Translations under genes and position numbers: made by a program
The notes under the pieces: generated by a model
The model's input: the letters and a program-made list of their open reading frames with translations, nothing else
What the model was told of the DNA's origin: nothing
Database searches by the model: none
In this document: piece after piece, positions 1 to 41,024 of the stretch
How the letters are laid out: each line of letters begins with the position of its first letter
Numbering within the stretch: the stretch's first letter is position 1
Origin: Chloroflexota bacterium
Lineage (GTDB): Bacteria; Chloroflexota; Anaerolineae; Anaerolineales; Anaerolineaceae
Reading direction: 5' to 3'
DNA length: 41,024 bases
Assembly (NCBI GenBank): GCA_021789855.1
Contig: JAJYIW010000004.1
Span: forward strand, 1 to 41,024

Positions 1-123
1 CAGCCCCATCATCTGCGACACCTTCGTGATCGCCGCTGTCAAGGTCGTCTTCCCGTGATCGATGTGTCCCATCGTCCCTACGTTCAGATGCGGCTTCGAC
101 CGGTCAAATTTCTGCTTCGCCAT
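1..123 (-). CDS. tuf: Elongation factor Tu, N-terminal fragment (runs off the left edge)
   Basis: The first 41 residues of EF-Tu, the GTPase that delivers aminoacyl-tRNA to the ribosome. The protein begins [20 protein letters not shown] and continues directly into the P-loop [12 protein letters not shown], so the G1 motif GHIDHGKT is intact. The rest of the gene lies outside the window. It is the last visible gene of a minus-strand unit with three upstream tRNA genes, the same logic as the thrU-tyrU-glyT-thrT-tufB operon of E. coli, but with no tRNA-Gly. An AAGGAGAT Shine-Dalgarno precedes the ATG. Identity is certain; only the length is missing. Confidence 0.97.
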
Positions 124-171
124 AAATCTATCTCCTTAAGTGCATATTACAATGATCAACTCGGCACCTAG

Positions 172-244
172 AGCCCTCAATGGGATTCGAACCCATGACC
201 CCGTTCTTACCAAGAACGTGCTCTACCAGCTGAGCTATGAGGGC
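172..244 (-). tRNA. tRNA-Thr (anticodon GGT)
   Basis: Read on the minus strand, this folds as a complete cloverleaf. The acceptor arms GCCCTCA (244-238) and TGAGGGC (179-173) pair. The T arm contains GGGTTCGAATCCC. The anticodon stem CGTTC/GAACG encloses the loop TTGGTAA, giving anticodon GGT (Thr, ACC/ACU codons). The 3' CCA is not encoded. It lies 49 nt upstream of tuf and is presumably cotranscribed with it. Confidence 0.95.
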
Positions 245-260
245 TTGCCGACATAAATAA

Positions 261-285
261 TGTTCTGCCTATTCAAAACAGAACA
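261..285. repeat. Short inverted repeat between tRNA-Thr and tRNA-Tyr
   Basis: TGTTCTG (261-267) and CAGAACA (279-285) are perfect 7-bp arms around an 11-nt loop. They lie in the spacer between two tRNA genes of one transcript. There is no T-tract, so a terminator is unlikely. It may serve as a processing or spacing hairpin. Its function is inferred only from position. Confidence 0.4.
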
Positions 286-288
286 TTG

Positions 289-372
289 TGGACGGTGAAG
301 GATTCGAACCTCCGAAGGCGTGTCGCCAACTGATTTACAGTCAGTCCCCGTTGGCCACTTGGGTAACCGTCC
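289..372 (-). tRNA. tRNA-Tyr (anticodon GTA)
   Basis: An 84-nt minus-strand cloverleaf with the long variable arm expected of a class II tRNA-Tyr. The acceptor arms GGACGGT (372-366) and ACCGTCC (296-290) pair fully, with discriminator A. The anticodon stem ACTGA/TCAGT holds the loop CTGTAAA, giving GTA. The T arm GAGGTTCGAATCCTC is present. CCA is not fully encoded. It is the middle tRNA of the three ahead of tuf. Confidence 0.95.
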
Positions 373-394
373 ATAATTCTATGTGGAGCAACAA

Positions 395-460
395 CGTTGC
401 CTGCTCGAGATCGGGAGCATACTCGTTCCAGCCAGGCATCCCGATCGCCAACCGGCAACG
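395..460. repeat. Nested inverted repeat in the tRNA-Thr/tRNA-Tyr spacer
   Basis: Two perfect stems are nested: CGTTGCC (395-401) with GGCAACG (454-460), and GATCGGGA (409-416) with TCCCGATC (439-446). They are separated by a symmetric 7 x 7 internal loop and capped by a 22-nt loop. In the transcript this would form a 66-nt hairpin filling most of the 90-nt spacer. In E. coli the glyT gene sits in the equivalent operon, but I cannot fold a tRNA here. Confidence 0.6.
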
Positions 461-462
461 TG

Positions 463-535
463 AGCCGACGATGGGAATCGAACCCATAACCTACCACTTA
501 CAAGGCGGTTGCTCTGCCGATTGAGCTACGTCGGC
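463..535 (-). tRNA. tRNA-Thr (anticodon TGT)
   Basis: First tRNA of the tuf unit. Acceptor arms GCCGACG (535-529 read on the minus strand) and CGTCGGC (470-464) pair. The anticodon stem ACCGC/GTGGT, with one G-T pair, encloses CTTGTAA, giving TGT (Thr, ACA/ACG). The T arm has GGGTTCGATTCCC. CCA is not encoded. A strong promoter ends about 40 nt upstream. Confidence 0.95.
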
Positions 536-573
536 GCCCTTATAGATGATAAGGTGCGGCCTTAACCTGCCAG

Positions 574-602
574 ATTATACCAAAGGCCTACCGCTTCGGC
601 AA
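574..602 (-). promoter_or_regulatory. Proximal promoter of the tRNA-tuf operon
   Basis: On the minus strand: -35 TTGCCG (602-597), exactly 17 nt, then a perfect -10 TATAAT (579-574) preceded by TGG (extended -10). Start of transcription would fall near 567, about 30 nt before the first tRNA. Assignment is from consensus match and position. Confidence 0.75.
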
Positions 603-631
603 GGCCTGGCATCGATCCGGCGCGGGAAGGG

Positions 632-660
632 AGTTTATCAGAAGAATGTTAAAGAGTCAA
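632..660 (-). promoter_or_regulatory. Distal promoter of the tRNA-tuf operon
   Basis: On the minus strand: -35 TTGACT (660-655), 17 nt, -10 TAAACT (637-632). This is a second sigma-70-like promoter, 58 bp upstream of the proximal one. Tandem promoters are usual for stable-RNA and tuf operons. No genuine gene is evident between 536 and 724. Confidence 0.65.
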
Positions 661-724
661 GGATATCCATTCGCTTCCAGCGCGGAAGCATTACCCTGGG
701 CTTAAAACGAGGCCAAATGCCCTA

Positions 725-753
725 TTGACTTAATAGAACAATTGTTCTATAAT
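725..753 (+). promoter_or_regulatory. Promoter with embedded LexA-type (SOS) operator
   Basis: -35 TTGACT (725-730), a 17-nt spacer, and a perfect -10 TATAAT (748-753). The spacer carries an 18-bp perfect palindrome, ATAGAACAATTGTTCTAT (733-750), running into the -10. Its core GAAC-AATT-GTTC (736-747) fits the Gram-positive LexA/DinR box GAAC-N4-GTTC exactly. A repressor bound here would block RNA polymerase. The operator assignment is by consensus only; no lexA gene is in the window. Confidence 0.75.
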
Positions 754-817
754 GCTGATATCACTCTTCACTGCTGATTTTACCAAATAAATTGGTTATT
801 TACGGAGGTCATTCACA

Positions 818-1603
818 ATGAATATCACAGGAACACGTCAAGGCCTGGGCTTAAACCTGGGCAAGTTATTCAACGGTATTCGCATCCAGCGAGGCATGCT
901 CTTTGGTATAATCATTTTAGCTGCTCTGGTGGCATTCGAGTCCTTTAACTTCAGCACGACTGAATATGCCCTTGGCGATGTGCTGGGCAAGCTGAGCTTT
1001 GCAGGTGTAAGCTGGGCTACCATCCTCTCAATCGCTTTTTGTGGGATCGATTTTGCTGGCATCGCTCGCCTTTTTACCCCAGAACAAAAACTGAGCGAGC
1101 CCAATGAAGCCTGGTACCTGTTTGGCGCGTGGTTGCTGGCTGCCACCATGAATGCTATCCTCACCTGGTGGGGCGTTTCTATGGCCATCGTCAACCACTC
1201 CTTGCAAAGCAGCGCGGTCATTGATCCGGGCACACTGCTGAAGGTGGTTCCGGTATTTGTCGCCGTGATGGTATGGCTGATTCGCATCCTGATCATTGGC
1301 TCCCTTTCGTATGCAGGCGATCGCCTCTTCTCACAAGGCGAACGCCCACGAACGGCCGGCATGCATCAAAATGCAGTTCGCTCGCTCAATGCGGTTTCAA
1401 GCCCATCCACAGTGGCTTTTTCCGCCACCCAAAGCGCTACCCAAGGGTCCTTACGCCCGGCCCCCAAGCCCATCCAACAAAGCTTCAACCGCGCCGAACC
1501 CGGCTATGGCCGGCCCGAGCCTACTTATCATAATGTTTCTATGAGCCCTCGCTCCAACCTCCAATCTTCGCGGGAGGTTGCCAGTCCCGATACCCGTCGC
1601 TGA
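818..1603 (+). CDS. Four-helix membrane protein of a LexA-box operon, function unknown
   Basis: A 261-residue protein I do not recognise. A polar N-terminus with basic residues is followed by four predicted membrane helices at about 27-43, 62-82, 99-121 and 140-163. A roughly 95-residue hydrophilic C-terminal tail follows, rich in Ser, Pro, Arg and Gln and probably disordered. The start is supported by GGAGGT nine bases before the ATG. It is the first gene behind the LexA-type promoter, and the next gene encodes a lytic transglycosylase in the same direction, either overlapping or 37 nt downstream depending on its start. The pairing suggests a membrane partner or pore working with a muralytic enzyme, as in secretion, DNA release or lysis modules. 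That role is inference from context. No holin or VirB family match can be claimed by eye. Confidence 0.8.
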   Translation: MNITGTRQGLGLNLGKLFNGIRIQRGMLFGIIILAALVAFESFNFSTTEYALGDVLGKLSFAGVSWATILSIAFCGIDFAGIARLFTPEQKLSEPNEAWYLFGAWLLAATMNAILTWWGVSMAIVNHSLQSSAVIDPGTLLKVVPVFVAVMVWLIRILIIGSLSYAGDRLFSQGERPRTAGMHQNAVRSLNAVSSPSTVAFSATQSATQGSLRPAPKPIQQSFNRAEPGYGRPEPTYHNVSMSPRSNLQSSREVASPDTRR

Positions 1604-1640
1604 TCCCTTCTCCGGCGGGGAAAGCCAGGCCAACTGCTTC

Positions 1641-2330
1641 ATGCCTCCTCGCCGATCTTCTCTCCTCTCCTCGCAGGCAAACCGCAGGCAATCCAGGGCG
1701 GCTTGCCTGCCAATTATCTTACTGCCTCTAGCCGGTATCCTGGGGCTGGTTACGTTCATCGCCCTCCTCGCCGGAAACAACTATTTATTCCTCGCCCAAC
1801 CGTACGGGCCAGGCGCCACCGCTCAACCGGGTCACCTGGCTGCCTTTTTTTCACCCACCGTAAAATTTTGGGGAGCCTCCATTGAATCCTGGGCAGCACA
1901 ATGGAGCCTAGAGCCCAATCTGGTGGCAACCGTGATGCAAATTGAATCGTGCGGCGATCCCCAGGCGGTTTCACCGGCTGGAGCCACCGGTTTGTTCCAG
2001 GTGATGCCCTTTCATTTCCAGCAAGGAGACAGCCTGCAAGATCCCAACACCAACGCCGGCCGCGGCCTGGCCTTTTTGAAGGAATCATTGGATACTGCCC
2101 ACGGAGAAGTCCGGCTGGCCCTGGCCAGTTACAATGGCGGTACCGACCTGATCAGCCTGGATGAGTCGCTATGGCCCGACGAGACCATCCAATACACTTA
2201 CTGGGGCACAGCTATTTACCAGGATGCTCAACGAGGGGCTTCCGCCAGCCAGGTGCTCAACCAATGGAAGGCGCATAACGGCTGGCGGTTGTGCTTGCAG
2301 GCCAGCCAGCGCCTGGGAATCTATCCTTGA
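1641..2330 (+). CDS. Membrane-anchored lytic transglycosylase (SLT/GH23 fold)
   Basis: Cleaves the MurNAc-GlcNAc bond of peptidoglycan with 1,6-anhydro product formation (family knowledge). From the ATG at 1641 the protein has 229 residues: a basic N-terminus, one membrane helix at about 22-44, a linker, then an SLT domain from about 80. Family signatures are visible: the catalytic Glu102 in VMQIESCG, then GATGLFQVMP, then ALASYNGG. The catalytic domain would face outward. An in-frame TTG at 1578 would add 21 residues and overlap the upstream gene; its GGAGG lies too close to be useful, so the ATG is preferred, though the start is uncertain. It is cotranscribed with the four-helix protein behind the LexA-type operator. 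It ends in a 10-bp convergent overlap with the histidine kinase gene. Confidence 0.88.
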   Translation: MPPRRSSLLSSQANRRQSRAACLPIILLPLAGILGLVTFIALLAGNNYLFLAQPYGPGATAQPGHLAAFFSPTVKFWGASIESWAAQWSLEPNLVATVMQIESCGDPQAVSPAGATGLFQVMPFHFQQGDSLQDPNTNAGRGLAFLKESLDTAHGEVRLALASYNGGTDLISLDESLWPDETIQYTYWGTAIYQDAQRGASASQVLNQWKAHNGWRLCLQASQRLGIYP

Positions 2331-3709
2331 GCCGCTCCATCATGATTCATGGGCAACCAGACGCAGAACGTCGTGCCATGCCCAACCTTTGAATCGACTT
2401 CAATCCTGCCCCCATGGTTGCGGACAATCCAGTAAGCAATGGAGAGGCCCAGCCCATAACCCCCACCGTCCCGGCTGCGCGTCCTGGATTTTTCTCCCCG
2501 GTAAAACCGCTCAAAGATATACGGGATGTCCTGGGCTGGAATACCCGCGCCACTATCCGTCACCAGCACGCGTACTTGAGTGCCAACCTTCGTCAGGCCA
2601 AGCTGGATCATTCCCCCCGGCGGGGTATATTTAATGGCGTTACCGCCCAGGTTTAAGAAAACTTGCTTCAACCGGTCGCGGTCGCCGATCACGACCGCCT
2701 GGTCAATATCCACCAGTTTGACCTGCAACCGGTCAGCGGCCAGCACACGCATCTGTTGGAAAACCTCTAGCAGCACCGTATCCAGCTCCACCGGGCGCAT
2801 GTCGAGGGGTATCTTGCCCGATTCAGCCTGCGCCAGCAGTAAAAGATCCCCCACCATCCTGGTCAGGCGATCGACCTCGTCTTCTATACTGACCAGGGAT
2901 TCCTTGTCCGCTTCCCCCAGACGATTCATCAAGGCCACGTTGGCTTTAATCACCGTCAGAGGGGTTCGCAGCTCATGGCTCACATCGGCGATGAAACGAC
3001 GTTGAGAAGTGAAAAGCTGCTCCAGTCGTTCCAGGGTCTGGTTGAAGGCATGGATTAACTGTCCCACCTCATCCCTCGGCGATCCAGAAAGAGGAATACG
3101 CCGGGAAAGGTCATCCGCGCGCGTGATCTGGATCGCGACCTGGGTCACCGTCTCAAGCGGCGCCAGGGCCTGCCCAAGCACCAACCAACCGATCAGCGCA
3201 GCCAGCCCCATGGCAAAAAGTGTGCTTATGCCCAGGACGCCCAGCAGAACCTGTTGCACGCTATCCAGCAAACTCAGGCTAACCCCAACTTGCAACAGGC
3301 CGACCTGGCGCTTAGCCACCTCCAAGGGCACGCTGATGACTCGCAGGTGAATTTTGCTGACCACCGAGTCATCAAATATCGGCTGGGTCACCTGCAGGTT
3401 CGACGGATCAATGGGCCTGGTATACTTGGAAATATTATCCGATGAGGATAACAGGCGCCCGTCTCGGCCCCATATCTGGATATACGTATTCTCAATCAGG
3501 CTGAGGGAGGGGAGATTGGCATCATCCAGCTCGCCGGCGCTGTTGACACGCAGGACGGATGTGATGTCATAAACCGTCCGGGACAGCTGGTCGTCAATTT
3601 GGTTACTGAGCACCACGTTGACCACACTGTATACCACGATCCCGGTCACCAGGATAATGCCTCCTAGCAAGGCGGTATACAGGATGGTCAGGCGGAGCCG
3701 CAAAGACAT
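2321..3709 (-). CDS. Sensor histidine kinase (OmpR-partner type)
   Basis: A 462-residue membrane kinase. Two helices (about 8-33 and 155-178) bracket an extracytoplasmic sensor of about 120 residues with no recognisable ligand motif. A HAMP segment (about 180-232) follows, then the H-box FIADVSHELRTP with the phospho-acceptor His245. The ATPase domain has N-box NLGGNAIKY (353-361), G1 DSGAGIP (385-391), F-box FERFYRGE (399-406) and G2 GYGLGLS (417-423). All catalytic motifs are intact. The start overlaps the stop of the upstream response regulator by one base, so the two are translationally coupled. The stimulus is unknown. It is convergent with the LexA-box operon, and no functional link is implied. 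Confidence 0.93.
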   Translation of the reverse strand: MSLRLRLTILYTALLGGIILVTGIVVYSVVNVVLSNQIDDQLSRTVYDITSVLRVNSAGELDDANLPSLSLIENTYIQIWGRDGRLLSSSDNISKYTRPIDPSNLQVTQPIFDDSVVSKIHLRVISVPLEVAKRQVGLLQVGVSLSLLDSVQQVLLGVLGISTLFAMGLAALIGWLVLGQALAPLETVTQVAIQITRADDLSRRIPLSGSPRDEVGQLIHAFNQTLERLEQLFTSQRRFIADVSHELRTPLTVIKANVALMNRLGEADKESLVSIEDEVDRLTRMVGDLLLLAQAESGKIPLDMRPVELDTVLLEVFQQMRVLAADRLQVKLVDIDQAVVIGDRDRLKQVFLNLGGNAIKYTPPGGMIQLGLTKVGTQVRVLVTDSGAGIPAQDIPYIFERFYRGEKSRTRSRDGGGYGLGLSIAYWIVRNHGGRIEVDSKVGHGTTFCVWLPMNHDGAAQG

Positions 3710-4386
3710 CAGGGTTGTTCTCGCAAGACGTACCCTACCCCACGAGCCGTGTGGAGCAGGCGCTGCTCACCGCCTTCCTCCAGCTTTTGCCTGAGGTAAC
3801 GGATGTATACGTCTAGCACGTTGCTTTCACCACCAAAATCATATCCCCAGACCCGATCGAAGATCATCTCCCGAGTCAATACCTGGCGTGGGTGCCTTAA
3901 GAAAAGCTCCAGCAGTTCATACTCTTTGGCCGTCAAAGAAATGACCCGGCCTCTTCGGTTCGCCTGGCGAGTGCTCGTGTCCAGGTTCAGATCGGCAAAA
4001 CTGAGCACCTGGGCGCGATCGGGCAAAGCCCGGCGTAATAAGGCGCGAATCCGGGCTAAAAGCTCATCCAGCTCAAAGGGCTTAACCACATAATCATCTG
4101 CCCCAGCATCCAATCCTTGCACACGGTCCTGGATGGTATCTTTAGCGGTCAGCATCAGGATCGGGATGCTCCCTACCAAACGCAGGCGGCGGCAAACTTC
4201 CAGCCCGTCCATATCCGGCAACATCCAGTCCAGGATAATCAGATCAGGCCGTTCGTTATTAGCCATAGCCAACCCGGCCTGACCATCCAGAGCGGTGTCA
4301 ACCTGATAGCCCTCGTATGCCAGGACGCGCTTTAACACCTTGAGGATAGCTTCATCGTCTTCGATAATTAAAATTCGTTCTTTCAT
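3709..4386 (-). CDS. OmpR/PhoB-family response regulator
   Basis: A 225-residue DNA-binding regulator. The receiver domain (1-120) has the acidic pair D10-D11, the phosphorylation site Asp53 ([10 protein letters not shown]), Thr80 and Lys102 (VVKPFE), so it should be a working phospho-switch. A winged-helix output domain (about 128-222) carries the typical end [11 protein letters not shown]...GVGYVLR. It is first in the operon with the kinase gene. A GGGAGG Shine-Dalgarno lies four bases before the ATG. It probably binds direct repeats near its target promoters, perhaps its own AT-rich upstream region, but I cannot define a clear box. Confidence 0.95.
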
Positions 4387-4616
4387 CTGCCCTCCCTTAT
4401 TTTACGTTAATATATCCAGAACAAATGACAAACAGATGAAAACCATTCATACAATTATATCCAACATTAAAGATTAATCCAGCATAATTATTTTATCACC
4501 CTGTTTTTCTTTGGTACAATCCTGTTATCTCTCAGGTTTGCGCGGGAAAGTGGTTTTTTCCAGGCAAATGGCTTAAGGATTACCATTCGGACTTAACAGG
4601 AGCGTTTCTAAGGATC
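4387..4616. promoter_or_regulatory. AT-rich divergent intergenic region
   Basis: A 230-bp spacer between the response regulator (minus) and the phosphoglycosyl transferase (plus), clearly more AT-rich than its surroundings. On the minus strand there is a perfect TATAAT (4459-4454) and a second TATATT nearer the gene, but neither has a good -35. A TGGATAT(A/T) motif recurs. I see no RNA or small gene. Confidence 0.4.
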
Positions 4617-5276
4617 ATGGGCAGCCACACCCTTACCCGGCCGGCATCCAGGGGTATCCCTTGGGTCAAACGAATCGTGGATCTGGCGCTGGTCATACCA
4701 GGCCTGATCATCGCCTTGCCGCTGATGGGGATCATCGCGGTGCTGGTGCGGTGGTTGATCGGCAAGCCTGTCCTGTTCAAACAAGATCGGCCAGGGTACC
4801 AGGGCAAATTGTTTACTATCTATAAATTTCGCACGATGCGAGATCTCTTCGACTCCACCGGGCAACTGCTACCAGACGACCAACGGCTGACCCGGTTTGG
4901 GCGCATACTCCGTGCATCCAGCCTGGATGAGCTACCTGAATTGATCCAGATAGCCCGGGGGCGTATGAGCCTGGTTGGCCCGCGCCCCCTGCTGGTGCAG
5001 TACCTGGGGCGCTATTCATCCGAGCAGGCTCGCCGGCATGACGTCTTGCCTGGCCTGACCGGATGGGCGCAAATCCACGGACGGAATGCCCTGACATGGG
5101 AGGAGAAATTTCGCCTGGACGTATGGTATGTCGATCACTGGTCGTTAGGACTGGACCTCAAAATCCTCTGGCTCACCCTGTGGAAAGTCATCCGGCGCGA
5201 GGGAATATCTCAGCCAGGAAAGGCCACGGCAGATGAATTTATGGGTAACCCACCCGACCGGCCAACCGGGCAGTAG
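4617..5276 (+). CDS. Monotopic phosphoglycosyl transferase (bacterial sugar transferase, PglC-like)
   Basis: Transfers a sugar-1-phosphate from UDP-sugar to undecaprenyl phosphate, the first committed step of envelope glycan assembly (known for the family). The 219-residue protein has one hydrophobic re-entrant segment (about 18-47) and then the catalytic domain with KFRTM (70-74), the essential Asp-Glu dyad in SSLDELPEL (D104-E105), SLVGPRP and LPGLTGWAQ. It lacks the multi-helix N-terminal half of WbaP-type enzymes, so it is the minimal PglC form. It stands alone, but would naturally start lipid-linked glycans for the operon at 18615-25915. The ATG follows AAGGA at close spacing. The sugar specificity cannot be read from sequence. 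Confidence 0.92.
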   Translation: MGSHTLTRPASRGIPWVKRIVDLALVIPGLIIALPLMGIIAVLVRWLIGKPVLFKQDRPGYQGKLFTIYKFRTMRDLFDSTGQLLPDDQRLTRFGRILRASSLDELPELIQIARGRMSLVGPRPLLVQYLGRYSSEQARRHDVLPGLTGWAQIHGRNALTWEEKFRLDVWYVDHWSLGLDLKILWLTLWKVIRREGISQPGKATADEFMGNPPDRPTGQ

Positions 5277-5319
5277 GCATTCGAGCAGGGTTGGCCCGTT
5301 GGCCTGGCCGCCTTCCAGC

Positions 5320-6417
5320 TTAGGACCCTGGGACCGTGTCCGGGGTAATACTCCCTTGGGCTAGCTCATTAATAGCCTGCTGCACCAGGCGCATTTTTCC
5401 AGCGCTTAACAGATTACTATCCACGTGATCAACGACCAGGGGCAATGGCAGCGTCGCTCCCCCTTTGCCGGCCAGTAAATCCGGCCATAGCTGTAATAAC
5501 CCCGCTCCTGGGTCGTGGTAAACGGAGGCCAGCCAGTGCCCATAACTCTGCCCAGAAGGGAACTGCCCACTGATGATCTCAACCTTAGCTTTATCCAGGT
5601 AATCCAGCAAGCCGGGGGTGCTCACTTCCGGTGGGACATAGACGGCCTGGACGCCATTTCTCAGTAAAGCATCGGCCGCCGCCTGCCAGCTCGCCTGGTC
5701 GCTTGGGTTGCTCAGTGAAGAAGATTGGGGATAGATCACAAAAGGCGGGTAGGCTGGCCGGCATAAGCCGCAGAAATAACGAGCCCCATTTTTAAAAGCA
5801 TCCCCAATTCCCGTTCCGGTCGTTGGATCCGCCGGGTTAATGACACCTACTCGCCAATCCGGTGTGATGATCGCTGCCAGGTACCCGGCCAGGAATGCTT
5901 CATCACTAACCGGATTCCCCTGCCCGCCGATCAGACTGAGGTTGGCGGAGGGCTTTAATCCATCAATTTCGACTGCAACGAATTGGGTCGACGGAGCCCC
6001 TGCCGCGAGCGACGCCAGGCCTGGGTCGGGAGGCACACCCACCACAAGCCTGACCCCCGGTTGTAGATCGCCGGTAACCAGTCTGTCTTTAACCTGTAAA
6101 GCCAAACCGCTCGCACTGGCTTGTTGTTCCATAATCGTTTTCAGGCGCTCCACCAGTACCTGGTCGCTTCCGGACGGCGCGACCAGGATGGCCGTTTGAG
6201 GAGCTGGCGTTGGCGTGGGGGCAGTCCGGGTCGCCGTAGGAATCACCTGGCTGGTCAGCGACACGGCGGTTTCCGTAACCGCTGTAACGGTGCCAACCGG
6301 AGCTGTACCAGGACGAGAAGAACAGGCAGAAATCAAAAGGCCGGAGGCCAGGCAGGCAATCATGACTTTTACCGGCCAGGATAGGAAACGATAGCGAAGG
6401 TGGAATAGAATTTGCAT
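5320..6417 (-). CDS. Lipoprotein resembling BMP-type (PnrA/Med) substrate-binding proteins
   Basis: A 365-residue exported lipoprotein. The N-terminus has a basic start, a hydrophobic core and the lipobox LLISAC, with Cys32 the lipidation site. A Thr/Pro/Ala-rich linker (about 38-75) follows. The mature part reads like a periplasmic-binding-protein fold with BMP-like landmarks: VVGVPPDPGL, SLIGGQGNPVSDEAFLAGYLA, WRVGVINPADPTTGTG, and a second lobe with ALLRNGVQAVYVPPE. BMP proteins bind nucleosides or similar ligands for ABC importers, but no permease or ATPase gene lies nearby, so it may be an orphan sensor or receptor. An in-frame stop just before the ATG fixes the start region. Family assignment is moderate. 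Confidence 0.75.
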   Translation of the reverse strand: MQILFHLRYRFLSWPVKVMIACLASGLLISACSSRPGTAPVGTVTAVTETAVSLTSQVIPTATRTAPTPTPAPQTAILVAPSGSDQVLVERLKTIMEQQASASGLALQVKDRLVTGDLQPGVRLVVGVPPDPGLASLAAGAPSTQFVAVEIDGLKPSANLSLIGGQGNPVSDEAFLAGYLAAIITPDWRVGVINPADPTTGTGIGDAFKNGARYFCGLCRPAYPPFVIYPQSSSLSNPSDQASWQAAADALLRNGVQAVYVPPEVSTPGLLDYLDKAKVEIISGQFPSGQSYGHWLASVYHDPGAGLLQLWPDLLAGKGGATLPLPLVVDHVDSNLLSAGKMRLVQQAINELAQGSITPDTVPGS

Positions 6418-6454
6418 GGTTTAGAAGCAAATTTTACCTCAGGATGACCTGTTT

Positions 6455-6492
6455 GGTTCTCGTGAATTTATGGTTCTCGAAAATGGTTCCCG
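6455..6492. repeat. Three short direct repeats GGTTCYCG in a divergent promoter region
   Basis: GGTTCTCG occurs at 6455-6462 and 6472-6479, and GGTTCCCG at 6485-6492. They lie between the divergent lipoprotein and DUF389-SH3 genes. Irregular spacing (17 and 13) argues against helical-phase operators but does not exclude them. The rest of the 138-bp spacer holds only a -10 element at 6544. Confidence 0.35.
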
Positions 6493-6543
6493 GCGAAGAG
6501 AGAGAGCTTTTTCAGCACCTGTAATCTTTTATCTGATCACCGT

Positions 6544-6549
6544 TATAAT
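6544..6549 (+). promoter_or_regulatory. -10 element predicting a leaderless transcript
   Basis: A perfect TATAAT ends six bases before the ATG at 6556, so transcription should start on or next to the start codon. No Shine-Dalgarno precedes the ATG, and no good -35 is visible. It is one of six such cases in the window. Confidence 0.6.
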
Positions 6550-6555
6550 AGGCCT

Positions 6556-7752
6556 ATGAGTTTACCGACCAGTGAGCCTGTACCCGACGAGAAGGATAAC
6601 TTACCCCCGGCACGTCGCCGCCGCGATAGCCGGCAAGTATCCCTGTTGGGCGGTGATGAGCATAGCGCTCTGCTAGATGAGTTAATCCACGAAGCTACGC
6701 CGTCTTTTGACTTCTATCTATTTTCTTTGCTTGCCGGCCTGATCCTGGGGGTAGGCTTTCTCACGGATGCGCCCGCTCTCTTCTTCCTGGCTGCTATGAT
6801 TGCCCCTTATATGGCGCCTGCCTTCGGTTTATCACTGGCCGTCATCGTGGGCACGCGGCGTTTTTTTCTGCGCACCCTGGTGAGCACCCTCCTCGGCGGG
6901 GCTGTCGTCTTCCTCGCCAGCAGCCTGGTCGGACTGATACCGCGACTAGGGTTTATCCCCGCCTTCAACCAGTTTTCCCAGGCGACGGTTCATGCCCGGC
7001 TCAACTGGCCTGATTTCGTAGTCTTTACCATCGGCATTTTACTCACCACCCTGGCCACGGTTCGCTCCGATTCAAAGTCCGTCCTGTTCAGCGCCCTCAT
7101 GGCGTATGGTTTATACCTGCCGCTTGGCGCCGCCGGATTTGGCCTGTCCAGCGGGGTAGCGCCCCTCTGGCTGGATGGAATAGCCGTCTTTGCAATCCAT
7201 GCAACCTGGGCCACCATAACAGGCGCGATCATCTTACGTTTCATGGGTTTCCGTTTGATGAAGCCATTTGGGTACTCAATTGCCTTAATCATGGTGCTCA
7301 TCAGCCTGTTATTTTTTATCGGCGTCAATTATCCTTATAGCGTTATGCTCAAGCAAGTAGAAGTCGCCAGCGTTTTGCCGACGGTAACCGCCACGCCTAC
7401 CGCCACGCCGACCCTCTTGCCCAGCGAGACGCCGCTCCCACCTACCGCCACGGCTACTCCCACCCATACGCTGGTGCCGTCTCCAACGACCACGCTCACC
7501 TTGGCCCCATCGCCAACGCCGATCTGGGCTTTGGTGACATCTGAGACCGGCCAGGGGGCGGTCATGCGGGCAGAACCCGATTCTTCTGCTAAAATAGTTG
7601 CTTACCTGCTGGATGGCAGCTTGCTCAAAGTTTATCCCGATACGGCCAGGGTTGGAACGGTTACCTGGGTTCATGTGGCAACCAGTAAAGGGGTGGAGGG
7701 CTGGATTGTCCAGGTGTTATTAAAAACAGCCACCCCTGCGCCAGCCTGGTAA
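6556..7752 (+). CDS. DUF389-like membrane protein with C-terminal SH3-type domain
   Basis: A 398-residue protein with three parts. Residues 1-50 are polar and cytoplasmic. Residues about 54-262 hold six or seven hydrophobic segments that read like a DUF389 domain (FLTDAPALFFLAAMIAPYM, then LSLAVIVGTRRFFLRTL). Residues about 270-325 form a Thr/Pro repeat linker. Residues about 326-392 look like a bacterial SH3 domain (GAVMRAEPDSSAKIVAYLLDGS ... TWVHVATSKGVEGWIVQ). DUF389 proteins are uncharacterised membrane proteins, and bacterial SH3 domains often bind wall peptides or surface ligands. The fusion suggests a membrane protein contacting the cell wall. The start follows a -10 element directly, implying leaderless expression. 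The function is unknown. Confidence 0.8.
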   Translation: MSLPTSEPVPDEKDNLPPARRRRDSRQVSLLGGDEHSALLDELIHEATPSFDFYLFSLLAGLILGVGFLTDAPALFFLAAMIAPYMAPAFGLSLAVIVGTRRFFLRTLVSTLLGGAVVFLASSLVGLIPRLGFIPAFNQFSQATVHARLNWPDFVVFTIGILLTTLATVRSDSKSVLFSALMAYGLYLPLGAAGFGLSSGVAPLWLDGIAVFAIHATWATITGAIILRFMGFRLMKPFGYSIALIMVLISLLFFIGVNYPYSVMLKQVEVASVLPTVTATPTATPTLLPSETPLPPTATATPTHTLVPSPTTTLTLAPSPTPIWALVTSETGQGAVMRAEPDSSAKIVAYLLDGSLLKVYPDTARVGTVTWVHVATSKGVEGWIVQVLLKTATPAPAW

Positions 7753-7784
7753 ATCATTCTCACAAGTTCAGGAGTTTTTATATC

Positions 7785-9245
7785 ATGTCAATCCACTTTG
7801 GAACCGATGGATGGCGTGCGGTCATCTCTGACACTTTCACTTTTTCAAACCTCAGGCTGGTCACCCAGGCGATTGCGGATGCCGTTGCCTCCGGCCAATG
7901 GGACGACGGTGTGAAGATCGAGCCCAAGCCCGATCCCCACAAAATGGTCGTGGGGTTCGACACCCGTTTCTTATCTGACCGTTATGCCCAAGAGGCCGCC
8001 AGAATTTTAGCCGCCAATGGATACACCGTCTACCTGGCGCACGCCGATGCACCGACCCCGGCGATTTCCTATGCTGTGCGCCATCTCAATGCCGCCGCAG
8101 GCATCATGATCACGGCCTCGCATAATGCGCCGCGGTACAACGGCGTGAAGCTGAAATCAGCTTACGGCGGTTCAGCGCTCCCCGAACAATGCCGCCGGGT
8201 CGAAGTCTACTTGAACGACAACGAAGAACAAGGGCGAGGGCCCAACCAGATGGATTATGAGCAGGCCCGCCAGTTTGGCCTGATCCAACGGTTTAACCCC
8301 ATTACCGATTACAACCTGTTGCTGCACCAATTAATTGATATTAACAAAATCGCGGACAACCCGCAGCGTTTTGTCATCGACTCCATGTATGGAGCGGGAC
8401 GCGGCGTCATTCGCGGATTCTTGCAGGGCACCGGCTGCGAAGCGCAAGAAATTCGGGGAGAAATGAACCCTGGGTTTGGTGGGGTACACCCCGAGCCCAT
8501 CGGCCGCTACCTGGGCGCGCTGGCCGGCGCGATTGGAGCGGGGATGGGTAATTTTGGGATCGCCACCGATGGCGATGCTGATCGCACCGGGGCAATGGAT
8601 GAACGCGGCGCCTTCGTGGACCCTCATAAGATTATGGCGCTAGCTTTGCGCTACCTGGTCGAAAAACGCGGATGGACCGGTTCCGTCGTGCGCACCGTAT
8701 CCACCACGCACATGATTGACCGGCTGTGTGGCCGTTACGGGTTGCAAGTTCATGAAACGCCCGTGGGCTTTAACCACATCGCCGATTACATGTTGAAAGA
8801 AGATGTCCTCATCGGCGGTGAGGAATCGGGAGGCATCAGCTTCAAGGGGCATATTCCTGAAGGAGATGGCATTCTCATGGGATTGCTGCTAATCGAGATC
8901 CTGGCTGATGCCAAAGCCACCCTGGTCGAATTGGTCGATCAATTATTAGCGGATGTCGGCCCGGCCTTTTACGAACGCAAGGATCTGCGCCTCAGCCATC
9001 CTGTCGCCCGATCCCAGATCACCGATTACCTTGAAACCAAAGCCCCGGCCAGGATCGGGGGCGAATCGATCCAGCAAGTCAACTCCATCGATGGAGTGAA
9101 ATACGTGATGAGCGATGACTCCTGGCTGTTGATCCGCCCTTCCGGCACCGAGCCAGTCCTGAGGGTTTATGCTGAAGGGCGCACCCCATCCATGGTCAAA
9201 GCCTTGTTGGGGTTTGGCGAAGGGGTAGCTGCCAGCGTGGTGTAG
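7785..9245 (+). CDS. Phosphohexomutase (phosphoglucomutase/phosphomannomutase family)
   Basis: Interconverts hexose-1-phosphate and hexose-6-phosphate in the cytoplasm, supplying nucleotide-sugar synthesis. The 486-residue protein has the four alpha-D-phosphohexomutase landmarks: the phosphoserine loop ITASHNAPRYNG (Ser112), the metal loop TDGDADR (D262, D264, D266), the sugar-binding loop GGEESGG (E346, S348), and the phosphate-binding RPSGTEP near 455. Length is normal. AGGAG precedes the ATG by about 10 bases, and only 32 bp separate it from the DUF389-SH3 gene, so they may be cotranscribed. Whether glucose or mannose is preferred, or both, cannot be decided from motifs alone. Confidence 0.93.
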   Translation: MSIHFGTDGWRAVISDTFTFSNLRLVTQAIADAVASGQWDDGVKIEPKPDPHKMVVGFDTRFLSDRYAQEAARILAANGYTVYLAHADAPTPAISYAVRHLNAAAGIMITASHNAPRYNGVKLKSAYGGSALPEQCRRVEVYLNDNEEQGRGPNQMDYEQARQFGLIQRFNPITDYNLLLHQLIDINKIADNPQRFVIDSMYGAGRGVIRGFLQGTGCEAQEIRGEMNPGFGGVHPEPIGRYLGALAGAIGAGMGNFGIATDGDADRTGAMDERGAFVDPHKIMALALRYLVEKRGWTGSVVRTVSTTHMIDRLCGRYGLQVHETPVGFNHIADYMLKEDVLIGGEESGGISFKGHIPEGDGILMGLLLIEILADAKATLVELVDQLLADVGPAFYERKDLRLSHPVARSQITDYLETKAPARIGGESIQQVNSIDGVKYVMSDDSWLLIRPSGTEPVLRVYAEGRTPSMVKALLGFGEGVAASVV

Positions 9246-9255
9246 AATACAAAGA

Positions 9256-9280
9256 GAAGGCGGTCATCTAAGCCGCCTTC
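9256..9280. terminator. Hairpin between convergent genes
   Basis: GAAGGCGG (9256-9263) and CCGCCTTC (9273-9280) form a perfect 8-bp stem with a 9-nt loop, between the mutase gene (plus) and the LPKTG gene (minus). Only weak T-rich flanks follow on either strand. It is a plausible bidirectional terminator. Confidence 0.65.
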
Positions 9281-9313
9281 GCTATCAATTCTTAATTGGA
9301 AGATAACCCAGGC

Positions 9314-9895
9314 TTACGACACAGCCGAAGCCCGCATCCTCCGGACGAGGATAATCACGACCAGCAACAAAATCGTGATTCCAATCAGGCCAGGAATGCC
9401 CACATCCTCCGCAAAACCTGTTTTGGGCAGCGATTGGGTGGCAGTGGGGCCTGACGTTTCCGTCAACCTGGCTTCGGCAGCCTGAGTAAGCAAGGCGGCC
9501 ACGGTGGCTGTCCTCGGATCGAGTGCAGCCAGTTGGGCTGCAGTGCTGGTCGGCTGCGCCAGCACGGGGGTGGATGACGGCTTGAGAGTAGGCGTAGAGG
9601 TGGCAGTGGGGGGAACCCGGGTGGCCGTTGCCGTAGGCAGGCTGGCAGCCTCTTCCGTTAAAGCCGCTACCGTGGCCGTATTGTTGGCATTAATCAGGGC
9701 GATCTGGGCAGCGCGCTGTTTTTGGCTCTGGGGTAAAATCACGACCAGGAACAAGACCAGGGCAATAATTGCCAGCACGAAAACCCCACCCAGCACACCC
9801 AGGATGATCAAAAAATTCCGGTTAGTCGATGGCTTAGGCGGTTGCTGCTCAGGTTCGGGAGTTCCAGTCTCGTCAATATCGAAATTGTCAGCCAT
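9314..9895 (-). CDS. Membrane protein with LPKTG sortase-like C-terminal signal
   Basis: A 193-residue protein with no recognised enzymatic domain. A charged, Pro-rich N-terminus (1-26) leads to a strong membrane helix (28-54). An Ala/Thr/Pro-rich outer segment holds two copies of a TATVAAL motif (about 73-79 and 129-135). The C-terminus is a classical cell-wall sorting signal: LPKTG (156-160), a hydrophobic stretch (168-184) and a basic tail RRMR. Having both an N-terminal helix and a sorting signal is unusual. Sortase would cut between Thr and Gly. No sortase gene lies in the window, and the motif may simply act as a second anchor. The start is supported by GGAGA eight bases upstream. Confidence 0.75.
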   Translation of the reverse strand: MADNFDIDETGTPEPEQQPPKPSTNRNFLIILGVLGGVFVLAIIALVLFLVVILPQSQKQRAAQIALINANNTATVAALTEEAASLPTATATRVPPTATSTPTLKPSSTPVLAQPTSTAAQLAALDPRTATVAALLTQAAEARLTETSGPTATQSLPKTGFAEDVGIPGLIGITILLLVVIILVRRMRASAVS

Positions 9896-9925
9896 AATAG
9901 CGTCTCCTCACTAGTTAAAACAGAA

Positions 9926-10981
9926 TTATTCGATTATTTCCAGGTTAGCCAGTGCCGCAGCAGTCTTTTCACCATTATCTAACTGCAATATGGCAGAGGG
10001 CGCCCGAACACCACTGGGAAAGGCTGTCAGCCCGGGCCTCAGTGTAGCAATGGTAGCAACCGTTCCCTTGCCAGGAAATTGGGTGACACGAACGGTCTGC
10101 CCTGGCGCAAAAATGTCCGCTTCACGGGGCGGTATCGATGAACCGCTTGAAGGTAATGGGATGATCAATTCGGGCCTGCTACGATTATAACGGTTCCACG
10201 GCATGGCGTTAACACAAATTTCCCGTTTTTCACTGGTTGACAGGATCTTATAGGTGGGCTCATCCATGGGAAGGCGCCCTATCCCGCTGAGCGCTACGAT
10301 AGGCATGGTCGCTTCATTGGCCAATGGTAGCAGCTCAGGGGTGAGGCTGGCAACGATCAGCGCCCGGATTGGGATTTCGGCTGCCGCCCGAATCACCTCC
10401 GCCTGGGTGCACGGCCCTCCCAGGACAACCGCGCCACGCATGCTCACATCCAGGCGGTCGGGTAAAAGCTCATCATCCGGGCTACGAGCTACCACCGTCA
10501 ACAGGCCTCCCTCAATCCGGCCATTGCCCCAAATGCCCTGGATCAGAGCGCCAACCGTTTCAATGATGACGCCGCGGTCAGGGATCAGCTCACTCACCAC
10601 CCCGCTCATGCCGGCGCGCAGCTCAAATGGCCGGGTTACCAGCTCGATCAACACCTGCCCGCCTCCCACCGCCACCACCCGCCCTGGCTTGGGAGCCCTG
10701 ATCGCCCTGGCAAAGAGCCCTACCGGTCCAGCGATCACGTCCCCCTCGGCCACATCATCGCCAACCTTCCGCTGGATCAGCTTATCGGCCCGATCCGGCG
10801 ACAGGCCTAAGCCTCGGGCTACCTCCAACACCAGGTGTTCGGTAAATAAGCGAGCCTCAGCCACCACATCCGTCGAGGAAACCTTTTGACCCGCGCGAAC
10901 CATCACCCGTCCATTAACCGGCAGAGCTCGCTCGCGGCGAATCGTAGTAAGAGGAAGTAAATGCGTTACCGGTGAAAACAT
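9926..10981 (-). CDS. Uncharacterised protein with barrel/KOW-like segments, last gene of MutL operon
   Basis: A 351-residue soluble protein I cannot name. The N-terminal 120 residues contain Gly- and Val-rich turns of the kind seen in barrel-sandwich or SBHM folds (NGRVMVRAGQKVSS, VGDDVAEGDVIAGPVG, APKPGRVVAVGGGQVL). The middle part has GAVVLGGPCTQAEVIRAAAE and RALIVASLTP, suggesting a Rossmann-like half. The C-terminus has a KOW-like stretch (FAPGQTVRVTQFPGKGTVAT). The ATG at 10981 is preferred, with a weak GGGA seven bases upstream; an in-frame TTG lies at 10999, and the frame is open further upstream. It lies 43 bp after the MutL-type gene and is probably its partner. The function is unknown. 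Confidence 0.8.
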   Translation of the reverse strand: MFSPVTHLLPLTTIRRERALPVNGRVMVRAGQKVSSTDVVAEARLFTEHLVLEVARGLGLSPDRADKLIQRKVGDDVAEGDVIAGPVGLFARAIRAPKPGRVVAVGGGQVLIELVTRPFELRAGMSGVVSELIPDRGVIIETVGALIQGIWGNGRIEGGLLTVVARSPDDELLPDRLDVSMRGAVVLGGPCTQAEVIRAAAEIPIRALIVASLTPELLPLANEATMPIVALSGIGRLPMDEPTYKILSTSEKREICVNAMPWNRYNRSRPELIIPLPSSGSSIPPREADIFAPGQTVRVTQFPGKGTVATIATLRPGLTAFPSGVRAPSAILQLDNGEKTAAALANLEIIE

Positions 10982-10998
10982 AAAAAAGTCCCAAACCA

Positions 10999-11020
10999 AT
11001 GTTGCAAGATCTGTACCAAC
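10999..11020. repeat. Copy A of a dispersed 22-bp repeat
   Basis: ATGTTGCAAGATC, two bases, then TACCAAC. The same 22-bp stretch occurs at 17700-17721 with only two mismatches. This copy is in the junction between the last two genes of the operon, overlapping the extra 5' codons of the terminal gene; the other lies just upstream of the operon promoter. Confidence 0.5.
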
Positions 11021-11024
11021 AATT

Positions 11025-12770
11025 TCAACCGCCCAATGTCCATTGCCATTTTTTTATTTGTTCCCGGCGACGGGCATCATCTGCGGGCAGGCCTAAGGGC
11101 CGGCCACGGGCATCGATCACCAGCCCCAGCACGCCGCCCACCACGTTTAAACTGCTGGAGCCTGTGCGGCCCAGGCCAATATGGGTGCCGTGTGAGTATT
11201 CCAGGCGTAGACGCGCCTTCTGGCCTTGCGGCAAGGGCAATACCACCAGCGATCCCTGTTTGATATCCCAATGCGTCTCAGCGCCGCCTTCTACCGTCAT
11301 CTTCGCCCGCATCATTAATGTGCCATACCTGGCGTCGCTGACAGGAGACACAACCGTCCCCAGGTTCATAAACGCGCTCGATTCAAGAATTTGGACGGGG
11401 AGTAAGGAGTTAACCGCCGCTGCCGCGCCGAGCGTGGCCAGCAGGTTATTTTGATCGAGCACAAAAGTGGTCACTCCCACCGGCTGAAGGCCATCCAAAA
11501 GCATCAAAAGCGCCTGGCCAGGGGTAGGCGCCTGGGAAAAAATAGACCCACTGGCGATAATCGGCTCAAAAGCGGTAGTCAGCCCAAGGTTGGTGGAGTA
11601 ATTGACCTGGGGGTGCCAACCCGACATCTGGCGCATGGCAAGGCGCAGGATGAGCCGCGCACAGGCCTGTTCTATCGCCAGGTCATCCAGCGTGGTAGGA
11701 ACGGCCCCAGGGTGGTACAGTTTATTATAAATGTACTCGCTGATATCCTTTTCTTGCACCAACAGCGGCAGCCAATGATTGATCTCCGCGATGTGCGGCA
11801 GAATCCCGGATAGCCCATCTCCCATCCCCAAAGGTTGAAAAACATTTAAAGAGAGCTTACCCCCAAAACCCGCAGCCACCGTGGTGGTATTGGCACCTAC
11901 ATCGATTCCTAACACCCCCTTGTTCGTCGTATAGACCTGGCTCAAAAAACGAATCATGCGACCGTAAGAGGAGGAAGTCAAAGAAAGATTGCCATTGACC
12001 AGATCAAACAATTGCCGTACCCCCGTCATCTGGCGCATGCGGATATTCAAGACGGCGTCATTCATCACGGCCTGGGCCGGGCTAAAATCTTCTGTGGCAA
12101 AATTGGGGCGAATGTTGGGGGCCAATCTCACCGTGGTAAACCGATCCAGCTTGGTCTTCACCCGTTCCGATAAGGCCTGGTTGCCGGCATAAATAACCTC
12201 TGGTCTTTTCTCAGAAGGAAGTAAAAAGCAAGCCAGTCCGATAATATCCAGCAACTTCATAACCGAGCGACTGGCGCCCCCTTCAAGACCACCGGCGATC
12301 ACCACCAGATCGGGTTGCGCCCGGATGATGGCATCTATTTTGGTTTCCATGCTGCGCCGGTCAATCAAGCCCAGGTTTTCCACCACAGCGCTGTACGTGG
12401 AGGCCACCAGTCGCTGGGCGCTTTCCAGGGACACATCCGATAACAATCCGACCACGACGGTTTGAATGGATGGGCCAATGGAAAACGTGCACACCATGGC
12501 ATCAATCCCGGTCCCATCTCCCTTTGCAGGCACAATTAACCGCCCGTCCTTACCGATGAACGTTCGCCCGGTGATTTCTTGAAGGTTATCCAGCGCCTGG
12601 TGCGCACCTTCACTGATGTTATTGTACGTTCCTTCGAACGTTGTCGGTGCAGTACCGGCAGCCAGGAAGCGGTAAGACCCGTCGGCTACGTCAAACAGGA
12701 AAGCTCGTGTATTAACCGAGCCCACATCAATTGCCAGCAAGGAATCAACATCAATCAGTGAAGTCATCAT
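11025..12770 (-). CDS. MutL/GlmL-family ASKHA ATPase, without a neighbouring mutase
   Basis: A 581-residue actin/Hsp70-fold protein of the glutamate mutase MutL (GlmL) family. Phosphate-1 loop LLAIDVGSVNTRAF (11-24), phosphate-2 loop GVLGIDVGANTTTVA (285-299) and a Gly-rich VVIAGGLEGGAS (157-167) are visible. In clostridia GlmL is encoded with the glutamate mutase subunits and is thought to reactivate that B12 enzyme. No mutase, B12 or glutamate gene is present here. Its neighbours are membrane proteins, so another role, such as powering or nucleating a membrane complex in the manner of FtsA or PilM, is more attractive. That is inference. Two consecutive ATGs (12770, 12767) are possible starts, and the Shine-Dalgarno is poor. 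Translation is probably coupled, nine bases after the upstream gene. Confidence 0.85.
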   Translation of the reverse strand: MMTSLIDVDSLLAIDVGSVNTRAFLFDVADGSYRFLAAGTAPTTFEGTYNNISEGAHQALDNLQEITGRTFIGKDGRLIVPAKGDGTGIDAMVCTFSIGPSIQTVVVGLLSDVSLESAQRLVASTYSAVVENLGLIDRRSMETKIDAIIRAQPDLVVIAGGLEGGASRSVMKLLDIIGLACFLLPSEKRPEVIYAGNQALSERVKTKLDRFTTVRLAPNIRPNFATEDFSPAQAVMNDAVLNIRMRQMTGVRQLFDLVNGNLSLTSSSYGRMIRFLSQVYTTNKGVLGIDVGANTTTVAAGFGGKLSLNVFQPLGMGDGLSGILPHIAEINHWLPLLVQEKDISEYIYNKLYHPGAVPTTLDDLAIEQACARLILRLAMRQMSGWHPQVNYSTNLGLTTAFEPIIASGSIFSQAPTPGQALLMLLDGLQPVGVTTFVLDQNNLLATLGAAAAVNSLLPVQILESSAFMNLGTVVSPVSDARYGTLMMRAKMTVEGGAETHWDIKQGSLVVLPLPQGQKARLRLEYSHGTHIGLGRTGSSSLNVVGGVLGLVIDARGRPLGLPADDARRREQIKKWQWTLGG

Positions 12771-12779
12771 GGAGTGCTT

Positions 12780-13463
12780 TTATCCCAAAAAGGGATGCAA
12801 TAAATTAAGAATAGTATTCCAGACGAATGAAACGCGTTCGATTAAGGCCGTTAAGGCGGCCGAATAGACGCCGGCAAAAAGGGCGCCCAGGGTAATGCCG
12901 AGAAACACCTGGCCCACCTTAGCCAGTAATTCAATGACGGGGCCGCGGTCCAGGGTACGATCGGGCTTCGATCGTGTTGAAAAATAAAAATACATCAAAG
13001 TGGTCAAGGAACCCACCAGGATTAAAGAGCCATCGGCCAGTTGCAACGCCGGCGGAATCTGGTTGGCTGCACCGGCGTTCAAATCGAACAGGTTAACCGT
13101 CGCCATCACCTGCGGTACCAGGCTACCGACCATCAACCCACCGATAGTGATGGAAGCGCCTGCCCCCACCAGGTAAGCCATCGGGATATCCCCAATGCGA
13201 GAAATACGGGGAAATAATTTGGCCAGGAGCAGCAGGCACAATACCAGGGGTACCAGCCCAATCAGCGAACCCTTAGTTAGAGGAAGGATCAATTGAGGCC
13301 ATATCACCTGCTCGACCAGGGTTAAAAACACATAGCCTGCAGCTACACCGACGAACAAATAGGTGGCCAGGCGAAAGAAGACGTTATCTCCCAGGAGATA
13401 ACTAAAAATCATAAGGGTGACTAAAAAACCGACCAGACCCCAAATCAAATCAGCCTGCGGCAT
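12780..13463 (-). CDS. Six-helix membrane protein of the MutL operon
   Basis: A 227-residue integral membrane protein not assigned to a family. Hydrophobic segments lie at about 5-24, 30-50, 66-82, 94-120, 145-162 and 180-205. A short outward loop contains NLFDLNAGAANQIPPALQLADG. It is packed with small residues (Gly, Ala) in helices and has few charged membrane residues, so it resembles a structural or scaffold component more than a transporter. It starts two bases after the stop of the zinc-ribbon gene and ends nine bases before the MutL gene, making cotranslation almost certain. The function is unknown; its role is inferred only from the operon. Confidence 0.8.
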   Translation of the reverse strand: MPQADLIWGLVGFLVTLMIFSYLLGDNVFFRLATYLFVGVAAGYVFLTLVEQVIWPQLILPLTKGSLIGLVPLVLCLLLLAKLFPRISRIGDIPMAYLVGAGASITIGGLMVGSLVPQVMATVNLFDLNAGAANQIPPALQLADGSLILVGSLTTLMYFYFSTRSKPDRTLDRGPVIELLAKVGQVFLGITLGALFAGVYSAALTALIERVSFVWNTILNLLHPFLG

Positions 13464-13465
13464 AG

Positions 13466-15976
13466 CTAAGCCTCACCTCTCGGATGGCGGCTGGAGCGGA
13501 TGGCCATCCAGATACCCGCCACACCGCCGATCAAGATTAAAGCGATCATGACGACGAGGCCAAACTGGTAAGAATCCCAAAACGCCAGCATGCCCCCCGA
13601 GCGGCCAACTGCCTGTTCAAAGGTCACTCCACCTGCCAGTCCGGTCACCATACCTGTGATCTGGCCAGAATCCAGGTACGGGCTGATCATCGGCGCAGAT
13701 TGAGCGCTCACCACCATCAATAATGGCGTGCTGCCCATAGAAGGCTTGACCTGTTCGACCCAGTTCCGGGCAGTATCCGCGTTATCGGTTAATACCAGGA
13801 CGCGAGAGAAATCCGCCAGAGTCTTAATCCCATTCAGGGGCGGCGTAGACCAATCCCCTGTTCCGCCGCTTTTAAGCAAGTCCATACTGGTCTGCACGCC
13901 CAAAGATAAATTGAACAGCGCAGCAGGGCCGCCAGCCAGGTAGCCTAAACTGGCCACCTTATTGGTCGGCGAATAGGTGGGCTGGAGAGCGATGGCTCGA
14001 TTCAACAAGTTATGCGCCAGGATCGGGCCGGCGGGGTTGGTCGAGACGAAGACGATGTTGGCTGACCTGGCCATCAACTGGGCCAACACACCCGCCGAAA
14101 CCGTTTCCACTTCCCCCGAGAGTCCAGGGTCATATTCAACAGCGACCAGCACCGTCGAGCCAGCCGGGAGGGTATTGATGGATTGTGCCATCATGCTGGT
14201 AGGCGGCCCCGGGTAGGTCAGCAGTGGGGTTACCGTTCCCCCCATCCCGATCGGCAGTCCAACGGCCACGATCAGGATCAGCGCGATCATGATCCGGAGA
14301 GCCCGGTGCGTATGAGAGGGTCGTTCTCGAGTGACCTTCTGCGGCTCCGTTTCAACCGCGAGGAGAGTTTGAAGCAAAGCTGCATTCGTACGCTGCTTCT
14401 CAGAAACCGCCAATTTAACGGAATAGATCGCGGGTTTCCGAAATCCCGCCAGTGCGGGTTCAGGCGGAATAATCCCTCGCACACCTGCCAACGGGCCGGT
14501 GTTCTCGACCCTTTCATCCGAGGTAGGTGTTTCTTTGACCGCCGGTGTAGCTGTTTCGATCGGACGCATGGCCTGCACCCAGCCAGGTAATTCGGCCGGC
14601 GCCAACCCGGCCTCTTCCTCACTTTTTTTAACCGGCTGAGGCTGATTTTTAGACACAGGTTCTGGTTGGGCTGGAGCGGAAGAAATGACCTCTGGCGGCC
14701 CCAGATGCACCAGCCAATCCGGCATTTCATCTGTCACAAAGGGCCTGATCTCGGCCTGCTCGCCGGTGATCGGCGATTCATCGTAGATGAGGGCCGGAGT
14801 TTGAGGTGTTTCGCTCTCGGGAGCTTCTTGCGGCTTGAGATCCGTCATCCAACCGGGTATTTGCCCTTTCGCCAGCTCTTCCTCTGGTTTTTCCGGCTCC
14901 GGCTGGGCGGTCGCCTGGATCGATTTTTCTTCAGCCTGGTCTCCCTGGGCCGGTGTTTCACTCGACGTTATACCCGACAACCAATCAGGGAGGTCGGCGC
15001 TCCAGGCTACTTCCTCCTCTGGCTTTTCCGCACCGCCAGCTTCCAACCCGGCCTCCAACGAAGAAGGTCGCTCCACCCCTCCGGGCTCATGGAAGGCCGC
15101 TGATTCAGGAGGTATTTCCTCAGCCTTTTCGGATGCAGAAGGTTCTTCCCCAGCCGAAAGCCAATCTGGAAATTGCACCTCCCATTCTGCCTTGCTCTCG
15201 ACTTCCCCCTGCTTTTTTTCTATTCCCGAAAACCAATCAGGCTGCTGGACTTCACGACCATCCGTACCAGATTGCGGAGCGGATTCCTCGCCCGGCTTTT
15301 CGGACGGCCCAGGCAGTGTGGGAGGGTTAGAAGCGTTTTCCGGCTTGGCGGCCTGCGATAATTCCTTTAGCCAGGCTGGTAATTCCTCGTCTGAAAGAGA
15401 TGCGTCTTCAGGCGTCTCATGATCATGGACCGCTTCAGATGGTCTGTCTTCACCCCCAGGCTCGATCCGGTTCAACCAGTCCGAAGAATCGGCACCTGAC
15501 TGATCGGCCGGTTCACCCGGGCCAGGTTCATTTTTCTCCGGCTCATTGCCCGTTGGAACCTCGCGTAAGCTGCTCAGCCAATCTTCAGAGTCGCCGGTTC
15601 CAGCCGGTTCACCCGGCGCCTTCTCATCTGCCGGCTGGCTGGTGTCATCCGTCCCGATACGTGATAACCAGGCGGCAAATTCTTCATCGGGCGCGCTCTT
15701 GGAATCTTCAGGCTTGGATGGTTCAGCAGGCTCTTGAGCCAGAGGACCTGGGATAAACACCCTTTTTTCCGACTGGCCTGTGGCGCCATTCTGGGAATCG
15801 CGCAACGAATCAAGCCAATCTTCGTTTTTTTGCGATGGTTGGTGGCCAGCTTGTTGTGGCGAGCGAGACGAATCCCCTCTTTTGGGTTCTGCCTTTAAAC
15901 GCGTTCCACAATACCGGCAGGAGTCCACATCCGCCGGGTTAGGCCTACCACATAAAGGACAACGAACCATAGCCAT
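13466..15976 (-). CDS. Zinc-ribbon membrane protein with eleven Trp linear motifs
   Basis: An 836-residue protein with a remarkable architecture. It opens with a zinc ribbon (CPLC 6-9, CRYC 20-23). Residues about 30-500 are acidic, Pro/Glu/Ser-rich and surely disordered, but carry eleven copies of a short (D/A/G)W(L/F/M/V)xxL-type motif, with Trp at about 54, 103, 133, 167, 202, 248, 272, 332, 376, 421 and 466. A membrane helix (about 559-579), an outer domain of about 220 residues (GSTVLVAVEYDPGLSGE ... VLVLTDNADTARNW) and a second helix near the C-terminus follow. Evenly spread Trp motifs look like docking sites for a repeated or polymeric partner. It lies between two six-helix genes in the MutL operon. 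A GGTGG sits nine bases before the ATG. Confidence 0.85.
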   Translation of the reverse strand: MAMVRCPLCGRPNPADVDSCRYCGTRLKAEPKRGDSSRSPQQAGHQPSQKNEDWLDSLRDSQNGATGQSEKRVFIPGPLAQEPAEPSKPEDSKSAPDEEFAAWLSRIGTDDTSQPADEKAPGEPAGTGDSEDWLSSLREVPTGNEPEKNEPGPGEPADQSGADSSDWLNRIEPGGEDRPSEAVHDHETPEDASLSDEELPAWLKELSQAAKPENASNPPTLPGPSEKPGEESAPQSGTDGREVQQPDWFSGIEKKQGEVESKAEWEVQFPDWLSAGEEPSASEKAEEIPPESAAFHEPGGVERPSSLEAGLEAGGAEKPEEEVAWSADLPDWLSGITSSETPAQGDQAEEKSIQATAQPEPEKPEEELAKGQIPGWMTDLKPQEAPESETPQTPALIYDESPITGEQAEIRPFVTDEMPDWLVHLGPPEVISSAPAQPEPVSKNQPQPVKKSEEEAGLAPAELPGWVQAMRPIETATPAVKETPTSDERVENTGPLAGVRGIIPPEPALAGFRKPAIYSVKLAVSEKQRTNAALLQTLLAVETEPQKVTRERPSHTHRALRIMIALILIVAVGLPIGMGGTVTPLLTYPGPPTSMMAQSINTLPAGSTVLVAVEYDPGLSGEVETVSAGVLAQLMARSANIVFVSTNPAGPILAHNLLNRAIALQPTYSPTNKVASLGYLAGGPAALFNLSLGVQTSMDLLKSGGTGDWSTPPLNGIKTLADFSRVLVLTDNADTARNWVEQVKPSMGSTPLLMVVSAQSAPMISPYLDSGQITGMVTGLAGGVTFEQAVGRSGGMLAFWDSYQFGLVVMIALILIGGVAGIWMAIRSSRHPRGEA

Positions 15977-15981
15977 ATTTA

Positions 15982-16590
15982 TTAACCACCGTACGGGCGT
16001 TCAGCGCCCAAGAGGATACGCAAGGACATGGTCAAGCTACCCAAGGCCACCCCGATTAAAATCCCACGCGCCCCGGCTACCGGTATCCGGTTAATCGCCA
16101 GGACAATGTTGTTAATGGCTGGCGAACTGCTGGCGGTCAGATAGCTTATATTGATCAAAAGATAGACCAGCGCACTGATCACAAAGGTAACCAGGAGCAG
16201 ATTTAACTTCCGGCGAAATATCCTGAGGCCGGCAAATGCAAGGGTAACACTCAGCAAAGCCATGAGGGTCATTTCAGCGGCAAATTGAATTTGCGTGATC
16301 CACTGGATGTAAGCCGGCCTGAGCGTAACACCCAAGATCAATGTAGCCAGGAAACCGGCCAGGACGACCAGGCTGTACCCGTAACCGTGTTTACGCGTGG
16401 CAATCTTGTGCCAATGCATTGAGAGGAGATTGATGATCCCGATCAGGCTGGCTCCGGCTGCCAGAATAATGGCCCAATTAAGCACGTATTGAAGCGGTGC
16501 CCTTAACACCGGGAAAAAGGACTGTAAAAAATAGCCGGCCAGGACACATAGCCCAATAACGATAGCAATAATGGTGGATACGATTTTCAT
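15982..16590 (-). CDS. Six-helix membrane protein of the MutL operon, second
   Basis: A 202-residue integral membrane protein without a recognised family. Six hydrophobic segments are visible (starting MKIVSTIIAIVIGLCVLAGY and ending near GILIGVALGSLTMSLRILLG). The start at 16590 is chosen because its ATG overlaps the upstream stop as ATGA, a typical coupling; a longer reading from 16659 would lie inside the upstream gene and adds a non-hydrophobic extension. The final stretch NRIPVAGARGILIGVALGSL contains small residues compatible with helix packing. Together with the other membrane proteins of the operon it probably forms one complex. No function can be stated. Confidence 0.8.
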   Translation of the reverse strand: MKIVSTIIAIVIGLCVLAGYFLQSFFPVLRAPLQYVLNWAIILAAGASLIGIINLLSMHWHKIATRKHGYGYSLVVLAGFLATLILGVTLRPAYIQWITQIQFAAEMTLMALLSVTLAFAGLRIFRRKLNLLLVTFVISALVYLLINISYLTASSSPAINNIVLAINRIPVAGARGILIGVALGSLTMSLRILLGAERPYGG

Positions 16591-17339
16591 GGCAATCCAA
16601 GTGGTAGACCCATAAGCTTGAGTGCTGCCCCAACCAGTGTGGCAATGATAATGACCCAACGGAGAACATCCTGGGCGCGCAGGCTGGCTGCCTGGTATGG
16701 CTTCCCCTGGAGATAGGCGCTGCTGGCAAACAGCTCCTCACCCAACAAGGCTTCCTGGGACGTCGCATAAAAAACCGCCTGGGCAGAGAGATCATCACTG
16801 GCTGCCAGGGTAAACGTGGCCTCTTGTTCTGAACGGTCGGCCAGCAGAGCGGCTTCAGGACCAAAATTTCCGATCAATATATTGGCTGACGCCTGTTCAT
16901 CGTGCAAAACAGGCAGAGTCCCGGCGACATAAGACAAGGGTGTCGCACCGGTCAGGCTGCCCAGGTAAGGATCATAGAAATCGGCGGCATGCATATCCCG
17001 GTAAGTTGAGCTGAGCACATCCTGGCTGAGAACAGCCAGGCTCCCATCCCCGCTGGTCGCCATAGGCGGGTTATCACTGATCGAGCTCATTTGAGCTACT
17101 CGCTCCAGGGTACTTAAACCAACCAGGCCGGGCGCAGCCCGGGTACTGTAGATGCTGGATTTACCAAGGGAAATATGAAGGCGCGATCCATCCTCCACCG
17201 CCAGGCCAATGGACTGGCGAAGCAGGTTGAAAGCCTGTAACGGACGGATGCCCCGCATCGGACGTTTACGGTACAGGATGCGAAATACCACCATCAACAG
17301 GGCACATAAGATAACGATCGCCAGACCAACCAGATTCAC
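16587..17339 (-). CDS. Doubly anchored protein of the MutL operon (possibly DUF6754-like)
   Basis: A 250-residue protein. An N-terminal helix (about 2-21) and a basic patch (YRKRPMRG) precede a soluble domain of about 190 residues, and a second helix closes the protein (about 226-248). The basic patch after helix one suggests the domain is cytoplasmic. The domain contains SIYSTRAAPGLVGLSTLERVA, AADFYDPYLGSLTGATPLSYVAG and AVFYATSQEALLGEELFASSAYL. I associate this with the uncharacterised DUF6754 of Chloroflexota, from memory and with low certainty. Its ATG overlaps the upstream stop by four bases, and its own stop overlaps the next ATG. The layout of anchor-domain-anchor parallels the zinc-ribbon protein. 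Confidence 0.78.
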   Translation of the reverse strand: MNLVGLAIVILCALLMVVFRILYRKRPMRGIRPLQAFNLLRQSIGLAVEDGSRLHISLGKSSIYSTRAAPGLVGLSTLERVAQMSSISDNPPMATSGDGSLAVLSQDVLSSTYRDMHAADFYDPYLGSLTGATPLSYVAGTLPVLHDEQASANILIGNFGPEAALLADRSEQEATFTLAASDDLSAQAVFYATSQEALLGEELFASSAYLQGKPYQAASLRAQDVLRWVIIIATLVGAALKLMGLPLGLP

Positions 17340-17590
17340 TGGACCTTATCCTCCCGCAGAAAAGTGGCAAACGAAAGGGTCTCTTCCCTATCTTCGAGTA
17401 ATTCAGCCAGGGCCTGAAGGTGACGGGATGCGTTCCCCCCACTTAAAAAGGGTTGCCCCAGATAGACCAACTGCGCTGCCAACGGTATCAATGGGCCTCC
17501 ACCTTCCAGCAAAAAGGAGATCATTTCTTTAATCCCACCACGTCTCAGAAACTGCGCCCAAACTGGCCAAAATTCTCGATCGGATTGCAT
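17336..17590 (-). CDS. Small soluble protein, first gene of the MutL operon
   Basis: An 84-residue protein, largely helical, beginning MQSDREFWPVWAQFLRRGG and ending in an acidic, amphipathic segment (LQALAELLEDREETLSFATF). No signal peptide or membrane helix is evident. The start at 17590 is preferred over an upstream in-frame TTG because a -10 element ends six bases before this ATG, implying a leaderless message. The TTG would lie at or upstream of the transcription start. The gene overlaps the next by four bases (ATGA). Being first and small, it may be a regulatory or assembly subunit. I do not recognise it. Confidence 0.7.
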   Translation of the reverse strand: MQSDREFWPVWAQFLRRGGIKEMISFLLEGGGPLIPLAAQLVYLGQPFLSGGNASRHLQALAELLEDREETLSFATFLREDKVQ

Positions 17591-17596
17591 GTCACC

Positions 17597-17605
17597 AGTA
17601 TAGCA
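17597..17605 (-). promoter_or_regulatory. Extended -10 promoter of the MutL operon
   Basis: On the minus strand TGC-TATACT (17605-17597) is an extended -10. It ends six bases before the ATG at 17590, so the mRNA should be leaderless. No -35 is obvious. It would drive all seven genes down to 9926, which are separated by overlaps or gaps of at most about 43 bp. Confidence 0.65.
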
Positions 17606-17699
17606 CAAACTGATTTTGTGGCTATCTCAGCACCGGCCACAGCCTGCATACAAAAAAACTGACTTCTACCAGGTTTTTAAGAAGGGACCACGTCTAGCC

Positions 17700-17721
17700 A
17701 TGTTGCAAGATCAATACCAAC
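17700..17721. repeat. Copy B of a dispersed 22-bp repeat
   Basis: Matches 10999-11020 at 20 of 22 positions in the same orientation. It sits in the 349-bp gap between the MutL operon and rubrerythrin. Apart from the two promoters and this repeat, that gap holds no gene I can support; a minus-strand reading frame through it (17677-18018) crosses the rubrerythrin start and looks spurious. Confidence 0.5.
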
Positions 17722-17829
17722 TACTGTACTTCCATGCCAATCTTTGATAGGATTGTATATCGCGATGACCGACCGGTCAAGCCTGCATAACCAGGTCATC
17801 TTCACAGTCAACCATGAATACCTGACATT

Positions 17830-17867
17830 TGTCACAATTGAAAAGTGACAGAGCTGATGCGGATAAT
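17830..17867 (+). promoter_or_regulatory. Rubrerythrin promoter with overlapping inverted repeat
   Basis: -35 TTGAAA (17838-17843), 18 nt, -10 GATAAT (17862-17867). A perfect inverted repeat, TGTCAC (17830-17835) and GTGACA (17845-17850), encloses the -35 and is a candidate operator for an oxidative-stress or redox regulator. The regulator is not identifiable. Confidence 0.5.
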
Positions 17868-17939
17868 CCAGATAAATATGCTTTAATCGATCAACGGGTT
17901 TATCTAACCGATCAAGGTAAAAACCACAAAGGAGGAAAC

Positions 17940-18437
17940 ATGTCAAAATCGAGTGATGATTTAAAAGCAGGCTTTGCAGGTGAATCTCAGGCCAACCGCA
18001 AGTACCTGGCGTTTGCAAAAAAAGCAGATGAAGAGGGGTACCCCCAGGTCGCCAGGCTCTTCCGCGCCGCCGCAGCCGCAGAGACCGTCCACGCGAATAA
18101 CCATTTTCGAGCGCTAGGCGAGATCAAATCGACGAAGGAAAATATCGAGAACGCTATCGCCGGCGAGCATTATGAAGCAGTCACCATGTATCCTGATTTT
18201 ATCAAGGATGCCGAAGCTGAAAATGATAAGAAAGCCCTGGCCTCCTTCCGCTGGGCCCTGGAAGCTGAAAAAGTTCATGAAGCCCTTTACCGCAAGGCTT
18301 TAGAAACCCTATCTTCCAAGGGAGAAAGCTTTGATTACTACATTTGCCCGGTGTGCGGCTATACCCATGAAGGCTCCGCTCCCGCTAAATGCCCGGTGTG
18401 CGGTACGCCTGGGAGCAAATTCGAGCGCGTTAGTTAG
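17940..18437 (+). CDS. Rubrerythrin
   Basis: A cytoplasmic non-haem di-iron protein that reduces hydrogen peroxide in anaerobes and microaerobes (family knowledge). The 165-residue protein has an N-terminal four-helix ferritin-like domain with the iron-binding Glu/His pattern (GFAGESQANRKY, AAAETVHANNH, AEAENDKKA, ALEAEKVHEALY). A C-terminal rubredoxin-like iron site follows, with the pairs CPVCG at about 140 and 152. All ligands appear present. GGAGG lies four bases before the ATG. A longer in-frame reading from 17829 would begin upstream of the promoter -10 and is rejected. The gene stands alone with its own promoter and hairpins downstream. It supports an oxygen-sensitive lifestyle. Confidence 0.95.
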   Translation: MSKSSDDLKAGFAGESQANRKYLAFAKKADEEGYPQVARLFRAAAAAETVHANNHFRALGEIKSTKENIENAIAGEHYEAVTMYPDFIKDAEAENDKKALASFRWALEAEKVHEALYRKALETLSSKGESFDYYICPVCGYTHEGSAPAKCPVCGTPGSKFERVS

Positions 18438-18456
18438 ACATACCGCGGATTTTTAA

Positions 18457-18481
18457 GCTGGCTATCTTTGGGATAGCCAGC
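18457..18481 (+). terminator. Hairpin after rubrerythrin
   Basis: GCTGGCTATC (18457-18466) and GATAGCCAGC (18472-18481) form a perfect 10-bp stem with a 5-nt loop, 19 bp after the stop codon. There is no following T-tract, so termination efficiency is uncertain. Confidence 0.6.
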
Positions 18482-18486
18482 GCTGG

Positions 18487-18529
18487 CAATGCCACAGGTC
18501 ATGGGATGTCACTACGACCTGTGGCATTG
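18487..18529. terminator. Second hairpin with 14-bp arms
   Basis: CAATGCCACAGGTC (18487-18500) and GACCTGTGGCATTG (18516-18529) are perfect 14-bp arms around a 15-nt loop, five bases after the first hairpin. It may add to termination or protect the rubrerythrin mRNA 3' end. It could also be a regulator-binding site upstream of the glycan operon. Confidence 0.5.
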
Positions 18530-18614
18530 TTCTGGTTACAGGTATCTCTCCCCCTTTGGATTTGTTTATGAGATAATACCCTTGCTCGAATAACTTTCTC
18601 TTTGAGGAGAGCCT

Positions 18615-19889
18615 GTGACTGTTGAAAAAATTTGCATCCTGGGCCTCGGCTACATCGGCCTGCCACTTGCCAGCACGTTTGCCACTCATGGTAAGCATGT
18701 CGTAGCCATGGATGTCAATCCCTCTATCATTCAAACTTTACAAAATGGCGCCCTGCATATCCACGAGCCAGGTCTCCGTTCATTGGTGGAAGAAGCATTG
18801 AAATCTGGAAACCTGGATATCCGCCATTCTGTCGAGCCTGCGGATGCCTTTATTATCGCGGTTCCCACCCCATACGATGACGGTAAGCGCGCTGATTTGC
18901 GTTATGTCCAGTCAGCAGCCGAGTCTATCGTGCCCCATTTACGCCGGGGCAACCTGGTCGTCCTGGAATCCACCTCTCCACCTCAAACCACCCTCCACCT
19001 GGTAGCCCCCATTCTAGAAAAATCAGGGTTGGTGCCCGGCAGGGATTTCTTCCTGGCCTATTCGCCAGAACGCGTCCTCCCAGGACAGATTATCCGCGAG
19101 CTGGTGGAAAATGCGCGCATCATCGGCGGGATTGATCCCGCCTCTGCCAAAGCTGGGCAGGAGCTATACCAGTCCTTTGTCCAGGGCGAAATCGTCCTGA
19201 CCGATGCGACCACAGCGGAGATGGTCAAACTCATGGAAAATACCACGCGGGATGTCAACATCGCTCTGGCCAACGAATTTTCGCGCCTGGCGGACCGGCT
19301 GGGAGTGGATGTATGGGAAGCCATCAACCTGGCTAACCGCCATCCACGGGTGAAGATCCTGCGACCCGGGCCGGGCGTCGGCGGTCACTGTGTCAGTGTG
19401 GATCCCTGGTTCCTGGTCGAAGCCGCCCCTGATATTACGCCTCTGATTCGCACGGCGCGCGAGGTCAACGATGCCCAGCCTCATTTTGTCCTCGACCTGG
19501 CCACCCGCTGGCTAGGCCCCCTCGAGGGCCGAAAAATCGGCGTGTTAGGGCTGGCCTTTAAGCCCGATGTAGACGATTTACGCGAAAGCCCGGCGGTCGA
19601 AGTGGCTTACCAGCTCCAGCAACAGGGCGCTATCCTCCAGGCTTTCGAGCCTTTTAAACCCGACGCTGCCTTGCCCGGCCTGGCCCTGGCTTCCTCCCTC
19701 GAGATGGCATTGGCAGACAAACAGGCGGTGATTCTCCTGGTAGCTCATACGCAATTCCGCCAGCTTGATCCACACGCAATCGCTGCTCTGACTCCTGCGC
19801 GCCAGGTCATTGATGCGGTGCACGCATGGGAGGCTAAACGTTGGACAGACGCCGGCTTTGAGTTCCACACCCTGGGGAATGGTCAGTAA
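18615..19889 (+). CDS. wecC: UDP-N-acetyl-D-mannosamine dehydrogenase (WecC-like)
   Basis: Oxidises UDP-ManNAc to UDP-ManNAcA with two NAD+ (family knowledge). The 424-residue cytoplasmic enzyme has the N-terminal nucleotide-binding motif GLGYIGLP (10-17), the central PTPYDDG segment, and the catalytic Cys259 in GPGVGGHCVSVDPWF. The C-terminal UDP-binding domain begins at VLGLAFKPDVDDLRESPA. The GHCVSVDPWF context and the neighbouring epimerase favour a UDP-ManNAc rather than UDP-glucose substrate. It starts with GTG preceded by GAGGAG at good spacing. First gene of the glycan operon. UDP-GlcNAc/UDP-GalNAc dehydrogenase activity cannot be excluded. Confidence 0.9.
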   Translation: MTVEKICILGLGYIGLPLASTFATHGKHVVAMDVNPSIIQTLQNGALHIHEPGLRSLVEEALKSGNLDIRHSVEPADAFIIAVPTPYDDGKRADLRYVQSAAESIVPHLRRGNLVVLESTSPPQTTLHLVAPILEKSGLVPGRDFFLAYSPERVLPGQIIRELVENARIIGGIDPASAKAGQELYQSFVQGEIVLTDATTAEMVKLMENTTRDVNIALANEFSRLADRLGVDVWEAINLANRHPRVKILRPGPGVGGHCVSVDPWFLVEAAPDITPLIRTAREVNDAQPHFVLDLATRWLGPLEGRKIGVLGLAFKPDVDDLRESPAVEVAYQLQQQGAILQAFEPFKPDAALPGLALASSLEMALADKQAVILLVAHTQFRQLDPHAIAALTPARQVIDAVHAWEAKRWTDAGFEFHTLGNGQ

Positions 19890-19890
19890 A

Positions 19891-21030
19891 ATGCCCAAGC
19901 TAAAGGTTGTCTCCATATTTGGCACCCGCCCGGAGGCCGTTAAAATGGCGCCGGTAGTCCAGCGCCTGGCCGCTGCGCCTGAGATTGAGGCGCGAGTCAT
20001 CGTGACCGCCCAACACCGGCAAATGCTCGACCAGGTGCTGACCCTGTTTGACATCCAGCCAGATTATGACCTGAACTTAATGGTACCTAACCAGAGCCTG
20101 GCGGGCCTCACCGCAGATATCCTGACCCACCTCGATCCGCTGCTTTCCGAGATGAAACCAGATTGGATTCTCATTCAAGGCGATACCACCACGGTGATGG
20201 CGACTGCGTTATTAGGCTATTATCACCATATCGCCATAGGCCACGTAGAAGCCGGCTTGCGTACGGGAGATAAGTGGCAGCCTTTTCCTGAAGAAATTAA
20301 CCGGCGCATTGCTGGCGTGATGGCAGATTTACATTTTGCTCCCACCGAGCGCAACCGCCAGAATTTATTGGCCGAAGGGGTGCCTGCCCGGCAAATTGTG
20401 ATTACCGGCAATCCGGCGATCGATGCCTTACAGGCCATATCGCGCCGCCCGGCGCCCGACAGCATTACGACTCTACTGGCGGAAAAAGGGATCGGGCCGG
20501 GTGGCAAGCGCCTGGTAGTCATCACGGCTCACCGGCGGGAGAATTTTGGGCAGCCGCTGGAGCAAATTGTCGCTGGGCTGCGCGAGCTTGCCCGCGTTTA
20601 CGCTGGGAAGGTCGAATTTGTCTACCCGGTTCATCTCAACCCCAATGTGCGCCAGGTGGTTCTCCCTGGCTTGAGCGGCTTAAGTAACTTCACTTTGCTC
20701 GATCCTCTCGATTATTTGCCCATGATTCACCTGATGAAGCACGCCTACCTGGTCCTGACCGATTCGGGGGGCATCCAGGAAGAAGCCACAGGGTTGGGCA
20801 TTCCCACCCTGGTGCTGCGCGCCACAACAGAACGCCCTGAAGGGGTGGAAGCCGGAACGCTTAAGTTGGTGGGCACCGATTCAGACCGCATTATCAGCGA
20901 AGCCCGCTGTTTGCTTGACGATCCCCAGGCGCATGAGCGTATGGCCAAAGCCGCCAATCCATTTGGCGATGGGCACGCGGCCGAACGGATCGTGACTGCC
21001 TTGCTCAACTATTCAGCCGTGAGCCAGTAA
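19891..21030 (+). CDS. wecB: UDP-N-acetylglucosamine 2-epimerase
   Basis: Converts UDP-GlcNAc to UDP-ManNAc, the substrate for the dehydrogenase encoded one base upstream. The 379-residue protein has the non-hydrolysing epimerase landmarks: IFGTRPEAVKMAPVV at the start, TAQHRQMLDQVL, GHVEAGLRTG, PFPEEINRR, ITAHRRENFG, and SGGIQEEATGLGIPTLVLR. Length is normal for the GT-B fold enzyme. The start at 19891 matches the conserved N-terminus; an earlier in-frame ATG at 19879 would overlap wecC. With WecC it makes UDP-ManNAcA, a building block of teichuronic-type or enterobacterial-common-antigen-like glycans. Confidence 0.95.
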   Translation: MPKLKVVSIFGTRPEAVKMAPVVQRLAAAPEIEARVIVTAQHRQMLDQVLTLFDIQPDYDLNLMVPNQSLAGLTADILTHLDPLLSEMKPDWILIQGDTTTVMATALLGYYHHIAIGHVEAGLRTGDKWQPFPEEINRRIAGVMADLHFAPTERNRQNLLAEGVPARQIVITGNPAIDALQAISRRPAPDSITTLLAEKGIGPGGKRLVVITAHRRENFGQPLEQIVAGLRELARVYAGKVEFVYPVHLNPNVRQVVLPGLSGLSNFTLLDPLDYLPMIHLMKHAYLVLTDSGGIQEEATGLGIPTLVLRATTERPEGVEAGTLKLVGTDSDRIISEARCLLDDPQAHERMAKAANPFGDGHAAERIVTALLNYSAVSQ

Positions 21031-21034
21031 TCGT

Positions 21035-21490
21035 ATGGCCCGCACCGACTTCTATACCCGCCTGGTTTACGCCCGCCAGATTCCCGGGATTGGTCAGGTG
21101 GCCTATTGGTTATTAAAATTATTAGGCGCGGAGATCCCCCGTTCGGTCAAAATTGGTCCCGGTTTCCTGCTAGAGCACGGCGGCTTTGGCGTCGTAGTGC
21201 ACAGCCATACCACCATTGGCAGCCGCGTCCATATTTACCCCGGGGTAACCCTGGGCCGGGCTGATATTTACCGGCCGGCTACCGAATCGGGTTTTGCCGG
21301 TATTATCGTGGAGGATGATGTCATCCTGGCGCCTGGGGCGAAGATTATATGTAAAGAAGGCACGCTCGTGGTGAGGCGCGGCAGCGTGATTGGCGCTAAC
21401 GCCGTGCTCCTGCAATCCACTGGCGAAGATGAAATATGGGCCGGCGTACCGGCTCGCTATACAGGCAAACGACCGGCTTATTTACCCTGA
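21035..21490 (+). CDS. Left-handed beta-helix acyltransferase (serine acetyltransferase-like)
   Basis: A 151-residue hexapeptide-repeat protein: IPRSVKIGPGFLLEHGGFGVVVHSHTTIGSRVHIYPGVTLG resembles the CysE-type helix with its catalytic His segments, and ends in IWAGVPARYTGKRP, the usual cap. It lacks the long N-terminal helical domain of metabolic serine acetyltransferases. In this operon it more likely O- or N-acetylates a sugar of the surface glycan than serine. It starts four bases after wecB. The donor would be acetyl-CoA. The acceptor is unknown. Confidence 0.82.
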   Translation: MARTDFYTRLVYARQIPGIGQVAYWLLKLLGAEIPRSVKIGPGFLLEHGGFGVVVHSHTTIGSRVHIYPGVTLGRADIYRPATESGFAGIIVEDDVILAPGAKIICKEGTLVVRRGSVIGANAVLLQSTGEDEIWAGVPARYTGKRPAYLP

Positions 21491-21522
21491 TCCAGTAAGG
21501 CCCGGTTTTGCGGAGACTTGTA

Positions 21523-22545
21523 TTGTCACTCCACAACCCATCTCACAAGCGCATAGGCCTGGTTCCCCAACTTACAGGATTGGGGGGCATGGTGTCGTTT
21601 CAAGCCAGGCTGGCGAGTGGACTGGAAAAACGCGGCATCAGCACCAGTTTCGATCTGGATGATCCCTCCCTGGCCGCTATCCTGGTCATCGGCGGGACGC
21701 GCCGGCTGCCCAGCCTGATCCACGCACACCAAAGGGGCGTGCGCATCGTGCAACGTTTGAATGGGATGAACTGGCTTCACCGCCATCAGCCCACCCCCTT
21801 GAAGAGATTCCTCACTGCAGAAGTAAACAACGCTTTGCTCGCCATGATCCGGCGCCTTTTAGCCGACCGGATTGCTTATCAAAGTCAGTTTTCTCAATCC
21901 TGGTGGGAACGCGTTTATGGAAAGTTAGATAAACCGCAACAAGTGATATACAATGGAGTCGACCTGGATACTTTTACGGATCAGGGCAGTCACCAGCGCC
22001 CCACAGACCATTTCCGCGTGTTGCTGGTAGAAGGCCATCTGGATCAAACCAATCGTCAGGGCCTCGATCAGGCCATCGATTTGGTCGAGGGATTAAGGAG
22101 CCGGGTCAGCCTGCCGGTCGAGCTGGTGGTAGCCGGCGACGTCACGCCTGCTCTACAGAATGCGAGGCCAGATGTCACCTGGAAAGGAGTGGTAAGGAGG
22201 GACGATATCCCCGCATTAGACCGTTCCGCTCACCTGCTTTACTCAGCCGATCTTAACGCGGCCTGCCCGAACTCCGTGATCGAGGCGCTGGCCTGTGGAT
22301 TACCCGTGGTCGCCTTCGACACCGGGGCGCTGGCCGAGCTGGTGACGGGTAAGGCTGGCCAGATTGTACCCTATGGGAGCAACCATTGGATTCTGGAACC
22401 CCCCGTTCTGCCGCCCCTGATCGAAGTGGCCCAGGCTATCTTGTTAGATAACCCTGCTTACCGGCCGGCCGCCCGGCAGCAAGCGGTGGAAAAGTTTGGC
22501 CTGGACCCCATGGTGGACGGGTACCTCAATATTCTTCTCGGCTAG
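21523..22545 (+). CDS. Glycosyltransferase family 4 protein
   Basis: About 340 residues, GT-B fold. The acceptor-side domain begins with SHKRIGLVPQLTGLGGMVSFQ. The donor domain carries VIYNGVDLDTF, then the GT4 signature NAACPNSVIEALACGLPVVAF with the E-x7-E pair, and GALAELVTGKAGQIV. It probably transfers a sugar from a nucleotide donor to a lipid-linked glycan at the inner membrane face. The start is uncertain: a TTG at 21523 has CGGAGA six bases upstream and is preferred; another in-frame TTG is at 21508. It is fourth gene of the glycan operon. Donor and linkage cannot be predicted. Confidence 0.88.
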   Translation: MSLHNPSHKRIGLVPQLTGLGGMVSFQARLASGLEKRGISTSFDLDDPSLAAILVIGGTRRLPSLIHAHQRGVRIVQRLNGMNWLHRHQPTPLKRFLTAEVNNALLAMIRRLLADRIAYQSQFSQSWWERVYGKLDKPQQVIYNGVDLDTFTDQGSHQRPTDHFRVLLVEGHLDQTNRQGLDQAIDLVEGLRSRVSLPVELVVAGDVTPALQNARPDVTWKGVVRRDDIPALDRSAHLLYSADLNAACPNSVIEALACGLPVVAFDTGALAELVTGKAGQIVPYGSNHWILEPPVLPPLIEVAQAILLDNPAYRPAARQQAVEKFGLDPMVDGYLNILLG

Positions 22546-22552
22546 AAATACC

Positions 22553-23671
22553 ATGACATTTACCGGACGCCTGGCCATACAACAAAGAGTTCTGCCTGTC
22601 TATCGCACCGCATTTTTCGATAGTCTGGCCGCCGCCTGCCCAGGCGGGTTGAGTGTATTGGCCGGGCAGCCCAGGCCAGGCGAGGCTATCGAGGTTGCTG
22701 CTGGCTTGACGACCGCCCAATATACCCATACGTCCAACCGGCACTTCCTGAGCGGCGGCTTTTACCTGTACTGGCAGGCAGGCCTGGGGCCCTGGCTGGA
22801 GCGGTGGGATCCGCAGGCTCTAATTGTTGAGACCAACCCGCGTAACCTCAGCAATGCTCAGGCTATCCGGTGGATGAAGGCACGCCGCCGGCCAGTAATT
22901 GGGTGGGGCCTGGGCTCGCCCGCCATTCACGGACTCCTGTCGGGCGCTCGCCTGCGTATGAGGCGGCAGTATATTCACTCATTTGACGGCTTGATCGCGT
23001 ACAGCCAACCAGGAGCGGATAGTTATCGTTCATTGGGCTTTCCAGCCGGGCGTATCTGGGTTGCGCCCAATGCTGTCACGCATCGACCGTCCTGGCCTCT
23101 GCCCATCCGCGAGGGGCATGCAACGACCAAGCCAGTCGTTTTATTTGTGGGCCGGCTTCAGGCCAGGAAAAAAGTGGACAACCTGATCCAGGCCTGCGCC
23201 CGCCTGCCCATCGAGACCCAGCCGCGCCTGTGGATTGTCGGCGATGGGCCAGAGAAGGCATCGCTGGAAAACCAGGCCAGGGCCCTATACCCGGCGGCGG
23301 AGTTTTTTGGGGCGCGGCACGGCGACGAACTGGCTCCTTTATTTAATGAAGCAGACTTGTTTGTATTGCCCGGCACCGGGGGCCTGGCTATCCAGGAAGC
23401 CATGGCGCATGGACTGCCAGTCATTGCGGCGGAAGCAGACGGCACACAATTAGACCTGGTACGCCCAAAGAATGGCTGGCAGGTACCGCCTGGCCATGTC
23501 GAGGCACTGGTATCAGCTCTGAACCAGGCGCTATCCGATCCGGCGCGCCTTCGAACCATGGGCGCAGCTTCTTACCAGATTGTCAGCCAGGAGATCAACC
23601 TCGAAGCGATGGTCAGGACTTTTTTAGACGCACTCACCGAATGTCAGAGAGATTATGAACCGCAGGCTTAA
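22553..23671 (+). CDS. Glycosyltransferase family 4 protein
   Basis: 372 residues, GT-B fold. The N-terminal half starts MTFTGRLAIQQRVLPVYRTA. The donor half has VVLFVGRLQARKKVDNLIQA, LWIVGDGPEKASLE, and the GT4 motif PGTGGLAIQEAMAHGLPVIA with its conserved Glu pair. The ATG at 22553 lies eight bases after the previous stop; an earlier frame-open ATG inside the upstream gene is rejected. It overlaps the next gene by 17 bases. It is one of three GT4 enzymes in this operon, so the repeat unit has probably at least three sugars. Confidence 0.88.
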   Translation: MTFTGRLAIQQRVLPVYRTAFFDSLAAACPGGLSVLAGQPRPGEAIEVAAGLTTAQYTHTSNRHFLSGGFYLYWQAGLGPWLERWDPQALIVETNPRNLSNAQAIRWMKARRRPVIGWGLGSPAIHGLLSGARLRMRRQYIHSFDGLIAYSQPGADSYRSLGFPAGRIWVAPNAVTHRPSWPLPIREGHATTKPVVLFVGRLQARKKVDNLIQACARLPIETQPRLWIVGDGPEKASLENQARALYPAAEFFGARHGDELAPLFNEADLFVLPGTGGLAIQEAMAHGLPVIAAEADGTQLDLVRPKNGWQVPPGHVEALVSALNQALSDPARLRTMGAASYQIVSQEINLEAMVRTFLDALTECQRDYEPQA

Positions 23672-24677
23672 ATCCTACCCTTCTGTTAACCTGGTTCGCC
23701 GCCTCTCCGGGAACCTGCTGGGCGCCTGGCGGCGGAGCAACAAGCAATTGACGGTGGTGATTATGAATCCGGCTGTAGGCCAGGAACGTCCCGTTTTGAA
23801 GACAATCAACCACGTATTTCAAGCCGCCGGCATGGATTGGGACATTCTCCTGACCAAGCATACCCGGGATGGCCATTGGCTGGCCCAAAAATCCGTCATG
23901 CTGGGAGCAAAGACGATTGCTGTCTATGGCGGGGATGGCACCGTGACCGATGTAGCCAGCGGTTTGCTCGGCTCCCACATCCCATTAGGTATCATACCTG
24001 GTGGAACGACCAATATGATCGCGACCACACTGGGTATTCCCAGGGACACACAGCAGGCTTGTAACCTGATTGCCCAACCCAACCCGCTGACCCGCAAGCT
24101 TTACCTCGGGCAGGTTAACCACAATCCCTTCGTACAGATGGTGGGGATCGGGATGGAAGCCAGGATCATCGAAGGCGCTGACCGCGAAGCTAAAGACCGC
24201 CTGGGCCTCCTGGCCTACGGCCTGGCTGCCTTAAACGCACTCAATAACCCGCCTGTGACAAATTACCACATGGTTCTGGATGGAGAATCGGTCGACGTTG
24301 AGGGAGTATCCTGCCTGATTTTGAATGTGGACAACCTGAATATCCCCTTTTTGTCTTCCATACCGCCCCACCCTCGCAACGGCCTGTTAGATATTTTTTT
24401 GGTGCGGAAAATTGACCTGCGCTCCTTCATATCCGTCGCAGCTACGATGGTTGGGGCCGGGATCGACCTGGAGATTCTTCCCCATTGGCAAGCCCGGCAG
24501 ATCACCATCGCCACCGATTCGCCCCAGCCAGTTCAGGGAGATGGAGAAATGCTCGGCCAGACTCCCATATCCGTCAAAGTGGTATCCCAATATACCTCCG
24601 TGATTATTCCACCGTTGGGTTACCAACCGGGACTCATGGACGCGACATCCATGCCAGATCCGGATTTGACTCCATAA
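23655..24677 (+). CDS. Diacylglycerol kinase-like lipid kinase (YegS/DgkB fold)
   Basis: A 340-residue cytoplasmic kinase of the DAGK catalytic family, which phosphorylates diacylglycerol or a related lipid using ATP. The nucleotide loop YGGDGTVTDVAS (GGDGT at 92-96) is intact, as is the second signature IIPGGTTNMIA; the family's usual form there is GTGNDFA, so this is a variant. The C-terminal beta-domain ends with GDGEMLGQTPISVKVV. It lies inside a glycan operon between two glycosyltransferases, overlapping the upstream gene by 17 bases, which suggests a lipid acceptor or recycling role in glycolipid synthesis. Sphingosine- or undecaprenol-type substrates cannot be excluded. Confidence 0.85.
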   Translation: MNRRLKSYPSVNLVRRLSGNLLGAWRRSNKQLTVVIMNPAVGQERPVLKTINHVFQAAGMDWDILLTKHTRDGHWLAQKSVMLGAKTIAVYGGDGTVTDVASGLLGSHIPLGIIPGGTTNMIATTLGIPRDTQQACNLIAQPNPLTRKLYLGQVNHNPFVQMVGIGMEARIIEGADREAKDRLGLLAYGLAALNALNNPPVTNYHMVLDGESVDVEGVSCLILNVDNLNIPFLSSIPPHPRNGLLDIFLVRKIDLRSFISVAATMVGAGIDLEILPHWQARQITIATDSPQPVQGDGEMLGQTPISVKVVSQYTSVIIPPLGYQPGLMDATSMPDPDLTP

Positions 24678-24688
24678 AGGATATGGCC

Positions 24689-25915
24689 ATGCGCATCCTG
24701 CTGGTTGCAGATGGTCGAAGCCCCAATGCATTGAATTGGCAAAATACCTTGCTTGCCCTGGGCTACCAGGTCGGGTTGGTCTCCAGTTATCCATGCAAGC
24801 GACCGGCCGGTGTACAAGATTTCCAGGTAATCCCGCTGGCATTTGGCCAGGTAGCGCGGCCTGGGTTGTCTTCCTCGCCGGAAAAACCTGGGGTAACCAG
24901 GTCTCATTGGATGCATCGTGCAGTGAGCCATGCCCGCTCGATCTTCCTCGTCGCCCGTTACATCCTGGGCCCCTTCACCGTCAGGCGCCAGGCCGAGCAG
25001 TTCGTCCGCCTGATTGCCGAAGACCCGCCCGATCTGGTTCATGCGCTACGGATTCCCTTTGAAGGGATGCTGGCCACTGCGACTCCGGCTGAAATCCCTT
25101 TCGTTGTCTCGATCTGGGGCAACGACCTGACCTTGCACGCAAAAGGCTCGCCCTGGATGCGATCGATGACCACCCATTGTCTGGCCCGGGCGGATGCCCT
25201 GATGGCGGATACCCGGCGCGACATCCGCCTGAGCCTTTCGTGGGGCTTTGCTGCTGGCCGGCCAACGTTGGTCGTTCCTGGCTCAGGCGGAATCAACCTG
25301 GACGAGATCAACCGCCCCCATCCTTTCACCACGGGAAGTGTGACAGGCTACCTGCCGGCGGGCGTGCCTTTAATCGTTAACCCACGCGGCTTTCGCCCAG
25401 GCAGCGTGCGCAATGACGTGTTCTTCCGCGCCATACCCCTTGTGCTGCGTTCTCACCCCGATGCCTTCTTCCTCTGTCCATCTATGGCCGGGCAACCTGA
25501 AGCGTTACGCTGGATCAAACGCCTCGATCTTCAGAAGCATGTCCGCCTGATGCCCCAGCTCCCTCAGGATCAGCTCTGGAGCATTTTCCAACATGCTCAG
25601 ATTTTCGTATCGCCAAGCCAACATGATGGCACACCCAATTCTTTATTGGAAGCGATGGCCTGTGGTTGTTTCCCCATCGCCGGGGATATCGAAAGCCTGC
25701 GTGAATGGATCACGCCCGGCGTCAACGGCCTGCTGGTCGATCCAACCGACTCTGCAGCCCTGGCAGAGGCGATTAATGGCGCGCTCGAAGCGCCTGAGTT
25801 GCGCTACCGCGCCAGGGCTATTAACCACGCTCTCATTCAAGAGCGGGCAGAGGCCGGATCGACCCGGCAGGCGATCGACCAGTTTTATCGCCAGGTGCTT
25901 GGCTTAAACCGCTAG
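24689..25915 (+). CDS. Glycosyltransferase family 4 protein, last gene of glycan operon
   Basis: 408 residues, GT-B fold. The start MRILLVADGRSPNALNW is typical for GT4 acceptor domains and has AAAGG eight bases upstream; the long N-terminal reading from 24485 lies within the lipid-kinase gene and is rejected. The middle includes FVVSIWGNDLTLHAKG. The donor domain has VRLMPQLPQDQLW and FVSPSQHDGTPNSLLEAMAC with the conserved Glu and Pro-Asn, then GLLVDPTD. It closes the operon and is convergent, with nine bases between, with the dihydrolipoyl dehydrogenase gene. Donor sugar unknown. Confidence 0.9.
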   Translation: MRILLVADGRSPNALNWQNTLLALGYQVGLVSSYPCKRPAGVQDFQVIPLAFGQVARPGLSSSPEKPGVTRSHWMHRAVSHARSIFLVARYILGPFTVRRQAEQFVRLIAEDPPDLVHALRIPFEGMLATATPAEIPFVVSIWGNDLTLHAKGSPWMRSMTTHCLARADALMADTRRDIRLSLSWGFAAGRPTLVVPGSGGINLDEINRPHPFTTGSVTGYLPAGVPLIVNPRGFRPGSVRNDVFFRAIPLVLRSHPDAFFLCPSMAGQPEALRWIKRLDLQKHVRLMPQLPQDQLWSIFQHAQIFVSPSQHDGTPNSLLEAMACGCFPIAGDIESLREWITPGVNGLLVDPTDSAALAEAINGALEAPELRYRARAINHALIQERAEAGSTRQAIDQFYRQVLGLNR

Positions 25916-25924
25916 GCCAGCCGT

Positions 25925-27322
25925 TTACATATTAATGGCATGGCCCTCAGCATCATGGGCCGCTTCCATAATAACCTCGCTCAAGGTGGGATGAGCATGC
26001 ACATTGCGGGCAATCTCCGCCGTGGTCAATTCCATCTGCTGGGATAAGGTCAGTTCGGGCAAAAGCTCGGAGACTTCAGGCCCAATCAAATGAGCGCCGA
26101 GCAGCTCCCCATATTTTGCTTCCGTAATAATCTTCGCAAACCCGCTGCCTTCTCCTAACCCAAGCGCTTTACCGTTGGCCTGGAAGTTGAAGCGCCCCAC
26201 CTTAATGTCGTAGCCTTCTTCTTTGGCATGAGCCTCGGTTAACCCAAACGAGGCAATTTGCGGCTGGCAGAAAGTGGCTCGGGGCAGCATGATGTAATTA
26301 AGAGGCACCGTCTCAACCCCGGCGATCGATTCCGCACATATGATCCCCTGGGCCGATGCTACATGCGCCAGGAGCAATTTACCCGTCACGTCGCCGATAG
26401 CCCAGATGCCGGGCACATTCGTCGCCATCCTGTCATCGACTTCAATGAAACCACGCTTAGATAGGGTGACGCCGGCCTGTTCCAATCCAAGGTCGGCGCT
26501 ATTGGGATTAAATCCAATCGCAACCAGAGTCTGTTCAGCCTGCAATGTTTTCTCGCCATCCGGCGCCAGAACCTTGACGGTGACCCCCTGGTTATCTTTT
26601 TCAATCGATTGGACGCGCGTATTGACCAAGATCTTGATTTTGCGCCGGCTAAATGCCCGGGCCAGCTCAGCGCTGATTTCTTCATCTTCAAGCGGCACAA
26701 GGCGCGGAAGCATTTCCACGATGGTCACATCCACCCCGTATGAGCTCCAAATCGTAGCAAACTCAACGCCAATAGCCCCAGAGCCAACGATAATGACCGA
26801 CGCGGGTAATTTGGGCTGGAGGATGGCTTCCAGGTACGTCAACACTCTCTCGCCATCCGCGCTTATCCCTGGGATCATCGCGGTGCGAGAACCTGTAGCG
26901 ATAATGATATTTTTTGTGGTCAGTTCCTGAGTTTTGCCGTCTGTGCCTGTCACCGTCACTTTATTTTGGGCTACAATTTTCCCTGCCCCCATATAAACGT
27001 CGATGCCATTCTTTTTCATCAAAAATCCGACGCCTTTGGTAAGGCGATCGGATACCTGCCGGCTACGCTTGACTGCTGCTCCATAATCCAGGGATAAATG
27101 ATCGTAAGAAATGCCAAAGTCTTTCGATCGCTCGCGCAATATATGGGCCAATTCGGCATTCTTTAACAAAGCTTTCGAAGGGATGCAACCGACGTTCAAG
27201 CATACCCCTCCCAGCCACTGTTTATCTACAATGGCCGTTTTCAAACCCAATTGAGAGGCACGAATTGCACCCACATAACCACCCGGGCCTGCGCCAATCA
27301 CCACCACATCATAGTCACTCAT
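25925..27322 (-). CDS. lpdA: Dihydrolipoyl dehydrogenase (E3)
   Basis: FAD enzyme that re-oxidises the dihydrolipoyl groups of 2-oxoacid dehydrogenase or glycine cleavage complexes, passing electrons to NAD+. The 465-residue protein has the FAD motif [15 protein letters not shown], the redox disulfide [14 protein letters not shown], the NAD motif [16 protein letters not shown], the second FAD motif WAIGDVTG, and the C-terminal catalytic HAHPTLSE. All key residues are present. The start at 27322 ([10 protein letters not shown]) is chosen because AAAGGA lies seven bases upstream; an earlier ATG adds six residues. No E1/E2 genes are adjacent, so it may serve several complexes. Confidence 0.96.
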
Positions 27323-27437
27323 CGCTTGGTCCTTTCTCATAGGTGTGAGTTACCGATGGTATAAACCAGCTTTACCCCATCACGCATCCTGGCTTAAAAG
27401 TATAAATCATTTGGCCTGTGAGATCAAATCATTTTAC

Positions 27438-27466
27438 TTGCTTACCGGTTAATGCCGTGATAGACT
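27438..27466 (+). promoter_or_regulatory. Promoter for a leaderless receiver/transposase-like gene
   Basis: -35 TTGCTT (27438-27443), 17 nt, TGA plus -10 TAGACT (27461-27466). The -10 ends six bases before the ATG at 27473, and no Shine-Dalgarno is present. It is the best supported of the leaderless promoters in this window. Confidence 0.7.
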
Positions 27467-27472
27467 TTCAAT

Positions 27473-28576
27473 ATGGCGGCAAAGATCCTGGTCCTGACTC
27501 CCCAATCTGCCTTTGGTGAACTGATCCGCCAGAGCCTGGAACAAGCCGGCCGGTACCAGGTCCAGGTCAGCCTGACGGCCAACAGCGCCATGGCTCAGGC
27601 GCAAAAGAACCTTTTTGACCTGGCTATCCTGGACTCCGATCTGGGCGCCAGAGTCATCCAACGAACCGGACAGGCTCTCATGGATCGCCACCCGCCCATC
27701 AAGCTTGTGGCTATCTCACCCGCCAACCCCCAGGATCAGTCGATTATTGAAGAACTGCACCCCCAGGCCTACCTTGCTAAACCATTTTACCTGCCCGATC
27801 TGATCGCGTCCCTCGAGGCCATTTTATCAGGCCCGCCAACCGCTGAACCGGTTCGATCTGAGCCTCGACCCGATGAGGATTCCCTGGCCCAGACCAAACC
27901 CCTGATCAGGACAGGGAGACCAGCCGTGACAGCGCCCCCTGCCGTTATGATCGAGGTAACCCATGACCGCGAAAGCGATGCGGAATTAGCCCCACCACCT
28001 GAAGAAGACCTTGCACCCCGTCCCGCTGATCAATGGCTTGTGGCCGCTTCCTGGTTTAAGGAAAATGAGGGTAAGACGGTGCCGTTGATGGGATTATCCC
28101 CCCAGGCTGATTCCGGCCAGCCAGGTGACACAACCCCCATCAGGATCCACATGCCCCAGTCGGCCACTCACCTTGAACCCCTTCCATCTATATTGACTAA
28201 GCCGGTATACGCCTCTGCCCTGGTCCCACGCATCGCCCAACACTACCTTACGGGTGAACTGGCTGAACGGCTTGGCCAGTGGGTCCCCCAACTCTGCCTG
28301 GCTTTGGGTTGGAGCCTGGAAAGCTTACGGGTGCGCCCGGATTATATGGAGTGGGCTCTGCGGATACCACCCACTTTATCCCCAGGCAAGATGTTGCGGA
28401 TTATCCGCGAACGCACCTCTGAACGAGTTTTCTTGGCCTATCAAAAGCTCCGGGATGAAAATCCGTCAGGCAATTTCTGGGCGCCTGGTTTTCTGATTGT
28501 CAGCGGCGTTCATACGCTCCCCTTACCCGCATTGCGCAAATACATTATTGAGATGCGCCAACGACAGGGCGTTTAA
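27473..28576 (+). CDS. Receiver-like domain fused to degenerate IS200-type (Y1) transposase-like domain
   Basis: A 367-residue fusion. Residues 1-118 read as a response-regulator receiver: KILVLTP, LAILDSDLG (Asp54), VAISPAN (Ser82), AKPFYLP (Lys103). The usual acidic pair after the first strand is replaced by Thr-Pro, so it may not be phosphorylated. A Pro-rich linker runs from 120 to about 240. Residues about 245-367 resemble the IS200/IS605 TnpA fold: YLTGELAERL, then LGWSLESLRVRPD, IPPTLSPGKM, RERTSERVF, FWAPGFLIVSG and LRKYIIEMRQ. The transposase His-x-His is replaced by Tyr291-Met-Glu293, while the presumed catalytic Tyr357 remains 66 residues later. It therefore looks like a domesticated DNA-binding domain. 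It precedes polA by 38 bp. The match is by eye. Confidence 0.75.
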   Translation: MAAKILVLTPQSAFGELIRQSLEQAGRYQVQVSLTANSAMAQAQKNLFDLAILDSDLGARVIQRTGQALMDRHPPIKLVAISPANPQDQSIIEELHPQAYLAKPFYLPDLIASLEAILSGPPTAEPVRSEPRPDEDSLAQTKPLIRTGRPAVTAPPAVMIEVTHDRESDAELAPPPEEDLAPRPADQWLVAASWFKENEGKTVPLMGLSPQADSGQPGDTTPIRIHMPQSATHLEPLPSILTKPVYASALVPRIAQHYLTGELAERLGQWVPQLCLALGWSLESLRVRPDYMEWALRIPPTLSPGKMLRIIRERTSERVFLAYQKLRDENPSGNFWAPGFLIVSGVHTLPLPALRKYIIEMRQRQGV

Positions 28577-28614
28577 CCAGGCCTAGATCGGGCTTATCAA
28601 GGATCAATATTATT

Positions 28615-31419
28615 ATGCCACCTGCTCTTTATTTGATTGACGGCCACGCACTGGCTTATCGCACGTATTTCGCCCTTACCGCAGCTGCACCTGGAGGTGA
28701 GCGCTGGCGGACAAAGGACGGTGAACCGACGGCCGGTATTTACGGCTTTGCCAGCGTCCTGCTGCGCATCCTGGAACAGGAACGCCCCGATTTTCTCGCC
28801 GTAGCCTTTGATACGGGTAAAACCTTCCGCGATGATATCTTTGCCGAGTATAAAGGGACGCGCGCTAAAATGCCGGATGACCTCCGGCCACAGATAGAAC
28901 GCATCCGCCAGTTGGTGGACGCATTTAACATCCCCCGCTTGGAAGTTGAGGGCTACGAGGCGGATGACATTCTAGGCACCGTGGCACACCTTGTCGCCAA
29001 CCAGGGGCTAGGCGTTAAGATTATCACCGGCGATCGGGACCTGCTTCAGCTGGTTGACGAACGGATCATCGTGAACCTGGCAGGCAGCAAGCTATCAGAA
29101 GCCAAAGATTACCTGGCTGCCGACGTTGAAGCTTATCTGGGGGTACGACCCGATCAAGTTGTCGATTATAAAGCCCTGGTGGGCGATCCCTCGGATAACA
29201 TTCCGGGAGTAGCCGGCATAGGCGAAAAAACGGCGGTCAAGCTTCTCCAAACTTACGGCACTCTCAAAGCTATTTATGCCCATCTGGATGAGCTCCCCAC
29301 TCGCGCCCGCACCAGCCTGGAGGCAGGCCGCGCCTCGGCTGATTTAAGCTGGAAGCTGGCAAAGATCGTCACCGACGTGCCCATCGTGTTTGACCTGCAA
29401 AAGGCCCGGGCGGAGGATTTTGACCCGGCCGCAGTAGAGGCTCTATTCAGGCAACTCGAGTTCCGCTCCCTGGTGGACCGGCTGATGAGCCTGGCGAAAT
29501 CCTATCACACCTCCCCTGCCGTCTCCCAGCAGCTCACTCTGTTTGAAAGTTATACGCCCGTGGTGATCAGTCCTTCACCAGCCTCCGTGCAAACCCACGT
29601 GGTTAATACGCCTGAAGCGTTGCGCGAGCTGGTACAGGTCTTGCATCATGCTCCCTGGATCGCCTTCGACACGGAAACTACCTCGACCGACCCCATGCGG
29701 GCGGAGTTAGTTGGTATCTCAATGGCTATTAAGGAAGGGGAAGGTTATTATATCCCTGTAGGACATAAAAACGCCGGAGCCGGGCAGCTTCCGGTTCAGG
29801 ATGTATTGGGGGCCATCCGCGGCCCGATGACCAACCCGGCCCAGAAAAAAATGGGGCATAACCTCAAGTACGATTACTTAATGTTGAGCCGTTACGGCCT
29901 GGATGTAGCGCCCCTGGCAATGGATACCATGATCGCCGAGTGGTTAATCGATCCCGGTTCCCACAACCTGGGATTGAAGAACCTGGCCTGGACCCGCCTG
30001 GGCATCCAGATGACTCATATCGAGGAGTTGATCGGCAAGGGTAAAGACCAGATCAGCATGGCAGAGGTACCCGTCGAGGCTGCAGCGGCGTATGCCGCGG
30101 CCGATGCAGAGACAACCTTGCGGTTAAAAACGGTCCTGGAACCCGATCTGGAGAAACAAAAAGCGACCAACCTGTTGAATGATCTGGAAATGCCGCTGGT
30201 CCCCGTCCTGGCCGGTATGGAACGGAGCGGGATCGCCCTGGATGTGCCCTTCTTGAGGATTATGTCAGCCGAGCTGAGCCAGCGGATGGCAGAGCTCGAG
30301 AAGCAAGTTTTTGAAGCAGCCGGAAGGCCGTTCAACCTGAATTCGACCCAGCAACTCGCCAGGGTCTTGTTTGATCAGCTGGGCCTGGAACCTCCCGATC
30401 GACGAAAACGCACCTCCAGCGGTTTTTATTCTACCTCAGCCGAGGTGTTGGAAGAGCTGCGCGGCCGCCATCCTGTCGTGGACTGGATCCTGGAATATCG
30501 CGAGCTGGCCAAGCTGAAATCGACCTACGTCGACGCCCTCCCCGAAGAAATCAACCCGGCGACCGGACGAGTACACACTTCTTACAACCAGACCGGTTCG
30601 GTCACCGGGCGACTGGCGTCCTCCGAGCCAAACCTGCAAAACATTCCCACCCGCACGGATCTGGGCCGGCGAGTACGCCAGGCGTTTATCGCCGGGGAGG
30701 ATAACGTGTTGCTCTCCGTCGATTATTCTCAGATCGAGCTGCGTATTGTCGCCCACATGGCAAGGGACGAAGCCATGCTGGCAGCCTTCCGCGCCGGGCA
30801 GGATATTCACGCCGCGACAGCTGCAGCGATCTACCGCGTGCCCCTCCAGTCTGTCAGCAAAGAACAGCGCCGCCACGCTAAAGCCATCAATTTCGGGTTG
30901 ATCTATGGCATGAGCGCGTATGGTCTGAGCCGCACCACTGACCTGACCCTGGGCGAATCGGAAGATTTTGTCAAAGCTTATTTCACCCAATTCCCGGGCG
31001 TCAAACAGTACCTGGATTCTATCAGGCGGCTGGCTGCTGATCAGGGCTATGTTGAAACCTTGTTGGGCCGGCGCCGCTATTTTCCTGGGCTGAAAACTCA
31101 ATCGAACCAGGCCATTAAGAGCCGCGAAGAACGGGAGGCGATCAACGCGCCTGTTCAAGGAACGGCTGCTGACATCATGAAGTTGGCTATGCTCAGCGTT
31201 CCGGCGGCGCTGACCGATGCTGGGCTCCATGGAAACCTTCTACTCCAGGTTCATGATGAATTGGTGTTAGAATGTTCCTATCATGAACTGGCCCGAACGG
31301 CCAGCCTGGTACAAAAAATCATGGAAAATGCTTATCCATTATCGATACCCCTTCTCACCGAAGCGCGGTGGGGGAAAAATTGGGGGGAAATGAGCCCGCT
31401 CGAGCCAATCCGCCCCTGA
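28615..31419 (+). CDS. polA: DNA polymerase I
   Basis: Repair and Okazaki-fragment polymerase. The 934-residue protein has a 5'-3' flap nuclease domain (1 to about 290) with acidic sites in EVEGYEADDILG and TGDRDLLQLV, and VGDPSDNIPGV. The 3'-5' proofreading domain (about 325-520) keeps IAFDTETT, HNLKYDYLML and YAAADAETTLRL, so proofreading should be active. The polymerase domain has motif A DYSQIELRI (from about 703), motif B KAINFGLIYGMSAYGL (about 755) and motif C QVHDELVLE (about 878). Length is normal. AAGGA lies 11 bases before the ATG. It may be cotranscribed with the receiver/transposase-like gene 38 bp upstream. Confidence 0.98.
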   Translation: MPPALYLIDGHALAYRTYFALTAAAPGGERWRTKDGEPTAGIYGFASVLLRILEQERPDFLAVAFDTGKTFRDDIFAEYKGTRAKMPDDLRPQIERIRQLVDAFNIPRLEVEGYEADDILGTVAHLVANQGLGVKIITGDRDLLQLVDERIIVNLAGSKLSEAKDYLAADVEAYLGVRPDQVVDYKALVGDPSDNIPGVAGIGEKTAVKLLQTYGTLKAIYAHLDELPTRARTSLEAGRASADLSWKLAKIVTDVPIVFDLQKARAEDFDPAAVEALFRQLEFRSLVDRLMSLAKSYHTSPAVSQQLTLFESYTPVVISPSPASVQTHVVNTPEALRELVQVLHHAPWIAFDTETTSTDPMRAELVGISMAIKEGEGYYIPVGHKNAGAGQLPVQDVLGAIRGPMTNPAQKKMGHNLKYDYLMLSRYGLDVAPLAMDTMIAEWLIDPGSHNLGLKNLAWTRLGIQMTHIEELIGKGKDQISMAEVPVEAAAAYAAADAETTLRLKTVLEPDLEKQKATNLLNDLEMPLVPVLAGMERSGIALDVPFLRIMSAELSQRMAELEKQVFEAAGRPFNLNSTQQLARVLFDQLGLEPPDRRKRTSSGFYSTSAEVLEELRGRHPVVDWILEYRELAKLKSTYVDALPEEINPATGRVHTSYNQTGSVTGRLASSEPNLQNIPTRTDLGRRVRQAFIAGEDNVLLSVDYSQIELRIVAHMARDEAMLAAFRAGQDIHAATAAAIYRVPLQSVSKEQRRHAKAINFGLIYGMSAYGLSRTTDLTLGESEDFVKAYFTQFPGVKQYLDSIRRLAADQGYVETLLGRRRYFPGLKTQSNQAIKSREEREAINAPVQGTAADIMKLAMLSVPAALTDAGLHGNLLLQVHDELVLECSYHELARTASLVQKIMENAYPLSIPLLTEARWGKNWGEMSPLEPIRP

Positions 31420-31440
31420 TCCAGCATGGATAGGTTATTG

Positions 31441-31457
31441 GGCGAATGGTGTTCGCC
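31441..31457 (+). terminator. Short hairpin after polA
   Basis: GGCGAA (31441-31446) and TTCGCC (31452-31457), 5-nt loop, followed by TTT. It is short, and the T-run is part of the next promoter's -35 region, so termination is only possible, not certain. Confidence 0.4.
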
Positions 31458-31458
31458 T

Positions 31459-31489
31459 TTGACAAACAGGGTGCGTAATCAGATATATT
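31459..31489 (+). promoter_or_regulatory. Promoter of the TPR protein gene
   Basis: A perfect -35 TTGACA (31459-31464). The -10 is either GATATA (31482-31487, 17-nt spacer) or TATATT (31484-31489, 19-nt spacer). AGGGA follows as Shine-Dalgarno just before the ATG at 31500. Confidence 0.65.
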
Positions 31490-31499
31490 AAGGGAAGCT

Positions 31500-33821
31500 A
31501 TGGCTGGAAATCAGGATGAATTCCAAAAATCAATGAACCTCGGACATTCCGCCGTCTGGGATCGCCAATGGGATCAAGCGATAGCTTATTACCGGAAGGC
31601 GCTGGATGAATTCCCAGATAATCCCAAGGCATTGGCCAGTCTGGGATTGGCTTTATACGAACAAAAAGCCTATGACGAAGCCTTATCCTGTTACCGGCGG
31701 GCCGCCGTGGTCAACCCCAATGATCCCATGCCAGTTGAAAAAATAGCCCAGATTAGCGAAGAAATGGGCAAGCTCAATGACGCCACCCGGGCGGCATTAC
31801 AGGCGGCAGACCTTTATATCAAGAATCACGATGTGGACAAGGCCCTCGAAAATTGGGCCCGGGTTACCCGTTATAACCCAGGGCATCTCACAGCCCATTC
31901 TCGCCTGGCCATGACCTACGAGCGGTTGGGACGCAAAGCCGATGCGGTGTCGGAATACCTGGCAGTTGCGTCGATCGTACAACATTCTGGCGATTCGATC
32001 AAAGCTGCCCAGGCGGTGAACTACGCCCTACAAATTTTGCCCGGAAATGATGAGGCTCGCCAGATGTTGAGCCTGATAAAAACCAACCAGCCCCTTCCCA
32101 GCCCAGGCAGCGCCTCCTCAAAAACCGGGCCGCAATCATCCGAGCGACCTCGAAAGACGGACACGAGCGTTACAACCGGTGGAGCGCCGGATCAACTGGA
32201 CCCCATCGCAGAAGCGCGACAAAAAGCATTGAGCATCCTGGCTGGCTTTTTATTTGAACAAGATGAGGGGCCATCCAGCGAGCCGGTCACCCGCCGGGGA
32301 CTATCTTCCATCACCCGCGGAAACGGCCAGGTATCCTCTGAAGCAGTCGAACATACCCGAGCCATGTTGCACTTGAACCAGGCTGTTGACGCTCAAACGC
32401 AATCCAATTTTCGGGACGCTGCCACTGAGCTGCAAAAAGCCATCGACTCTGGCCTCAATCAGCCGGCAGCCTGGTTCGATCTGGGCCTTATCCTGTGTCA
32501 GAACTCCCAGTGGGATCTTGCGATCGCCAATCTGAAGCTGGCCGTCAAGCACTCCGACTATACCCTGGCATCTCGCCTGCTCATGGGAAACGCGCTCAGG
32601 CAATCAGGCCATCTACCTGAGGCAGCCATCGAGTACCTTGAGGCGCTCAAAGTAGCAGATTCGTTGACCGTCCCGCCCAGCCAGGCAGACGAGATACGCC
32701 AGCTCTATGAGCCGCTTATTGACGCCCAGGCCCGGCAGCGCGATGAAAAGGCCATGGTTGATTTGTGCGACAGCATTGAGGCGAATCTCAGGTCACCCGA
32801 TTGGCGAGAAAAAATGGAACGCGCCCGGCAGCAGCTCGCCCAACAGTCCGAAGGGATCTTACCCCTGGCAGAAATCCTCCTCCAGCGCCATAGCAGCCAG
32901 GTGGTCGAATCGCTCATCGATATCCGGAAGTTAATCCAGAAAAACCAACCGCGCACTGCCATGGAAGAGGCCTATTTTGCCTTGAAGTTCGCGCCTACCT
33001 ACCTGCCTCTCCATATCCAAATCGGTGAGTTATTACTGCAGGAGAATCATCTCAAGGAAGCGATAGAAAAATTTCAGATCGCCGCTCGGGCCTACAACAG
33101 CCGGGGAGAAACGCTGCAAGCTGCCAAGCTTTTGCGCCGTGTCATCGCGCTGAACCCGCGCGACCTCTCAGTTCGCAATCAGCTCATCGAGCAATTGATC
33201 AACCAGGGAGAAATAGACGAAGCGATCCGCGAGTCGATGGATCTGGCCGACATTTACTTCCGCCTGGCCGAGCTAGACCTGTCCCGCAAAACTTACCTGG
33301 CAAGCTTAAAGATTGCCCAGCAATCCACGGCCAATCGTTCCTGGAGTGTGCAAATACTCTACCGGTTGGCCGACACCGATATGCAACGTCTCGAGTGGCG
33401 CCAGGCCATGCGCATTTATGAGCAAGTTCGCACTTTGAAACCAGACGACGCCAAAGCGCGACTCAACCTGGTGGACATCAATTTTCGAATAGGCCAGGAC
33501 AGCGCAGCCATCAATGAAGTGGACAGTTATTTAAGCTACCTGGATGCTTCTCACCAGACCAGCCAGGGGCTGGACTTCCTTAAGGGTGTGGTCACCGACC
33601 ATTCGGATAAGGTTGAGCTGCACCAACGCCTGGCGGAAGCGTACAGCCGGGCAGGCATGAAGGCTGAAACCATCGCTGAATTGGATACTATTGGAGATAT
33701 GCTGATGAGTGCAGGGAACCGGTCAGGAGCGATTAAAGCGATCCAACAGATCATCAGCTTCAACCCCCCCGATGCGCTGGAATATCAACGCTTGCTCGAA
33801 CAACTTCAGGAAAAATCCTGA
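31500..33821 (+). CDS. Large tetratricopeptide-repeat protein
   Basis: A 773-residue soluble protein made mainly of TPR helices; no signal peptide or membrane helix. Clear repeats include WDQAIAYYRKALDEFPDNPKALASLGLALYEQK near 20-52, further copies to about 185, a low-complexity hinge (about 190-225) rich in Ser/Pro/Thr, and a second TPR block from about 285 to the end (for example RDAATELQKAIDSGLNQPAAWFDLGLIL and LKEAIEKFQIAARAY). Such proteins are scaffolds for complexes; partner and pathway are unknown. It has its own promoter and lies downstream of polA in the same direction. Ten bases separate it from a convergent gene. Confidence 0.9.
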   Translation: MAGNQDEFQKSMNLGHSAVWDRQWDQAIAYYRKALDEFPDNPKALASLGLALYEQKAYDEALSCYRRAAVVNPNDPMPVEKIAQISEEMGKLNDATRAALQAADLYIKNHDVDKALENWARVTRYNPGHLTAHSRLAMTYERLGRKADAVSEYLAVASIVQHSGDSIKAAQAVNYALQILPGNDEARQMLSLIKTNQPLPSPGSASSKTGPQSSERPRKTDTSVTTGGAPDQLDPIAEARQKALSILAGFLFEQDEGPSSEPVTRRGLSSITRGNGQVSSEAVEHTRAMLHLNQAVDAQTQSNFRDAATELQKAIDSGLNQPAAWFDLGLILCQNSQWDLAIANLKLAVKHSDYTLASRLLMGNALRQSGHLPEAAIEYLEALKVADSLTVPPSQADEIRQLYEPLIDAQARQRDEKAMVDLCDSIEANLRSPDWREKMERARQQLAQQSEGILPLAEILLQRHSSQVVESLIDIRKLIQKNQPRTAMEEAYFALKFAPTYLPLHIQIGELLLQENHLKEAIEKFQIAARAYNSRGETLQAAKLLRRVIALNPRDLSVRNQLIEQLINQGEIDEAIRESMDLADIYFRLAELDLSRKTYLASLKIAQQSTANRSWSVQILYRLADTDMQRLEWRQAMRIYEQVRTLKPDDAKARLNLVDINFRIGQDSAAINEVDSYLSYLDASHQTSQGLDFLKGVVTDHSDKVELHQRLAEAYSRAGMKAETIAELDTIGDMLMSAGNRSGAIKAIQQIISFNPPDALEYQRLLEQLQEKS

Positions 33822-33831
33822 ACGGAAATTC

Positions 33832-34800
33832 CTACCACCAAAAACGATACCAGGCAGCGGTGGTGATATCGAAACTCCCCGAGGTCACCTCAACCTGGAT
33901 TTGCGCCATCTGGTCGGCTGCTTGCTGACCCACATTGAATTGAACCTGGGAAACGCCATTCACGTCGCTGGGGGGTAAGATAATGGTACGGTCTTCACCC
34001 GAAGGCTGGGAAATCCTGGCCGTAACCAGGGCATCATTGACCGGTTGGTATTGCTGATCCTGGACGACCACATACAAAGTCTGAGTGTCACCGGCCTTCA
34101 CCACCGCTTTACCCACAAAAGCGTGCGACTGCATTTTGATCATCTCGGACGAGCCTTTAAATTCGGCCTGATCCACTTTCAATAAACCAGGATTGCGCCC
34201 GGATTGGTCGAACTGCATCCGGCCGATATCCGCCAGCCTTACCCATTGGTCAGGGGACATTTCCGGATGCCATTCAAACCGGGCTCGTTCAAAATATTGA
34301 ACGTATAAATCGCCTTCTCTTGAGAAATCCGAAATGGGGTATCCGAACTGGGCCAGACCGCCGTTCGCATCAAAGAAAGCCAGAAAAGCATAGCAGACAT
34401 AGAACCGCCCGGCGGCCGAGGTAAAAGCCCGGCAGGCGGGCGTATTGGTTGCCATATCGACCGGATGCACCTGGGCGCGCTGAAAAACGAGAGAACCCAA
34501 CGGGCTTAACTGTACCCGCTGCCCGGCAGGGGCATCTTCGTGGAGTTCAAAGCGGGCTTTCTGAAAGTATTGCATTTTCATGTTAGCGGTAGGATCAATG
34601 AACTCGTTCGTTATGGGCAGGCCATAGACGAGAAGCGGGTCAGGGACACTCAAGTAAAAAGCTAAAAATTCCCCCTCAACGACTTTACCAGTTTCAGGAA
34701 ATTCTCGGCTTGTTTGTTGTTGAGCGCTTGCAGGGAAGGAAGCTCCTGCAATAACCCCCGCTAAGAAAAGCAATGTTAGGCATCGACGTAACCAGGGCAT
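33832..34800 (-). CDS. Secreted protein with two copies of a YGLPI/FGYPI repeat
   Basis: A 322-residue exported protein. The N-terminus has a Sec signal (basic MPWLRRC, hydrophobic core, SFPASAQ cleavage near 27). Two related units follow: residues about 57-105 (LLVYGLPITNEF, MQYFQKARFELHE, VQLSPLG) and 148-197 (LAQFGYPISDF, VQYFERARFEWHPE, VRLADIG). The motif recalls LGFP-type surface repeats, but that is tentative. A C-terminal beta-rich domain (about 215-322) reads like an Ig-like fold (YVVVQDQQYQPVNDALVTA). The role is unknown, probably surface or wall associated. A TATAAT ends six bases before the ATG, suggesting a leaderless transcript. Confidence 0.85.
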   Translation of the reverse strand: MPWLRRCLTLLFLAGVIAGASFPASAQQQTSREFPETGKVVEGEFLAFYLSVPDPLLVYGLPITNEFIDPTANMKMQYFQKARFELHEDAPAGQRVQLSPLGSLVFQRAQVHPVDMATNTPACRAFTSAAGRFYVCYAFLAFFDANGGLAQFGYPISDFSREGDLYVQYFERARFEWHPEMSPDQWVRLADIGRMQFDQSGRNPGLLKVDQAEFKGSSEMIKMQSHAFVGKAVVKAGDTQTLYVVVQDQQYQPVNDALVTARISQPSGEDRTIILPPSDVNGVSQVQFNVGQQAADQMAQIQVEVTSGSFDITTAAWYRFWW

Positions 34801-34806
34801 AAATAC

Positions 34807-34812
34807 ATTATA
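34807..34812 (-). promoter_or_regulatory. -10 element predicting a leaderless transcript
   Basis: On the minus strand a perfect TATAAT (34812-34807) ends six bases before the ATG at 34800. There is no Shine-Dalgarno. The -35 is weak. The same 141-bp gap also holds three TTTTTGCC runs (34862-34898 region) of no evident function. Confidence 0.55.
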
Positions 34813-34941
34813 GTGACCTTATCCCCGGTTTAAACATAGACGTTTGTACCGATGCGTGTAGTTTTTGCCTGTTTTTGCCCGTATGTTAAAGGAATTTTTT
34901 TGCCCGGGAGGGTAATTTTCGGCGAACCCCGGCCAGGCGCC

Positions 34942-36288
34942 CTAGGCGGGTAAATGGCTTATCCCATAAAGGGATTCGCGGATCTGAATCACTTGCCGGC
35001 GCAGGCGATCATCGCGTTCAAGCATATCCGCAACTTTATCACAGGCATACATCACGGTGGTATGATCGCGCCCGCCCAGCACCTCTCCAATCTGGGGTAA
35101 GGACACATTGCCCTCTTCTCGCAGCAAATACATGGCTACTTGCCGTGGAAGGGCCACTTCTCGTGACCGGCTACGCCCTAACAGGTCCTCTGAACTGATC
35201 CCAAAAGCATTAGCCACCACGGATACCACCCGATCGGGCGCAAGCAGGTTGCGTTGTGGCAACAGATCCGCCAGGGAAGTGGTTACAAGCTGGACCGTCA
35301 AGGGTAACCCGCTAAGATCTGAGAACGCCAGGACGCGCGTCAGGGCGCCCTCCAGCTCGCGGATATTCGATTGAACCATGCGGGCAATGTTTTCGAGAAT
35401 CTCGTTGGGGACATTTCTCCCCGATCGGGCTGCTTTCGAACGCAGTATGGCTATACGCGTTTCAAGATCTGGCGGTTGAATGTCCGCAGTCAATCCCCAT
35501 AGGAAGCGCGACCGGTAACGCTCTTCTAATGTGACCAGGGCCTTAGGAGGCCGGTCCGAAGTCATCACAATCTGTTTATCCTGGCCATGCAAGGTATTGA
35601 AGGTATGGAAAAATTCTTCCTGTGTCGACTCTTTACCCGCGATAAACTGGATGTCATCGATGAGTAGAACGTCAACCTGGCGGTATTTCTCACGGAAAGC
35701 GGGGGTCGTGTGCTTAAAGATGGCGTTGATGATCTCATTGGTAAATTCTTCCGAGGAAACATACAATACTCGCAGACCCTTTTGCAGGACAACATTGCCA
35801 ATCGCGTGCAACAGGTGGGTCTTCCCAAGCCCCACCCCACCGTACAGAAATAACGGGTTATACGCGTTGGCCGGTTCCTCCGCGACTGCCATGCAGGCAG
35901 CATGCGCCAGGCGATTGCTTGCCCCAACCACAAAATTCTCAAAGGTATACCGCGGGTTGATATGGGTTTCTGTTGAGGCCTTACCCTCGCCAGGCTCAAA
36001 GCTACTCGGTTCCCCTGGTTCTTTTTCTTCGGCGATCGAATCACCCTGCATGACCACAAAGCGTACGCCTGCCTGGCGGTCCACCATGCCGGTCAGCATC
36101 CGGTTGATGGTATTCGTCAGGCGGCTTTCCAGCCAATCGCGCGCATAAGCGTTTTTTACCCCGATGGTAAAAAGGCCATCTTGATAAGCCATCAAGGTTG
36201 AGCTGCGTACCCAGGTATCGAAGGAAGCTTTGGACATGTCCATCTGTAGCTGCCCTATGGTTGCCTGCCATGCCTGATCTGCATTCAT
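34942..36288 (-). CDS. dnaA: Chromosomal replication initiator DnaA
   Basis: AAA+ ATPase that binds DnaA boxes and opens oriC. The 448-residue protein has domain I (1 to about 85, WQATIGQLQMDMSKASFDTW), a short acidic domain II, the AAA+ core with Walker A YGGVGLGKTHLL (149-160) and Walker B VLLIDDIQF (207-215), sensor segments, and domain IV with the DnaA signature GGRDHTTVMYACDKV near the C-terminus. The start at 36288 matches the conserved N-terminus; a longer frame from 36396 is rejected. GAGG lies about ten bases upstream. Unusually, neither dnaN nor recF is adjacent, and no cluster of DnaA boxes is visible. Confidence 0.98.
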   Translation of the reverse strand: MNADQAWQATIGQLQMDMSKASFDTWVRSSTLMAYQDGLFTIGVKNAYARDWLESRLTNTINRMLTGMVDRQAGVRFVVMQGDSIAEEKEPGEPSSFEPGEGKASTETHINPRYTFENFVVGASNRLAHAACMAVAEEPANAYNPLFLYGGVGLGKTHLLHAIGNVVLQKGLRVLYVSSEEFTNEIINAIFKHTTPAFREKYRQVDVLLIDDIQFIAGKESTQEEFFHTFNTLHGQDKQIVMTSDRPPKALVTLEERYRSRFLWGLTADIQPPDLETRIAILRSKAARSGRNVPNEILENIARMVQSNIRELEGALTRVLAFSDLSGLPLTVQLVTTSLADLLPQRNLLAPDRVVSVVANAFGISSEDLLGRSRSREVALPRQVAMYLLREEGNVSLPQIGEVLGGRDHTTVMYACDKVADMLERDDRLRRQVIQIRESLYGISHLPA

Positions 36289-36442
36289 AGTGTCAATTCC
36301 TCTCAAGATGAGACAATAAACAGAGCCAATGCTGGTTCTGCATGAGCTTAATAGAATACATACCCGGCCAGGTAAGAACGCTTTCCTGGCACTCATCAGG
36401 TAAAATTCCTTATTTTTTATGCTGGGGAACTAGCCCTCTCCT

Positions 36443-36495
36443 CAAGTCGTATACAACATTCTAACTGAAATGAATGGGGTAAGCAAGTCGTATAC
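36443..36495 (-). promoter_or_regulatory. dnaA promoter framed by two identical 12-bp repeats
   Basis: On the minus strand: -35 TTGCTT (36486-36481), exactly 17 nt, -10 TAGAAT (36463-36458). The repeat GTATACGACTTG occurs twice, at 36495-36484 (its last TTG is the start of the -35) and 36454-36443 (just after the -10, around the start site). The repeats begin 41 bp apart. This placement suits a repressor or autoregulator. The untranslated leader would be about 160 nt. Confidence 0.65.
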
Positions 36496-36778
36496 CCTAC
36501 GCTTCTCTAAAAAGAATCGATATTTTAAGGTTTCTAATGTTAAAGGATTATGCCCCGAAAAAAGGGGCGGCTGGTAATATCGCGAATGTTAACCCCCAAT
36601 GTTGGCACATTGATCCTTCGTACACCCCTATATGTGGGGTTTAACTCCCGGAATCTTAAATATTAGCTGGAGGTGGCTCGATCTACCGGGAATCTCAGGA
36701 AACGGATACCGGTATTTTAGCCCTGGTAGGATTCAAAAAGCTGAATCTCCCATGCGATTTGAAAAACAGGTTGAATAT
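36496..36778. other. Intergenic region with two small hairpins, no gene seen
   Basis: Between the dnaA promoter and the end of the oxidoreductase gene I find no ORF or RNA. Two short hairpins occur: GCCCC/GGGGC (36552-36568, 7-nt loop) and ACCCC/GGGGT (36624-36640, 7-nt loop). They could end the minus-strand transcript coming from 39153. No match to the DnaA box TTATCCACA and no AT-rich unwinding element is evident, so I do not call an origin here. Confidence 0.5.
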
Positions 36779-38116
36779 TCAGCCCTGGCTGCTTGATCCC
36801 ATGGACGCCAGCATCATGCGAGCAGCCCGCCGGGCAATTTCGACTGCAAAATTGGTGCCGCGGTCCCAGGGATAAACCTGGCTCATGCTGGCAAAATAAA
36901 GCCCCTGGATAGGCGTGCGGATATCGGGAATATTCTGTGAGTGGTGGAGCAGCGGAATGGGCTGAGCATAAGTCGTGCGGTTGAGCCAGCTGGCGCGAAT
37001 CCACTCTGGCTGGAACTTCGGATTGAAGAAGGTCAATTTGGGGATAAACGTTTGCAAAAGCTCTTCTTTACTCAAGGAGAAATAAGGGTGATCCGTGTTG
37101 AGGTAATCGCCGATATAGACGATGTGGTCGCCGCCAAAATGCTGGGGCGAAATGTAGTTAGTATGTTCCACCAACGACAGGAACGGAAAACCGGCTGCCT
37201 TGGGCACATTGAACCAGTAGTACCCTTCTTCCGATAATTGATGTTTCAACGCCAGGATCAGGACAACAGCGCCCATATGCTTGAGAGCCAACAAACCCTG
37301 AAGATACGAGCCGGGAAGATCGGGAGCAAGCTGCGCCAACTGGCCAGGCGATACCGTTACCAGGCACTGGTCAAAATGGCCTCCCGCCTGGCCCGCAGCG
37401 TCAATTGCCAGGCCGCCGGCGCCTGGCGCACCGGGCGAAATCCGCGCTATGGGGGTGGATAAGCGAATCTCAACCCCCATCTGGCGCAGGCGATCCGCCA
37501 GCTTATCAGAGAAGGCTTGAAACCCGCCTTGAAAGGTGCCCAGGCGAGTCGTGCGGGAATGGAGCCGCGCCCACAGCCAGGCCATGTTGACGTCGTGGGC
37601 GTATTGATCGCCGAACTTTCCCATCAGCATCGGCTCCCACATGGCTTCATACACCCGGTCCCCCGCCCAGCGGCGCATCCAGGACTCGGCCGTATAACCT
37701 TCCAGGCTTTTCCAGTTTCCAGACAGGCGCAGGTAGGCCCCCACCAGGCCAAAACGGGCGGTATCGATCAGGGGATAATGTCGCAATAGAAACAAAGGGA
37801 TGTTTGAAAACATGGAGTCGAAAGGGTAAAACCGTCCCTGGTGGTACATCACGGTAACGGGCCGCGGGAAAATTACTTGACCCTGCCAGCCCAGCTCGTC
37901 GATCAGGCCCAACATGTAGCGATCCGAAGCAAACCAATGATGGTAATAGCGCTCAACCGACCAGTCCCAATGGGGCTCTTTAAAGCCGGCAGCCAGGCCG
38001 CCAACCCCTCCACTCCCCTCGTAGATCGTCACATGATGTCCGGCTCGCGACAGGTCATAAGCGGCCGCCATACCGCCAATGCCAGCCCCTATCACCGCAA
38101 TGTTCTTTTCCGCCAT
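36779..38116 (-). CDS. FAD-dependent oxidoreductase (amine oxidase / protoporphyrinogen oxidase-like)
   Basis: A 445-residue flavoprotein. The N-terminus is a textbook FAD-binding Rossmann motif, IAVIGAGIGGMAAAYDLSRAGHHVTIYE, followed by GGVGGLAAGF. The C-terminus has the flavin-contact segment LYFASMSQVYPWDRGTNFAVE. The middle (RYYHHWFASDRYMLGLIDELGW) resembles the COG1232 group that includes protoporphyrinogen oxidase, phytoene desaturase relatives and UDP-galactopyranose mutase-like proteins. Substrate is not predictable. The ATG at 38116 overlaps the upstream gene's stop, and the pair is likely cotranscribed. Given the neighbour, a lipid or glycan substrate is an attractive but unproven idea. 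Confidence 0.85.
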   Translation of the reverse strand: MAEKNIAVIGAGIGGMAAAYDLSRAGHHVTIYEGSGGVGGLAAGFKEPHWDWSVERYYHHWFASDRYMLGLIDELGWQGQVIFPRPVTVMYHQGRFYPFDSMFSNIPLFLLRHYPLIDTARFGLVGAYLRLSGNWKSLEGYTAESWMRRWAGDRVYEAMWEPMLMGKFGDQYAHDVNMAWLWARLHSRTTRLGTFQGGFQAFSDKLADRLRQMGVEIRLSTPIARISPGAPGAGGLAIDAAGQAGGHFDQCLVTVSPGQLAQLAPDLPGSYLQGLLALKHMGAVVLILALKHQLSEEGYYWFNVPKAAGFPFLSLVEHTNYISPQHFGGDHIVYIGDYLNTDHPYFSLSKEELLQTFIPKLTFFNPKFQPEWIRASWLNRTTYAQPIPLLHHSQNIPDIRTPIQGLYFASMSQVYPWDRGTNFAVEIARRAARMMLASMGSSSQG

Positions 38117-38118
38117 GT

Positions 38119-39153
38119 TCAACTCGCCTTTTCGACTTGAGGGATTTCGCCCCACTTATATCCTTCACGCAGGAAATAATACGCCCCTAATAAGGTGATC
38201 GGCAGCCATAACGCCGCGTGCAGCACCAGGGTGTATCCCGCCGCAATCGGGCCAGGCACGCCATAGAGCTGTAACACTGCGATCCCTGGCCCATCAAATG
38301 TGCCAATGTACCCCGGAGCAGAAGGCAGCGTGGTGGCCAGGTTAACCACCCCATTCATCAGCATCAACGCAAAAAAACTGACCTGAAAATGGAAAGCGTG
38401 CATCACAAACCAATACTTACCCGTTTCCAACAGCCAGATCACCGTTGAGGTCAGCAACACCATCAACGCCTCCTGGGGTGAACGCAATGACTCCAGGCCT
38501 CCCATGAATTTCTGGCTTACATCCCTGGTTTTTTGGCGAAAACGTTCTGGCGCCAGGTGGTCAATCGCCCAATTGACGACCCGCTCAGTGACCAGGGGGA
38601 ACATGGCTGCCAGGATAAAGACGGCCAGGGCGCCAAGGAAAATAACCGCGCCGCCGATGGCCAAATCCTGGATCGTGATCTGTCCAATCACCCCCAGCTC
38701 GATAATCCCTGCCGATCCTGAACCCCGAGTCACGCGAGTCAATTCGCCCAGGTTTAGGAAGACAAAACCCAGCATCACCACAGCGTCAAAGATACGCTCG
38801 ACGATGATCGTCGCCAGCGAAGCCGAGATCGACACCCCCTCCCGCCGCTTGAGCACGATGGCGCGCAACACCTCCCCGGCCCTGGCCGGGTAAATATTAT
38901 TCCCCATATAGCCGATGGCGACAATGGGGAACATGGTATTGGTAGGAATTTTTTTGAGCGGGCGCAAAAGATAATGCCAGCGCCAGGCCCTCGCCCATAC
39001 CGCCACCATATAAACCAGGATGCCCGGTAGCAGCCACAGGTAATCGGCCGACTCCAGCGTAGCCACCACATCCGTCAGTTTCAATTTACCTAAAGACCAA
39101 TACAGCAGTGCCAGGCTGATAAGGAGCCCAACCCAAAATTGCCAGCGTTTCAT
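38119..39153 (-). CDS. UPF0104/LPG-synthase-transmembrane-like flippase-type protein
   Basis: A 344-residue integral membrane protein with about eight helices. Landmarks of the lysylphosphatidylglycerol synthase transmembrane / AglD group are visible: WARAWRWHYLL after helix two, VAIGYMGNNIYPARAGEVLRAIVL, and the Pro/Gly-rich end TLPSAPGYIGTFDGPGIAVLQLYG. Related proteins occur as stand-alone putative lipid or polyprenol-sugar translocases. It lacks the soluble synthase domain of MprF. A -10 (extended TGG-TAGAAT) ends seven bases before the ATG, implying a leaderless mRNA. It is followed, with a short overlap, by the FAD oxidoreductase gene. Confidence 0.88.
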   Translation of the reverse strand: MKRWQFWVGLLISLALLYWSLGKLKLTDVVATLESADYLWLLPGILVYMVAVWARAWRWHYLLRPLKKIPTNTMFPIVAIGYMGNNIYPARAGEVLRAIVLKRREGVSISASLATIIVERIFDAVVMLGFVFLNLGELTRVTRGSGSAGIIELGVIGQITIQDLAIGGAVIFLGALAVFILAAMFPLVTERVVNWAIDHLAPERFRQKTRDVSQKFMGGLESLRSPQEALMVLLTSTVIWLLETGKYWFVMHAFHFQVSFFALMLMNGVVNLATTLPSAPGYIGTFDGPGIAVLQLYGVPGPIAAGYTLVLHAALWLPITLLGAYYFLREGYKWGEIPQVEKAS

Positions 39154-39160
39154 GGGCCAA

Positions 39161-39178
39161 ATTCTACCATGGTATACT
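39161..39178. promoter_or_regulatory. Divergent face-to-face extended -10 promoters, both leaderless
   Basis: Only 31 bp separate two divergent start codons. Minus strand: TGG-TAGAAT (-10 at 39166-39161), seven bases from the ATG at 39153. Plus strand: TGG-TATACT (-10 at 39173-39178), six bases from the ATG at 39185. Their TGG extensions share the palindrome TACCATGGTA (39165-39174). Polymerases cannot occupy both at once. Confidence 0.65.
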
Positions 39179-39184
39179 TAATTC

Positions 39185-41024
39185 ATGCCACTTATGACTG
39201 CTGTCGAGCTGGGTAAGTCGTATGGGCCCAAAGACATCTTCAGCCATTTATCTTTCAGCCTGCCTCACCATGCACGCTACGCCATTGTTGGCGCCAATGG
39301 GATTGGGAAAACCACCTTGCTGCGCGTTCTGGTTGGGCTGGAAGAGCCCTCCAGCGGCGTTATCCACTGCGCCAAAGGTTTACGGATTGGTTACCTGCCC
39401 CAGGAGGCTCAATATGCCTCCGATCAGACACTCTGGCAAGAATGCCTGACCGTATTTTCAGATTTATTGGCCCAGCAGGCCGAGCTGCACCGCCTGGAAG
39501 CCATGATGAGCCAGGAGAATCCTTCAGACGAAACTTTGTACACCTACGGGACTCGACAGCAAGCTTTTGAGCGCCAGGGAGGGTACACTTACGAACAGCG
39601 CATCCGGCTGACTTTGAGCGGGCTAGGCTTTTCACCATCCGATTATGATCGCCCGTTAAGCCAGCTTTCCGGGGGACAACGCACCCGCGCTTTGTTGGCT
39701 AACCTGTTGCTTCAAAACCCTGACCTGCTTCTGCTCGATGAGCCCACCAATCACCTGGACATTGCTGCAGTCGAATGGCTTGAAGCCTATTTGAAGGAGT
39801 GGGATGGGGGTGTGTTAATCGTTTCCCATGATCGCTATTTCCTTGACCAGGTTGCGCAAAATGTCCTGGAAATGACCCCGGCGTTGGAGCTTTACCACGG
39901 CAATTACAGCGCTTACCTGGCGCAGCGGGCAGAGCGCTACCAACGTCGCCTCGAAGAATACCAGGCGCAGGTAGAGATGGTCAGCAAGGAAGAGGATTAT
40001 ATTCGCCGCAACCTGGCCGGTCAAAACACCCGCCAGGCCCAGGGTCGGCGCAAACGCCTGGAACGCATGCTGGAAGAAGCCCGCCTCACCCCGCCTTCAG
40101 AGGGCAGAAAACTCCACCTGCACCTGCAGCCGGTCGCTCGTTCAGGCGACCTGGTGGTGCGCGCCAGTCTGCTCCAGGTAGGATACTTAGATGAAGGCCG
40201 CCCCTTATTCAATGTCCCCGACTTAACCCTGACGCGAGGTGAGTGTGCAGCCATCATCGGCCCGAACGGCGCGGGAAAAACTACTTTCTTAAAAACCCTT
40301 CTGAGCGAGATACCGGCTTATAGCGGCGAAGTCATCCTCGGCGCCAGCCTCTCCATCGGTTACTTTGCCCAGGCGCACGAAAGCCTGACAGCCGGCAACA
40401 ACCTGATGGACGAAATTCAATCAGCCGCGCCGAACATGCGACCCGCCGAAATACGCGACTACCTGGCAAAATTTCTTTTCACCGGCGATGATGTATTCAA
40501 AGTAGTATCCGTGCTTTCGGGTGGAGAGCGCAGCCGCCTGGCCCTGGCCAGGCTGGCCCTCACCGGCGCTAACCTGTTGTTATTGGATGAGCCGACCAAC
40601 CATCTCGACCTGCCTGCCCAGGAGGTTCTCCAATCCGTGCTATCCGATTACCCCGGCACCATCCTCCTGGTTTCGCATGATCGTTACCTGATCGATGCCC
40701 TGGCCACCCAAATTTGGGAAGTCGACCCGCAGCAAAGCACCCTACGCTTGTTTGACGGCACTTACAGCCAATATAAGCAGGCCCGCGAAGCTGAAGCCGC
40801 TGCCAGAGCTGTTTCAACCGAAAACAGTACGCCTGCCCCATCTCGAGCCAATCACGCACCGCCAGCCAACCCGCCCCAACGCCATTCGCGCCCACCTGCT
40901 GGGCCATCCAAAAATAATGAGCGCCTGCGCTTGCAACGCATTAAAGTATTGGAAGACGAAATATCCACCCTGGAAATGCAGCTCTCACGCCTGTCGCAAC
41001 AACTGGAGATCCCTCCTTCCGATC
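39185..41024 (+). CDS. ABC-F family ATPase, C-terminus cut by the window edge
   Basis: 613 residues are visible. ABC-F proteins are soluble twin ATPases acting on ribosomes (translation factors, antibiotic protection). Domain 1 has Walker A GANGIGKTT, signature LSGGQRTRA and Walker B LLLLDEPTNHLD. The linker (about 235-300) is charged and helical, as in the P-site tRNA interaction motif. Domain 2 has GPNGAGKTT, LSGGERSRLALARLAL and LLLLDEPTNHLD. A Pro/Ala-rich segment leads to a C-terminal coiled coil that runs off the end. The start is at 39185 (or ATG 39194). There is no Shine-Dalgarno; a -10 lies six bases upstream, implying leaderless expression. Subfamily cannot be fixed (Uup- or YdiF-like). 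Confidence 0.93.
   Translation, partial: MPLMTAVELGKSYGPKDIFSHLSFSLPHHARYAIVGANGIGKTTLLRVLVGLEEPSSGVIHCAKGLRIGYLPQEAQYASDQTLWQECLTVFSDLLAQQAELHRLEAMMSQENPSDETLYTYGTRQQAFERQGGYTYEQRIRLTLSGLGFSPSDYDRPLSQLSGGQRTRALLANLLLQNPDLLLLDEPTNHLDIAAVEWLEAYLKEWDGGVLIVSHDRYFLDQVAQNVLEMTPALELYHGNYSAYLAQRAERYQRRLEEYQAQVEMVSKEEDYIRRNLAGQNTRQAQGRRKRLERMLEEARLTPPSEGRKLHLHLQPVARSGDLVVRASLLQVGYLDEGRPLFNVPDLTLTRGECAAIIGPNGAGKTTFLKTLLSEIPAYSGEVILGASLSIGYFAQAHESLTAGNNLMDEIQSAAPNMRPAEIRDYLAKFLFTGDDVFKVVSVLSGGERSRLALARLALTGANLLLLDEPTNHLDLPAQEVLQSVLSDYPGTILLVSHDRYLIDALATQIWEVDPQQSTLRLFDGTYSQYKQAREAEAAARAVSTENSTPAPSRANHAPPANPPQRHSRPPAGPSKNNERLRLQRIKVLEDEISTLEMQLSRLSQQLEIPPSD

Follow-up and report, generated by a model that had tools for sequence, protein, structure and literature searches.

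ATPases of the ASKHA family are known from FtsEX-FtsA and PilMNOP, where they work on the inner side of membrane proteins that have extracytosolic domains. RCK domains are the gating domains of K+ channels and transporters, and the group II ECF transporters combine a shared energising module with many substrate units. The operon described here, from an Anaerolineaceae genome of the Chloroflexota, can be compared with each of these. It lies within the window, by which we mean the whole stretch of 41,024 nt that was analysed, and its seven genes, here called A to G, very probably encode a conserved membrane ATPase system made of two modules. Open-access papers, the scope of our literature search, contained nothing on DUF6754, PF13941 or this system, and the seven-gene set seems to be unstudied.

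Gene order within and beyond the Chloroflexota

ORF calling and translation placed all seven genes on the minus strand, in one direction, between 9926 and 17590 (Table 1), as the initial annotation had proposed. The tight packing that it described was also found, although the ATGA overlaps were overstated: 4-nt overlaps occur at two junctions, A/B (GTGA) and B/C (ATGA), and the remaining junctions, from C/D to F/G in order, have gaps of 5, 2, 9 and ~ 43 nt. The ORF tool started G at a TTG at 10999, which is probably too early, since relatives start at the M of MFSPVTHLL. The single promoter that the initial annotation had called leaderless could be recognized as an extended -10 box upstream of A. 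The motif TGnTATACT stands 6–13 nt before the start of A in nine loci, namely the window and eight relatives (L039, L041, L042, L044, L045, L048, L049 and L058), all from the same family or order as the window. Because it is kept in all nine, we regard the near-leaderless start as conserved and not as a chance match; a leaderless or nearly leaderless start of A is thus credible from the sequence. Only B (DUF6754) and F (MutL) matched Pfam over cut-off, the zinc-ribbon matches in D and the RnfC_N match in G being sub-threshold, and no ABC_tran or permease match was found in A to G.

Table 1. Genes and promoter of the operon, with the neighbouring gene H
Feature	Positions	Strand	Description	Evidence
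A	17336..17590	-	Small helical soluble protein, 84 aa, first gene	ORF; profile matches at the equivalent position in most Chloroflexota loci; 21/21 genomes of other phyla, mostly adjoining F-G
B	16587..17339	-	DUF6754 (PF20539); predicted TM - cytosolic Rossmann domain - TM	Pfam E 2.4e-27; AlphaFold2 pLDDT 94; top fold matches RCK/KTN, Z 11.2
C	15982..16590	-	Polytopic membrane protein, ~6 TM, probably N-in by the positive-inside rule	Hydropathy and K/R bias over 164 homologues; no Pfam match; between B and D
D	13466..15976	-	Cytosolic zinc ribbon and disordered tail with 11 WL motifs, then predicted TM - extracytosolic Rossmann domain - TM	Weak zinc-ribbon matches; WL count against shuffles; AlphaFold2 pLDDT 91 (last 290 residues)
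E	12780..13463	-	Polytopic membrane protein, ~6 TM, probably N-out by the positive-inside rule	Hydropathy and K/R bias; no Pfam match; colinear in relatives
F	11025..12770	-	MutL-family ASKHA ATPase with extra C-terminal domain, 581 aa	PF13941 E 4.7e-60, residues 12-464; motifs; tree
G	9926..10981	-	Barrel-sandwich-like N-terminal part, middle domain, KOW/SH3-like C-terminal part; partner of F	Weak RnfC_N match; conserved profile; 14/14 and 21/21 genomes; fused to F in L224
Promoter	17597..17605	-	Extended -10 TGCTATACT, 6 nt before the ATG of A; leaderless-type start	TGnTATACT kept in nine loci
H	9314..9895	-	TM and Ser/Thr/Pro-rich protein with LPKTG-TM-RR tail	LPXTG anchor 20.9 bits, cut-off 15.9; family in 15 loci of the set; adjoins G in Anaerolineae

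Conservation of the neighbourhood had been set beforehand as the refuting test for the proposed unit; the order proved to be kept throughout the phylum, and the parts co-occur across phyla. Counterparts of the window proteins were present in identical order in the first relatives searched, and a profile search recovered the order A-B-C-D-E-F-(G) at 40 more loci, spread over many families of the phylum. Exceptions were due to contig ends, to A going undetected (L040, L043, L063, L077) and to some families having G apart from F. In the genomes examined from those families, G was found once elsewhere, giving 14/14 genomes in all, three of which were adjacency controls. Among 301 Chloroflexota genomes, 67 carry DUF6754 and 122 carry MutL over cut-off; MutL is present in 65 of the 67 B-positive genomes versus 57 of the 234 B-negative ones (Fisher p 4e-29, kinship ignored). 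One of the two B-positive exceptions, L077, carries an F that is cut off at the contig edge. The sequence comparisons thus indicate that the operon is far more than a chance cluster. No extra partner gene recurred across the loci outside close relatives, except H, a lineage-specific neighbour whose membership of the operon is uncertain.

A scan of the collection with B returned 314 relatives, of which 80 were kept, with phyla read from the record titles: Bacillota, Armatimonadetes (Armatimonadota), Planctomycetota, WOR-3, Cloacimonadota, Eisenbacteria, Latescibacterota, Deltaproteobacteria, Muiribacterium and others. Outside the Chloroflexota the genes fall into two blocks, A-F-G and B-C-D-E, often arranged A-F-G-B-C-D-E; in WOR-3 the B-C-D-E block occurs twice in tandem, and rumen bacteria have D in four copies. 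PF13941 was over cut-off in 48/48 genomes with PF20539, and A and G were each present in all 21 other-phyla genomes examined. Copy number varies from 1 to 27 for B across genomes, with A single in 15 of the 21 and in at most three copies in the rest; B numbers 7–27 where A has 1–3, and peptide-fermenting Bacillota carry B-C-D-E in up to 27 copies. Plasmid records held no B and, for F, only low-identity GlmL-type matches. By these counts, the genes make up two conserved blocks, A-F-G and B-C-D-E, which accompany each other from genome to genome.

F and its partner G

The initial annotation had read F as a MutL/GlmL-type ASKHA ATPase lacking its mutase and set in an operon with membrane proteins, and our results support this and show the unit to be conserved. 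Besides the PF13941 match, the ATPase motifs could be read by eye: phosphate-1 AIDVGSVNT at about residue 15, phosphate-2 GIDVGANTTT at 288 and adenosine ASGS at 406. The family name and fold would also suit an ordinary mutase chaperone that stands beside membrane genes by chance, and a single methylmalonyl-CoA-type mutase (PF01642) is indeed encoded on another contig of the genome, although we found no link between it and F. However, F scores 73.9 bits against the NCBI GlmL cut-off of 475, 51.9 against the Or-4 cut-off of 600 and 50.8 against the GlmL family cut-off of 204, as compared with 594–656 for true Or-4 type proteins. The 450-aa MutLs, among them the mutase-linked ones, form one clade with support 100, apart from the Chloroflexota clade of the window, in an unrooted FastTree phylogeny, some of whose branches are long. 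F tracks A, G and B to E. MutL is single-copy in the genome of the window, no B12-dependent mutase gene lies beside F in the window, and glutamate mutase E (PF06368), for which a genome check had been advised, gave no match in the genome. A search of the genome with PF09043 likewise gave no match, its control also having matched nowhere. The pattern in one Bacillota genome (G324) also argues against a chaperone: a 455-aa MutL adjoins ornithine aminomutase OraE, OrtB and an ornithine-racemase-like (Orr-like) gene, and another MutL belongs to an A-F-G set elsewhere in the genome. Taken together, these comparisons make it almost certain that F is not a mutase chaperone, and the chance-neighbour explanation is very improbable indeed.

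F and G are constant partners: most loci have them side by side, genomes in which they stand apart still carry both, and sometimes they form one polypeptide. In L224 they are fused, with F at 14–564 and G at 608–936 of 937 aa, and single frames of 839–1158 aa in G322, G336, G344 and G346 hold both domains. These gene fusions provide direct evidence for physical association, and they do so for F-G only. As for the barrel and KOW-like parts claimed for G, the former has a weak RnfC_N match at 85–119 (19.4 bits, cut-off 25.6), and the KOW/SH3-like part we only infer. Rnf-like electron transfer could be dismissed because of this sub-threshold score, the lack of conserved Fe-S cysteines in the G profile and the lack of Rnf or Nqr matches among A to F in Pfam.

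The membrane unit B-C-D-E and the tail of D

The AlphaFold2 models bear out the anchor-domain-anchor description of B as TM-Rossmann-TM and give the C-terminal 290 residues of D the same architecture, with the elements in the order seen in B. The top PDB fold matches of B were RCK/KTN domains (Z 11.2, rmsd 3.1 over 125 residues), a lead of only ~ 1–2 Z units over generic Rossmann enzymes (other Rossmann folds Z 9–10; Foldseek E above 1e-3). CODH/ACS epsilon was the top match of D (Z 9.0), which we read as a generic Rossmann match, and RCK domains followed at Z 8.4. Foldseek gave no match at E < 1e-3 with either model, and B had no TrkA_N or TrkA_C match at Pfam E 0.05, DUF6754 alone matching. 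B and D are thus predicted to be Rossmann folds with no close solved relative. C and E, described earlier as six-helix proteins, are polytopic by hydropathy with about six segments each, and neither matched Pfam or a transporter family. The K/R bias is opposite for B versus D and for C versus E, and this charge bias suggests that the B domain is probably inside and the D domain outside, with C N-in and E N-out. As sequence paralogues, C and E had no support (hhalign probability 0.9%), and B and D had weak support (5.5%, full-length alignment) though their secondary-structure order matches. B-C-D-E is predicted to be a membrane complex of two polytopic and two TM-Rossmann-TM subunits, with B directed towards the cytosol and D towards the outside.

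Rossmann folds often bind nucleotides, and the known relatives of F in the MutL family accompany B12 mutases. A-F-G could accordingly be pictured as an ATP-dependent reactivase or conformational chaperone, in the manner of GlmL or DdrA, that resets B and D, perhaps through the release of a spent ligand or cofactor. We consider this improbable, as B and D have no known ligand and the operon contains no enzyme with a cofactor to be damaged.

The zinc ribbon and Trp motifs noted earlier in D were recovered in its tail, where 11 W[LFMVI] motifs compare with a mean of 2.0 in shuffled sequences (0 of 10,000 shuffles reached 11); up to 75 WL motifs occur, in L089. In other phyla D is ~ 288 aa and has no tail. 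Where Chloroflexota families lack B-C-D-E, the gene immediately upstream of F-G encodes a protein that looks soluble and carries a zinc ribbon at its N-terminus as well as many WL motifs, which is the architecture of the cytosolic tail of D in the window, and most of these stand-alone proteins have a basic aromatic C-terminus. Judging by its architecture, the tail of D is found elsewhere as a free-standing gene beside F-G. A domain that one lineage encodes on its own next to F-G and another joins to D offers a Rosetta-stone hint that the tail links F-G to the membrane unit. Neither the two-module make-up nor this tie of the tail to F-G was noticed in the initial annotation.

These observations also bear on a different role, in which F-G would serve envelope complexes (B-C-D-E, FtsX/ABC systems or a WL-repeat scaffold, according to lineage) as a scaffold or assembly ATPase resembling actin, FtsA or PilM. 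The system would then act in shaping, sensing or assembling the envelope, with no transport of its own. Some Chloroflexota have F-G and the zinc-ribbon/WL protein with no transmembrane partner nearby. The basic aromatic helices that end the stand-alone proteins resemble membrane-targeting ends, the multivalent WL tails suggest clustering, and B carries fn3 or HEAT domains in some phyla. In addition, Bacillota paralogues of F-G adjoin FtsX-like permeases and ABC ATPases, and this context points to a general function in assembly or regulation more than to one in energising transport. Such a scaffold nonetheless appears less likely than solute uptake, since a general scaffold would hardly explain why B-C-D-E has expanded next to peptidases and amidohydrolases.

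Possible function and comparison with known systems

That expansion was seen in the multi-copy Bacillota. Of the near neighbours flanking B-C-D-E, 20/30 were of catabolic type versus 1/10 distal genes of similar loci (one oligopeptide ABC ATPase in the distal set being left uncounted), or about 12/19 versus 1/10 when taken per locus (Fisher p 0.008), in a comparison that is small, hand-classified and drawn from one bacterial clade. The catabolic-type neighbours comprised peptidases (S9, M20, M24, M28, M10), DUF885, amidohydrolases, aminotransferases, an oligopeptide-binding protein, FTCD and a beta-lactamase-family hydrolase. Many other B-C-D-E copies have no catabolic neighbour and are flanked by two-component regulators, GGDEF proteins or a transposase. 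The lineage has been described independently as peptide and amino-acid fermenters (PMC10215811), and this way of life raises the base rate of peptide-type neighbours.

Solute uptake served by a shared ATPase module is the simplest interpretation, and its main rival is the scaffold or envelope-assembly role. We give a probability of roughly 0.45 to the proposal that the A-F-G ATPase module drives or gates the B-C-D-E membrane complex, probably for solute uptake. In this mechanism, soluble F, together with G and A, would dock at the cytosolic face, on B and, in the Chloroflexota, on the WL motifs of the D tail. ATP binding and hydrolysis by F would then alter the conformation of the membrane complex. 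More speculatively, B-C-D-E could be the solute-uptake unit and A-F-G its shared energising or gating module; that the system is a transporter is something we propose tentatively. Sharing of A-F-G among uptake units would account for some peptide-fermenting Bacillota having few A-F-G sets although B-C-D-E, next to peptidases and amidohydrolases, reaches as many as 27 copies, and the single B-C-D-E copy in the Chloroflexota would serve one substrate or a housekeeping role. It is more doubtful that an ASKHA (actin/Hsp70-type) ATPase here powers or gates solute uptake, which would make the system the first of its kind, with a shared A-F-G and many substrate-specific B-C-D-E permeases bearing inside- and outside-facing Rossmann subunits, widespread in uncultured bacteria and unannotated.

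About a dozen bacterial lineages carry the system, with as many as 27 copies in a genome, and current annotation offers no more than hypothetical proteins, DUF6754 and 'glutamate mutase L' for it. As a transporter, it would represent a new energy-coupling mechanism and would alter what genomes are taken to say about the diets of many uncultured fermenters; as a scaffold, it would be a new bacterial actin-fold envelope system. In either case, the mutase annotation of many 'MutL' genes is misleading.

Among described systems, GlmL and Or-4 (PF13941) share the ASKHA family and a full-length Pfam match with F; however, F has ~ 130 extra C-terminal residues, A and G as partners, a separate clade, no adjoining mutase and scores far below the equivalog cut-offs. 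The RCK/KTN domains of KtrA, TrkA and MthK gave B its highest-scoring fold match and D one of its highest, but B and D carry two TM helices of their own, the identity is ~ 7–10% and there is no K+ channel subunit. With RnfC and the NqrA barrel-sandwich, the likeness is a short weak match of 35 residues in G, below cut-off, whereas G has no conserved Fe-S cysteines and the operon has no Rnf partners. FtsEX-FtsA and PilMNOP resemble the system in having an ASKHA ATPase at the inner face, and F-G paralogues occur beside FtsX-like proteins, but F is MutL-type and B-C-D-E has no FtsX, PilN or PilO match. The likeness to group II ECF transporters is one of logic only, few A-F-G sets being combined with many B-C-D-E units: A to G include no ABC ATPases, an ASKHA ATPase being present instead, and the membrane unit is made of four genes.

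The gene following G

Immediately 3' of G, the constant partner of the MutL-family ATPase F, lies H, which encodes an N-terminal TM, then a Ser/Thr/Pro-rich stretch and finally an LPKTG-TM-RR tail. Since its family is contained in 15 loci of the comparison set, H may be a lineage-specific extracytosolic partner.

Coordinates of H and of genes in compared loci
Feature	Locus	Positions	Strand
H	window	9314-9895	(-)
D homologue, 2661 aa	L089	11423-19408	
AmmeMemoRadiSam system protein A domain	L217	7218-8621	
AmmeMemoRadiSam system protein A domain	L213	3628-5058	

Variation in B, D and F

The tail of D, the zinc-ribbon protein, is highly variable among Chloroflexota in both length and number of WL motifs (0-75), with 75 in the L089 homologue. 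In rumen bacteria (L143-L151, L157), the gene order is B-C-D-D-D-E-D, giving four D paralogues per locus. N-terminal to its DUF6754 part, B carries HEAT repeats in L126 and an fn3 domain (a weak match) in L152. Very long MutL-containing proteins with an extra domain were seen in some Chloroflexota: the 1264-aa F of L245, near which G was not found, and frames of 727-1273 aa in genomes G302, G312 and G334.

Neighbours of other MutL-family genes

Both AmmeMemoRadiSam domains are encoded in Bacillota near genes for 450-aa MutLs, the mutase-linked kind. F-G paralogues, in tandem (F-G-F-G) in L211, are adjoined by FtsX-like permeases and ABC ATPases in four Bacillota loci (L211, L216, L219, L221); these neighbours would be a second membrane system linked to the same ATPase pair.

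Follow-up and report, generated by a model that had tools for sequence, protein, structure and literature searches.

An apparently dead IS200/IS605 TnpA domain joined to a receiver and encoded ahead of polA in the Anaerolineales

What is left for a transposase-like domain to do when it has lost its metal-binding histidines and is encoded, behind a signalling domain, directly ahead of the gene for DNA polymerase I? The question is raised by a gene of an Anaerolineaceae bacterium (Chloroflexota), found in the whole stretch of 41,024 nucleotides that was analysed and is called here the window. An original prediction, made from the letters alone, had described the product as a receiver-like domain fused to a domesticated IS200/Y1 transposase domain, which would bind DNA hairpins or REP-like repeats without cutting them. 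The open reading frame is intact and codes for 367 amino acids, the peptides quoted at that time as following the TnpA pattern are all found in it, and it provides the single match to the Pfam family Y1_Tnp in the 3.4-Mb draft genome. The features of the locus are the following:

27473..28576, + strand: whole gene (367 amino acids), atypical receiver, linker and, by sequence and fold, catalytically dead Y1/TnpA domain
27473..27826, + strand: N-terminal receiver fold, residues 1-118, acidic pair gone, Asp54 and Lys103 present (family HMM 8.1e-43)
27827..28183, + strand: Pro-rich linker, residues 119-237, without the MglB/roadblock-like domain of 112 of the 118 family members
28184..28573, + strand: C-terminal domain of Y1/TnpA fold, residues 238-367
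28343..28351, + strand: former His-x-His metal site, now Tyr291-Met292-Glu293 (Tyr-x-Gln in the family)
28541..28543, + strand: Tyr357, where TnpA has its nucleophile (Tyr in 73, Phe in 44 and Leu in 1 of the family)
28553..28555, + strand: Met361, at the position of the Gln metal ligand (Q131 in IS608; Thr in 97 of 118 members)
28615..31419, + strand: polA, DNA polymerase I with 5'-3' exonuclease, 3'-5' exonuclease and polymerase domains, conserved neighbour 38 bp downstream
31500..33821, + strand: gene for a TPR protein, second conserved downstream neighbour (84 loci)

The Y1 domain and its former active site

Sequence and fold both identify the C-terminal domain as an IS200/IS605 TnpA (Y1) domain, as the original prediction had claimed. 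Residues 250-358 match the Pfam family Y1_Tnp (score 40.6 bits, cut-off 23; E 3.3e-10), and each of the 38 sequences of the family alignment A1 has a match to it as well. The score for the NCBIfam model transpos_IS200 is 42.4 bits and thus below its equivalog cut-off of 55, as expected for a protein off the transposase line. A profile of the family finds the solved TnpA structures 2ec2 (1.5e-19), 2f4f (4e-18), 2xm3 of ISDra2 (1.2e-16) and 2a6m of IS608 (1.8e-9), and in the profile alignment the TnpA motif DHIHL falls on [DE]YLQW of the family. Moreover, the AlphaFold model of this Y1 domain (pLDDT 91.7) retrieves ISDra2 TnpA in Foldseek with an E value of 1.6e-10, and further matches of the same fold include 2fyx (TM 0.76/0.78, rmsd 2.3) and the RAYT structure 4er8 (3e-4).

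In IS608, D61, H64, H66 and Q131 bind the metal and Y127 acts as nucleophile (PMC5934647). Not one of 118 family members keeps both metal-binding histidines, against 26 of 28 TnpAs from the same phylum: the equivalent of H64 is Tyr in 105 members, that of H66 is Gln in 101, and the glutamine ligand has given way mostly to Thr. The replacement of His-x-His by Tyr-Met-Glu in the protein of the window was read correctly and is part of a family-wide loss, the usual form of which is Tyr-x-Gln, so that Tyr-Met-Glu itself is a variant and the Tyr-x-Glu pattern is not what homologs conserve. A similar correction applies to Tyr357, which does lie at the catalytic spacing but is probably no retained catalytic residue, since its column interchanges Tyr and Phe, and Tyr-to-Phe mutants of TnpA-REP are without cleavage (PMC8266576). 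Judged by sequence and fold, the Y1 active site of the family is destroyed and the domain catalytically dead. The family resembles the IS200/IS605 TnpAs (PF01797, with ISDra2 and IS608) in the fold, length and motif order of this domain, but it lacks the His-x-His and the Gln ligand, makes the Tyr optional, is fused to signalling domains, and usually occurs as one chromosomal copy beside polA with no sign of mobility.

Receiver, middle domain and descent of the family

The N-terminal part was predicted to be a receiver fold that had lost its acidic pair, and this description holds. In the protein of the window the Pfam receiver match is weak (23.1 bits, cut-off 30.2), and the fold is clear by structure in a relative, which matches Spo0F with a TM score of 0.81. 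Across 102 members Asp54 is present in 101 and Lys103 in 85, and the positions of the acidic pair are occupied by other residues, with Thr or Ser at position 9 in 97 and Pro, Ala, Ser or Thr at position 10 in most. The fold, Asp54 and Lys103 are shared with atypical (pseudo-)receivers, from which the family differs in being without the acidic pair for Mg.

Most relatives carry a third domain. Where a Y1 domain is present (118 members), all three domains, receiver, middle and Y1, occur together in 100, and 12 consist of middle domain and Y1; in four Y1 alone is detected, some of these being cut by contig ends. Just two, our gene and L062, have receiver and Y1 without the middle domain. This domain matches MglB in profile comparison (6h5b, E 6.5e-4) as well as in structure (6hjm, TM 0.65) and can on these grounds be called roadblock-like, although Pfam gives it no reliable name (best Fuz_longin_3 and Robl_LC7, E 0.02-0.08). 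It resembles MglB and the roadblock-LC7 proteins, but no GTPase gene is found among the conserved neighbours of the family. The copy in the window has lost the MglB/roadblock-like domain typical of the family, and the two-domain picture of the first reading is thus atypical. Another widespread element is a motif of the disordered linker, ILxDIPxPxP, seen in 85 of 112 members (e.g., L117:817-2400) and in 1.5% of shuffled linkers, which is a possible docking site; most of it has been lost in our copy as well, and the Y1 domain has been kept.

Several members deviate from the common architecture in other ways. Those at L077, L086, L089, L100, L103, L108, L113 and L125 have no receiver and start with the roadblock-like domain, and no separate receiver gene was found near them. 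Receiver proteins of the family adjoining polA at L060:2569-3489, L063:1941-2720 and L068:6955-7914 are without a detectable Y1 domain, apparently by loss, which indicates that Y1 is dispensable in places.

As to the spread of the family, matches to the full-length protein occurred in 52 of 61 genomes (its own and relatives), the best covering Y1 and the weak ones being ordinary response regulators. Used as a single query against genome contigs the protein found no match, whereas the family alignment did, and an alignment search of GTDB representatives revealed relatives at 201 loci, of which 80 were kept; these are recorded mostly as Anaerolineales, Anaerolineae or Chloroflexota and include the cultivated Longilinea arvoryzae. 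In a sample of 301 genomes of the phylum, matches below E 1e-43 occurred solely in the order of our gene, and those in other orders had E values of 3e-23 or weaker and were mostly short, TnpA-sized frames. In a sample of 300 genomes of the order, 204 matched at 1e-6 and about 188 at E ≤ 1e-24, usually as a single copy. The weak matches that were inspected turned out to be either diverged dead members beside polA (L212, L214-L217, L219, L225, L226 and L238) or ordinary TnpA, and 13 genomes without a match have a polA whose adjoining 1.5 kb holds no family member.

The idea of a domesticated domain can be made more precise with a maximum-likelihood tree of 72 domains, where a single branch (length 1.42, support 100/99.9) divides the 28 TnpAs included from all dead domains. 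This split and the synteny point to one domestication followed by vertical descent, that is, to a single long-lived lineage linked to polA; standalone paralogs arose later, within family f12. The family does not behave as a mobile element, for it usually has one copy, and its synteny with polA holds throughout the order. Neither a recent IS insertion nor a pseudogene was retained as a reading, given the family-wide conservation and vertical inheritance. An anti-phage role was checked with PADLOC, which did not match the protein.

The exaptation of TnpB, the RNA-guided partner of TnpA, is well documented, whereas the literature searched yielded no paper describing an order-wide family of TnpA that is catalytically dead and bears signalling domains. 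In this regard, a classification of TnpA-Y1 proteins retained, as likely active, just those in which both the HuH and the Y motif are intact (PMC6006769), a filter that leaves out dead families by design.

The polA neighbourhood and a stem-loop in family f12

The position ahead of polA, which had been noted for this one gene, is borne out in the family: polA follows on the same strand at a distance of -350 to +500 nt in 67 of the 80 named loci and lies farther off in three, and the ten loci without it include some near a contig edge. On the upstream side no gene is conserved to the degree of polA, and downstream a TPR gene comes after polA. We found no terminator in the 38-bp gap between the gene of the window and polA, and the 120 nt upstream of the gene have no excess of folding potential. 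The family thereby brings a former hairpin-reading transposase together with DNA polymerase I in a major and poorly studied bacterial order. The linkage may reflect shared transcription only.

The window also contains dnaA (34942-36396, - strand), about 3.5 kb past the end of polA, near which there was no clear skew switch and no DnaA-box cluster. It was discarded as a conserved neighbour, as it was not found near polA in relatives.

A dead-Y1 paralog has neighbours of its own. In five of seven loci it lies directly or almost directly upstream of genes for an Mrr-like endonuclease and a TPR protein, with no polA link (L152:4018-4599, L153:4026-4547, L154:3372-3884, L254:5256-5837 and L257:5703-6812). 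These paralogs are mostly of 170-194 amino acids, with about 370 in L257, and a histidine kinase gene occurs at four of the five loci.

In many genomes of the sister family f12, a hairpin is found between the dead-Y1 gene and polA, with the form AAGCGCAGAG-TATAAT-n-CTCTGCGCTT. Its core, GCAGAG-TATAAT-n-CTCTGC, occurs in 29 of 251 genomes, all of them f12 and each with exactly one copy just downstream of the gene (about 1 kb off in G467), whereas a reversed control pattern occurs in none of the 251. Over 1.4 Mb of scanned loci, almost all copies sit 5-103 nt past the stop codon (L034, L035, L077-L079, L097-L120 and others). The positions from -10 to +26 around TATAAT are sharply conserved, and in 23 distinct sequences the ten pairs of the stem, G-T wobbles included, are formed in 99.1% of cells. 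Moreover, four pairs have changed on both sides, in 14 cells against 1.6 in shuffles, a value reached by none of 500 shuffles and abolished when the pair partners are shifted. The stem-loop resembles no Rfam family. A reading of TATAAT as the -10 box of a polA promoter was rejected, as no conserved -35 box accompanies it.

We consider this stem-loop the best candidate ligand of the protein in f12. The genome of our gene, like most families, is without it, so the element backs the idea for the family and not directly for the protein of the window. As a small and specific candidate it makes the use of hairpin recognition after the loss of cutting a testable matter. A simpler view, compatible with any other reading of the protein, is that the element is a mere intrinsic terminator unrelated to it, and to this we give slightly less than an even chance: a GC stem followed by a T-run, just past a stop codon, has the very shape of an intrinsic terminator, and the element is missing in other families that carry the gene. 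A free terminator, however, would be expected to drift, and here the letters of stem and loop (GCAGAG-TATAAT) stay conserved between genera, with a single occurrence in each genome.

A single-copy element of this kind is far from the REP-like targets that had been proposed. The search for them covered 280 kb of the gene's own genome (about 8%) and 400 kb of G047, and in the former no repeated 16-mers were found above shuffled sequence, which goes against high-copy repeats in that part of the genome. The family shares with TnpA-REP (RAYT) a domesticated Y1 domain and, in f12, a hairpin beside the gene; those proteins, however, keep the HuH motif and the Tyr and have many REP copies, whereas the family is dead and its f12 hairpin single-copy. 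In the related genome G047 (L192-L211) we observed, in low copy, short dispersed repeats (CTCGCAATGACA / CGAAGCAATCTC) and a hairpin around ACACTGGGATGGATGTCCC. Among the f12 loci, the contig end at L117:1-96 (- strand) carries a fragment matching the group II intron family RF02001.

Possible functions of the dead domain

The reading that we prefer, with a probability of about 0.5, is that of a dead, domesticated TnpA family acting as a signal-regulated binder of folded nucleic acids tied to polA. Fold, tree and architecture show that a single Y1 domain was domesticated, lost its metal ligands and its need for the Tyr, and was fused behind a receiver (with a roadblock domain in most members, not in that of the window). 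According to this model, the Y1 domain would still bind a folded single strand, either a DNA hairpin or an RNA stem-loop, leaving it uncut, and the N-terminal domains would switch or dock that binding. The target would be the polA unit, either at the level of its transcript or operon or in the form of Pol I acting on its substrate. The protein would then regulate polA expression, as an autoregulator or an attenuator, or assist Pol I by sensing hairpins.

Binding is suggested by the fold, by the retained basic residues and by the neighbouring genes, polA and that of the Mrr-like nuclease. Position 312 is Lys in 100% of TnpA and Arg in 91% of the family, and it lies in a helix that is probably the equivalent of alpha 3, with which TnpA-REP binds DNA (PMC8266576). 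Arginines at 281, 288, 309, 362 and 364 are also conserved in the family, and the net charge of the Y1 domain of the window is +7, close to the TnpA mean of +6.5. What argues against binding is the loss in the family of other basic residues of TnpA, namely the Arg-Arg that follows strand 1 (255-256) and the Lys/Arg at 356, together with a lower median charge of +4. The preferred reading is also weakened by the relatives that stay beside polA without Y1, by the terminator-like shape of the f12 stem-loop and its absence from the genome of our gene and from most families, and by the chance that shared transcription alone accounts for the linkage. A sharper version, in which the dead TnpA is a signal-controlled hairpin reader that binds the single-copy stem-loop or its equivalent and thereby sets the supply of Pol I or recruits it to structured sites of repair, seems to us tentative and rather doubtful.

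The main rival takes the dead Y1 domain as a protein-protein module, a dimer scaffold that no longer binds nucleic acid and belongs to a signalling adaptor, made up of receiver, roadblock domain and docking linker, whose sharing of an operon with polA is incidental; we regard it as possible though unlikely. Roadblock/MglB-like domains do have small GTPases and RomR-type receivers as partners (PMC4316618), the linker motif has a docking-like character, and the lower charge of the family would fit, as would many newly conserved residues that are not of TnpA (NPSGDFWAPGYL, TRxRQG). On the other side stand the conservation of basic 312 and several new arginines, the proximity of both the main family and the paralog to genes of DNA enzymes, and a copy such as ours, in which the roadblock domain is gone, the linker motif is largely lost and Y1 is retained.

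It seems improbable that the protein is an atypical response regulator of the polA operon that binds double-stranded DNA, with the ex-transposase output used like a helix-turn-helix. Inactive HUH-type folds of viral replication proteins bind double-stranded origins, and the combination of receiver and output domain in an operon position would suit a regulator of this sort. Dead transcription factors, TldR, have indeed arisen from TnpB of IS200 origin (PMC13418256). However, Y1 proteins of the TnpA type recognise folded single strands (PMC8266576, PMC5934647), the wobble pairs of the f12 element fit a folded strand and not a duplex palindrome, and the region upstream of the gene is not unusually foldable. 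Finally, an active nuclease with another metal site or none deserves very little credence. Tyr357 is present, its column is aromatic in all but one member and a Tyr/Gln pair stands in place of the His pair, but the family as a whole has other residues for both histidines and for the Gln ligand, 44 of 118 members have Phe at the nucleophile position, and TnpA-REP with Phe in place of its Tyr fails to cleave (PMC8266576).

The preferred reading, that of a regulated binder of folded nucleic acids, brings the family close to TldR, which likewise goes back to an IS200/IS605 enzyme, has lost its catalysis and has acquired a new gene as neighbour (PMC13418256). TldR, an RNA-guided protein, descends from TnpB and the family from TnpA, so that the latter is best called the TnpA counterpart of the dead TnpB repressors, a role that it would fully take if it proved to be a hairpin reader.

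Two IS200 TnpA copies seemingly in the course of degeneration, in which one of the HUH histidines has been exchanged, were also seen at L229:1447-1869 and L170:2002-2388.
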